In this document: piece after piece, positions 1 through 45,392 of the stretch
Numbering within the stretch: the first letter of the stretch is position 1
Layout: each line of letters opens with the position of its first letter
Origin: Gammaproteobacteria bacterium
GTDB taxonomy: Bacteria > Pseudomonadota > Gammaproteobacteria > S012-40
Reading direction: 5' to 3'
Length of the DNA: 45,392 nucleotides
NCBI GenBank assembly: GCA_919902765.1
Contig: CAKKRP010000130.1
Span: 1 to 45,392 of the forward strand
Program-made: the position numbers and the translations under genes
Notes under the pieces: generated by a model
Database searches by the model: none
What the model was told of the DNA's origin: nothing
Seen by the model: the letters and a program-made list of their open reading frames with translations, nothing else

Positions 1-66
1 GCTGCTAGCAAACAACCCATCTAAGCGCTAGTACGGGCTAGATTGGACGGTTACGGGGAAAGCGCG

Positions 67-98
67 GTAGGTTGGGCTGACAAAGGAAGCCCAACATG
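67..98 (+). repeat. Dispersed palindromic repeat, copy 1
   Basis: The segment begins GTAGGTTGGGCTGA and ends AAGCCCAACATG, so GTTGGGCT and AGCCCAAC can pair around a short loop. An inverted relative lies at 192-227. The form resembles small REP/MITE-like intergenic repeats of gammaproteobacteria. The family assignment is inference. Confidence 0.5.
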
Positions 99-191
99 AT
101 TGGCGAAAGGTTGCTGGGGTATTGAATCGCAGATGACGGCGTCAAACGAGATTGGTAATAAATGTGTTGGGTGCGGCGCACGTATTGGCGA

Positions 192-227
192 TGTTGGGCT
201 TAGCGAACAACGCTCAGCCCAACCTAC
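192..227 (-). repeat. Dispersed palindromic repeat, copy 2 (inverted)
   Basis: TGTTGGGCTTAGCG is followed by CGCTCAGCCCAACCTACG, giving GTTGGGCT/AGCCCAAC arms. Read on the minus strand it matches the 67-98 copy with a different loop. The two copies bracket about 90 bases with no convincing gene, just upstream of a broken hypothetical gene. Confidence 0.5.
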
Positions 228-264
228 GCGCTGGGCGCGTGATCACTGTCATTTCGGGGGTCAA

Positions 265-582
265 ATGATTTCCGAGTTTGACGCGCGCCAGGTGCGAAAG
301 ATGAAACTTCAACTTGCCGCGTTCCGACGTGGCGAGTTGAGCCTTAGCGGTTTCATCGGTGACATGGATTTTTTGTTGAATGCCGTCGAAGACATTCCGC
401 TAGATTGGAAGCAGCGAGTTCACTAGTTCGTTGCCACGTTGGAAGAGGTCTATGCCATAGGGCTTGATCTAGGCCACACGGCGGTCGATGAACAGGGGGA
501 AGGCTTCGTCGCTGAAGCGACAGAAGGAATTCAACGTTGTCTCGGAGAGATCATAATTCCAGAGCCGCCAGAAGATTGCTGA
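265..582 (+). pseudogene. Hypothetical gene broken by a TAG stop
   Basis: From ATG 265 the frame reads 53 residues (starting MISEFDARQV) to a TAG at 424-426. It then continues open in the same frame for 51 more codons to TGA 580-582. The downstream part (FVATLEEVYAIGLDLG and onward, ending PEPPEDC) has the composition of a real acidic, helical protein. It fits a small soluble hypothetical of about 105 residues found beside addiction modules. The simplest reading is a single nonsense mutation in an intact gene. Alternatives are a sequencing error or a truly short 53-residue product. I recognise no named domain. An upstream start at 100 would read through the repeat at 192-227 and is less likely. 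Confidence 0.5.
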
Positions 583-583
583 T

Positions 584-811
584 TTACTTCTTCCTCAAAA
601 ACTCATCCGTCTCGACGCCCGCCTGTTTGAGAATGGCCCGGAGCGTACCTTCCGGCATATCCCCGGGATGATTGGGAATGGTCGTATAACAATGGGTGTG
701 CGGGTTGAACCAGATTTCATGACTACCCGCCGCCTGGCGGTCAAACTCAAAGCCCAACTGTTTTAACCGCTTGACGATCTCGCGGTAACGAAAGCCTGCC
801 AACCGTCCCAC
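584..811 (-). CDS. hicA: HicA-like mRNA interferase toxin (type II TA)
   Basis: The 75-residue protein has the HicA/YcfA layout: an N-terminal helix (GFRYREIVKRLKQLGF), then AAGSHEIW containing the conserved catalytic histidine, and the strand ending in TTIPNHPG. HicA toxins are small double-stranded-RNA-binding-fold ribonucleases that cleave mRNA until bound by HicB. The start is GTG at 811, preceded by a purine-rich GGGGCGG. It sits 10 bases downstream of the antitoxin gene, so the two are probably co-transcribed with antitoxin first. The length is usual for the family and no damage is visible. Confidence 0.85.
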   Translation of the reverse strand: MGRLAGFRYREIVKRLKQLGFEFDRQAAGSHEIWFNPHTHCYTTIPNHPGDMPEGTLRAILKQAGVETDEFLRKK

Positions 812-821
812 ACACCGCCCC

Positions 822-1046
822 TTATACTACCAATGGGTAATCGAAGGAGTCCCCGGCCTCTTTGAGATGGATGGCACCTTGGCGCTCGGCCTGCGCCTCC
901 AATAACTTCTTCGCCACATCGCGGGCGATCTCCAACGTCTCAGTGACGGTGCGCCCTTGGGCCACCAACCCCGGAATATCGTCCGACGTCGCCAGGTAGA
1001 GGCCTTCCGGCAGGTGTTCTATGTGTAGATTGACGATCTGTTCCAT
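822..1046 (-). CDS. hicB: HicB-like antitoxin
   Basis: This 74-residue protein has a HicB-type partial RNase-H-like fold: LPEGLYLATSDDIPGLVAQG followed by a helix with TVTETLEIARDVAKKLLEA. It lacks the C-terminal DNA-binding domain of long HicB proteins, so it resembles the short DUF1902-like antitoxins that only neutralise HicA. AGAGGG lies just upstream of the ATG. It is the first gene of a two-gene minus-strand unit with the hicA-like toxin. The antitoxin role is inferred from fold-like motifs and gene pairing. Confidence 0.8.
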   Translation of the reverse strand: MEQIVNLHIEHLPEGLYLATSDDIPGLVAQGRTVTETLEIARDVAKKLLEAQAERQGAIHLKEAGDSFDYPLVV

Positions 1047-1304
1047 ACGTTAACCCTCTGTGTGTGACCTTGTTGCCGGTGCCTGATTCCCTGTTTGGCG
1101 ATCTCTTTTTCAACCGCCGCCATGAGCCGCTTTCGCCGTGTCCTTTGTAGCGGACTGGCTCTGCGAACGCTGCACCATGCGTTTGGCCTGATGCTTCAGA
1201 ATTAAGCCTTCCAAGACCTCCAGCGCCGTTTTCCGGTCTTCAGTACTTAGTCACTGCTGAGTTTGAGCTCAATCGCTAATATGCTTTTTACTACATCGTT
1301 ATCG
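1047..1304. other. Intergenic stretch with a possible gene remnant
   Basis: No intact gene is visible. On the minus strand about 1130-1250 reads ALEVLEGLILKHQAKRMVQR and continues to a stop near 1119, without a convincing start. This could be the tail of an eroded helical protein. It lies between two toxin-antitoxin pairs, where decayed genes are common. Confidence 0.3.
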
Positions 1305-1326
1305 AAGCCCCGCTTTGCGGGGCTTT
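1305..1326 (-). terminator. Stem-loop after the BrnTA-like pair
   Basis: AAGCCCCGC (1305-1313) pairs perfectly with GCGGGGCTT (1317-1325) around a TTT loop. It sits directly after the brnA-like stop codon. The T-rich side (CTTTATC) is on the plus strand, so the hairpin may work in both directions or only weakly as a minus-strand terminator. Confidence 0.55.
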
Positions 1327-1327
1327 A

Positions 1328-1528
1328 TCACTTCACCCCTTCGATCAACGCAATATCCTTGCGCAGCAGATCGTTGACCATGTCGTTGACCGCCACGCCC
1401 TTCATCTTGGCCTTGGCGGCGAGGTAATCGAGCACATCGGCGTCGAGATAGACGGGTAGGTTCAACGTGGCGTTGGGCCGGTAAAACTTGCCGCGCGTGC
1501 CCTTGGAAAAATCGTAATCTTCTTTCAT
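1328..1528 (-). CDS. brnA: BrnA-like antitoxin (ribbon-helix-helix)
   Basis: The 66-residue product has a CopG/ribbon-helix-helix shape: a strand (ATLNLPVYLDADVLDYL) followed by AKAKMKGVAVNDMVNDLLRK. BrnA antitoxins bind BrnT through the N-terminal part and repress the operon through the RHH dimer. Its ATG overlaps the TGA of the BrnT-like gene by one base (TGATG), a classic coupled toxin-antitoxin junction. A longer overlapping frame reaching 1299 reads arginine-rich, low-quality sequence and is a shadow. A stem-loop follows immediately. Confidence 0.8.
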   Translation of the reverse strand: MKEDYDFSKGTRGKFYRPNATLNLPVYLDADVLDYLAAKAKMKGVAVNDMVNDLLRKDIALIEGVK

Positions 1529-1818
1529 CAGTTTTCCTCGTATTGGCGTTGCTCATGTTTAGTAGCCGGGCGGGCCGAGATGATCCGCACCGTGGCGCTG
1601 TCCTCGTGTTCCGCGAAGGTATGGGCCACCACGAGCAGCGTCCCGTTCTTCGCTTTGCCCAGGGTTATCCAGCGTTCCTCGGTCTCGCTGTGTTCATCAT
1701 CGAAGACCGCGATATGTAGCGCGTCCAGAAACACCTCGGCGGCCTGCTCGAAACTGACCCCGTGCTTCGTGATGTTGGTCTTGGCCTTGCGCGGGTCCCA
1801 CTCGAAATTATATTGCAT
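1528..1818 (-). CDS. brnT: BrnT-like ribonuclease toxin
   Basis: The 96-residue protein begins FEWDPRKAKTNITKHGVSF, the BrnT signature in which charged residues form an RNase-like active site, and continues with EERWITLGKAKNGTLLVVAHT and VRIISARPATKHEQRQYEE. BrnT is a small RelE-fold-like toxin that stops translation by RNA cleavage. Toxin first and antitoxin second is the usual order for this pair, opposite to the neighbouring hicBA-like unit. It begins 2 bases after the XRE regulator stops, so the three genes may be co-transcribed from the promoter at 2271-2299. Confidence 0.85.
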   Translation of the reverse strand: MQYNFEWDPRKAKTNITKHGVSFEQAAEVFLDALHIAVFDDEHSETEERWITLGKAKNGTLLVVAHTFAEHEDSATVRIISARPATKHEQRQYEEN

Positions 1819-1819
1819 T

Positions 1820-2218
1820 TTAGCCCTTAGCCGCCTGGCCCATGACCTTGGTCATCTGCGTTTTTTTCACTAGCCCATCCATCACCAGAACCAAGGCCTT
1901 TTGGTCTTCGTCAGACAGGTTATCGACCTCCTGACACAGCCGGTGCAGCTCGTAGTTACGGATTTTGACCTCGCCGGAAGGCTCTTTGCGGCCCGCTAAC
2001 TCATCAAGACTGATCTGCAAGATGTCCGCAATTTTGATCAAGGTATCCAGGTGCGGCACATTGTCGGCGGTCTCCCAGCGGTTATAGGCACGGGGATTGA
2101 TCCCTAGCAGCTCGGCCAGGCGGGCTTGGGTGATATTGCGCGCTTGGCGCAGCAGGCGAAGGCGTTCCGCGAAAGCAGCCATATCCAAATGCTCATACCA
2201 GTAGTGGATTGGCCTCAT
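1820..2218 (-). CDS. XRE-family transcriptional regulator
   Basis: A helix-turn-helix of the Cro/CI type covers roughly residues 13-70 from the chosen start (ERLRLLRQARNITQARLAEL, then GINPRAYNRWET). A C-terminal helical tail contains NLSDEDQKALVLVMDGLVKK. The ATG at 2218 follows AAGGTGG and gives MRPIHYWYEH at the N terminus. A longer frame to 2356 would run upstream through the promoter, so it is rejected. It probably represses its own promoter and the divergent primase promoter, whose -10 boxes overlap. It could also control the BrnTA-like pair directly downstream. Confidence 0.8.
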   Translation of the reverse strand: MRPIHYWYEHLDMAAFAERLRLLRQARNITQARLAELLGINPRAYNRWETADNVPHLDTLIKIADILQISLDELAGRKEPSGEVKIRNYELHRLCQEVDNLSDEDQKALVLVMDGLVKKTQMTKVMGQAAKG

Positions 2219-2245
2219 TGTAACCACCTTATTGAAGCTGACCTG

Positions 2246-2275
2246 TTGAAAAACTACAAACATGTGAAGTATAGT
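2246..2275 (+). promoter_or_regulatory. Sigma70-type promoter toward the primase remnant
   Basis: TTGAAA (2246-2251), an 18-base spacer and TATAGT (2270-2275) face right. The predicted start near 2282 lies about 37 bases before the primase ATG at 2319. Its -10 overlaps that of the opposing promoter almost completely. Confidence 0.5.
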
Positions 2276-2299
2276 AACCACAACAATGTCTATTGACAA
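2271..2299 (-). promoter_or_regulatory. Sigma70-type promoter for the XRE regulator
   Basis: On the minus strand TTGTCA (2294-2299), a 17-base spacer and TACTAT (2271-2276) give a near-consensus promoter. The start would be near 2264, leaving about 46 bases of leader before ATG 2218. This supports the shorter start of the regulator. Confidence 0.6.
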
Positions 2300-2318
2300 G
2301 GTTTTTGGAGGGCGGGGC

Positions 2319-2880
2319 ATGGCAAGGTTTAGTGAAGTGACGATCAACCGGATCAAAACGGAAGTCTCCCTGCTGCGCCTGGTCGAGAGCCAGGGCTATG
2401 CACCGAAGAGCAGGGCAAGAACTGGGCGATCTGCTGCCCGTTCCACGAGAACGACGACACGCCTTCGCTGATCATCAGCCCGCAGTCTAACCTGTTCCAC
2501 TGCTTCGGCTGTTCGGCGGCGGGATCGGTGATCGACTGGGTGATGAAGACGCGGGGTGTCTTGTTCCGCTTCGCATGCGAAACATTGCAGAACGACGCAG
2601 GTCTGGTGGCCGAATCTGGCCCGGCACCGGTGACCGGTGCGCTGCCTCCTGGCGCACCGGCATACCGCCCATCCGTGGGCATAAAGAAAAACACCACCAC
2701 CAAATTGGCCGCTCCCCTCCCTTAGCCGCCAATGCCGACCATCAAACCGCGCTGCGCCAGGTGATCGACTATTACCACCAGACGTTGAAGCAATCGCCGG
2801 AAGCACTGGCCTATCTGGAAAGCCGGGGGCTGAAAAATACCGAACTGATCGACACCTTCAAGCTCGGTTACCCGATACCT
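2319..2880 (+). pseudogene. CHC2 zinc-finger DNA primase (DnaG-like), frameshifted
   Basis: ATG 2319 follows GGAGGGCGGGG and reads MARFSEVTINRIKTEVSLLR, then shifts frame near 2400. The second frame carries the primase zinc site: CCPFHENDDTPSL, then LFHCFGCSAAGSVIDWVMK. It runs to a stop near 2725. A third frame resumes with RQVIDYYHQTLKQSPEALAYL and YLESRGLKNTELIDTFKLGY before decaying near 2880. Each shift is a net loss of one base (or gain of two). The zinc ligands Cys-His-Cys-Cys are intact, but the Toprim catalytic domain is absent. Such primases are typical of integrative elements and prophages. The gene is dead unless both shifts are sequencing errors. Confidence 0.8.
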
Positions 2881-3251
2881 TGTATGCGAAATAATACATA
2901 TAGGCGAGCGCGAAAACTGATGGGACGATTAATATCTGCTATTGGCGATTTACTGCCACGAGCAGCATCGCGAAAAGGTCAGCATTAAACGGGTGGGAGA
3001 ACTGCGCTTCAAGATAAAAAACGAGGCCGGGTTGTCCCGCCTGTTGGCACCGGATCCCGATCACGCCAGACCACCGCTCGATGGCCTTTCATCTGCGTCT
3101 TCTTAACCGGACAGTGCTGATCATGAACCAAAGTTTTTAATGGGACAGCCCTGTAGCGCGGCACGGTTTGTTGGTAAAAAGCGACGATTGTAGGGTAGGC
3201 GCGCATGCTAGATAATAGCGCGCCAGTTAAACAAAAGTTAGAGGAGTAGAT
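2881..3251 (+). other. Decayed sequence between primase remnant and outer-membrane gene
   Basis: No intact gene is seen. One frame (about 2950-3105) reads KVSIKRVGELRFKIKNEAGL and then SRLLAPDP before a stop. It looks protein-like but has no start and matches no family I recognise; it may be another piece of the mobile element. The last 20 bases hold the ribosome-binding site for the next gene. Confidence 0.35.
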
Positions 3252-3731
3252 ATGCAGGCGCGACGCGTAGTAGGCATGGCGATGTTGTTGGCGGTGGCGG
3301 CACCGTCGTTTGGCGCGGTGTCGGCCGGGATGGTCGCAGGTGATCCTACGGGCTTGTCCATCAAGAGTTGGCAAGGTCGGCACGCGTTGGATTTTGGTGT
3401 GGGTTGGTACAGCAGCCGGTACTATTATTATTATGACGCCCGGCCGTATTACGGGCGTGGCACGGAATTGTACGTCACCGCAGATTATGTCACGCACAAC
3501 TACAATGTTTTCCACGTTAACCAGGCCAAACTACCGGTATATTACGGGGCCGGCGTGGCACTGTGGACGAGTTTCGGCGGCGCTGGGATACGGGTGCCGG
3601 TGGGCGTGGATTTGATATTGGCGCGCGTGCCCATTGATATATTTGCCGAGATAGCGCCGACGATGGTCCTGGCAGTAGGGACTTATTTTCATATCGGTAC
3701 GGCCGTAGGGGTGCGTTATCGGTTTGATTAA
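3252..3731 (+). CDS. Small exported beta-barrel-like outer-membrane protein
   Basis: The 159-residue product has a signal peptide (residues 1 to about 23: RRVVGMAMLLAVAAPSFGAV). Alternating aromatic strands follow, including WYSSRYYYYYDARPYYGRG and VPVYYGAG-like segments, ending VGVRYRFD. A terminal aromatic strand near the end is typical of outer-membrane barrels. The size would allow a small barrel of perhaps eight strands. AGAGGAG stands 6 bases before the ATG. I do not recognise a named family. It lies alone between the accessory patch and pheS. Confidence 0.6.
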   Translation: MQARRVVGMAMLLAVAAPSFGAVSAGMVAGDPTGLSIKSWQGRHALDFGVGWYSSRYYYYYDARPYYGRGTELYVTADYVTHNYNVFHVNQAKLPVYYGAGVALWTSFGGAGIRVPVGVDLILARVPIDIFAEIAPTMVLAVGTYFHIGTAVGVRYRFD

Positions 3732-3786
3732 CACACAATTTTTCCTCGAACATTCTACCCACGGCGACGCTTCTAGGTTAAGATAG

Positions 3787-4851
<1,065 letters not shown>

Positions 4852-4867
4852 AACGACAGGTTAAGAC

Positions 4868-7249
4868 ATGAAATTCAGCGAACAGTGGTTGCGTGAATGG
4901 GTGCAAGCGCCTGCGGATGCCAAACAATTGGCAGAGCGTCTTACCATGGCGGGATTGGAAGTCGATGCAGTCACGCGTGTTGCACCGCTATTGCAAGCAG
5001 TGGTAGTGGGGGAGGTATTATCGCTCGCTAAACACCCGGAGGCCGATAAATTACAAATTGCGAGTGTTGCGGCCGGACCGGCGACGCCATTGCAAATCGT
5101 TTGCGGTGCCGCCAATGTGCGCGTCGGGATGAAGGTGCCGGTGGCCTTGATCGGGGCGCAATTACCGGGTGGAATGGCGATTAAACGCGCCAAATTACGT
5201 GGTGTGGAATCCTCAGGCATGTTGTGTTCCGCCACAGAATTGGGTATAGCGGAAACCGCATCCGGCCTGCTTGAGTTGCCGGACGATGCGCCGGTGGGGC
5301 GCGCTGTTTATGATTATTTGCATCTTGATGACACCTTGCTCGACATTGATTTTACGCCCAATCGCGGCGATTGCTTGAGCGTCGCGGGCTTGGCGCGCGA
5401 AATTGGCGCACTCTATCGCGTGGCCGTGGCGGGGCCCAAGATCGCGCCGGTAGCGCCACACATAGACCAACGCATCAAGGTGACGTTGGCGGCGCCAGCG
5501 GATTGTCCGCGTTATGTGGGCCGCGTAATACGCGCCGTCAACAATCGAGCGGCGACGCCGTTATGGTTAAAAGAGCGGTTGCGTCGCGCCGGCATACGCG
5601 CAATCAACCCAGTCGTGGACGTGACCAATTATGTCTTGTTAGAGCTGGGTCAGCCCATGCATGGATTCGATTTACCAACCTTGCAGGGTGGTATCCAAGT
5701 GCGGCGAGCGCACACCGCAGAAGTGTTAACGCTCTTGGACGGCAAAGAAGTTACGCTGTCCGACGATTTGTTGGTGATCGCGGACGACCAGCGTCCATTA
5801 GCGCTGGCGGGAATAATGGGTGGCGCGCATACGGGCGTCACCTCAGACACCACGACGGTCTTGTTGGAAAGCGCATTTTTTGCGCCCGATGCCATACGTG
5901 GCAAAGGTCGCCGCTATAATTTGCAGACGGATTCCTCTTATCGTTTTGAACGTGGTGTGAGTCCGCAGTTGCAGCAGCAGGCCATGGAGCGTGCAACCCA
6001 ATTGGTATTAGAGATTTGCGGTGGCCAGGCGGGTCCGGTGTGCGAGGCGGTCGCACCGGAGCATTTACCTAAATCCGCATCTATTTTATTACGGCGTGCG
6101 CGTAGCGCGCGTTTATTAGGCGCAAATTTGCCGGACAATGAAATTGCCGCCATTCTCAGCGGTCTGGGAATGCACGTACAATCCGATCCACAGGGCTGGC
6201 GTGTGGCTGCGCCGGCATGGCGGTTCGATATTGCCATAGAAGAGGATTTGATCGAAGAAATCGCACGGGTTTACGGTTACGCGCGCTTGCCCAGCCAATT
6301 GCCTGTTGGGACACTGGCCATGCAAGGGCGTTCCGAGACCGCCGTCGATGCGTCGGCGATGCGTCAACTCTTGGTGGGGCGTGGCTATTTCGAGGCCATC
6401 ACCTATAGTTTTATAGATCCCCAAGCGCAGGCGTTGTTGGTGCCCGGGGTGGCAAGCTTGCGATTGGCCAATCCCATTTCTTCGGAAATGTCGGCGATGC
6501 GTTTGAGTCTATGGCCGGGCTTGTTGCATGCGCTCAAGCACAACCAGGATCGCCAACAGACGCGGGTGCGCTTGTTCGAGTGTGGTCCGCGCTTTGTCCC
6601 CGCAGGGTCAGGGTGGCGCGAGGAGTGGGTGCTGGCCGGGGTCGCGTGCGGTAGCGCCGTACCCGAGCAATGGGGCGTCACCGGGCGTTCGGTGCTAGAC
6701 TTTTATGATGTGAAGGCCGATGTCGAGGCCATCCTGGCAAGCGCGCGCGTGCAAGCCCAAGTCAGCATCGGCGCTGACGGACATCCGGCGCTACATCCCG
6801 GGCAAAGTGCGAGTTTACGTCGCGCAGGGCACATTATCGGCTGGTTGGGCATGATACACCCGGCCGTAAGTGAGCGATTGGGGTTGGATTCAGGGGTAAT
6901 ATTGTTTGAGATCGCGTTGGAGGGTCTTCAACAAGGTGCTGTGCCACTGTGTAAAACACTATCAAGATTCCCGTCTATACGACGAGATATCGCATTAGTA
7001 GTAGAACAAACCGTCCACGGCGGACAAATTTGCGCACAAGCGCGTAGCGTGGCGGGGAAATTGCTAACGGATTTGCATATCTTTGATATCTATAGCGGTA
7101 AGGGCGTCGCGGCGCAGCATAAAAGCGTAGCCTTGGCGCTGACACTGCAAGATATCGAAAAAACGCTTACCGATGCCGAGGTCGAGGCGGTGGTGCAGCG
7201 GGTAGTGCAAAGTTTGAAAGATAGTTTCAACGCGACCTTGAGAGAGTGA
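4868..7249 (+). CDS. pheT: Phenylalanyl-tRNA synthetase beta subunit
   Basis: The 793-residue beta subunit has the usual order. An EMAP/OB-type tRNA-binding domain comes first (about 40-150, with [20 protein letters not shown] and [16 protein letters not shown]). B3/B4 editing follows ([20 protein letters not shown]), then B5 and the catalytic-like core ([28 protein letters not shown]). A C-terminal ferredoxin-like anticodon-binding domain ends the protein ([16 protein letters not shown]). Length is normal (about 795). It probably shares a transcript with pheS, ihfA and the merR-like gene. Confidence 0.97.
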
Positions 7250-7253
7250 CCCT

Positions 7254-7577
7254 ATGGCGCTAACTAAGGCGGAAATAGCCGAACGTCTGTTTGAAGAATT
7301 AGGCATCAATAAACGTGAGGCCAAGGAATTGGTAGACCAATTTTTTGATGAGATTCGCGCCAACCTAGAGGCGGGGATGGATGTCAAATTATCTGGTTTC
7401 GGCAACTTTATGTTGCGTGACAAAAATCAGCGGCCCGGTCGTAATCCAAAAACCGGTGAGGAAATTCCCATTACTGCCCGGCGCGTCGTCACTTTTCGGC
7501 CCGGTCAGAAACTAAAGGCACGTGTGGAGGCCTATGCCGGTGCGGAGCCTGAACAAGCGCGTGAAGATTTCACCTGA
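7254..7577 (+). CDS. ihfA: Integration host factor alpha subunit
   Basis: A 107-residue HU/IHF protein. It begins [17 protein letters not shown] and has the beta-arm region [20 protein letters not shown], whose proline intercalates DNA to produce a sharp bend. With IhfB it shapes promoters. It is directly relevant here because the sigma54 nif promoters in this window (32192-32207, 42539-42554) typically need IHF to loop NifA onto the polymerase. It starts 4 bases after pheT ends, the standard gammaproteobacterial pheST-ihfA arrangement. Confidence 0.97.
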
Positions 7578-7902
7578 GCTGCCCGCGATCCCAACCAAGC
7601 GCTATTTCACTATTGGTGAAGTGAGCCAGCTTTGCGATGTCGCGCCGCATATTTTGCGGTATTGGGAGCAAGAGTTTCCGCCGCTTAAACCATCTAAACG
7701 GCGCGGTAATAGACGCTATTACCAACGTCAAGACGTGGTGCTGATACGCACGATCCGCAGCCTGCTGTATGAAGAGGGATACACCATCAGCGGGGCGCGT
7801 CAGCGTTTGGGGAGTGGTGGTATCAACGACCCCATAGAACGCGCCGTCAGCCTGCGTGATCTGCGCCGTGAGTTAGAACAAGTGTTGGACTTGCTCGATT
7901 AA
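7561..7902 (+). CDS. MerR-family transcriptional regulator
   Basis: The N-terminal winged helix reads [20 protein letters not shown] and continues [21 protein letters not shown] short coiled tail ([15 protein letters not shown]) replaces a metal-binding domain. This family regularly follows ihfA in gammaproteobacteria; its ligand and targets are not established. The GTG at 7561 gives [15 protein letters not shown], matching the usual spacing to the helix-turn-helix. It overlaps the end of ihfA by 17 bases. A GTG at 7522 would give an unlikely longer N terminus. Confidence 0.85.
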
Positions 7903-7984
7903 TCTTATTGCGGCAAAAATCTTCGTCGTTGTGCTTTTTTATGTCCGCGATTTCAGGTATCATGCCCGTCTTTCCAGAGAGACC

Positions 7985-10121
<2,137 letters not shown>

Positions 10122-10200
10122 TGAGACAAAGATAAATTTATTCGCAAGGCTATCGCGCCACAGATGCGGCGTAGGCGGGGGCGCAATCGACGGCGTTACG

Positions 10201-11058
10201 TTAGCGGTCAGAAGTCACCTGTTCTAAAATGGTACGCACAATATCGTAATCGCTATCTTTTGCCGGGATGATATTGGTCAAGGCGGCGGCATTGAGTATC
10301 GCCTCGCCATCGGGCGATTTTTTTATGCGCGTAAGCGCGTTGCGGATATTATTTTTTAATTGATTGGAAACGTTGGGGCTCACCGCCCAAGGTAAATGCG
10401 GGACGGAATCTCCGACGCCGATGAGTTTTAATTCATCTACCGCGATTTTATCCTGCAGCCAGGGCATCTCCAATAAGATGTCGCCGGTGCCGCCCGCATC
10501 CGCATGACGATAAAATACCGCTAACGGTACATTGGATGGCGTCACGGCGAACTCCTCTTTGTAGTCATGCGCTTTAAGCCCCGCTTTGCGCAACAAATGC
10601 GTAGGCAATATATACGCGCCAAAGGCCTCGCGGTCGCCGAAGATGATGGTGGTGCCGCGCAGATCCGTGAGGGTGTTGATGCTGGAGTCTTTGCGCACGA
10701 CTATGGTGCTGCGAATAGTGGAGCGATTGGCCTCTTCGTTCATTGCCACCACGCTGTAGCCTTGCATTTTGCGCGCGCGAATATAATGCATTTGATTAAA
10801 GTGTACGATATCGTATCGTGTTGCGGCGACGGCTTTGGCAAATTCAGGAAACGAGGGTGACGTTTCAATTTTAACGGGTTGGCCCAACTCCTTCGCCAAA
10901 TAGATTGCGAGCGGGTGAAACATTTCGACCATTTCGCTGGGGTTGCGACGTGGCAATACGCCCATGATGAGCGTATCTCCCGCGGCAGCGGGTAAAGCAG
11001 TGGCCAGCGCCGCCAAACCGCAGATGAAGGTGCGCAAAGAATTACGCAACACGGGCAT
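10201..11058 (-). CDS. PhnD/SsuA-like periplasmic binding protein
   Basis: The 285-residue protein has a signal peptide (to about residue 26, ALPAAAGD). It has a type II periplasmic-binding fold of the phosphate/phosphonate group: LIMGVLPRRNPSEMVEMFHP, HPLAIYLAKELGQPV, YDIVHFNQMHYIRARK and DLRGTTIIFGDREAFGAYIL. No ABC permease or ATPase accompanies it. Instead a membrane GGDEF-EAL gene follows with an overlap or near-overlap. This suggests the protein binds an oxyanion-like ligand in the periplasm and presents it to that sensor; this role is inference. ATG 11058 follows GAGGT. The ligand is unknown. Confidence 0.85.
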   Translation of the reverse strand: MPVLRNSLRTFICGLAALATALPAAAGDTLIMGVLPRRNPSEMVEMFHPLAIYLAKELGQPVKIETSPSFPEFAKAVAATRYDIVHFNQMHYIRARKMQGYSVVAMNEEANRSTIRSTIVVRKDSSINTLTDLRGTTIIFGDREAFGAYILPTHLLRKAGLKAHDYKEEFAVTPSNVPLAVFYRHADAGGTGDILLEMPWLQDKIAVDELKLIGVGDSVPHLPWAVSPNVSNQLKNNIRNALTRIKKSPDGEAILNAAALTNIIPAKDSDYDIVRTILEQVTSDR

Positions 11059-11298
11059 CTCATATACCTCGATTGTCGTTGGTTGAATTGCCGCTTCCGA
11101 GGCCTAATTCTGATATATGCGCCCCGCGCAATGATGTCAAGAAAATTATGATTTTTTTGTGTGTAAAGGGTATGATCGTTAACGCAAGATTAAGTAGCCC
11201 TGAAATCAACGTTAATGATGTTAAAAAATCAGTCGATGGAACTCGTAAAATAGGTTGCCTTACCTTAAATTTTAATAATTCGGTCGAACGGCGCCGCG

Positions 11299-13029
11299 CT
11301 AGGGTTGGAGTTCTCGATTGGGGCTAATGGCCTTGGGTAACGGCCTTAATAAATGAACACGGTTTAATTCAGGGTTGACGGTTTTGTTTGATAAAGATTG
11401 TAAATAAAACGCCACGACATCGGTCGCATCCAAAGTACCGCCATGCTGGTCTTTCAAGACACGAATTTTTAACGCCGCTGCGCGGTTGATTTTGTTCGCA
11501 TCGTCAACATACCAATATCCGGCCACAGTATACTCGCGCGGCGGATCGACGGATTCGCCGTTTATGCGCAGATTGCTGACCCGTAGGCCATATTCATTAC
11601 CGGGGTCGAGATCATATGTCACGCCCGCGTAGGCGTTGACCCAGCCGCCGCCCCAGTAGCCGACCCAGCCGGAAAGAACGCTGTCTACGGACTTTTCAAT
11701 CTGCCATCGGAGTTGATCGCCGGTTATTTCGCCACAGGCGATCTGCGGCCCAATCGGTATGTAGTGGTAGAGGTCTTCGAGCTTGATAGGACCGGGAGCG
11801 ACATGTGTTCCATAGCGAAAGCCGCGAATCACGCCGATATCCGCACTACAACTTTGTTTAAATGCGTCGGCGAGAAAATCATGCGATGAACCTTCTATCG
11901 CAGCGGCCATGCCGCCTGAGTTGGAGAAATTCGCGCGCTGCAATGCGATGCGTGTGTGGCCTATGGTGGTGTCGATGGGTGTGCGCAACAAAGCGCCGTT
12001 AATTGGATTAACATGGGGCACAAACATATTGCCTTTTAGAAACGGTGCGCGTATCGCGGAAATTTTTTGCGCTACAACGGCGTTGGCGGGGTAGTCGCGC
12101 GTATTAATGAAATGCGGATTCCAGTGATATTTCGCCAATTTTTTATTTTTTATGGTGACGCGCAATTCACCTATTATGGCGCCGTCTTGGCCTTCTTCTA
12201 CGAGTAGCGTGCCGGTTTTTGCGCGCATTATAGCGCGTGTTTCTTCATGCATGTCGGAAGACAATACGACATCCACGCCTTTGTTGCGTTCAACCATATC
12301 TAAATTCGCAGCCAGGCCGCGTTCGGAAATCAGCACCAAAAGATCGACTCTTTCTTGCTCACGCAATAGCTTGATGGCCTCACGTAATTCCTCTTCGCCG
12401 GGGCTCAAGAAAAATCCATCCGTGACACGAGTGCTGACGGCTTGCGGGCCGCGATCCGCTGTCAGCCCGAGAATGCCCACCTTGACGCCACCGACATTTT
12501 TTAGCAGATAGGGCGCTACGACACGCTGTCCGGCAAGTTGCGCATAAGGCGTTTCCGGATATTCATACGGGGTTACATAGTACAAATTTGCCGCTAAGGT
12601 CGGCCAGCGCGCGCGTGGGCGGTCTCCCGCGAACAATTCGCGAAAGCGCTCAGTGCCGTAGACAAAATCCCAATTACCCGGCACATAGGCGTCGATATGC
12701 CAATCGTTCAAGATGTCTATCATCGCATCGCCACGCGTAAATAAGGCCTCGGCGGAACCTTGTATGGTATCGCCGGTATTGATCAGCAAATGGTTGGGGT
12801 GTTGCGCGCGAATTTTTTCGATTTGCGCATAGACATAGGCCAGTCCACCCACCATGAGCCCGCGCGTAGGACTGCCTTCACGTAGGTCGGGACGTGGTAT
12901 CAGATGCCCGTGTAAGTCGCCGATGTGTATCAGCGTCACCTCACCGTCACCCGCGTAACTTGTCATTGTGGGCAGCGCAATAGCTAACCCTATTCCCAGC
13001 GACATTAAGTTTATACGCATACTCTTCAT
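11299..13029 (-). CDS. SoxB-like periplasmic metallophosphatase/5'-nucleotidase family protein
   Basis: A signal peptide (to about residue 26) precedes a calcineurin-like domain with metal motifs HIGDLHGH, NTGDTIQGS and GNWDF; SoxB has GHWEF at the last place. It also has SSDMHEET. A 5'-nucleotidase C-terminal domain follows from about residue 330. SoxB proper is the dimanganese thiosulfohydrolase that removes sulfate from SoxYZ-bound intermediates. The TRGDAMIDILNDW and GNWDFVYG stretches resemble SoxB more than UshA. soxYZ, soxA and soxX are not in the window. It is the last gene of the thiosulfate operon, so a SoxB-like role in sulfur oxidation is plausible but not shown. A generic nucleotidase is the alternative. 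Confidence 0.75.
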   Translation of the reverse strand: MKSMRINLMSLGIGLAIALPTMTSYAGDGEVTLIHIGDLHGHLIPRPDLREGSPTRGLMVGGLAYVYAQIEKIRAQHPNHLLINTGDTIQGSAEALFTRGDAMIDILNDWHIDAYVPGNWDFVYGTERFRELFAGDRPRARWPTLAANLYYVTPYEYPETPYAQLAGQRVVAPYLLKNVGGVKVGILGLTADRGPQAVSTRVTDGFFLSPGEEELREAIKLLREQERVDLLVLISERGLAANLDMVERNKGVDVVLSSDMHEETRAIMRAKTGTLLVEEGQDGAIIGELRVTIKNKKLAKYHWNPHFINTRDYPANAVVAQKISAIRAPFLKGNMFVPHVNPINGALLRTPIDTTIGHTRIALQRANFSNSGGMAAAIEGSSHDFLADAFKQSCSADIGVIRGFRYGTHVAPGPIKLEDLYHYIPIGPQIACGEITGDQLRWQIEKSVDSVLSGWVGYWGGGWVNAYAGVTYDLDPGNEYGLRVSNLRINGESVDPPREYTVAGYWYVDDANKINRAAALKIRVLKDQHGGTLDATDVVAFYLQSLSNKTVNPELNRVHLLRPLPKAISPNRELQP

Positions 13030-13050
13030 GTTTTTTATGTATCGCCTAGC

Positions 13051-13482
13051 CTAGGGCCGGATGTAAACCCAACCTTGCGACGCCTTTTCGACAATTTCAG
13101 CGACTCCCGAGGGCACGTAACGCACTTCGCGCAACATGTCGGAAGGGCGTAATTTGGCTGCGCGTAAGGCGTTTTCGCAGGCGACGATGCGCACGCCGCT
13201 GTAAGTCGCTTCCTTTACCTTTTCGGCGATCGTCGTAGGCGTATAATATTTCAACGTCTGGATGCCACCGCCGAACACCACGATTTCGATCTCGATATTT
13301 TCCGGGCCAAACGCGTGCTGCGCGTTTTTCGCGTTATTGAGCGCCAAATTAAGCTTGTCCACGCTATCTTCACTGACTTGCAATAACAATTTGTAGTGAG
13401 GCGTTTCTGCGGCGGACAATCCGTTGGCGAAGAAAGCCAATAAAATAAATTCGACTAAAAATTTCCTCACTATAGTATCCAC
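13051..13482 (-). CDS. Exported DsrE-like protein
   Basis: A signal peptide (LVEFILLAFFANGLSAAE) precedes a DsrE/DsrF-like fold: YKLLLQVSEDSVDKLNLALN, IEIEIVVFGGGIQTL, GVRIVACENALRA and VAEIVEKASQGWVYIRP. The single cysteine in VACENAL occupies the position used by many DsrE-like sulfur carriers, so periplasmic sulfane-sulfur transfer is conceivable. The GTG at 13482 lies 2 bases after the sulP stop, showing operon membership. The protein is 143 residues, slightly long for the family because of the signal. Confidence 0.8.
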   Translation of the reverse strand: MDTIVRKFLVEFILLAFFANGLSAAETPHYKLLLQVSEDSVDKLNLALNNAKNAQHAFGPENIEIEIVVFGGGIQTLKYYTPTTIAEKVKEATYSGVRIVACENALRAAKLRPSDMLREVRYVPSGVAEIVEKASQGWVYIRP

Positions 13483-13484
13483 GA

Positions 13485-15155
13485 TTATCCAGCCTTCGAA
13501 TAAAAAATGTTATGTTCACCCACTGCGGCGCGCAGACCGCTGGCGGTCAGCATGGCGTCGAGATTGCGGTTGCGCAACCACATAATCATGCGCCCACCGT
13601 GATGGCGCCGGCGGCGCGCCTCGCGCGCTAGAAAATCCGCCGAGGTGCTGTCGAGATGTTCAATATGCTCACCCGAGATGACCAAATTTCCACGCCAGAG
13701 GTCTTGTTTCCCTAAGTCGCCAATGACGCGTTCTATAGCGGGTAGGGAACCGAAAAAGAGGCTACCGGAAATCTGCACTACGACGCCCTCGGTCGCATCG
13801 CCAGGCAGGTATTGACGCGCTTCGTCACCCACAAGAATTTCAATTTCAGGCTTGGATGTTGCGCGCAAATATCCGATGATGGAGAGCGCGATGCCTAGAA
13901 ATACGCCTTGATCGAGTCCGCCGAATAAAGTGGTCAATGAGGTGAGCACAAATACCACGCGCGAATCGCCGCGCACACGTAAGATATGCATGATGTCGTC
14001 CGTTTTAACCAGTCCGGCGCCCACCAATATCAACACTCCCGCCATTACGGTGACGGGTAATTCGCGCACCAGGGGAGCGGCGAAGATGACGAGTGCGGCA
14101 AGTGCGAATGCGGAAACGATGGCCGCCAGGGGAGTGCGCGCCCCGCTGTCGATATTCGATGCGCTACGATTAAACGAGCCGCAACTGGGAAAACACGATA
14201 AAAAACTGCCCGCTAAATTGGATAGTCCCTGGCCGATGACTTCCTGATTCATATCTATCGCTTGTCCAGAACGCACCGCCATCGCGCGCGCAATCACTGC
14301 TGACTGCATCAGCCCTAAAAATGCCACCAAAAATGCGGCCGACAATAATCCTTCTTTCGCTTCGGAAAAATGTTGTACGCTAAAATCGGGTGCGGAAAAT
14401 GGAAACGCCGATAGCGATAGCGTTCCCAGTTTGTCGAGTTCGGTCGTGGCGGAACCAAATAGGAGATCGAGAATAAACGCCAACAATGTGCCGACGGTGA
14501 CGGAGATTATCAAATGCGGCCATTTCTTTTGATAGCGTTTCACTAACACGCCGGAAAGTATTGTCGCACATCCAACCACGAGTGCATAAGGATTCGCACT
14601 GTGAAAGTTGTATATAACCTGTAGAAACGCATCATCTATAGGCAGCCCGGCGCTCATAATCAAGCCGCCCATATTGCCGATTTGCTGCAATACGATAATG
14701 ATGCCTACGCATGTCACCAACGCCACCATGACGGTGTGTGAAAAATAGTTGAATACGACTCCCAGTCGCAATATCCCAAACGCGAGTTGAATCAGCGCCG
14801 CGAGAAACGTCAAGGTAATCGCATACTGTACCCAATCCGCCGTTTGTGTGCTCGCGTAAGGCGCGAGAGAAAACGAGATTAAAATACACAACGCGGTGTT
14901 GGGGCCGGACATCGCATGCCACGACGAACCGAATAATGCGGCGACTATGACCGGAAAGATCGACGTATAAAGACCATATTCCGGCGGCATACCCGCCAAA
15001 ATGGCCAACGCAATGGCTTGCGGCAAACTCAGTATGCCGGCGGTGACGCCCGCAATCATATCGGTGCGCAGGGTTTCACGATCAAGCATGCCACGCCACG
15101 CAAGAAAAGGAAACATCCTTTTTAGAATGGGGTGTTTCAATAGTGTCAAATACAT
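13485..15155 (-). CDS. SulP-family anion permease with STAS domain
   Basis: The 556-residue protein has about 12-14 membrane segments (for example AGVTAGILSLPQAIALAILA and PNTALCILISFSLAP). A cytoplasmic STAS domain follows from about residue 450 (VVVQISGSLFFGSLPAIERV, then EHIEHLDSTSADFLA). SulP proteins move sulfate, bicarbonate or related anions. Within this operon export of sulfate or uptake of an oxidisable sulfur anion are both reasonable; the substrate cannot be read from sequence. ATG 15155 immediately follows the tsdA stop codon. Confidence 0.93.
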   Translation of the reverse strand: MYLTLLKHPILKRMFPFLAWRGMLDRETLRTDMIAGVTAGILSLPQAIALAILAGMPPEYGLYTSIFPVIVAALFGSSWHAMSGPNTALCILISFSLAPYASTQTADWVQYAITLTFLAALIQLAFGILRLGVVFNYFSHTVMVALVTCVGIIIVLQQIGNMGGLIMSAGLPIDDAFLQVIYNFHSANPYALVVGCATILSGVLVKRYQKKWPHLIISVTVGTLLAFILDLLFGSATTELDKLGTLSLSAFPFSAPDFSVQHFSEAKEGLLSAAFLVAFLGLMQSAVIARAMAVRSGQAIDMNQEVIGQGLSNLAGSFLSCFPSCGSFNRSASNIDSGARTPLAAIVSAFALAALVIFAAPLVRELPVTVMAGVLILVGAGLVKTDDIMHILRVRGDSRVVFVLTSLTTLFGGLDQGVFLGIALSIIGYLRATSKPEIEILVGDEARQYLPGDATEGVVVQISGSLFFGSLPAIERVIGDLGKQDLWRGNLVISGEHIEHLDSTSADFLAREARRRRHHGGRMIMWLRNRNLDAMLTASGLRAAVGEHNIFYSKAG

Positions 15156-16076
15156 CTACGGCGCGCCGGTGCGGGGTAGTAAAAAATCCAGGAGGTAACC
15201 TACGCGCGGATCTTTAGGACGGTCTTGTATCCAAATGTATGCGGCCACATCTAATGCGTCTTGATCGGCAATCGTGAAGCCTTGACCTAAGGGCATATTG
15301 GCTTTGATGTATTGTGCGGCGGTACGCACACGAAATATTCCCGCGCCCTTGTTGAACGAATCGCTGCCCCACAACGGCGGAAAGGTATATGTTGAGCCAT
15401 CTGCGGATTTTTTACCGAGACCCTGATCGCCGTGACACATCGCGCAACGCGTGGCATAGACGATCTCGCCACGTTGCGGTGAAGGATCTTCCGTACGTTT
15501 TAATGCCGGTAATGAGCGGCCCGGCAACTCAACACCCACCGGTACTCCTCGCGACAACCAATGCGAATATGCGATTAGCGCCGCCATTTCCGGAGAGTCT
15601 ATAGACGGTGGAATGCCATTTAAGCTATATCGAAAACAATCTTGGATGCGTTGTTCATAGGTCACGACCGAACGCGTTTTGTTGCGGAACATCGGATACA
15701 TGCCGAAGGCCCCCCAAATCGGCATCGCATATGGCTTGCGGCCTTCCTGGAGGTGACAGGATTGGCAGGTGAGCGCATTGCCGACATAACGTTTGGCGTG
15801 TGTTTGGGTGTTTACAAAAATATCCCGTCCCATACGCACCATATCGCCATATTTATCGTTCGGAATATCCGCGACGCTCGGTGGCGCAAAATATTCGCCG
15901 GGGCTTGCGACATAGACCTCAGTCAATTTGGTCGGTAGGCTGAGTTGCGGATTGACCAGGGTGGGGCGCACTTCTAATGGGTCTAGCGTACCGCTCAGTT
16001 CTATGGAAAACGCCGCGTGAGAACCAAGGATTATCGTCAACAATGCAATAAATTTTAGGCGGTAGATCGATGTCAC
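15156..16076 (-). CDS. tsdA: TsdA-like diheme thiosulfate dehydrogenase
   Basis: TsdA joins two thiosulfates into tetrathionate in the periplasm. The 306-residue protein has an N-terminal signal peptide (ending near HAAFS), heme site CQSCH (about residue 103) and a second site CAMCH (about 213). The cysteine in IQDCFRYSLNGIP lies where the unusual heme-1 Cys ligand of TsdA is expected. NMPLGQGF supplies a likely Met ligand for heme 2. PEMAALIAYSHWLSRGVPVG is also TsdA-like. Its GTG start overlaps the upstream cytochrome gene by four bases (GTGA), indicating coupled translation. Confidence 0.85.
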   Translation of the reverse strand: MTSIYRLKFIALLTIILGSHAAFSIELSGTLDPLEVRPTLVNPQLSLPTKLTEVYVASPGEYFAPPSVADIPNDKYGDMVRMGRDIFVNTQTHAKRYVGNALTCQSCHLQEGRKPYAMPIWGAFGMYPMFRNKTRSVVTYEQRIQDCFRYSLNGIPPSIDSPEMAALIAYSHWLSRGVPVGVELPGRSLPALKRTEDPSPQRGEIVYATRCAMCHGDQGLGKKSADGSTYTFPPLWGSDSFNKGAGIFRVRTAAQYIKANMPLGQGFTIADQDALDVAAYIWIQDRPKDPRVGYLLDFLLPRTGAP

Positions 16077-16879
16077 GGCGCATTTCCTTCACCTGCTGAA
16101 GATACCGACATATTGGCGAAATAGGCCGCCACGTTTATTTTATCGCCATCGGTCAATTGTTCCGCGATATTGCGCATTAGCGCCATGTGATCGTTATCGC
16201 GCGCGCCCGTTTGCCACAGGTTGAGTTGTTGAATGATATATTCCGGCGCTTGGCCCACGATGGGCGGAAATTGCGCGCCGACGCCTTGGCCATCGACGCC
16301 GTGGCACGAGGCGCATGCGGGGACACCGTATTCCGGTTTGCCGCGTAGCGCGAGATCTGCGCCACGTTCCAAGGTCTCAGGATCGCTGGGGAGGGCCACG
16401 AAATTATAGGATAAGGAGTTGAAATAGCGTGCAAGCTCATGCATTTCCTGCGTACTCAACGTTGCCGCCACGGCATTCATAACGTCGCGTTGGCGTACCC
16501 CAGGCGTCAATGTAGTGAGATCGACCTGCACTCTAGGTGTTTTATTATAGTCATGCGCGATAGGGTCGAGCGTGACCCCCATCTTGAGGGGATTGCGCGC
16601 GAAGTCTTGGAGTTGTTTTTCGATATATCCAATCGGCAGCCCTGCGAGCCTAGGCGCGCCCACCGCGCGAATACCTTCTCCGGAGGCGCCGTGACAGTTG
16701 ACGCACGCAGGTTGGCCGCCTCGGCCGGTGTTCGCGATAAGCTGGCCCTTTTTTAAAACCGCTGTGTCGGCCGCATCGTTGTGGAAACGTATGTAGTAGG
16801 ATGCGATGCCGAATGAGCTGGCACTAACCATAAGGATGATCGATAACGCCATTAGCGTCCGTTTACGTAGATAATCCAT
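16073..16879 (-). CDS. tsdB: Diheme cytochrome c (TsdB/c4-like)
   Basis: Two cytochrome c domains carry CVNCH and CASCH, each followed by a GEG or GQG turn (GASGEGIR, GVDGQGVG). An uncleaved or late-cleaved N-terminal helix (MALSIILMVSASSFGIASYY) tethers or exports the protein. TsdB is the electron acceptor of TsdA and hands electrons to oxidases or photosynthetic centres. ATG 16879 follows GGGGGGAAAG, better than an upstream frame to 16921. It is the first gene of a five-gene minus-strand operon whose joints are all overlaps or gaps of about 22 bases or less. Confidence 0.8.
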   Translation of the reverse strand: MDYLRKRTLMALSIILMVSASSFGIASYYIRFHNDAADTAVLKKGQLIANTGRGGQPACVNCHGASGEGIRAVGAPRLAGLPIGYIEKQLQDFARNPLKMGVTLDPIAHDYNKTPRVQVDLTTLTPGVRQRDVMNAVAATLSTQEMHELARYFNSLSYNFVALPSDPETLERGADLALRGKPEYGVPACASCHGVDGQGVGAQFPPIVGQAPEYIIQQLNLWQTGARDNDHMALMRNIAEQLTDGDKINVAAYFANMSVSSAGEGNAP

Positions 16880-17240
16880 TAAACTTTCCCCCCACGGGTA
16901 CTTTAGATCAACTTGCGACAAAAAGATTTTGACGGTTTATATAGCGCCATTTAGGCGACCGCCGAGTTTTAGAATTTCCAAGGCGAGTACGCTACGCAGC
17001 ACTAATAATTTCGCGTCAATTGCCAATCTTTAATATCATGATTAATTTTATACCTTTTTAGCGGAAAGGTAAAGTCCAGGACTTATCTCCAAGATGACGT
17101 GCATTCGCCAAACCGGCGCGCTAACGGTAATGCGAGCAACACAGTATAAGCCTTTGTTTAAAGTAATAATATCAACTATTGATGTGGTCAATTCCGGGGC
17201 TACGCTCTAGAAACTGCGAACCAGTATGCGCAAATTAGCG
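16880..17240. other. Divergent intergenic region
   Basis: About 360 AT-rich bases with no gene. A TATATAA on the minus strand (near 16937-16945) could be a -10 for the thiosulfate operon, but I find no convincing -35. Being shared between the thiosulfate operon and a persulfide-response regulator, it is the natural place for sulfur-responsive control. Confidence 0.5.
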
Positions 17241-17269
17241 TTGACTGGGGTGGGAAAACTTGATATACA
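17241..17269 (+). promoter_or_regulatory. Sigma70-type promoter for the ArsR-rhodanese gene
   Basis: TTGACT (17241-17246), a 17-base spacer and TATACA (17264-17269). The start would lie near 17276, giving a 37-base leader to ATG 17313. The following AT-rich bases could contain a regulator site, but no clean palindrome is visible. Confidence 0.55.
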
Positions 17270-17312
17270 AACAATCTAATGATTATTGGAATAACGAAAA
17301 GGTCAAAAATCT

Positions 17313-17981
17313 ATGCACAATCGTCAAATCAAAGACCACCTATATGAGCAAGTGGCGCGTATAGGCAAGGTGTTGTCGAGCGCCAAGCGTTTAGAGTTGA
17401 TCGAGATATTGTGCCAAGGTGAGTTTAGTGTGGAGCGCCTTGCCGAGCAGGCGGCGATTTCGGTGCGCTTGACCAGCGCACATTTGCAGGAATTAAAACT
17501 GGCGCAATTGGTACTAACGCGACGTGACGGCAAATATATTTTTTATCGATTAGCCGATACTGGCGTCGCTACGTTGTGGGTCGCGTTACGTGAGGCGGCC
17601 GAAGGGCGTTTAAGCGAGTTGCGCGAAGCGATGCAAGGTCTGGTGACGAGCACGGACGAGCTTACGCCGTTGGCGGGTACTCAATTGCTGGCCATGGCCA
17701 AACGCGGTGACATAGTGGTGATAGATGTACGCGCCGATGGGGAATTTGTTGCAGGTCATCTTCCCTACGCGCGGTCGTTGCCGTTAGTGGATTTAAAAAA
17801 ACGCCTAAAAATATTGCCGAAAAATAAACCCATTGTCGCCTATTGCCGCGGCCCGTTTTGTCTGATGGCCAAAGAGGCGGTAGCATTGCTTAAACAACGC
17901 GGCTATGTCGCGTCACGCTCGGAGTTAGGGGTGGCGGAATGGCGAGCACAAGGTTTGCCATTGGTTGTGGGGATACACTAA
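17313..17981 (+). CDS. ArsR-family regulator fused to a rhodanese domain
   Basis: Residues 1 to about 95 form a winged helix (SSAKRLELIEILCQGEFSVE, SVRLTSAHLQELKLAQLV, TRRDGKYIFYRLAD). Residues about 120-220 form a rhodanese domain with active-site loop YCRGPFCLMAKEA and substrate-holding DVRADGEFVAGHLPYARSLP. Such fusions are thought to sense sulfane sulfur and control sulfur-oxidation genes. The active cysteine is present, so persulfide formation is possible. It is followed by a persulfide-dioxygenase-like gene and a transporter, and faces the thiosulfate operon. Both units are plausible targets. Confidence 0.9.
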   Translation: MHNRQIKDHLYEQVARIGKVLSSAKRLELIEILCQGEFSVERLAEQAAISVRLTSAHLQELKLAQLVLTRRDGKYIFYRLADTGVATLWVALREAAEGRLSELREAMQGLVTSTDELTPLAGTQLLAMAKRGDIVVIDVRADGEFVAGHLPYARSLPLVDLKKRLKILPKNKPIVAYCRGPFCLMAKEAVALLKQRGYVASRSELGVAEWRAQGLPLVVGIH

Positions 17982-18010
17982 TTAAATAATTTTTACCTCA
18001 AGAGGTGCGT

Positions 18011-18748
18011 ATGTTCTTTAAACAATTAGCGACCAAAGGTTCTTCGTTAGCGTATTTTTTTGGATGCGGCGGCAAGGGTAAGGCGGTAGCGGTCGATGTT
18101 GTTGCCGGCGATGAGCACTGGTTTGTCGATCAAGCCTATGAAGCCAATGTTTCGATTACGCATGTGATAGATACACACGTGCATGCCGATCACTATTCCG
18201 GTGGTAAGCGGCTTGCGGAAATGACGGGCGCGCAATATTGTTTGCACGAAAATAATGTCGCGGTAGTTAACTATGAATTTCAGGCTTTGCGTGACGGTAG
18301 CCTCATCGAGGCGGGCAACGTCGTCATTAAAGTTGTGCATACGCCTGGGCATACCTTGGACAGCATTTGTTTGGTCGTAACAGATAAAAGACGCGCCGAT
18401 CAACCTTGGTTTGTATTGACGGGCGACACGTTGTTCGTGGGTGCCGTCGGGCGTCCCGATTTGGCCGGCGAACAGGAAAAAATGGCGGGGATGTTGTATG
18501 ACAGCATCACCCGGAAATTGCTGACTTTACCGCATGACGTAGAGATATTTCCAGGACATCAGGCCGGTAGTTTGTGCGGCGCGGGCTTGTCCGGAAAGCC
18601 GTCGTCAACGATAGGTTTTGAGAAGCGATTTAATGCCGGGTTGCAACATAAAACAAAAGAGGAATTTATAAAAGCGTTGGTGCTCGATATTCCGCCAAGG
18701 CCGGATGATATGACGCGTATGGTGGCGGTAAATTGCGGCGTCGCCTAA
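18011..18748 (+). CDS. Metallo-beta-lactamase-fold protein, persulfide-dioxygenase-like
   Basis: All metal motifs are present: THVHADHYSG (HxHxDH), HTPGHT, LTGDTLFVG and FPGHQAGS. ETHE1-type enzymes oxidise glutathione persulfide to sulfite using one iron, while GloB hydrolases use two metals. The short C-terminal region and the sulfur neighbours favour the dioxygenase or a Blh-like protein. ATG 18011 follows AGAGGTG at 18001-18007, better than the GTG at 18005. It probably shares a transcript with the regulator 29 bases upstream. Confidence 0.85.
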   Translation: MFFKQLATKGSSLAYFFGCGGKGKAVAVDVVAGDEHWFVDQAYEANVSITHVIDTHVHADHYSGGKRLAEMTGAQYCLHENNVAVVNYEFQALRDGSLIEAGNVVIKVVHTPGHTLDSICLVVTDKRRADQPWFVLTGDTLFVGAVGRPDLAGEQEKMAGMLYDSITRKLLTLPHDVEIFPGHQAGSLCGAGLSGKPSSTIGFEKRFNAGLQHKTKEEFIKALVLDIPPRPDDMTRMVAVNCGVA

Positions 18749-18788
18749 GTTGTCCGGTGTTGATCGGTTAAGTAAGGATAATTACGAA

Positions 18789-20093
18789 GTGAATGAAAAT
18801 ATCAAGCACATAAATGAAGTATTTAATCACGGTATACGCGATAATCTTGGTCAAATAGTTCATCAATTGGTGCAAGTATTTTTCGTGGGTTTGACCTTGG
18901 GCATGATGCGCACCGTAGTGCCTGCGTTGGCGGAGCAGGAGTTCGGCGTGCCGCGCGGATCGTTTTTGTTATTGGTAACATTCGTTGTAGCATTTGGTTT
19001 CGTCAAAGGCGCGCTAAATTTTGTCGCCGGACGGTGGTCGGAACGCATAGGCCGTAAGTCCGTGCTGATGCTCGGTTGGGCCAGCGCCCTGCCTATTCCC
19101 TTTATGATGTTATATGCGCCCAACTGGGGTTGGGTGGTGGCCGCGACCGTGTTATTAGGGGTGAATCAAGGTTTCACTTGGTCTATGACCCAAACCGCAA
19201 AATTAGATTTGACGTTGGCGGATCAGCGTGGTTTGACCTTGGGATTGAACGAATTTTCCGGCTATATCGGTGTCGCCGTCGCCGGGATAGTCACGGGATA
19301 TATGGCGCAAGAATTGGGTCCGCGTTTGGGGCTTTTTATCTTTGGTGTAACGGTGATAGTCCCGGCGCTTGCGCTCACCACATTGTGGGTGCGCGAGACG
19401 CTCCCATGGGCGCGTACGCCCCACAAATCGGTCGCCACGGCGAATATTGATTTGCCGCGTTACCCGCAACATATCGGTGAAAATCCGTCCACGTGGGAAG
19501 TGTTCATGCTGATGTCATGGCGTGATCGGCGCATGGCCAGTTTTTGTCAGGCCGGTTTGGTGGAAAAATTTGTCGATGCGCTAGTGTGGGTGGTTTTTCC
19601 TGTTTACTATTATCGCCAAGGCCTCGATTTAACCGAAATCGGCTGGGTCGTCGGTGTGTACGGTTTTACTTGGGGTGGTGCGCAATTGGTGACGGGAAAA
19701 TTATCGGATCATATCGGACGCCAGAAGCCCATCGTTTGGGGAATGTGGCTATGTGCTTTAGGCGTTGCATCTACGTTATGGTCTAGCGGTATGTTGTGGT
19801 GGTCCGTTAGCGCAGCGGTGACGGGTTTTGGCATGGCCTTATTGTACCCAAATCTTAGTGCTGCGGTAGCGGATATCGCGCATCCGCTGTGGCGCGGTTC
19901 AGCAATCGGTATTTATCGTTTTTGGCGCGACACGGGTTATGGGATAGGCGCCTTATCGTTAGGCGGAATTGCGTGGGCGACAGGCGCGTTAGAAAGCGCA
20001 ATCGCCTTGACCGTCGTCGCGATGTCGATATCCGGCGGTGTGGTGTGGTGGTGGGGCGAAGAAACGCATCCTCGGTTGAATCCCCGCAACTGA
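18789..20093 (+). CDS. Major facilitator superfamily transporter
   Basis: Twelve hydrophobic segments are visible, with the MFS loop motif (AGRWSERIGRKSVLMLG) after helix 2 and its repeat (GKLSDHIGRQKPIVWG) in the second half. The substrate is unknown; co-location with a rhodanese regulator and a persulfide enzyme suggests a sulfur compound or stress role. The GTG at 18789 follows AAGGAT and gives MNENIKHINEVF. A TTG at 18750 would add 13 residues without a ribosome-binding site. Confidence 0.85.
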   Translation: MNENIKHINEVFNHGIRDNLGQIVHQLVQVFFVGLTLGMMRTVVPALAEQEFGVPRGSFLLLVTFVVAFGFVKGALNFVAGRWSERIGRKSVLMLGWASALPIPFMMLYAPNWGWVVAATVLLGVNQGFTWSMTQTAKLDLTLADQRGLTLGLNEFSGYIGVAVAGIVTGYMAQELGPRLGLFIFGVTVIVPALALTTLWVRETLPWARTPHKSVATANIDLPRYPQHIGENPSTWEVFMLMSWRDRRMASFCQAGLVEKFVDALVWVVFPVYYYRQGLDLTEIGWVVGVYGFTWGGAQLVTGKLSDHIGRQKPIVWGMWLCALGVASTLWSSGMLWWSVSAAVTGFGMALLYPNLSAAVADIAHPLWRGSAIGIYRFWRDTGYGIGALSLGGIAWATGALESAIALTVVAMSISGGVVWWWGEETHPRLNPRN

Positions 20094-20201
20094 TATTTTC
20101 GGTATTCGTTGGTAGGCGCAGAATATGCGTTAATTCCGCATAAAAAATCAAAAATAATATTACCGTTAATAAAATATAATGCTGAAATCGGAGTGTGAAT
20201 C

Positions 20202-20867
20202 GTGAATAATAACGCGCTAGCCTATAACGCATGGTATGAGACGCCGCGTGGCGCATGGATAGGCGATACGGAATATTCGCAAATTCGCCGCCTGTTAAAT
20301 ATACGCGCCGGGGGGAAAATACTCGATGTAGGTTGCGGCACCGGATATTTTTCCAGGCAGCTTGCGCGTGATGGGTTTTCCGTGTCAGGTGTCGATAATA
20401 ACATTGAAATGATCGATGTCGCTTGTGCGAGGCGCGTCGGCGACGAGCGATACATGCTGGGCGATGCCGACGCATTGCCTTTTAAAGACAACGAATTCGA
20501 TTGTGCAATTGCGATTACATCGTTGTGTTTTGTGCCGCAGCAGGCGCGCGCCTTGGCGGAGATGCGGCGGGTTTCTAAACAGAAAGTGTTGCTGGGTGTG
20601 TTAAATCGTCACAGCCTGTTGTATTTAAAAAAGGGGTTGGGCAACCGGCAAGGCGCATATCGTGGCGCACGTTGGTACGATTTATCTGAGCTGTATGTGT
20701 TGTTCGCGGCGGCAGGGCTTAAGGTGGAACATGTTTCAAGTGCGGTATTTTTTCCGCAAGGCGGGCGATTGTCGCGTTGTATGGAACGGGTGATTCCAAA
20801 TGTTGTACCCTTGGGCGGCATTTTATTTGCGTCGGCGGATGTGGGCAAATGTTTAGAGGCGCGTTAG
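20202..20867 (+). CDS. SAM-dependent methyltransferase (class I)
   Basis: The SAM-binding loop LDVGCGTGYFSRQL, the acidic residue in GVDNNIEM and the DADALPFKDNEFD motif identify a UbiE/BioC-type methyltransferase of 221 residues. The substrate is not evident. It starts with GTG 20202, 108 bases after the MFS gene, so it may or may not share that operon. It converges with the ABC transporter unit, and no terminator is obvious in the 29-base gap between them. Confidence 0.85.
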   Translation: MNNNALAYNAWYETPRGAWIGDTEYSQIRRLLNIRAGGKILDVGCGTGYFSRQLARDGFSVSGVDNNIEMIDVACARRVGDERYMLGDADALPFKDNEFDCAIAITSLCFVPQQARALAEMRRVSKQKVLLGVLNRHSLLYLKKGLGNRQGAYRGARWYDLSELYVLFAAAGLKVEHVSSAVFFPQGGRLSRCMERVIPNVVPLGGILFASADVGKCLEAR

Positions 20868-20896
20868 AGACACTACCGCATCATCACGTACCTTGA

Positions 20897-21571
20897 TCAA
20901 GCGACAATTCTGCCATCCACCATACTGAGGTTGCGTTTAGCATGGTGCATGACGCGTGGGTCGTGCGTCGAAATGACAAAAGTCACTCCGTGTTCGGTAT
21001 TCATGTGGCGCATCAAATCAATGAGGTTTTCGGCCGTTTTTGAATCCAAATTGGCCGTGGGTTCGTCCGCAAGCACTAATTTAGGATTCGACACGATGGC
21101 GCGCGCCACCGCCACGCGTTGTTGCTGACCACCGGACAGCTCCGGTGGCTTGCGATTTTCCAGACCTTCCAATCCAACTTCTTTAAGTACCTGGCGCGCA
21201 CGTTGTGCGCGTTCGTGTTTTGCAACGCCTTGCATTTGCATGACCATTTCGACATTTTCCAAGGCTGTTAATACCGGGATTAGATTATAAGCTTGAAACA
21301 CAAACCCGATGTGGTGGAGGCGCATTTCCGCCAGTTGAGATTTGCTCATGGTATGCAGCCTATTATCGGCGACGATAATTTCACCCGCCGTCGGGGTATC
21401 TAAACCGCCTATGATGTTCAACAATGTCGTCTTCCCTGAGCCCGATGGTCCGGACAAACAAACGAAATCGCCTTCATCGACCGTTAGATCGGCATCCGCC
21501 AAGGCGATGACCTCGATCGCGCCTTGTTTATAGACCTTTTTGACGTTTTTACATGAGACTACCGCATGCAT
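20897..21571 (-). CDS. ABC transporter ATPase (LolD/MacB-like)
   Basis: Walker A GPSGSGKTT, Q-loop FVFQAYN, signature LSGGQQQR, Walker B LVLADEPTANLD and H-loop STHDP are all intact. The LolD/MacB group pairs with FtsX-type permeases to move lipoproteins or peptides through periplasmic partners rather than across the membrane. ATG 21571 follows GAGGAT and is 2 bases beyond the preceding permease stop. An upstream frame to 21637 would overlap that gene heavily. It is last in the operon. Confidence 0.93.
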   Translation of the reverse strand: MHAVVSCKNVKKVYKQGAIEVIALADADLTVDEGDFVCLSGPSGSGKTTLLNIIGGLDTPTAGEIIVADNRLHTMSKSQLAEMRLHHIGFVFQAYNLIPVLTALENVEMVMQMQGVAKHERAQRARQVLKEVGLEGLENRKPPELSGGQQQRVAVARAIVSNPKLVLADEPTANLDSKTAENLIDLMRHMNTEHGVTFVISTHDPRVMHHAKRNLSMVDGRIVA

Positions 21572-21573
21572 CG

Positions 21574-22803
21574 CTAAATCCTCGTTATCGCATGTGCAGG
21601 CACCAAGCGCGCCGCGCGCCAGGCGGGATATAAACATGTGAGCAAGCCCAAAATCAGGACCACGGCATTTGCAATTAAGAGGTCGCGGGCCGTCAGCACA
21701 AAGGGGATGACCTTAGACAACTTTGCCATTTCCAAGCCTTGGCCAAACGCAGACACGTCGATGCCATCACCGGTGGCCAGTACGCTCAGCCACGCTACCA
21801 GATTGCCGATGGCGAGGCCGATGATCAACAACAATAACGCCTCTAACCATACCTGCAATAAAATAAAGCCGGGTTTCAGGCCCAAGGCTTGAAACAATCC
21901 AAATTCACGTGTACGTTCAAACACGGCCATTAAAATCGTATTGACGATACCAAACCCCATTGCGAGAAAGACGATCAAGTGCCAAACAAAGGTACTGCCC
22001 TCCCAAGTGTCTTGAAACAATTTGGCCAGCATGTCTAATTTATACCAAGCTCGTACATCCAGCGCCGGCAATTGCAGTTTTAAACGCTCTAGGGTGGCAT
22101 CGGTGTGCGCGGGATCGTGCAATTTTATCGCGATTTCAGACACGCGATTTTCTAAATTCAACATTTGCCGGGCGGCGCCTAGCGATATAAATGCGAAGCC
22201 GGTTTCTTGCGCGTCCATCATGGCGTCGAAAATCCCCACCACCCGAAATCCGCGATCAGCGATTTTACTATGGGCATCCTGGGTCATGATGACCACGCGC
22301 CTGCCGAGCGCCGTTTCTAGGCGTTCCGCCAATTTTTTTCCGATGATGACGCCCGGATCGCGAGCGCTTACAAAAAAATTACCGGCGACAATTGATTTGC
22401 GTAAAAAAGACATTTTCGCTTCGGTGACGGGGTCTATGCCCAACAGCGTTACGCCCTGGCTTTCGCGTTCGCTGGCAACCACAGCGGGTACGCGTACGCG
22501 CGGGGAAAATTGCGCTATTTCAGGGTCGCTCAGCGCTGTTTTCAGCGTTGTTTGTGCAGAGTCGAATGCGTAATCAATGACCGGATCTTCAAGATAGCCG
22601 GGCGCGTGTATTTGTATATGACCGGTGAGATTGTCGATGGCATTGTCAAACACTTGTTTGCTCATGCCGCGTGCATAAGCGGCCATAACGATCATGGCCC
22701 ACGCGCCCAACACTATCGCAAATAAAATCACTGTGGTGCGGCGCGGATTGCGCCACAAATTGCGCCACGCCAACGCGGCAACCAATGTGTATCCCTTGTT
22801 CAT
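21574..22803 (-). CDS. FtsX-like ABC permease (second of pair)
   Basis: The 409-residue protein begins LAWRNLWRNPRRTTVILFAI, a cytoplasmic amphipathic start plus first helix. A large periplasmic MacB-PCD-like domain (about 45-270) and three C-terminal helices follow (with LIVFLAMGFGIVNTILMAVF). This is the LolC/E-type layout. It overlaps the other permease by four bases (ATGA) and is about as long, so the two likely form a heterodimer driven by the adjoining ATPase. Confidence 0.9.
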   Translation of the reverse strand: MNKGYTLVAALAWRNLWRNPRRTTVILFAIVLGAWAMIVMAAYARGMSKQVFDNAIDNLTGHIQIHAPGYLEDPVIDYAFDSAQTTLKTALSDPEIAQFSPRVRVPAVVASERESQGVTLLGIDPVTEAKMSFLRKSIVAGNFFVSARDPGVIIGKKLAERLETALGRRVVIMTQDAHSKIADRGFRVVGIFDAMMDAQETGFAFISLGAARQMLNLENRVSEIAIKLHDPAHTDATLERLKLQLPALDVRAWYKLDMLAKLFQDTWEGSTFVWHLIVFLAMGFGIVNTILMAVFERTREFGLFQALGLKPGFILLQVWLEALLLLIIGLAIGNLVAWLSVLATGDGIDVSAFGQGLEMAKLSKVIPFVLTARDLLIANAVVLILGLLTCLYPAWRAARLVPAHAITRI

Positions 22804-24029
22804 ATTTTGCGCATTGCCTCCACCGGTGACAATAAACGTATGCGCATCGCGGGGTATAGCGCCGCAATCGACGTAAATGCCAAAATCAAGGCCGGGCCGG
22901 ATAATATGGCGTTGACGGACATTTGCGGTTTAATGGATGCGGGCAAGTTGTAAATTTTCGCCATTTCCTCCATGCCTTGGAAGGTGAGCCCATAATGGTA
23001 AAAATAGGCGTTGATGGCAACGCCTATCGCGATGCCGATGGCGAGCGCGAACAGCGTCAGGATCAGCGCCTCTAACATCACTAAACGACCGATATTAAAC
23101 GGCTTATATCCAAGCGCGAGCATGATGCCGAATTCGCGCGTGCGTTCCAATACGGACATCAAAAACGTATTTAAAATACTAAATGTGATGATGGCGACCA
23201 GCACGATATACATAAACCATCCCGCTGAATAATCGAGGTCTATCATTTCTTTTAAGCCGGGTTGCAATTGATCCCAGGTCAGTACCACAAGCTCAGCTTG
23301 CGTACCTAAGGCCTGTATGACCTGACTTTTGAAGAGCGCTGCTTTTTTGAAATCTTCTTCAAAAATTACTATGCTGTGCCCATGACCTTCCATGTCAAAC
23401 ACATCTTGAAAAGTTGCAATCGGGATTTGTATCATGCTGCGATCTAAATCGACGTTGCCGGATTCGAATATTCCAACGACCGGCAATACCGCAGCGGCAA
23501 CCGCGCCGTCGCGCGCCGAGCCTAGCAGCGTGAGTTCGTCGCCTAGCGCAACTTGGAGATTTTTGGCGAGTGCCGCGCCGATAACCACTTCATTTGCATT
23601 GTCGGCACTGAAAAAACGCCCTTGTTTGACCAAACCCGGTAGCGTCGATACCCGTTGCTCATGCGCGGATTCGACCCCAACGACGGCGGTTGCGTAGGTG
23701 CGTTTCGCGGACGAGACGAGCGCGAAACCATTGGCGCGTGCGGATATATTTTTGAGCCCGGTGCGGTCGCGCACCTGTTGCGTGAGCGCCAATATATTGG
23801 GAATGCTGGAGCGTATTTTCGGATCGGTCAGATATCCGAGGTGCTGAATTTGCAATAAACCTTGATAGATGCGTACGTTGCTGCCTATCATCATGTCGTA
23901 TTGGCCTAATTGCAAACCGATGCTGAAGATCAGCAACACGGCACCAAAGGCGATGGCGCACATGGTCAATGCGGTGCGCCGCGGGTTACGCCACAAATTG
24001 CGCCAAGCGAGGCGGAAGGTGGCGCCCAT
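22800..24029 (-). CDS. FtsX-like ABC permease (first of pair)
   Basis: It shares the start LAWRNLWRNPRRTALTMCAI and overall layout with its neighbour, indicating an old duplication. The periplasmic domain spans about residues 40-270, and the last helices contain VLVAIITFSILNTFLMSV and LALGYKPFNIGRLVMLEALI. ATG 24029 lies just past the TGA of the LolA-like gene (TGACATG), so translation is probably coupled. A longer frame to 24092 would overlap that gene and is rejected. Confidence 0.9.
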   Translation of the reverse strand: MGATFRLAWRNLWRNPRRTALTMCAIAFGAVLLIFSIGLQLGQYDMMIGSNVRIYQGLLQIQHLGYLTDPKIRSSIPNILALTQQVRDRTGLKNISARANGFALVSSAKRTYATAVVGVESAHEQRVSTLPGLVKQGRFFSADNANEVVIGAALAKNLQVALGDELTLLGSARDGAVAAAVLPVVGIFESGNVDLDRSMIQIPIATFQDVFDMEGHGHSIVIFEEDFKKAALFKSQVIQALGTQAELVVLTWDQLQPGLKEMIDLDYSAGWFMYIVLVAIITFSILNTFLMSVLERTREFGIMLALGYKPFNIGRLVMLEALILTLFALAIGIAIGVAINAYFYHYGLTFQGMEEMAKIYNLPASIKPQMSVNAILSGPALILAFTSIAALYPAMRIRLLSPVEAMRKI

Positions 24030-24030
24030 G

Positions 24031-24777
24031 TCAATCCCTGGCGTTGCGCAAATTGGCGAGCGTGAAATAGTTTGCCGGTATCGCAATGTCAAATTTCGCT
24101 TCTTTCATGCGAAATTCCGTCCATTCGTCTGGCACATCTTTTTTCTGCATACGAAACACCATGGCAATGGTGCGTCCTTCGATTATCTTGAGATCTTGCG
24201 CAACCCCGGATTTTACGAGGTTGCCCTGTTGATCATAAAAATCTTGTTGTAAAAATACGTGGTCGGCGCGGACTTTGATCACTTCTTTTCCCCATACCAC
24301 AGGTGCATCGTCATGCGGGATAGATTCAATCACGTACACGGTCTTGCCTTCATGTTTTTCTTGGGCGATGAGTTTGTGGTTATATTTATCGATTAAATCG
24401 TCGGCGCGCGCCATATCGTTATTAGTAAAATCCGATCCCATCCAGTTTTGGTGTGCCATGCTGGCCGGAAGTTTTACAACGCGATTGACCTTGGGATTGA
24501 ATTGCCACATCTCATCGCCCAACAATAGGCTGCCGTTGCCGGCATCCTTGGCGGGCGCGATGACGCGCACTAGCGATTTTTCGGTACCTTCCGTCCATAC
24601 TTTGATGCTGGATTTGCGTTCCCAGTCCGGGCGGTGTACGATCATTTCCGCGATGGAATAAGAGCTCTTGCCGCGATTATTATCCATCGCACGCTTGATT
24701 ATTTGTTTGGCCTCGTCTTGAGCGTATGATATATCCGTCCACAGCAAGGACAAGAAAGCCAATCTATATCGCCACAT
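24031..24777 (-). CDS. LolA-like outer-membrane lipoprotein-sorting protein
   Basis: A signal peptide (to about residue 20, ending near ISYAQ) precedes a LolA/LolB-like half-barrel. Typical stretches are KSSYSIAEMIVHRPDWERKS, LVRVIAPAKDAGNGSLLLGD, EMWQFNPKVNRVVKLP and NWMGSDFTNNDM. This subfamily is regularly coded next to LolCDE-like FtsX/ATPase sets. It probably carries a lipid or lipoprotein handed over by the permeases. ATG 24777 gives MWRYRLAFLSLL; a start 12 bases upstream is possible. Confidence 0.85.
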   Translation of the reverse strand: MWRYRLAFLSLLWTDISYAQDEAKQIIKRAMDNNRGKSSYSIAEMIVHRPDWERKSSIKVWTEGTEKSLVRVIAPAKDAGNGSLLLGDEMWQFNPKVNRVVKLPASMAHQNWMGSDFTNNDMARADDLIDKYNHKLIAQEKHEGKTVYVIESIPHDDAPVVWGKEVIKVRADHVFLQQDFYDQQGNLVKSGVAQDLKIIEGRTIAMVFRMQKKDVPDEWTEFRMKEAKFDIAIPANYFTLANLRNARD

Positions 24778-24825
24778 TGCAAGCTCCAAAAAACGAGTGG
24801 GTGGGTTGTCCCTAAAGCGCGCGCC

Positions 24826-25134
24826 CTAAGCGTCCGATTTGGCGTTACGATGGACGCTCGCGACGCGCATTCGCCTGCGCCAATAAAACGATTTTAATAG
24901 GCCGAAAGGTAGCATAAGGATAGATAAAATTATCCAACCTAATACATAGAGCGGCAGGCCTACTAAGAGTGCGACCACGCCGACGGCGGCAATGGCCAAG
25001 GTGAGTGCCACCACTATTCCCGCCACCGGCAGCACGATCAATACCGCAGCGGCGGCGATTACGCTTGCCAACAAGACCCAACGCCAGGGCACGGAACGAA
25101 AGTTGGAAATGCTGCGGTAGGTATAAAGTTTCAT
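24826..25134 (-). CDS. Small integral membrane protein
   Basis: A 102-residue protein with three predicted membrane segments (WVLLASVIAAAAVLIVLPVA, VALTLAIAAVGVVALLVGLP and VLGWIILSILMLPFGL). It ends in a basic tail (FYWRRRMRVASVHR). No named family is recognised. It stands 48 bases upstream of the LolA-like gene on the same strand, so it may be the first gene of the ABC operon. Confidence 0.6.
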   Translation of the reverse strand: MKLYTYRSISNFRSVPWRWVLLASVIAAAAVLIVLPVAGIVVALTLAIAAVGVVALLVGLPLYVLGWIILSILMLPFGLLKSFYWRRRMRVASVHRNAKSDA

Positions 25135-25501
25135 CGTAGTTTGCTCCAGTTTTCTATGTCATTGTAAACCATGTCGCGCAATAATGCATGTTCACGGTGT
25201 GTGTACGTAGACCATGCATTTGGATATCGCAAATCTGCGCGACCCTGCGGTGTAGCGGAAACGCCGTCATATCCAACAACCGGATGTGTACGAGTCCCCG
25301 CGATGGCGCAAAAAACATCCGTGCCGCAGCGTCAAGATCGGTGTCTGCGTCTAGTCCAGCGTGTGCGACGCCTTGACGCAATAAATCCTTAATCAACAAA
25401 ATCAGGACGGCGTTATATCACTAATACATCACTAAAAACATTATAATAGCAATGGTTATGTAGCGTGGCGTGCGCACACCAGCGTGAAAAAGATAAGTAA
25501 T
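25135..25501. other. Intergenic region without a supported gene
   Basis: About 370 bases. Short frames on both strands (for example 25154-25399 minus and 25171-25392 plus) have unconvincing composition and no ribosome-binding sites. The right end is AT-rich and leads into the promoter of the M61 peptidase. Confidence 0.5.
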
Positions 25502-25530
25502 TTCAAGCACTGAGCTTTATTTAGTATAAT
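25502..25530 (+). promoter_or_regulatory. Promoter of the M61 peptidase gene
   Basis: A perfect TATAAT (25525-25530) with a weak -35 TTCAAG (25502-25507) and a 17-base spacer. The ATG at 25529 falls inside the -10 box. The transcript, starting near 25537, therefore cannot use that codon, which favours ATG 25562. Confidence 0.5.
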
Positions 25531-25561
25531 GACAACTTCGCTTACTTTGCAAAGGCTGCTC

Positions 25562-27388
25562 ATGCCCGTTGATTATTCGGTGTTTTATCGCGTAGTTCCT
25601 GTGCATCCCGAGGCGCATCTTTACAATATTACCTGCGAAATCAATCACCCTGCGGCCAACGGGCAAGAAATTTCGTTGCCGGCGTGGATTCCGGGCAGTT
25701 ATATGATTCGCGATTTTGCGAAAAATGTGGTCAGCTTGAGCGCGCGCGACGCCCAGGGACATGCGGTGGCGACGCGGAAACTCGATAAACACACGTGGCG
25801 GTGCGCTCCGTGTACAGGCGCGTTGACTGTTCAATATAGCGTGTATGCCTGGGATTTATCGGTGCGTGGCGCGCATCTCGACACTACGCATGCCTATTTT
25901 AACGGCGCGGGCATGTTCATACGCATACATGGTCAAGAGGGGGCGGCGCATGGCGTCGCACTGACAGTGCCGGAAGGCGAAAAATATTTGCCTTGGCGCG
26001 TGTCCACCAGCATGACGCGCGACGCGGTGGATGCGCACGGCGTGGGCGGTTATCGCGCCATGGATTATGAAGATTTGATCGATCACCCCGTCGAAATGGG
26101 TACGTTTCAAACGGCGGAATTCGAGGCCTGCGGTGTGCCGCATGAAATCGCGGTGACGGGTCGCCAGCAGGCCGATCTGGCGCGTGTGGCGCGTGATATC
26201 GCGCGTGTTTGCGAATGGCAGATTCGTTTTTTCGGTGAACCCGCACCCATGCGGCGTTACGTGTTTTTGGTCACGGCGATAGGCGAAGGCTATGGCGGTC
26301 TGGAGCATCGCGCCTCCACCAGTTTATTGTGCAGCCGCGAAGATTTGCCGCGTGCCGGCGACAAGGAAGTCAGCGAACGTTATCGCAATTTTCTTGGTTT
26401 GTGTTCGCATGAATATTTTCATGCCTGGTTGGTGAAACGGATCAAACCAGCGGTGTTTATGTCCTATGATTTGACGCGTGAGGTGCATACGCCGCTGCTG
26501 TGGGTGTTCGAAGGATTTACCACTTATTACGATGATCTGGTCTTAGCGCGCTGCGGATTAATCGACGAACGGGCCTATCTGGAAATATTGGCGCAGACGA
26601 TTACCCGCGTGTGGCAGTCGGCGGGGCGTCACCAACAAAGCGTTGCGGAATCCAGTTTCGATGCATGGACTAAATTTTATAAGGCCGACGAAAACGCGCC
26701 CAATGCCATCGTAAGTTATTATGTGAAAGGCGCGATAGTGGCGTTGGCCTTGGATTTTACGTTGCGCTTGGCCACCGACAACGCGCAGTCGTTGGACACG
26801 CTAATGCGCGCGTTGTGGAATGAATTCGGCATACCGGGTAAAGGCGTGCAGGATGACGATATACGTTGGTTGGCCGAGCGTTTATGCGGCCAAGATTTAG
26901 GCGATTTTTTTGCGCGTTATGTGGAAGGATGTGAAGATCCTCCGCTGGCGCAATTATTGGCGCAGTTCGGCATCGAATGTATTGCACAAGCCAGCTCGGC
27001 AAAGCCCGGCGCGATTCGCCGCGAAGACCCGAATAACGCGCGACCCGCCGTCGGTCTAGGGGCGAAATTGGGTGGAGGAGACGAGGCGCGCGTGTTGCAA
27101 GTGTATGCAGGCGGTGCGGCGCAGCAAGCGGGGTTGGCGGCGGGTGACACCATCGTCGCATTGGATGGATTGCGCGTCGCGCGCGCAGAATTCGATAGAC
27201 GGTTAGGTCAATTTCCCATCGGCACGCATGTGAAAATACACGCCTTTCGTCGCGACGAATTGATGGAATTTTCTGTACCTGTGCAAGCCTTGCCCGAGGA
27301 TGTATGTCAGCTTGGCATGCTCGAAAATATCGACGCGGCGCAGCGTCAACGCCGCGCGCTATGGATACGCGGAAAACATGCATCCTGA
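25562..27388 (+). CDS. M61-family metallopeptidase with PDZ domain
   Basis: The zinc site CSHEYFHAWLVKRIKP (HExxH near residue 283) and the downstream glutamate in LWVFEGFTTYYDDL mark an M61 glycyl-aminopeptidase-like enzyme. The N-terminal beta domain has SLPAWIPGSYMIRDFAKNV, the family hallmark. A C-terminal PDZ domain (about 505-590; GGAAQQAGLAAGDTIVALDG) may present substrates. No signal peptide is evident, so it is probably cytoplasmic. The start at 25562 follows AAAGG and agrees with the promoter position. It overlaps birA by 11 bases. Confidence 0.9.
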   Translation: MPVDYSVFYRVVPVHPEAHLYNITCEINHPAANGQEISLPAWIPGSYMIRDFAKNVVSLSARDAQGHAVATRKLDKHTWRCAPCTGALTVQYSVYAWDLSVRGAHLDTTHAYFNGAGMFIRIHGQEGAAHGVALTVPEGEKYLPWRVSTSMTRDAVDAHGVGGYRAMDYEDLIDHPVEMGTFQTAEFEACGVPHEIAVTGRQQADLARVARDIARVCEWQIRFFGEPAPMRRYVFLVTAIGEGYGGLEHRASTSLLCSREDLPRAGDKEVSERYRNFLGLCSHEYFHAWLVKRIKPAVFMSYDLTREVHTPLLWVFEGFTTYYDDLVLARCGLIDERAYLEILAQTITRVWQSAGRHQQSVAESSFDAWTKFYKADENAPNAIVSYYVKGAIVALALDFTLRLATDNAQSLDTLMRALWNEFGIPGKGVQDDDIRWLAERLCGQDLGDFFARYVEGCEDPPLAQLLAQFGIECIAQASSAKPGAIRREDPNNARPAVGLGAKLGGGDEARVLQVYAGGAAQQAGLAAGDTIVALDGLRVARAEFDRRLGQFPIGTHVKIHAFRRDELMEFSVPVQALPEDVCQLGMLENIDAAQRQRRALWIRGKHAS

Positions 27389-28505
27389 ATTGCAAAGCTT
27401 AGCGCACTTACTGGCGGACGGAAGATTTCATTCCGGTCAAGACATGTGCGAGCAATTGTGCGTGAGCCGTACGACGGTGTGGAATTTAGTGCGTCAGTTG
27501 TCGGGCTTAGGCGTCATGGTGGATTGCGTGCGAGGGCGGGGTTACAAACTCGTAGACGCATTGGAATTGTTGCAACCGGATTTGATACAAACACATCAAA
27601 AAGGTGCGCGCGTGCCATGCGACGTGTTGTTCGATATAGATTCAAGTAATCGTTATTTGATGACCATGGCGCAATTGCAACCCGCGCGCACTTTACACGC
27701 CTGTTTTGCCGAATATCAATCGGCGGGCCGGGGCCGGCGCGGGCGTACCTGGGTGTCGCCCTTAGGGGCCAATTTATATGGTTCCGTACTGCGGCGTTTT
27801 CACACCCGACCGGCGGCGTTGGAAGGCGTCAGTTTGGTGACTGCGTTGGCGGTGCTACGCGCATTGCAAGATCTCGGCATACACGAGGCGGGGATTAAAT
27901 GGCCCAATGATATTTATGCGCGCGGGCGCAAATTGGCCGGTATATTGTTGGAAATGGGCGGCGAGCCCAGCGGCGCATGTTATATCGTGGCGGGCGTCGG
28001 CGTAAACGTGCGCATGCCGGAAGGTGCGGCGCACGCGATTGATCAACAATGGATAGATCTCGCGGCATTGACACCCCACGCGAACACGGGGATGCGCGAA
28101 GGTAGGGCAACGCACGACTGCATGGATGCAGGAGTTAGGGCGACGCAGGATGCTAAAGCCGAGGAGCAGTTGCCGACGAGCGCAGGGATGCGCGAAGGTA
28201 GGGCAACGCAGGAGCAGTTGCCGAGCATTTCACGCAATCGTTTGGCGGGGCGGTTGTTGGCGCGTATCGCCGAGGCCTATGATCAATTTCAACGCCACGG
28301 ACTAGATGTATTTTTAGAAGAATGGTATCGCCATGACCTCACGTATCAACGCGAAGTGCAGTTGCATACCGGCGACACCACCTTAATCGGTACGGCGGTG
28401 GGTATAGATGCCCATGGCGCACTGTTGCTAAAACACGACGGCCGCGTGCAACGTTATTTTTCAGGCGATGTCAGTGTGCGCTTTGCGTCGGGTGTGCCAC
28501 AGTGA
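27378..28505 (+). CDS. birA: Biotin ligase/biotin operon repressor with an in-frame repeat insert
   Basis: BirA attaches biotin to acetyl-CoA carboxylase and can repress biotin genes. An N-terminal winged helix is present (HSGQDMCEQLCVSRTTVWNL). The ligase core carries YQSAGRGRRGRTWVSPLGAN (biotinyl-AMP loop), KWPNDIYARGRKLAGILLEM and AGVGVNVRMP. A C-terminal SH3-like domain starts near residue 310. Between DLAALTPHA and ISRNRLAGRLLARI about 46 extra residues (about 236-283) are coded by a palindromic repeat; E. coli BirA has only a short linker there. The core motifs are intact, so the protein is probably functional. Its TGA overlaps the coaX GTG. Confidence 0.93.
   Translation: MHPELQSLAHLLADGRFHSGQDMCEQLCVSRTTVWNLVRQLSGLGVMVDCVRGRGYKLVDALELLQPDLIQTHQKGARVPCDVLFDIDSSNRYLMTMAQLQPARTLHACFAEYQSAGRGRRGRTWVSPLGANLYGSVLRRFHTRPAALEGVSLVTALAVLRALQDLGIHEAGIKWPNDIYARGRKLAGILLEMGGEPSGACYIVAGVGVNVRMPEGAAHAIDQQWIDLAALTPHANTGMREGRATHDCMDAGVRATQDAKAEEQLPTSAGMREGRATQEQLPSISRNRLAGRLLARIAEAYDQFQRHGLDVFLEEWYRHDLTYQREVQLHTGDTTLIGTAVGIDAHGALLLKHDGRVQRYFSGDVSVRFASGVPQ
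28089..28224 (+). repeat. Palindromic repeat cluster inside birA
   Basis: A 26-base unit (GGGATGCGCGAAGGTAGGGC plus AACGCA) occurs at 28089-28114 and again, identically, at 28185-28210. GAGGAGCAGTTGCCGA at 28161-28176 recurs as GGAGCAGTTGCCGA at 28211-28224. GGCAAC (28202-28207) and GTTGCC (28217-28222) form a stem. The two main copies are 96 bases apart, so both read MREGRAT in the birA frame. It resembles coding-tolerant palindromic elements such as those described in Rickettsia. Confidence 0.8.
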
Positions 28506-29257
28506 TATTGTTAGTCGATATCGGCAATTCGCGCATCAAATGGGCGAGCTTGCAGGCGGGTGTGTTAATCGATATTGGGCAGGCCCCGCACCGCGAGCGT
28601 GCCTTAGACGCAGTGTTGGACGAACACTGGTGTGCGCGTGCGGTGCCCAGCGCGGTGTATGTCGCCAACGTTATAGGTTTAGATGCAGCGCGCGTCATGC
28701 TAAAATGGGCGCGCGCGCATTGGCGTGTGACGCCTATTTTTGTCGTGGCGCAGGCGCAAGCGGCAGGGGTGCGTAACGCATATGCGCAGCCTGAACGGTT
28801 AGGCGTCGATCGTTGGTTGGCCTTGCTGGCAGCGCGTCGGCATAGCCCATTGCCCGCCGTGATCGTGGGTTGCGGCACGGCCATGACGGTGGATGCGTTG
28901 GCCGCCGATGGTCAACATCTGGGCGGCGTGATTATCCCCGGCGCGTACACCATGGCGACGGCGTTAGCGGCAACTACGCATTTGCAAGCGCCTGAACTGG
29001 TCGTGCCCGCGCATCTTGCGCTGGCACAAAATACGCACGATGCGGTGATCGGCGGAGTGTGGTATGCATTGGCGGGCGCGGTCGAGCGAATATTTGACGA
29101 GCGGGCCAAACAATGGCAATGTGAACCGCAATTAATTTTGAGCGGTGGAGATGCCTCCCTGCTTGCGCCGTTATTGCAACGTCCTGTACAACGGATACCA
29201 AACTTAGTATTGGAAGGCTTAGCGTGTCTCGTTCCTACTCAGTCCTCGTCTGGATAA
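28502..29257 (+). CDS. coaX: Type III pantothenate kinase
   Basis: CoaX performs the first step of coenzyme A synthesis, ATP-dependent phosphorylation of pantothenate. The 251-residue protein has the ASKHA phosphate loops VDIGNSRIKWA (residues 4-14) and VGCGTAMTVDALAADG, plus GGVIIPGAYTMATAL and LSGGDASLL near the end. Its GTG start overlaps the birA stop codon (GTGA). birA-coaX adjacency is common in betaproteobacteria and some gammaproteobacteria. The end overlaps the next gene by 34 bases. Confidence 0.93.
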   Translation: MILLVDIGNSRIKWASLQAGVLIDIGQAPHRERALDAVLDEHWCARAVPSAVYVANVIGLDAARVMLKWARAHWRVTPIFVVAQAQAAGVRNAYAQPERLGVDRWLALLAARRHSPLPAVIVGCGTAMTVDALAADGQHLGGVIIPGAYTMATALAATTHLQAPELVVPAHLALAQNTHDAVIGGVWYALAGAVERIFDERAKQWQCEPQLILSGGDASLLAPLLQRPVQRIPNLVLEGLACLVPTQSSSG

Positions 29258-30009
29258 TCGCCGCCTTGGCGATGTTTGATATCGCCTTTATGGGATGGGG
29301 TCTGTATGACCAAGTGCGTACTCAGCGTACCCAGACGGCGCGCATCGGCACGCCTGAAGGCGTAGAGCCATTGATGTTGGTGAATGAACAATTGTCGGCC
29401 AATAAATTATTAAGCGCGAATGGGCTTAAGAGCGGGCAACCCAATAATGCAACGGCCAAATCCGCACCCCCGGTTGCCGCGTTCGCGTCACCACCACCTG
29501 CCAAACCAACGGTGGCGGCCCCGAACAAGGCGTCCAGCCCAACCACATGTTGGAATATCGGGCCGTTTGCGTCGGTGGCGGATCGTACCGTGGCCTACGG
29601 CAAGCTGAGTGTATTAAAAGTTAAGCTTGCGGCGTTTGAGCAAACCAAACACTTGGGCGAAAAATACCTCGTGTATTTCCCGCCTGCGGCATCGCAGGAA
29701 GATGCCGAGCGCAAACTCAAAGAACTCAAGGCGCGGGGGGTGCAAAATGTGCAAATCATCGCACAAGGCGAATTAGCCCGCGCCATATCGTTGGGCGAAT
29801 TTGCAACCCAACGCAAGGCTAGCGAACGCATCGCCTCCATCAAAGGTGCTACCGCCATGGGGGCCAAAATCAAATCGCTGGAGCGCGAACGGCTGGAATA
29901 TTGGTTGAAGAGTTATGAGGCGAGTAAAACAGGGGTGAGCAAGGATGTCGTGGCCCACCTGGCCCCCACTATTAAGGGTGTGGAACGCAAACCGGCGACT
30001 TGTAAGTAG
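29224..30009 (+). CDS. SPOR-like inner-membrane protein
   Basis: One N-terminal helix (VLVWIIAALAMFDIAFMGWG) is followed by a proline/alanine-rich linker (PPVAAFASPPPAKPTVAAP) and a C-terminal SPOR-like domain. That domain contains CWNIGPFASVADRTVAYGKL, EKYLVYFPPAASQEDAERKL and ISLGEFATQRKASERI. SPOR domains bind denuded glycan strands at the division septum. SPOR-type proteins often follow coaX. The start is GTG 29224, inside the coaX frame. No ribosome-binding site is strong, so coupling is likely. Confidence 0.75.
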   Translation: MSRSYSVLVWIIAALAMFDIAFMGWGLYDQVRTQRTQTARIGTPEGVEPLMLVNEQLSANKLLSANGLKSGQPNNATAKSAPPVAAFASPPPAKPTVAAPNKASSPTTCWNIGPFASVADRTVAYGKLSVLKVKLAAFEQTKHLGEKYLVYFPPAASQEDAERKLKELKARGVQNVQIIAQGELARAISLGEFATQRKASERIASIKGATAMGAKIKSLERERLEYWLKSYEASKTGVSKDVVAHLAPTIKGVERKPATCK

Positions 30010-30038
30010 TTGGGTTTTGCCGTCGAGTCGTTTACAAT
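30010..30038 (+). promoter_or_regulatory. Promoter of tRNA-Thr
   Basis: TTGGGT (30010-30015), 17 bases and TACAAT (30033-30038) end 12 bases before the tRNA. The start region is GC-rich (CCGCCCTGCGCG), resembling a stringent discriminator. Confidence 0.45.
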
Positions 30039-30050
30039 ACCGCCCTGCGC

Positions 30051-30126
30051 GCCGGTGTAGCTCAGTTGGTAGAGCATCTGATTTGTAATCAGGTGGTCGG
30101 GAGTTCGAGTCTCTCCACCGGCACCA
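30051..30126 (+). tRNA. tRNA-Thr (TGT anticodon)
   Basis: A full 76-base cloverleaf with encoded CCA. The acceptor GCCGGTG pairs with CACCGGC. The D-arm is GCTCAGTTGGTAGAGC, and the anticodon loop TTTGTAA (anticodon TGT) is held by TCTGA/TCAGG. The T-arm is GGGAGTTCGAGTCTCTC. It stands alone rather than in the Tyr-Gly-Thr-tuf cluster usual for this isoacceptor, and it borders the defence patch. I see no repeated 3' end that would mark an integrated element. Confidence 0.97.
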
Positions 30127-30144
30127 TTGAATTCAATGACTTAC

Positions 30145-30170
30145 AAAAGCCTGCCTTGTGCAGGCTTTTT
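30145..30170 (+). terminator. Rho-independent terminator after tRNA-Thr
   Basis: AAAAGCCTGC (30145-30154) pairs with GCAGGCTTTT around a short CTTGT-type loop and ends in a T run at 30165-30170. Confidence 0.85.
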
Positions 30171-30402
30171 CATGTGGGCGGTGGGTAGGCAATTGGAAAG
30201 GCCTGAAATGGCGTCAACGTATTCGCTTGAATATCCGCTTGGCGCGTATTGGTAAGGCGCGGTAAGATAGCCTCATAGATAGTCGAATGATATCGTCTAA
30301 AGGGCCAGGGAATGGTAGCCATCTCCAGTTTTTTCGCCTTGACTTATCCTTGCCGTTTTATTGAAATTGCGCGGTTATACGCAAAAAATGATCTATTTGG
30401 CC
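30171..30402. other. AT-rich gap before the AbiF-like unit
   Basis: No supported gene. A frame starting at 30312 runs through the promoter and RNA that follow and is probably not translated. Confidence 0.4.
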
Positions 30403-30430
30403 TTGAACCGGCCGATATTATGCCTATAAT
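30403..30430 (+). promoter_or_regulatory. Strong promoter upstream of the candidate ncRNA
   Basis: TTGAAC (30403-30408), a 16-base spacer and a perfect TATAAT (30425-30430). Transcription would begin near 30437, immediately before the stem-loop at 30443-30489. Confidence 0.6.
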
Positions 30431-30436
30431 TGCAAT

Positions 30437-30497
30437 TAACAAAACCCGCCAAGCCTATACCCTACGGGGCACGCTCAAACCGGCGGGTTACTTTTTT
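30437..30497 (+). ncRNA. Candidate AbiF-associated small RNA
   Basis: An 8-bp stem AACCCGCC (30443-30450) with GGCGGGTT (30482-30489) encloses a loop that can form CCC-TAC-GGG. It is followed by a run of six T (30492-30497). With the promoter just upstream this predicts an RNA of about 60 bases ending 12 bases before the AbiF-like ATG. Established knowledge: a conserved abiF RNA motif was reported upstream of abiF-type genes by comparative genomics. Matching this sequence to that motif is my inference. A plain attenuator for the gene downstream is the alternative. Confidence 0.6.
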
Positions 30498-30508
30498 CTG
30501 GGGCGGTG

Positions 30509-31405
30509 ATGCGCTTTAACAAGCCCCCCACGACATTTGAAGAACAAATAGACATCTTGGTGTCACGCGGCATGTCGATTCCCGACCGCGAACATGCGCT
30601 GCACTACCTAAAGCACCTCAATTATTATCGGCTGCGCGGTTATTGGTTGCCGTTCGAAGCGGACACGAAAAATCATCGTTTCAAAACCGGCGTTACTTTC
30701 GACGATGCGTTAAATCTATATGTTTTCGACCGAGAAATGCGTTTGTTGTTGATCGACGCGATTGAGCGAATTGAAGTTTCACTACGCACACAGTGGGCCT
30801 ACCATCTTGCGCACAATCATGGCGCGCACGCGTACCTTGATGTCGCGCTAAGCAAAAATGCGGGTTGGCATCAGGCGAATCTTGAGTCCTTGAACAAGGA
30901 ATTGGAAAGATCAGACGAAGTATTTGTCGGGCACTACAATAATACCTATAGTCATCCTAAAAATTCACCACCCATTTGGGCCGTGTGCGAGGTGATGTCG
31001 CTGGGCGTGTTATCGCGTTGGTTAAAAAGTTTGCGGCCTGCCAAAACGCGCGCCGATATTGCGAATACCTATTTTATTTCCGACAAAGTGTTGGAAAGCT
31101 TCGTCGAACATTTGTCCTATGTGCGCAACGTGTGCGCGCACCACAGCCGTTTGTGGAACCGGCGCTTGACCAAGACCATGGAATTGCCGCGCACCAAGCC
31201 AAAAGGCATGTATCAGAATTTCAACCCGGGGCAGGATCGCAAGCTATACAATACGCTGGTCATGATCGCGTATTTTATGGACTTAATCAGCCCACACCAT
31301 CACTGGAAGACTCGATTAAAAGCGCTGATTAGCAATCATGCCGTTGATGCGCGCGCGATGGGGTTTCCGGACAATTGGCAAACGCTGCCAATATGGCGAC
31401 ACTAA
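30509..31405 (+). CDS. abiF: AbiF/AbiD-like (Abi_2) HEPN abortive-infection protein
   Basis: The protein of about 298 residues begins FNKPPTTFEEQIDILVSRGM and has HYLKHLNYYRLRGYWLPFE, both typical of Abi_2. The HEPN ribonuclease motif Rx4H is present as VRNVCAHHSRLWNRR (about residue 210). HEPN toxins of this family cut RNA on phage infection, causing growth arrest. ATG 30509 follows GGGG at 30500-30503; the GTG at 30506 is also possible. A structured RNA with its own promoter sits directly upstream and may hold the toxin in check. It is complete and undamaged. Confidence 0.88.
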   Translation: MRFNKPPTTFEEQIDILVSRGMSIPDREHALHYLKHLNYYRLRGYWLPFEADTKNHRFKTGVTFDDALNLYVFDREMRLLLIDAIERIEVSLRTQWAYHLAHNHGAHAYLDVALSKNAGWHQANLESLNKELERSDEVFVGHYNNTYSHPKNSPPIWAVCEVMSLGVLSRWLKSLRPAKTRADIANTYFISDKVLESFVEHLSYVRNVCAHHSRLWNRRLTKTMELPRTKPKGMYQNFNPGQDRKLYNTLVMIAYFMDLISPHHHWKTRLKALISNHAVDARAMGFPDNWQTLPIWRH

Positions 31406-31485
31406 ACAAAAGCGAATTTGAAGTGTCCTTGACTAGGTTCTATTTTGGCCAGAAAAGCGAGAACCTGCAAACAGGGATCAAATAG

Positions 31486-31815
31486 ATGAGCATCGCGGGT
31501 ATTCGCTCCAACAGAGGCGACGGATACCAGACATTGGTCGCGTTCCATTGGGCACTGTTAGTCCTTTCCGATCCAGAATATCAATGGATTGAGGTGGACT
31601 CGGTATCGTATTTGGTGGACGATGTCGTGGTCAGAAAAACTGATGGAACACTGATTTGTTGCCAGTGCAAAAAGAACCAAGTTGATTTCAAATCATGGAC
31701 GATAGCGTATCTCGCAGATGAGCTGGACAAAGCTTCTCGTTTGCTGGCCAATAGTCAGAATACTGAGGTTCGCTTCTATTCGCGCAGCCCGTTTGGGGCG
31801 CTTGCCAAACTGTAG
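31486..31815 (+). pseudogene. Truncated Cap4-like nuclease (5' fragment of a defence gene)
   Basis: The 109 residues read SIAGIRSNRGDGYQTLVAFH, then WIEVDSVSYLVDDVVV and GTLICCQCKKNQVDFKSW. The D...QxK arrangement fits the Cap4/DUF4297-type restriction-nuclease domain at the N terminus of large STAND or CBASS effectors. It stops at FYSRSPFGALAKL, where relatives continue. The stop codon abuts an insertion-sequence-like end (TGGTCAAGTAAAACTGGACA), and no continuation is found downstream. The rest (ATPase or sensor) has been deleted. It lies 80 bases after the AbiF-like gene. Confidence 0.6.
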
Positions 31816-31992
31816 TGGTCAAGTAAAACTGGACACCTCGATAGGTTTTTTTAAAGTCCTCGACCGTGCGAGTAATGAAAAGTAAAAGTTGGCTAGAGTC
31901 TGTTCCACGCATGTTTCTATCTCGATAAAAATCGTCCGCGTGTTCACTATAGCTAATTGAATGAGTTTTTCGACTTTTTCAACAGGCTGTTA
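31815..31992. mobile_element. Insertion-sequence scar
   Basis: GTGGTCAAGTAAAACTGGAC (from 31815) looks like the terminal repeat of an IS3- or IS481-type element. TTTTTCAACAGGCTGTTAG (ending about 31992) resembles another element end. No transposase is readable between them. The scar separates the truncated defence gene from the nif promoter region. The family assignment is from memory and uncertain. Confidence 0.35.
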
Positions 31993-32079
31993 GACCGCTA
32001 CAAACCGCGATCCACGTATTCCCTTCGTCACGACATCCTAAATTTCATTTTCGCCTATGTATAAGTTTTCACCCCACGT

Positions 32080-32095
32080 TGTTGTGTTTGCTACA
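32080..32095 (+). promoter_or_regulatory. NifA upstream activator site for nifB
   Basis: TGT (32080-32082), exactly 10 bases, ACA (32093-32095) match the NifA consensus TGT-N10-ACA. It lies about 97 bases upstream of the -24 element, a normal distance. Confidence 0.65.
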
Positions 32096-32191
32096 AACTT
32101 CCCACATCACTGGCCGCTTCGTCGTATTCGCAACAACCGTTAGGTCCCGAGAAAAACAAAAATATTACGTTATATCAACAAGTTACACGGC

Positions 32192-32207
32192 TGGCACGCA
32201 AGTTGTA
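32192..32207 (+). promoter_or_regulatory. Sigma54 promoter of the nifB operon
   Basis: TGGCACGCAAGTTGTA fits TGGCACR-N4-TTGCW, with one change (T for C in the -12 GC). The start would be near 32218-32219, about 76 bases before the nifB ATG. Confidence 0.75.
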
Positions 32208-32294
32208 GTTGCTTCTTCAATGTCATTATTTTTTTCGGAACATGCGTCACGGCGGCGCGTGTTCCGGGCGACACAATACGAGGAGCGCAATATC

Positions 32295-33854
32295 ATGCAG
32301 CAATATCCTGGAGTGACGAGCATTTCGCCACAAGAAAAAAATCTCTCGGCCGAGTTGATGCAACAAGTGGCTGAGCACAAGGGTTGCGGTACGTCGGGCG
32401 GCAGCGGCAAGGCGAGTTGCGGTTCGTCGGCGGCGCAGGGCGACATGCCGCCCGAGATATGGGAGAAGGTCAAAAATCACCCCTGTTACAGCGAGGAGGC
32501 GCATCATCACTACGCGCGCATGCATGTGGCGGTCGCACCGGCGTGCAATATCCAATGCAATTATTGCAATCGCAAATATGATTGCGCCAATGAGTCGCGC
32601 CCCGGCGTGGTGAGCGAAAAACTGACACCGGAGCAAGCGGCAAAAAAGGTGTTGGCCGTCGCCAGCACCATTCCGCAAATGACGGTGCTGGGCATTGCCG
32701 GCCCCGGCGATCCGCTCGCCAACCCCGAAAAAACCTTTAAGACTTTTGACCTGATTTATAAAACGGCGCCGGATATAAAACTGTGTTTGTCCACCAATGG
32801 CCTGGCGTTGCCGGATCACGTTGATACTATCAAAAGTTTTAATGTCGATCACGTGACCATCACCATCAATATGGTCGATCCCGAAATCGGCGCGGAAATC
32901 TATCCGTGGATTTTCTACAAGCACAAACGCATTAAGGGCAAGGAGGCGGCGAAGATATTGTCCGAACACCAACTGCAGGGATTGGAGATGCTCACGGAAC
33001 GCGGCATTTTGTGCAAGGTCAATTCGGTGATGATTCCCGGTATCAATGATCAGCACTTGGTCGAGGTGAACAAGGCGGTGAAATCGCGCGGCGCATTTTT
33101 GCACAATATCATGCCGCTCATTTCCGCGCCAGAACACGGCACGGTGTTCGGTCTGAACGGACAGCGCGGCCCTACCGCCCAGGAGTTGAAACGCCTGCAA
33201 GATAACTGCGAGGGTGAAATGAATATGATGCGCCACTGCCGCCAATGTCGCGCGGACGCCGTGGGCTTGTTGGGCGAAGACCGTTCCGCCGAATTCACCA
33301 CGGAAAAAATTATGGCGATGGATGTGCAGTATGACGCCGGCACACGCAAAGCCTACCAGGAATTGGTGGAACATGAGCGCCAGGAAAAGGTAGCGGCAAA
33401 AAACTCGGAGTTGTCCGAGTTGGCGGCGCAGCGTAGCGACATTAAGTTGCTGGTCGCGGTCGCCACCAAGGGTCAGGGGCGGATCAACGAACACTTCGGT
33501 CATGCCAAGGAATTTCAGGTCTATGAACTAAGCACTGCGGGCGCGAAATTTGTGGGTCACCGGCGCGTCGATTTGTATTGTCAGGGCGGGTACGGCGAGG
33601 AAGATTCGCTCGCCACTATCATTCGCGCGCTCAACGATTGCAATGCGGTATTTGTCGCCAAGATAGGCGGTTGTCCGCGCGACGAGTTGAGCAAGGCGGG
33701 TATTCAACCTGTCGAACAATATGCCCACGAATTTATCGAGCAATCCGCCATTGCCTGGTTTAAGGACTATCTCGAAAAAATAAACAGCGGTGAAATCTCA
33801 CATGTGAGAAAAGGCGATGCGGACATACGCCAAGGCGCCTATGTCGCGGCTTAA
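32295..33854 (+). CDS. nifB: Nitrogenase cofactor biosynthesis protein NifB
   Basis: NifB is the radical-SAM enzyme that fuses two Fe4S4 clusters with a carbide and a sulfur into NifB-co, precursor of FeMo-co. The SAM-cluster motif is [36 protein letters not shown] and [15 protein letters not shown] are typical. The C-terminal NifX-like domain (from about residue 385, with [18 protein letters not shown]) holds or passes the cluster. ATG 32295 follows GAGGAG; a frame open from 32079 runs through the promoter and is rejected. It heads a plus-strand run of nif genes. Confidence 0.97.
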
Positions 33855-33893
33855 CGGTATTTTATTCATCGTCATCGGAGGCTAAGTAGAGTT

Positions 33894-34118
33894 ATGGCTT
33901 ATAAAATCGTTTCATCCCAATGCACGGCGTGTTCGGCGTGCGAACCGGAGTGCCCGAACAACGCGATCCGCGAAAAAAACGGCACCTATATCATCAAACC
34001 GGAAAAATGCACCGAATGCATAGGCTATTTCGACGACCCGCAATGTGTGGCGGTGTGTCCGGTAGAAAATACCTGTATCGTCGATACCGCGTACCCGCGT
34101 TATCAGGCCTCGGCATAA
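33894..34118 (+). CDS. fdxN: Nif-associated 2[4Fe-4S] ferredoxin
   Basis: A 74-residue protein with two cluster motifs: [12 protein letters not shown], and [18 protein letters not shown] where the second motif has the extended spacing of nif-linked bacterial ferredoxins. It sits 39 bases after nifB, as in many diazotrophs, where such ferredoxins feed electrons to NifB. The symbol follows usage for nifB-adjacent ferredoxins and is tentative. Confidence 0.9.
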
Positions 34119-34128
34119 GGAGCGGATT

Positions 34129-34488
34129 ATGAATGTGACAATAACACCGAGTGCCGAGAAATTTATCCTCCGCATGGTGCGTTTTGGCAATGCAGGCGAA
34201 GATGCCGGTTTTCGTCTCAGCGTAACGGCCGGCGGCTGTTCCGGGCTAGCCTCGGAATTTAGTGTCGAAGCCGCGCCACGACCCGGTGATAGCGTGGTGG
34301 AGGTGAGTGGCGTGAAATTGTTTTTGCCCGCCGAGAGCCGTTTGTTGCTCGACGGTGTGACGATAGATTTTGCCGATACACCTTTGAGTAGCGGTCTGAC
34401 GTTTATCGATCCAAAGGCGAAGAGTTGCGCATGCAGTAGTGCCGGCCCCTCGGTAGTGGAAATCAACGGCATTACACGTAAACACTGA
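34129..34488 (+). CDS. IscA/HesB-like iron-sulfur carrier (Nif-IscA type)
   Basis: A 119-residue A-type carrier. The three cluster cysteines are in TAGGCSGLASEF and KSCACSSAG, embedded in the usual LPAESRLLLDGVTIDF and GLTFIDPKAK. It delivers Fe-S clusters to nitrogenase-maturation proteins. It starts 10 bases after the ferredoxin gene. The C-terminal extension after the CAC motif is longer than in housekeeping IscA. Confidence 0.9.
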   Translation: MNVTITPSAEKFILRMVRFGNAGEDAGFRLSVTAGGCSGLASEFSVEAAPRPGDSVVEVSGVKLFLPAESRLLLDGVTIDFADTPLSSGLTFIDPKAKSCACSSAGPSVVEINGITRKH

Positions 34489-34510
34489 TGAACGGCACGG
34501 GGCCAATTGG

Positions 34511-34624
34511 ATGAACGCGGTGGTGACCGAGAAGCTTTTAGAACTCGATCCGCAGAATCGGTTAGGCGGCAAGGTGTTGATCGATGTACTTGAACGTATG
34601 GGGTGCGACGACGATGATAACTGA
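34511..34624 (+). CDS. Very small hypothetical protein in the nif operon
   Basis: ATG 34511 to TGA 34624 codes 37 residues: MNAVVTEKLLELDPQNRLGG, then KVLIDVLERM and a GCDDDDN tail. The composition is protein-like (amphipathic helix plus acidic tail). It overlaps the start of the next gene by 11 bases, favouring real, coupled translation. GGGG lies 10-14 bases upstream. No family is recognised. Confidence 0.45.
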   Translation: MNAVVTEKLLELDPQNRLGGKVLIDVLERMGCDDDDN

Positions 34625-35384
34625 CATGGGCGCATACGATTGGATGGGTAACGCAATTCGTTGCGAGAATTGCAGTTATCGTAGGTTGCAGGTTGAAGGT
34701 CAATGTCAACTCCAACATGCGTGTTTACAAGATCGTTACGCGCGCCGCATCGATAGGTTTTTTGCGTGGAACCCGACGCTTGCCAATGGCAGTATCGCAC
34801 ATCCCTATTTCGAGGTGCGCGCAGTGGCGGCGAAATACGCGGATATTTTCCGCCTGCCGCGATTGTTGACGGATCCTGACGACACCGTGCGTTGGAGTGC
34901 CGCGCAACGTTTGCCGACACGTTTGCTGTTTCCGTTGCGTCACGATCCCAGTCGTGAGGTGCGCATTCGGGTTGCGATGCGCCTGGAGGGCGCAGATCTC
35001 ATGCCGATGATGAAAGATCCCGATTATTATGTGCGCCAAACGGTGGCCGGGCGTGTGCCGATATATTTGTTGCCGTTTATGATTTACGACACTGAGGTGG
35101 AAGTTCGGCGTGTTGTCGCGCAACGCGTGGGGGTCGAATGGTTGATGCCCATGGCAGGGGACACGGACGCCGCTGTGCGTATCGAGGTTGCATCGCGCCT
35201 CACACCGAAGCAGTTATTGTGGTTGAAGCGCGATGCGGACTGGCGTGTACGTTATGAAGTCGCGAATCGTATCAACCTGGAAGGCTTGGCGGATATGCAT
35301 AACGATTCCGATCCGTTGGTGCGCGAGCGCGTGTTGCAGCGTTTGCATGATGGCGCCGGAGTGGAATCCGGCGAATGTAAATAA
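34614..35384 (+). CDS. Leucine-rich repeat variant (LRV) Fe-S protein
   Basis: An N-terminal cysteine set (CENCSYRRLQVEGQCQLQHAC) can hold a 4Fe-4S cluster. About seven repeats of 22-25 residues follow, each with D-x-x-VR-x-x-VA-x-R-L (for example DPSREVRIRVAMRLEGADLM and DTDAAVRIEVASRL). This matches the LRV protein known from the Azotobacter vinelandii nif region, where a 4Fe-4S domain precedes an alpha-helical superhelix. The biochemical role remains unknown. ATG 34614 overlaps the small gene before it; ATG 34626 is an alternative. Confidence 0.85.
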   Translation: MITDMGAYDWMGNAIRCENCSYRRLQVEGQCQLQHACLQDRYARRIDRFFAWNPTLANGSIAHPYFEVRAVAAKYADIFRLPRLLTDPDDTVRWSAAQRLPTRLLFPLRHDPSREVRIRVAMRLEGADLMPMMKDPDYYVRQTVAGRVPIYLLPFMIYDTEVEVRRVVAQRVGVEWLMPMAGDTDAAVRIEVASRLTPKQLLWLKRDADWRVRYEVANRINLEGLADMHNDSDPLVRERVLQRLHDGAGVESGECK

Positions 35385-35404
35385 TTTTAACCGGAGATGC
35401 GGCC

Positions 35405-35713
35405 ATGAACATCAATCGCGACGGTGATGTGGTGGAGCTCGAACTTCCACCGCGTTTCAACTATGGGCAGAAGGTGCGTTCGCGTAAAAGCATACGCAAC
35501 GACGGCACCTTTCCAGGCAGAGAAATCGGCGAGATTTTGGTTAAAAAAGGTGAGGAAGGATACGTCGTCAGCATCGGCACTTTCTTGCAACAATTTTACA
35601 TCTACGGCGTCGATTTTTATTTGCGCGGTTATCGTGTTGGGATGAAAGGTAAAGAGTTAGACACGGTGGAAGACGAGATGTCGCCGCGTATGACAGAGGA
35701 GCAGCCGTTATGA
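35405..35713 (+). CDS. nifZ: NifZ
   Basis: NifZ helps complete the second P-cluster of the MoFe protein. The 102-residue protein carries LPPRFNYGQKVRSRKSIRND, GREIGEILVKKGEEGYV and FLQQFYIYGVDFYLRGYRVG, which together define the family. It overlaps the following NifZ-like gene by four bases (ATGA). Confidence 0.9.
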   Translation: MNINRDGDVVELELPPRFNYGQKVRSRKSIRNDGTFPGREIGEILVKKGEEGYVVSIGTFLQQFYIYGVDFYLRGYRVGMKGKELDTVEDEMSPRMTEEQPL

Positions 35714-36006
35714 GTAACGAGACTATTATTGACGCAAAAGCAGCGCGTAGGCCTGCCGTTATTCCAGGGGCGCCGCCGCGCGAGCCTAAATATCAACGGG
35801 GTGCCAGCGTGGTGGCGATGATCGATTTATATAACGATGGATCCTATCCAAATAGGGCAAACGGCGCCCTGTTGGTGACATTGGGCGCGCTCGGCGAGGT
35901 TGTGCAAGTGGGCTTACACGTTGAAACCGGCACACCGATATATATGGTGCAATTTGGTGGCCGCGATGTCGTGGGTTGTTTGGAAGAAGAAATTGTGTTC
36001 GGTTAA
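35710..36006 (+). CDS. Second NifZ-like protein
   Basis: This 98-residue product resembles its neighbour in layout: PKYQRGASVVAMIDLYNDGS, then LLVTLGALGEVVQVGLH and YMVQFGGRDVVGCLEEEI. The NifZ core of small beta strands seems preserved, but the N terminus is different and proline-rich. A tandem pair with overlapping ATGA suggests duplication and possibly a hetero-complex. The function is inferred from the family only. Confidence 0.75.
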   Translation: MSNETIIDAKAARRPAVIPGAPPREPKYQRGASVVAMIDLYNDGSYPNRANGALLVTLGALGEVVQVGLHVETGTPIYMVQFGGRDVVGCLEEEIVFG

Positions 36007-36016
36007 CGAGGCGGTC

Positions 36017-36382
36017 ATGGCAGTCACGACACAACGGAAAACTACGCCTCATCCGCTTGCGAATGCGCATCCTAACGATGTGGATCGCAAGCGTATCGAA
36101 CGCGCGTTGGCAAACCGTAAGCGTTATCGTTATGTCGAACCGTTGGTATTGGCGACCCCCGGCGGCTATCGCATTACCAGTCCATGTTGTTCACGCAATA
36201 TCGATCCTTCGGGTGGCATGATAGATATCGCGCTAATGCTTTATATGTCGTCCCAGGGGGTGTGGTCGCTGTATCGCATGAATCACCCCGAACGCCAATG
36301 GGTGTTGCATTCGGAGCTCGCGCGCCTTAATGAATTGTTAGCGCAAATCAATGAAGATCAAGATCGGATTTTCTGGCGATGA
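36017..36382 (+). CDS. Nif-linked DUF3024-like protein
   Basis: The 121-residue protein contains RKRYRYVEPLVLATPGGYRI, SPCCSRNIDPSGGMIDIALM and GVWSLYRMNHPERQWVLHSE, ending DQDRIFWR. This pattern fits DUF3024, a family of unknown function common in nif clusters. The CCSRN cysteines could bind a metal or cluster. ATG 36017 follows GAGGCGG. It overlaps nifS by four bases (ATGA), so it is probably made in step with the desulfurase. Confidence 0.65.
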   Translation: MAVTTQRKTTPHPLANAHPNDVDRKRIERALANRKRYRYVEPLVLATPGGYRITSPCCSRNIDPSGGMIDIALMLYMSSQGVWSLYRMNHPERQWVLHSELARLNELLAQINEDQDRIFWR

Positions 36383-37533
36383 CCGAGCAAAAAAACACCA
36401 TTTATTTGGATTACAATGCGCTGGCACCCATCGCCCCGGAATGCATGGATGCGGCCCTCGAATGTATGAGATGGGGCATTGGCAATGCATCTAGCAAACA
36501 CCATGCGGGTGAACGCGCGAAATATTTTATGATCGAAGCACGCGCGCAAGTGGCGGCGTTGTTGGGCGCTCAAACGGCGGAAATTGTGTTCACCAGCGGC
36601 GGCACCGAAAGCATACACACCGCGATATATGGCGCGTTGGCGTTGGCGCCGCACAAACGACACCTAGTGACCAGCCGTGTCGAACATCCCGCCACGCTGC
36701 AATTGTTAAAGCATTTGGAAGCACAGGGCACACGTGTGACCTATCTGCCCGTGGATACGCAGGGGCGTATCGATGTGCGGCAGCTGCAACAGGCTATCAC
36801 GCCGGACACGGCCTTGGTCAGCTTGATGTGGGCGAACAACGAAACCGGCGTGGTGTTCCCGATCGCGGAGATCGCCGCGATTTGTAATGCGCATAAAGTG
36901 TTGTTGCACTGCGATGCGGTGCAAGCAGCCGGAAAGCTCCCCATTAATGTGCAGCAGGTCAAAGTAGATTTATTGTCCGTTTCGGGACACAAACTACACG
37001 CGCCGCCCGGTATAGGCGCGTTGTTCGTGCGCAAGGGATTGAAGTTGCCGCCGCTGTTATTCGGACAACAAGAACGCGCGCGGCGTGGCGGCACCGCAAA
37101 CGTGCCGGGCATTGCGGCATTGGGCGTGGCGTGCCTATTGGCGTTCGACACCGTGCCACTGGGTGTGACGCAGATCGCTGAGCGGCGCGACCGGCTGGAG
37201 CGCGGTATCGTGGCGCGTTTTCCGTTTGCGCGCGTGAACGGCGGCGCGGCTGAACGTGTGGCAAATACGACCAATATCCGTTTCGGTGAACTGGATGCCG
37301 AGGCCCTGTTGCTCAAGCTGGATGGCGCAGGGATATGCGCGGCGCAGGGGGCGGCGTGCAGCGCCGGTGGCGCTGAACCCTCGCATGTTTTAACGGCGAT
37401 GGGCTTAGACGCGCAAGCGGCGCAGGCCTCGATTCGTTTCTCCGTGGGGCGTTACACGCGCAACGATGAAATCGACACCGTGCTTGAAATATTGCCGCAG
37501 ATCGTCGCGTCTTTGGTGGCCGATGCGGCGTGA
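36379..37533 (+). CDS. nifS: Cysteine desulfurase NifS
   Basis: NifS takes sulfur from cysteine for cluster assembly. PLP-site residues are intact: FTSGGTESIHTAIYG, VEHPA, MWANNETGVVFPI, HCDAVQAAGK and SVSGHKLHAPPGIGAL, whose lysine forms the Schiff base. The active cysteine is in GAACSAGGAEPSHVL. The usual YLDNNATT opening is changed to YLDYNALAPIAP. No nifU accompanies it here, so cluster scaffolding must come from elsewhere or from the IscA-like protein. Confidence 0.95.
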   Translation: MTEQKNTIYLDYNALAPIAPECMDAALECMRWGIGNASSKHHAGERAKYFMIEARAQVAALLGAQTAEIVFTSGGTESIHTAIYGALALAPHKRHLVTSRVEHPATLQLLKHLEAQGTRVTYLPVDTQGRIDVRQLQQAITPDTALVSLMWANNETGVVFPIAEIAAICNAHKVLLHCDAVQAAGKLPINVQQVKVDLLSVSGHKLHAPPGIGALFVRKGLKLPPLLFGQQERARRGGTANVPGIAALGVACLLAFDTVPLGVTQIAERRDRLERGIVARFPFARVNGGAAERVANTTNIRFGELDAEALLLKLDGAGICAAQGAACSAGGAEPSHVLTAMGLDAQAAQASIRFSVGRYTRNDEIDTVLEILPQIVASLVADAA

Positions 37534-37549
37534 CGACTAAACGTTTTTT

Positions 37550-37587
37550 GTAGCCTGGGTGGAGCGTAGCGGAATCCAGGAGGCTAC
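37550..37587 (+). repeat. Palindromic repeat after nifS
   Basis: GTAGCC (37550-37555) pairs with GGCTAC (37582-37587), and inner CTGG pairs with CCAG. The element lies 16 bases after the nifS stop and could act as a transcript-stabilising or terminating stem. A related half (GGATTTCGCTACGTTCCTTC) follows to about 37640. Its form resembles dispersed repeats of gammaproteobacteria. Confidence 0.55.
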
Positions 37588-37662
37588 CTGCTTGGAAATG
37601 GCTGTGTAACCGGATTTCGCTACGTTCCTTCCGGGCTATGTTAATAAATTGGAGTCAATATC

Positions 37663-37872
37663 ATGAAAGTCATGCTACGAAGAAATGCCGCCGGTGTGTT
37701 ATCGGCCTATGTTCCGAAGAAAGATCTCGAAGAACCTATTGTGGCGATGGACAAGCCTGAAATGTGGGGGGGCGTGGTCACGCTCGCCAACGGCTGGCGG
37801 CTGGCGCTACCCGAGATGGCGCTGGATACGCGCTTGCCACTCACGGTCGAAGCACGAAAATTGGGTGATTGA
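37663..37872 (+). CDS. nifT: NifT/FixU family protein
   Basis: A 69-residue protein with MKVMLRRNAAGVLSAYVPKK, DLEEPIV and WGGVVTLANGWRLALP, the NifT signature. NifT commonly accompanies nifHDK or nifB, but its loss has little effect where tested and its role is unclear. GGAG lies 11 bases before the ATG. It follows a palindromic repeat, so its level may differ from nifS. Confidence 0.9.
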   Translation: MKVMLRRNAAGVLSAYVPKKDLEEPIVAMDKPEMWGGVVTLANGWRLALPEMALDTRLPLTVEARKLGD

Positions 37873-37873
37873 T

Positions 37874-38134
37874 ATGGCAATCAGCGATGGACAATTGGAA
37901 CGCATCGAAAAATTACTGCTTGCGGATACTTCATGCAGCAACGTCGCGGCATTACGCTTGGCGTTTCCCGGCCTAGTGGTTACGCGTTGCGACGCGGGCG
38001 ACATGCAGGATGAAACACCGTTCCGACGTTTTTCTCAGTTTGATGTATATTTGCTCGATACGCGTGATCACTGCGTGCGCCTGACGGCGGACCCCGCACA
38101 CGCCACTGGTGTCGTGTTGGCGCAGCGGCCATGA
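37874..38134 (+). CDS. Nif-linked conserved hypothetical protein
   Basis: An 86-residue protein: ISDGQLERIEKLLLADTSCS, then FPGLVVTRCDAGDMQDETPF, FDVYLLDTRDHCVRLT and a tail ATGVVLAQRP. It resembles the small nif-cluster proteins grouped as DUF6129 in my memory, a weak assignment. It begins two bases after nifT ends and overlaps the DegT-like gene by four bases (ATGA), so it is part of a coupled string. Confidence 0.65.
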   Translation: MAISDGQLERIEKLLLADTSCSNVAALRLAFPGLVVTRCDAGDMQDETPFRRFSQFDVYLLDTRDHCVRLTADPAHATGVVLAQRP

Positions 38135-39282
38135 GCGAGAACCGGATACCGCTTTCCGATCCAGACATCAGCACGGCGGAGATCGACGCCGTGAGCGCCG
38201 CACTCCGGTCGCCCCGCTTGTCGCACGGCCCGCTCGTCACGGCGTTCGAAACCGCGTTCGCGGCCTATGTCGGGCGCAAACATGCGGTGGCGGTTGCCAG
38301 CGGAACGTTGGGTTTGTTAGCGAGTCTACGCGCCTACAGCATCGGCGCCGGTCACGAAGTCATCGTCGCTCCTTATGCGTGGCACCAGATTGCGCACGCG
38401 GTCATGCTGGCGGGCGCCACGCCAGTGTTTGCGGATATCGACTATTGGTCCGGCACCATGTCACCTGAAAAGGCGCAGGCGAAAATTAGCCCGCACACGC
38501 ACGCCATTATCGCGGGCAATACCAACGGCCATCCCGCAGCGTGGAGCGCATTGCGCGGTATCGCCGAGCGCCACGGCTTATTATTGATCGAAGATTCGAC
38601 CGAAGCTATCGGTTCGCGTTACCAAGGAAAACGAGTGGGCGGATTTGGCGATTGCGCGATATTTGATTTTTCACAACCCGGCGCGCTGGTGTGCGGTGAA
38701 GGCGGAATGGTCGTCACCGACGATGCAGATATCGCGAGTGGATTACGCAATTATTGCGTGCGGCGCATGGACGAGCGATTCTCGGTCAGCATCACGGCGC
38801 GACTGCCGTATCAATCCGCGATGAGCGATGTCACTGCGGCGCTGGGATTGTCCCAATTGCAGCGCATCGACGACATCCTCGCGCGCCGCAAGCGCGTCGA
38901 GCAGTATTATTACGATCACGTAAAGTCGTTCGAGGGCATCAAAGATCCCTATATCGCTCCGGATGTCACCGAGGTCCACTGGTTTCTTTACCTGGTGCAT
39001 TTGGGTACCCGTTTTACACGCCCCAGCCGCGACGCCATCGTCGAGGATTTACGCACAGCAGACGTTGCAGCGGCGGCCTACTGCCTGCCCTTGCACCAAC
39101 AACGCTTTTATCTCGATCGCGGCCATCGTAAGGGCGAGTGTCTGGTCACTGAAAAAGTGGCTGACCGTGTGCTCGCGCTGCCGTTTCACGCACACCTAAC
39201 GGACGAACAGGTTTCCTTTATCGTGCAAACCGCGAAAGATGCCTCGGTGAATATCGGCGCGGGTTCGGCGATTTATTTGTAG
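38131..39282 (+). CDS. DegT/DnrJ-fold protein lacking the PLP lysine
   Basis: The 383-residue sequence follows the DegT/EryC1 aminotransferase fold: GPLVTAFETAFAAYVGRKHA, VASGTLGLLASL, VIVAPYAWHQIAHAVMLAGA, FADIDYWSG and LLIEDSTEAIGSRYQG. At the internal aldimine site the family reads FSFHxxK and then GEGGM; here it is FDFSQPGALVCGEGGMVVTD, with Gly where Lys should be. GEGGM and the PLP-pyridine aspartate (EDST) remain. It therefore cannot form a Schiff base and may bind a ligand without transamination, or act as a scaffold. Its ATG overlaps the previous gene (ATGA). Confidence 0.88.
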   Translation: MSENRIPLSDPDISTAEIDAVSAALRSPRLSHGPLVTAFETAFAAYVGRKHAVAVASGTLGLLASLRAYSIGAGHEVIVAPYAWHQIAHAVMLAGATPVFADIDYWSGTMSPEKAQAKISPHTHAIIAGNTNGHPAAWSALRGIAERHGLLLIEDSTEAIGSRYQGKRVGGFGDCAIFDFSQPGALVCGEGGMVVTDDADIASGLRNYCVRRMDERFSVSITARLPYQSAMSDVTAALGLSQLQRIDDILARRKRVEQYYYDHVKSFEGIKDPYIAPDVTEVHWFLYLVHLGTRFTRPSRDAIVEDLRTADVAAAAYCLPLHQQRFYLDRGHRKGECLVTEKVADRVLALPFHAHLTDEQVSFIVQTAKDASVNIGAGSAIYL

Positions 39283-39322
39283 TGTTAAAGTTGTATAACT
39301 TGTTATCGAGAGGAGAAATGTT

Positions 39323-39619
39323 ATGCCAATGATTACCATTCTGCCCAGTAATAAAACGGTGCAATCCACGGAGGGCGTTCGTTTGCTCGATGCGATACTT
39401 GCTGCGGAGGTTCCGTTCGCGCACAAGTGCGGCGGTAAAGCCGATTGCGGTTCGTGCCATGTGTTTGTACACGATGGGCGCAAAACGCTTTCTAAAATAC
39501 AGCGCTTAGAAAATGAAAAACTCGATAGCATCGTCGGCGTCGGTTCCAAATCGCGCCTCGCGTGTCAAGCCAAGGTGGGTTCCGAAAATATTACCGTGGA
39601 GCTTTTGAGCTTCGCGTAG
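39323..39619 (+). CDS. [2Fe-2S] ferredoxin, nif-associated
   Basis: The 98-residue protein has the plant-type cluster pattern C-x5-C-x2-C (CGGKADCGSC) with a fourth cysteine in RLACQAKVG. The N terminus MITILPSNKTVQSTEGVRLL is the usual ferredoxin strand set. Such proteins in nif clusters may supply electrons for cluster assembly or carry oxygen-protection functions. GAGAGGAG precedes the ATG by 8 bases. Confidence 0.9.
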   Translation: MPMITILPSNKTVQSTEGVRLLDAILAAEVPFAHKCGGKADCGSCHVFVHDGRKTLSKIQRLENEKLDSIVGVGSKSRLACQAKVGSENITVELLSFA

Positions 39620-39773
39620 AAAAAATGAGCGATTGCCAAGATATGCAATGATAGTGCTTCACGCCGAGTGGCGGGACGCCGTGAGTGCATTGGTGTAGGC
39701 ATGATGGCGGACGACACTTGCCGCCAGGCATGAGGCTTTTTCGAGGTAGTTCTAAACAACTAGGAGTATAGTC

Positions 39774-40007
39774 ATGCAGAATGATCAAGTGATGATACAT
39801 GTGCGTTTCGCGCCCAACGGTACAGTGGTGGAAATCGGCGAGCGGCCGGTTGCGGTCGGCGCGCAGGAATGGTTTAACCATCTCAGCGCTACGACGCACG
39901 ACAGTTATCAGAGTCTATCCGGTGGGCGTGGTTTATTTCGATTGGCGCCCGGCCAACTATCCACCGCAAAGGCGCCTTGGAACAATGGCAAGGGGACGGC
40001 ATCATGA
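39774..40007 (+). CDS. Small nif-linked hypothetical protein
   Basis: A 77-residue product: MQNDQVMIHVRFAPNGTVVE, IGERPVAVGAQEWFNHLS, then YQSLSGGRGLFRLAPGQL. It has a plausible beta-hairpin N terminus, and SGGRGLFRL looks conserved. CTAGGAG lies 8 bases upstream. It overlaps the SIR2-like gene by four bases (ATGA), so the two should be made together. No family is recognised. A competing frame from 39799 has poor, arginine-rich composition. Confidence 0.6.
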   Translation: MQNDQVMIHVRFAPNGTVVEIGERPVAVGAQEWFNHLSATTHDSYQSLSGGRGLFRLAPGQLSTAKAPWNNGKGTAS

Positions 40008-40885
40008 TGGCCGTGGAAAGCGCGGCGATTAAAAACGCATTGCAGGAAGGGTCGGTTATCCCCTATTTGGGACCTGGCGTACTCGCGCTGAATGCGGCCA
40101 ACGCGAGCGTGCCAAGTTCGCCAGAGTCGCTGGTGCAGCGGCTAGTGGCGAAGGCCAGTGTGCCGCACAAAATCCGCAACAACCTAACGGCGGCGGCGCA
40201 GTTTGTCGAGAATTTCAAACACCGCAAGACGCTGGTCGGCATAATGAACGAGGCCTTCAGCGTGGCGGCGCAGGCGACACAACTACAGCGTTTTCTGGCC
40301 GCTTTGAATTCTTCGCCGATGATCGTCGATGTGTGGTACGACAATGCGATGGCGGCCGCATTGGGAGACTGTTTTGGAAACTCCAAGAGCGCACCGTGGG
40401 GACAGGTGCAAGGCCTCAGTCAATCTGAACATTTCGGACGTTGGACGCAAGCCTATCGCGCCGACAGCACACCGGTGGATGACACGGACATAGGGCAGTG
40501 GCAGACATTATTATATAAACCGCTAGGTGGCGTTGCGCCGGCCAAAAACTATCTGGTGTCGGATACCGATTTTGTCGAGGTGCTGACCGAAATCGATATT
40601 CAAACGCCCATCCCCAGTGCCGTGCAACAGCGACGTAGCGGTCGCAGTTTTCTATTTCTTGGCTGCCGTTTCGCCAATCAATTGGAGCGCACGTTCGCGC
40701 GCCAAATTATGAAGCGTTCATCGGCCAAGCACTGGGCCGTGTTACCGGATGCGCTGACAAAAAATGAGCGTCGTTTCCTTGCCGAGCAGAATATCCAGAG
40801 AATCGAGATGCCCTTGGAGGAATTTGCGGCGACACTCACTCAGGTGCAGGAAAATCCGACTCAGCGGCAAGTGGTGAATTGCTAA
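40004..40885 (+). CDS. SIR2-like protein in the nif operon
   Basis: The N terminus of the 293-residue protein has the Rossmann-like opening of SIR2-type domains: IKNALQEGSVIPYLGPGVLA, followed by PESLVQRLVAKASVP and TAAAQFVENFKHRKTLVGIM. Later segments include FLFLGCRFANQLERTFARQI, typical of the sensing end of SIR2_2 proteins. Such domains bind or cleave NAD+. I cannot identify the catalytic Asn/His pair with confidence. ATG 40004 overlaps the upstream small gene and follows AAGGGGA. It is the last plus-strand gene of the nifB run and converges on draT. Confidence 0.7.
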   Translation: MMAVESAAIKNALQEGSVIPYLGPGVLALNAANASVPSSPESLVQRLVAKASVPHKIRNNLTAAAQFVENFKHRKTLVGIMNEAFSVAAQATQLQRFLAALNSSPMIVDVWYDNAMAAALGDCFGNSKSAPWGQVQGLSQSEHFGRWTQAYRADSTPVDDTDIGQWQTLLYKPLGGVAPAKNYLVSDTDFVEVLTEIDIQTPIPSAVQQRRSGRSFLFLGCRFANQLERTFARQIMKRSSAKHWAVLPDALTKNERRFLAEQNIQRIEMPLEEFAATLTQVQENPTQRQVVNC

Positions 40886-41034
40886 CGCTGCACCGCCAGC
40901 GCGCGGTACGAAAAACCCGCGCGAATATAAGCCGATGCGCGGTGTGGATAGGGATCGAATTTAAATAGGGGATGTAGGGTAGTGAGGCGGTTGGCCTCGA
41001 CACGGCAGGCCTTAAGCCCTTCGCCGAGTATCAA
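40882..41034 (-). CDS. Small protein coupled to draT (TTG start)
   Basis: TTG 41034 overlaps the draT stop (TTGA) and opens a 50-residue frame: MILGEGLKACRVEANRLTTL, HPLFKFDPYPHRASAYIRAG, then FSYRALAVQR. The composition is that of a real protein with a possible helix followed by an aromatic stretch. Its TAG at 40882-40884 overlaps the SIR2-like stop on the other strand. It is easily missed by gene callers. The function is unknown. A frameshifted extension of DraT is the alternative. Confidence 0.5.
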   Translation of the reverse strand: MILGEGLKACRVEANRLTTLHPLFKFDPYPHRASAYIRAGFSYRALAVQR

Positions 41035-41855
41035 GAAAGGTAAATTGTTTTAACGTGATAGTCACCACCGATTGCCAAATATTCCGCTTCCCCCTTGAGC
41101 GCATGACGTGTCAACAATTCACTGTGAAACACTACTTTGACACTGGGCACCTGCACCTCCAGCAAGCAGTCACCGAACTCGCTGGCGACGATACGGCTTG
41201 CACTAAATGAAACCAAATTATTTAGCCGCAGCACACTGCCGTCGCCGTGTTGCGGCGCGGCGATCACACGATGTTCGTCGAAGTCATTGATGCCGCGGTA
41301 TAACGTGACATGGCGGGGGGATGCGCCCCCGCGCGCCAACGACCACTGGCAAAATTCATAAAGCAGGTCGAGCTGCAAATAAATCGCATTGTTGTGAAAG
41401 CGGCTCGACATCTTTTCCTCGATGTAATTGGCCCATGCATCCGAGGAAAAAGATCTCAAGGGCATTTTATGGAACGTGGGATAGATACCAAAACGGCTTT
41501 CCACCCATGATTTTAATACCGCGCCTTCGCGGCTGTTAGCGTCGAAGCCCCAACCGCGCAGCAGGCGTAGGTAACTGGCGCGAAAACGTCGCTGCGTGGT
41601 GGAGATTTGAGTATTTTGTTCCAGTTTAAAAGTTTCGTTCATGTAGCGTTCGAAAGTACTGGATGCCTCCACCGCGTCCATGCAATCACGCAACGCGTTG
41701 AATAACGCCGTATGCGATTCGCGCACTCCGGCGATACGTAACAGCGTAGGGTTTTCATTGAACGCGGTGCTGGCGAGCAGGCGCGACAATACGCCCACCA
41801 AGTTGGCGCCCAGTCCGGATCCTGCGCTATGTATTCCAAGCTTGTTAAAGTGCAT
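41031..41855 (-). CDS. draT: NAD+-dinitrogenase-reductase ADP-ribosyltransferase
   Basis: DraT switches nitrogenase off by ADP-ribosylating an arginine of NifH when ammonium or darkness appears. Family stretches are RIAGVRESHTALFNAL, FRASYLRLLRGWGFD, GAVLKSWVESRFGIYPTFHK and EKMSSRFHNNAIYLQLDLLY. The transferase R-S-E set fits LYRGINDF, LVSFSASRIVASEFGD and ALKGEAEYLAIGG. ATG 41855 gives MHFNKLGIHSAG and overlaps the receiver gene by 11 bases; a TTG at 41888 is less likely. draG, the reversing enzyme, is not in the window. The target arginine of NifH is present (CAGRGVI). Confidence 0.93.
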   Translation of the reverse strand: MHFNKLGIHSAGSGLGANLVGVLSRLLASTAFNENPTLLRIAGVRESHTALFNALRDCMDAVEASSTFERYMNETFKLEQNTQISTTQRRFRASYLRLLRGWGFDANSREGAVLKSWVESRFGIYPTFHKMPLRSFSSDAWANYIEEKMSSRFHNNAIYLQLDLLYEFCQWSLARGGASPRHVTLYRGINDFDEHRVIAAPQHGDGSVLRLNNLVSFSASRIVASEFGDCLLEVQVPSVKVVFHSELLTRHALKGEAEYLAIGGDYHVKTIYLS

Positions 41856-42270
41856 GGATCGCAATGACAGTGCGCGATGCCCGTCCAAGCAAGCGGTTCA
41901 CCTGTTTGCGCGTTTGCTCCACCGTAATGGGTTTTAGCAAGACGGCGTCGGCACCGCACTGCAAACAGCCGGCAACCAGCGGATCTTCGCGCGACTCTGC
42001 GACCAATAGCACCTTTAGTCCATCGATATTTTTTTTGAGCGTGAGCAGCACACCCACGCCGAGGCGCCGCACGACCTCAATCCCAAGCAACACGACATCG
42101 GGTTTGTATTGCAGGCCTTTTCGCAAGGCTTCGTCCACATCGCGAAGTTCGTGCGTTTCATTCTCGTCGTGCAGCATGAATTGCAGCGCCGCGCGCATAA
42201 TTTCGTCGTCGTCGATGACGAATACGCGTTTGTTATCCACTGCGCGCGAGGTGTCTACACCAATTTGCAT
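41845..42270 (-). CDS. Receiver-domain protein lacking the phospho-acceptor
   Basis: A 141-residue single receiver domain: RVFVIDDDEIMRAALQFML has the acidic pair, and GADAVLLKPITVEQTRKQ has the conserved lysine. At the phosphorylation position PDVVLLD the sequence is PDVVLLGIEVV, so Gly replaces Asp. The downstream Thr/Ser is also changed (VLLVAESRED). It is probably a pseudo-receiver used for binding rather than phosphorelay. It is followed by draT with an 11-base overlap, so it is a likely partner of DraT. AGGAG precedes the ATG. Confidence 0.85.
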   Translation of the reverse strand: MQIGVDTSRAVDNKRVFVIDDDEIMRAALQFMLHDENETHELRDVDEALRKGLQYKPDVVLLGIEVVRRLGVGVLLTLKKNIDGLKVLLVAESREDPLVAGCLQCGADAVLLKPITVEQTRKQVNRLLGRASRTVIAIHAL

Positions 42271-42306
42271 GTTCTACTCCTGAATCTAGTGGTCGTGAAG
42301 GGTATA

Positions 42307-42322
42307 AGCAAGAGACATTCCC
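42307..42322 (-). promoter_or_regulatory. Possible sigma54 promoter of the receiver-draT unit
   Basis: On the minus strand GGGAATGTCTCTTGCT has GG and TTGCT at exact -24/-12 spacing, but the -24 box is weak. The start near 42296 leaves about 26 bases to ATG 42270. The NifA-type sites at 42413-42459 could serve both directions. Confidence 0.35.
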
Positions 42323-42412
42323 AGCGTACTAAATTCATTTAAATGGCGATTATTTCCAATAAAAACGGCCATTTTATGTGATCGGTAAAATTTATTTTTG
42401 TGTGCTGCGCGA

Positions 42413-42428
42413 TGTTCTGTTTGTTACA
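42413..42428 (+). promoter_or_regulatory. NifA upstream activator site 1 of nifH
   Basis: TGT (42413-42415), 10 bases, ACA (42426-42428): an exact TGT-N10-ACA match, about 111 bases upstream of the -24 element. Confidence 0.7.
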
Positions 42429-42443
42429 GCGCGGTGTTGCCCG

Positions 42444-42459
42444 TGTAGGTTTTGCGACA
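42444..42459 (+). promoter_or_regulatory. NifA upstream activator site 2 of nifH
   Basis: TGT (42444-42446), 10 bases, ACA (42457-42459). It is 31 bases downstream of site 1, about three DNA turns, so both sites lie on the same face of the helix. The AT-rich stretch 42495-42535 between it and the promoter would suit IHF bending. Confidence 0.7.
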
Positions 42460-42538
42460 AATATAACGGCCAAAAAAGAAACCCTGCGCGTCTTAAAAAG
42501 TAACTATTATTCAATTACTTACAATTAATTTATCGACA

Positions 42539-42554
42539 TGGCACGGAGCATGCC
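42539..42554 (+). promoter_or_regulatory. Sigma54 promoter of nifHDK
   Basis: TGGCACGGAGCATGCC matches TGGCACR-N4-TTGC except A for the first T of the -12 element. The start would be near 42566, leaving about 110 bases of leader before nifH ATG. Confidence 0.8.
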
Positions 42555-42609
42555 GTAGACGGGTTGTAACAGTCACCGTGTGCGGATGTGTGTAGTGGAA
42601 GTGCGTTAA

Positions 42610-43572
<963 letters not shown>

Positions 43573-43584
43573 CGCGGTACCCAG

Positions 43585-43601
43585 GGTGCGCCGTGCGCGC
43601 C
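43585..43601 (+). promoter_or_regulatory. Short stem-loop between nifH and nifD
   Basis: GGTGCGC (43585-43591) pairs with GCGCGCC (43595-43601) around CGT, seven pairs including one G-T. It may protect the 3' end of nifH message and so raise NifH over NifDK, as such stems do in other diazotrophs. No T run, so not a strong terminator. Confidence 0.4.
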
Positions 43602-43654
43602 AATGACGACGGTGCGTATGACGCATCCCCTATTAATATGACGAGGAGAGCGCA

Positions 43655-45106
43655 ATGAGCCTCACAGTGCAAGAAACCAAGGTACGAAATAAGGAATTGA
43701 TCGACGAGGTCCTCAAGGTCTATCCCGAGAAGACCGCGAAGAGGCGCGCCAAACATCTTGGCACCTTTGAAGAAGGCAAGCCGGATTGCGGTGTGAAATC
43801 AAACATCAAATCCGTGCCTGGCGTGATGACGATACGCGGTTGCGCCTATGCGGGTTCCAAAGGCGTGGTATGGGGTCCGATCAAGGACATGATACACATC
43901 AGCCATGGCCCTGTCGGTTGCGGTCAATATTCGTGGGCCGCACGGCGTAATTATTACATCGGCACGACCGGCGTGGATTCCTTCGTTACGATGCAGTTCA
44001 CGTCGGATTTTCAGGAAAAGGACATCGTGTTCGGCGGCGATAAGAAACTGGAAAAAATCATGGACGAGATCCAGGATTTGTTTCCGCTCAATCACGGCAT
44101 CACGGTGCAATCGGAATGTCCGATCGGCTTGATCGGCGACGACATCGAGGCCGTATCGAAGAAAAAATCAAAAGAATACGGCGGCAAAACGATAGTGCCG
44201 GTGCGTTGCGAAGGTTTTCGCGGCGTGTCGCAATCGTTGGGCCATCATATCGCCAACGACACCATACGCGACTGGGTGTTCGATAAAATGGGCGACAAGC
44301 CCGCGACGTTTGCAAGCTCGCCCTATGACGTTGCCATTATCGGCGACTACAACATCGGCGGCGATGCATGGTCATCGCGTATTTTACTCGAAGAGATGGG
44401 TCTACGGGTGATCGCGCAATGGTCCGGCGACGGGTCGCTCGCCGAATTGGAAAATACGCCCAAGGCCAAGCTCAACGTGCTGCACTGTTATCGTTCGATG
44501 AACTATATCTCGCGTCATATGGAGGAAAAATACGGCATTCCATGGGTCGAGTATAACTTCTTTGGTCCTTCTAAAATCGAAGCCAGTCTGCGCGAAATCG
44601 CCAGTCACTTCGACGACAAGGTCAAGGAAGGCGCCGAACGGGTGATCGCAAAATACAAGGCAATGATGCAGGCCGTTGTAGACAAGTACAAACCGCGCCT
44701 GGCGGGCAAGAAAGTGATGTTGTTTGTCGGCGGTTTGCGTCCGCGCCACGTGATCGGCGCGTACGAAGACCTGGGCATGGAAGTGGTCGGCACCGGTTAT
44801 GAGTTCGGTCACAACGACGACTATCAACGCACTACGCATTATGTGAAAGAAGGAACGTTGATTTACGACGACGTGACCGGTTATGAGTTCGAAAAGTTCG
44901 TTGAAAAAGTGCAGCCGGATTTAGTCGGGTCGGGCATCAAGGAAAAGTATGTGTTCCAGAAGATGGGCGTACCGTTCCGGCAGATGCATTCCTGGGATTA
45001 CTCGGGTCCGTATCATGGCTACGATGGGTTCGCGATTTTCGCGCGTGACATGGACATGGCCATCAACAATCCGGTATGGGGCTTGACCAAAGCACCGTGG
45101 AAGTAA
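43655..45106 (+). CDS. nifD: Nitrogenase molybdenum-iron protein alpha chain
   Basis: The 483-residue alpha chain carries P-cluster cysteines in [21 protein letters not shown] and [11 protein letters not shown]. The FeMo-co cysteine is in [19 protein letters not shown] and the cofactor histidine in [16 protein letters not shown]. The C terminus [12 protein letters not shown] is typical. CGAGGAGAG precedes the ATG. It lies 82 bases after nifH and 77 before nifK. Confidence 0.98.
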
Positions 45107-45120
45107 CTGGAAATTATGTC

Positions 45121-45153
45121 GGGTGAGCAGGGTGCGAAGCGCCCTGCTCACCC
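45121..45153 (+). promoter_or_regulatory. Long perfect hairpin between nifD and nifK
   Basis: GGGTGAGCAGGGTGC (45121-45135) pairs with GCGCCCTGCTCACCC (45139-45153) around GAA: 15 pairs, one of them G-T. No T run follows. It could stabilise the nifHD message, set the NifD:NifK ratio or be a dispersed repeat; nifD and nifK are usually separated by a short unstructured gap. Confidence 0.7.
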
Positions 45154-45183
45154 CCATCCCGAAACATTTTAGGAGATGTCATC

Positions 45184-45392
45184 ATGACGCAAAACACCGA
45201 GCACGTTCTCGATCACTTCAATCTGTTCCGTGAGCCGGAATACGTGGAGATGTTTGAGAGCAAAAGAAACAATTTCGAAAATCCCGAACCCGCCGCCAAG
45301 ATCGAACAGGTTCGCGAATGGACCAAGACTTGGGAATACCGCGAAAAGAATTTTTCGCGCGAGGCGCTGACGGTGAACCCGGCCAAGGCCTG
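45184..45392 (+). CDS. nifK: Nitrogenase molybdenum-iron protein beta chain (partial)
   Basis: The frame begins [20 protein letters not shown], continues [20 protein letters not shown] and then [19 protein letters not shown]. It ends at ALTVNPAKA where the window stops, before the first P-cluster cysteine. These are the N-terminal residues of the NifK beta chain. AGGAGATG lies 8 bases upstream. The rest of the gene lies beyond the window, so it is cut by the edge, not a pseudogene. Confidence 0.95.

Follow-up and report, generated by a model that had tools for sequence, protein, structure and literature searches.

A lysine-less DegT-fold protein of proteobacterial nif operons, probably a pseudoenzyme

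Several proteins of the PLP fold do without cofactor chemistry and act through binding, among them the eukaryotic antizyme inhibitor and LCB1/SPTLC1, the inactive partner subunit of serine palmitoyltransferase. Within the DegT/DnrJ/EryC1/StrS family, GDP-4-keto-6-deoxy-D-mannose-3-dehydratase (ColD) is a member without the Schiff-base lysine, in which a His serves as the catalytic base and PLP/PMP is bound. Nif operons in turn encode NifT, NifW, NifZ and NafY, which are small or non-catalytic and several of which aid maturation, and to our knowledge none of them has a PLP fold. The closest described enzymes to the protein treated here are the DegT sugar aminotransferases ArnB, GDP-perosamine synthase, PseC and Spr1654. 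In Spr1654 PLP is contacted by Lys199, by Asp170 at N1, by His173 at O3', by Ser194 and Thr59 at the phosphate and through water by Glu205/Gly206; the Asn and Arg of the GFNYR loop come from the other subunit in the family, and DegT active sites span the dimer (PMC5936713). One nif-linked family member has been listed, BRADO5411 of Bradyrhizobium ORS278, a 'putative Aminotransferase, DegT/DnrJ/EryC1/StrS family' in a nif operon of Aeschynomene symbionts, where it adjoins nifZ, LRV and SufA-like genes (PMC3899966). It is catalogued only, as the paper neither notes a missing lysine nor describes a mutant. Literature searches on DegT proteins with nif, on DUF6129 and on PLP-fold pseudoenzymes, with subscription journals outside their reach, returned only this listing and no paper that treats a nif-linked DegT protein as lysine-less or tests its function.

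DegT0, a working name for the lysine-less DegT-fold protein of nif operons, is a 383 aa protein encoded at 38131-39282 (+) of the window, the whole 45,392-nucleotide stretch of gammaproteobacterial DNA that was analysed, and the translation of its ORF contains CAIFDFSQPGALVCGEGGM. Judged by position and name, BRADO5411 is very probably its orthologue. DegT0 belongs to the DegT/DnrJ/EryC1/StrS family by descent and fold: the Pfam domain PF01041 spans residues 12-367 with a score of 310 bits, the predicted AlphaFold structure has an overall pLDDT of 91.1, and Foldseek matches this model to ArnB and perosamine synthase with TM scores of 0.88-0.93. The whole fold is thus shared with the sugar aminotransferases at approximately 30% identity, which bears out the original prediction of an alignment along the entire DegT fold. 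The same prediction placed a Gly at the Schiff-base position within FDFSQPG, and in an ungapped stretch of the alignment Gly184 (codon GGC, 38680-38682 (+)) does fall on the Schiff-base Lys186 of GDP-perosamine synthase (3bn1/3dr7). Its further claim that GEGGM is retained is correct for the window protein but holds only in part for the family, where the Glu of GEGG varies between E, D, Q, A and S with at least six changes in the clade.

A scan of genome contigs identified about 40 close relatives of DegT0 with 53-74% identity, all located within the same nif operon, in Azospirillum, Skermanella, Bradyrhizobium, Methylococcaceae, Acidithiobacillus, Aquabacterium, Sideroxydans, Hydrogenophilales and others. 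Ten further lysine-less nif loci come from the genome collection and one more has 49% identity, and four plasmid records agree in being lysine-less and nif-linked, including that of the nodule symbiont Paraburkholderia sprentiae. The total of about 50 nif-linked loci, a few of which may be one species counted twice, extends over alpha-, beta- and gammaproteobacteria. None of them has a lysine at site 184, which is Gly or Ser in most and Ala, Leu, Phe or Gln in a few. The loss is therefore a property of the clade and not a local mutation, and the nif-linked relatives with an intact lysine that would have spoken against the original prediction did not appear. In a tree of 36 nif rows and 32 lysine-bearing homologues, a single branch, with a support of 100/100 and a stem length of 0.87, separates all nif rows from the rest, and the scores drop cleanly from at least 560 bits within the nif clade to 331 bits in the lysine-bearing group. 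Closest to the clade among the lysine-bearing rows are L041, L003 and L094, the latter two from genomes outside the nifH-positive set (G040 and G185). The lysine-less nif clade therefore has a single origin nested among lysine-bearing DegT enzymes. On the symbiotic plasmid of P. sprentiae the nifS-like gene has an annotated length of only some 140 aa (L102, 4988-5407 (+)) and no SIR2 CDS is annotated 3' of DegT0, which is nonetheless full length.

By spacing and alignment, the Spr1654 contacts Lys199, Asp170, His173, Ser194, Thr59 and Glu205-Gly206 correspond to positions 184, 155, 158, 179, 59 and 190-191 of DegT0. Part of the old pocket is still in place: Asp155, which would contact the pyridine nitrogen, is invariant in the clade as well as in the lysine-bearing enzymes, Thr59 is nearly always kept, and Ser57/Thr59 of the SGT phosphate loop and the ring-stacking aromatic residue at position 84 are retained. 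Other parts have been exchanged. The phosphate Ser is replaced by Asp179 (codon 38665-38667 (+)), which is Asp in 36/36 clade rows, the position being Ser in 29/32 lysine-bearing rows. The O3' ligand is an invariant Glu158, found in 4/32 controls, His130 has become an invariant Asn130, and in the GFNYR loop Asn228 is changed to Gln and Arg230 to Gly or Ala, the window protein having Gln228 and Ala230. DegT0 thus lacks the Schiff-base lysine, the phosphate Ser, the O3' His/Gln and the GFNYR Asn/Arg of the enzymes. It also departs from ColD, as the clade combines Gly, Ser, Ala, Leu, Phe or Gln at position 184 with the lack of a conserved base and with a damaged phosphate site; no His occurs at this position in any clade member read, and the original prediction was right to set the change apart from the His-for-Lys replacement of ColD. 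A substitute lysine for PLP was considered and, as far as the alignment shows, rejected, and with it the other observation that could have overturned the prediction: only Lys271 and Lys369 are invariant in the clade, and in the alignment both lie in the C-terminal domain, outside the PLP site.

Loss of the lysine alone is insufficient proof that PLP has been lost, because ArnB, WbpE and perosamine synthase with the lysine mutated to Ala (K-to-A) have crystallised with PLP or with a sugar ligand bound, according to the titles of entries 4oca, 3nys and 3dr4. For this reason the case against PLP rests also on the changes at the phosphate site, and it is the altered phosphate Ser, O3' ligand and Asn/Arg loop that would form the stronger argument, beyond the lysine. 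When mapped on the tree, site 184 has changed at least eight times within the clade but never to Lys, while positions 179, 158, 130 and 155 are unchanged. With a lysine site that drifts amid other pocket residues that stay fixed, the protein seems to have given up PLP catalysis without being free to decay, and DegT0 probably binds no PLP.

The operon in which DegT0 resides comprises nifB (32262-33854, reading start approximate; PF04055, PF02579), an IscA/SufA-type Fe-S assembly gene (34129-34488; TIGR00049, 67 bits), a gene for an LRV protein with an FeS4 cluster domain (34584-35384; PF05484, PF01816), two tandem NifZ-domain genes (35405-36006, that is 35405-35713 and 35710-36006; PF04319), a DUF3024 gene (36017-36382; PF11225, 72 bits), a nifS-type cysteine desulfurase gene (36379-37533; TIGR03402, 470 bits, below its cut-off of 530.75), nifT (37663-37872; PF06988, 107 bits), a DUF6129-like ORF (37874-38134), DegT0 itself, a 2Fe-2S ferredoxin gene (39323-39619; PF00111) and a SIR2_2-domain gene (39977-40885; PF13289, 66 bits), all on the plus strand. 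The start codon of DegT0 (38131-38133) overlaps the TGA of the upstream ORF (38132-38134) as ATGA, and the predicted coupling to the nif cluster is accordingly found, with the DUF6129-like ORF 3' of nifT as the partner. The relatives have in common the gene order nifB ... nifZ-nifZ-DUF3024-nifS-nifT-DUF6129-DegT-fdx/SIR2, and the DUF3024 gene recurs between nifZ and nifS in most of the gamma- and betaproteobacterial clusters examined. Beyond the SIR2_2 gene lie genes for DRAT (dinitrogenase reductase ADP-ribosyltransferase) and a response regulator on the opposite strand as well as nifH and nifD. The DRAT gene overlaps that of the response-regulator receiver protein and is divergent from nifH (41031-42270 (-)); no association was found between DRAT, which acts in nitrogenase ADP-ribosylation, and DegT0. 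Just 5' of nifB (30506-31815 (+)) there are a gene of the Abi_2 (abortive-infection-like) type and an ORF with a weak likeness to Cap4 nucleases.

The SIR2-like neighbour has homologues scoring above 360 bits in 12/12 DegT0 genomes and elsewhere only in G217 and G312; among the nifH genomes of the class sample it accompanies DegT0 almost strictly, in 8/8 genomes with DegT0 against 2/24 without (Fisher p 4e-6), and its gene is kept in nearly all DegT0-bearing nif clusters. Its fold matches the SIR2 NADases ThsA, DSR2 and KomC at a modest TM of about 0.6. In an alignment to ThsA-type NADases Trp stands invariably in place of the TTNYD Asn (xxWYD), and 13/14 sequences carry Leu, Ile, Met, Ser or Trp instead of the K-x-HG His (alignment A3). 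Having lost the NADase Asn and His, it is thus an apparent second pseudoenzyme of the nif operon beside DegT0. The DUF6129-like ORF scores 14.5 bits against PF19624, below the Pfam cut-off of 23.6, and this copy is consequently missed by default annotation, although it aligns with relatives at the equivalent place in other clusters and the gene at this position is annotated DUF6129 in one Bradyrhizobium plasmid. Homologues occur in 31/36 genomes searched (alignment A2), and the gene lies 3' of nifT or near nifH in most genomes that carry nifH, whether or not they have DegT0. DUF6129 was therefore rejected as an exclusive partner of DegT0, since it is present in most nifH genomes that lack the latter.

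The DegT0 gene evolves under purifying selection, with dN/dS values of 0.05-0.28 in the 13 pairs with unsaturated dS. With its catalytic residues lost and the rest of the protein under such selection, DegT0 qualifies as a pseudoenzyme, very probably a helper with no catalysis of its own. All DegT0 genomes carry nifH (8/8, compared with 32/369 in the class sample; p 1.3e-9), and this restriction together with the conserved location in the nif cluster marks it as a probable nif accessory protein. It is not indispensable: 24/32 nifH genomes in the class sample are without it, G312 keeps the SIR2-like gene but has no DegT0 gene, and G217 has a broken DegT0 remnant ending GAGSAIYL between DUF6129 and SIR2. 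DegT0 is taken as accessory because these two SIR2-keeping genomes have no intact copy. Nif clusters that keep nifT-DUF6129-SIR2 without an intact DegT0 are found at L101 5948-6262 (-), which is from G217, and at L100 6243-7586 (+). The C-terminal remnant in G217 represents a natural loss that is useful for comparison.

Positions that are invariant or nearly so in the clade but not conserved in the enzymes cluster at residues 266-274 (SFEGIK-PY), 290-306 (HLG-RF...D) and 363-382. The C-terminus of the clade ends KDAS-N-GAG(A/S)AIY, which in the window protein reads GAGSAIYL (39256-39279 (+)) and as GAG-x-AIY is clade-invariant and absent from DegT enzymes. The pLDDT of the AlphaFold model falls below 50 at 379-381; an invariant tail that the monomer model leaves unplaced is what an interaction motif would be expected to look like.

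We propose that DegT0 is an accessory pseudoenzyme dedicated to nif: rather than catalysing a reaction, it would bind other proteins or scaffold them while nitrogenase matures or is protected. We give this reading about an even chance. A PLP-dependent DegT sugar aminotransferase would have lost its Schiff-base lysine and much of its PLP pocket once, in the ancestor of the clade, and the lysine-less protein would have been recruited into the nifB/nifZ/nifS/nifT operon, keeping its whole fold and presumably the DegT dimer. Working without PLP chemistry, it may contact other proteins through the newly fixed motifs of the C-terminal domain and the invariant GAG(A/S)AIY tail, and its likely partners would be the SIR2-like protein, to which it is linked genetically, the DUF6129 protein, with which its translation is coupled, and the ferredoxin. 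The retained fold, the absence of the lysine at about 50 loci, the changed pocket, the nif linkage, the selection, the co-occurrence with SIR2 and the new C-terminal residues are consistent with such a role. Against it stand the dispensability of DegT0, the purely genetic nature of its association with SIR2 and DUF6129, which partly reflects the inheritance of one operon, and the retention of Asp155, Ser57/Thr59 and the ring-stacking aromatic residue, by virtue of which a ligand may still bind. According to the main rival, Asp155, Glu158, Asp179 and Asn130 form a rebuilt, acidic polar site at the base of the cleft for a metal or small metabolite, making DegT0 a carrier or sensor. Asp179 and Glu158 were gained and fixed while the lysine site drifts, the kept S57/T59 and D155 show that the pocket was not simply abandoned, and the adjoining genes serve Fe-S and cofactor assembly; yet there are no invariant Cys/His cluster ligands near the site and conserved residues crowd the C-terminal domain and tail no less densely, and we regard this reading as possible but appreciably less probable than a scaffold.

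The remaining explanations fare worse. The K-to-A crystals, together with the retained Asp155, T59 and aromatic residue at 84, would allow DegT0 to be a B6 enzyme still, with PMP or PLP bound non-covalently as in ColD or some other dehydratase. This is improbable given the invariant Asp at the phosphate Ser site, the loss of the GFNYR Asn and Arg, the absence of a conserved general base among the residues at site 184 and the variable Glu of GEGG. The sole DegT-family gene (E <= 1e-30) in 5/12 genomes (G000, G025, G180, G272 and G488, the last two 100% complete in one contig and in five contigs, respectively) is moreover DegT0, located in a nif operon rather than a sugar pathway. The same genomes weigh against a heterodimer in which DegT0 would be the inactive subunit beside a lysine-bearing paralogue, an arrangement for which active sites common to both subunits and partners of the LCB1 kind offer precedent: as these five encode no other DegT protein, an obligate heterodimer is ruled out there, and so is joint work with a second DegT in one sugar pathway, and we consider this option very improbable overall. 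That the lysine was lost by local mutation, in a decaying gene or through an annotation artefact is scarcely credible; the remnant in G217 is its one point of support, and it was rejected in view of the clade-wide loss, dN/dS values well below 1 and frames that are of full length at almost every locus. To the extent that sequence allows a test, the original prediction is supported: a DegT-fold protein linked to nif that has turned from PLP chemistry to another use. A bolder extension of the scaffold proposal, which we hold only tentatively and think rather unlikely, is that DegT0, the SIR2-like protein (both former enzymes) and the DUF6129 protein make up a non-catalytic module for nitrogenase assembly or protection, in which the acidic former PLP site of DegT0 would serve a metal or cofactor-related ligand.

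PLP-fold pseudoenzymes as such are already known, and what we rate as new is the presence of one in nitrogen fixation. LCB1/SPTLC1 and antizyme inhibitor belong to other branches of the PLP fold and have other partners, whereas in five genomes at least DegT0 manages without a catalytic DegT paralogue; from the sugar aminotransferases it is set apart by its altered pocket, its new C-terminal tail and its place in a nif operon. With NifT, NifW, NifZ and NafY it has in common that it is a nif operon product, probably a non-catalytic one. The plasmid records label the gene an aminotransferase in 3/4 cases, the fourth having no CDS there, and under such a label DegT0 can readily be passed over as a sugar gene out of place. 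For new hosts, nitrogenase parts lists draw chiefly on a handful of models, Klebsiella and Azotobacter among them, while DegT0 is conserved in the nif operons of Azospirillum, Bradyrhizobium, Methylococcaceae, Acidithiobacillus, Aquabacterium and a Paraburkholderia nodule symbiont. Its recognition as a pseudoenzyme opens a direct question to testing, namely what a PLP fold without PLP does for nitrogenase.
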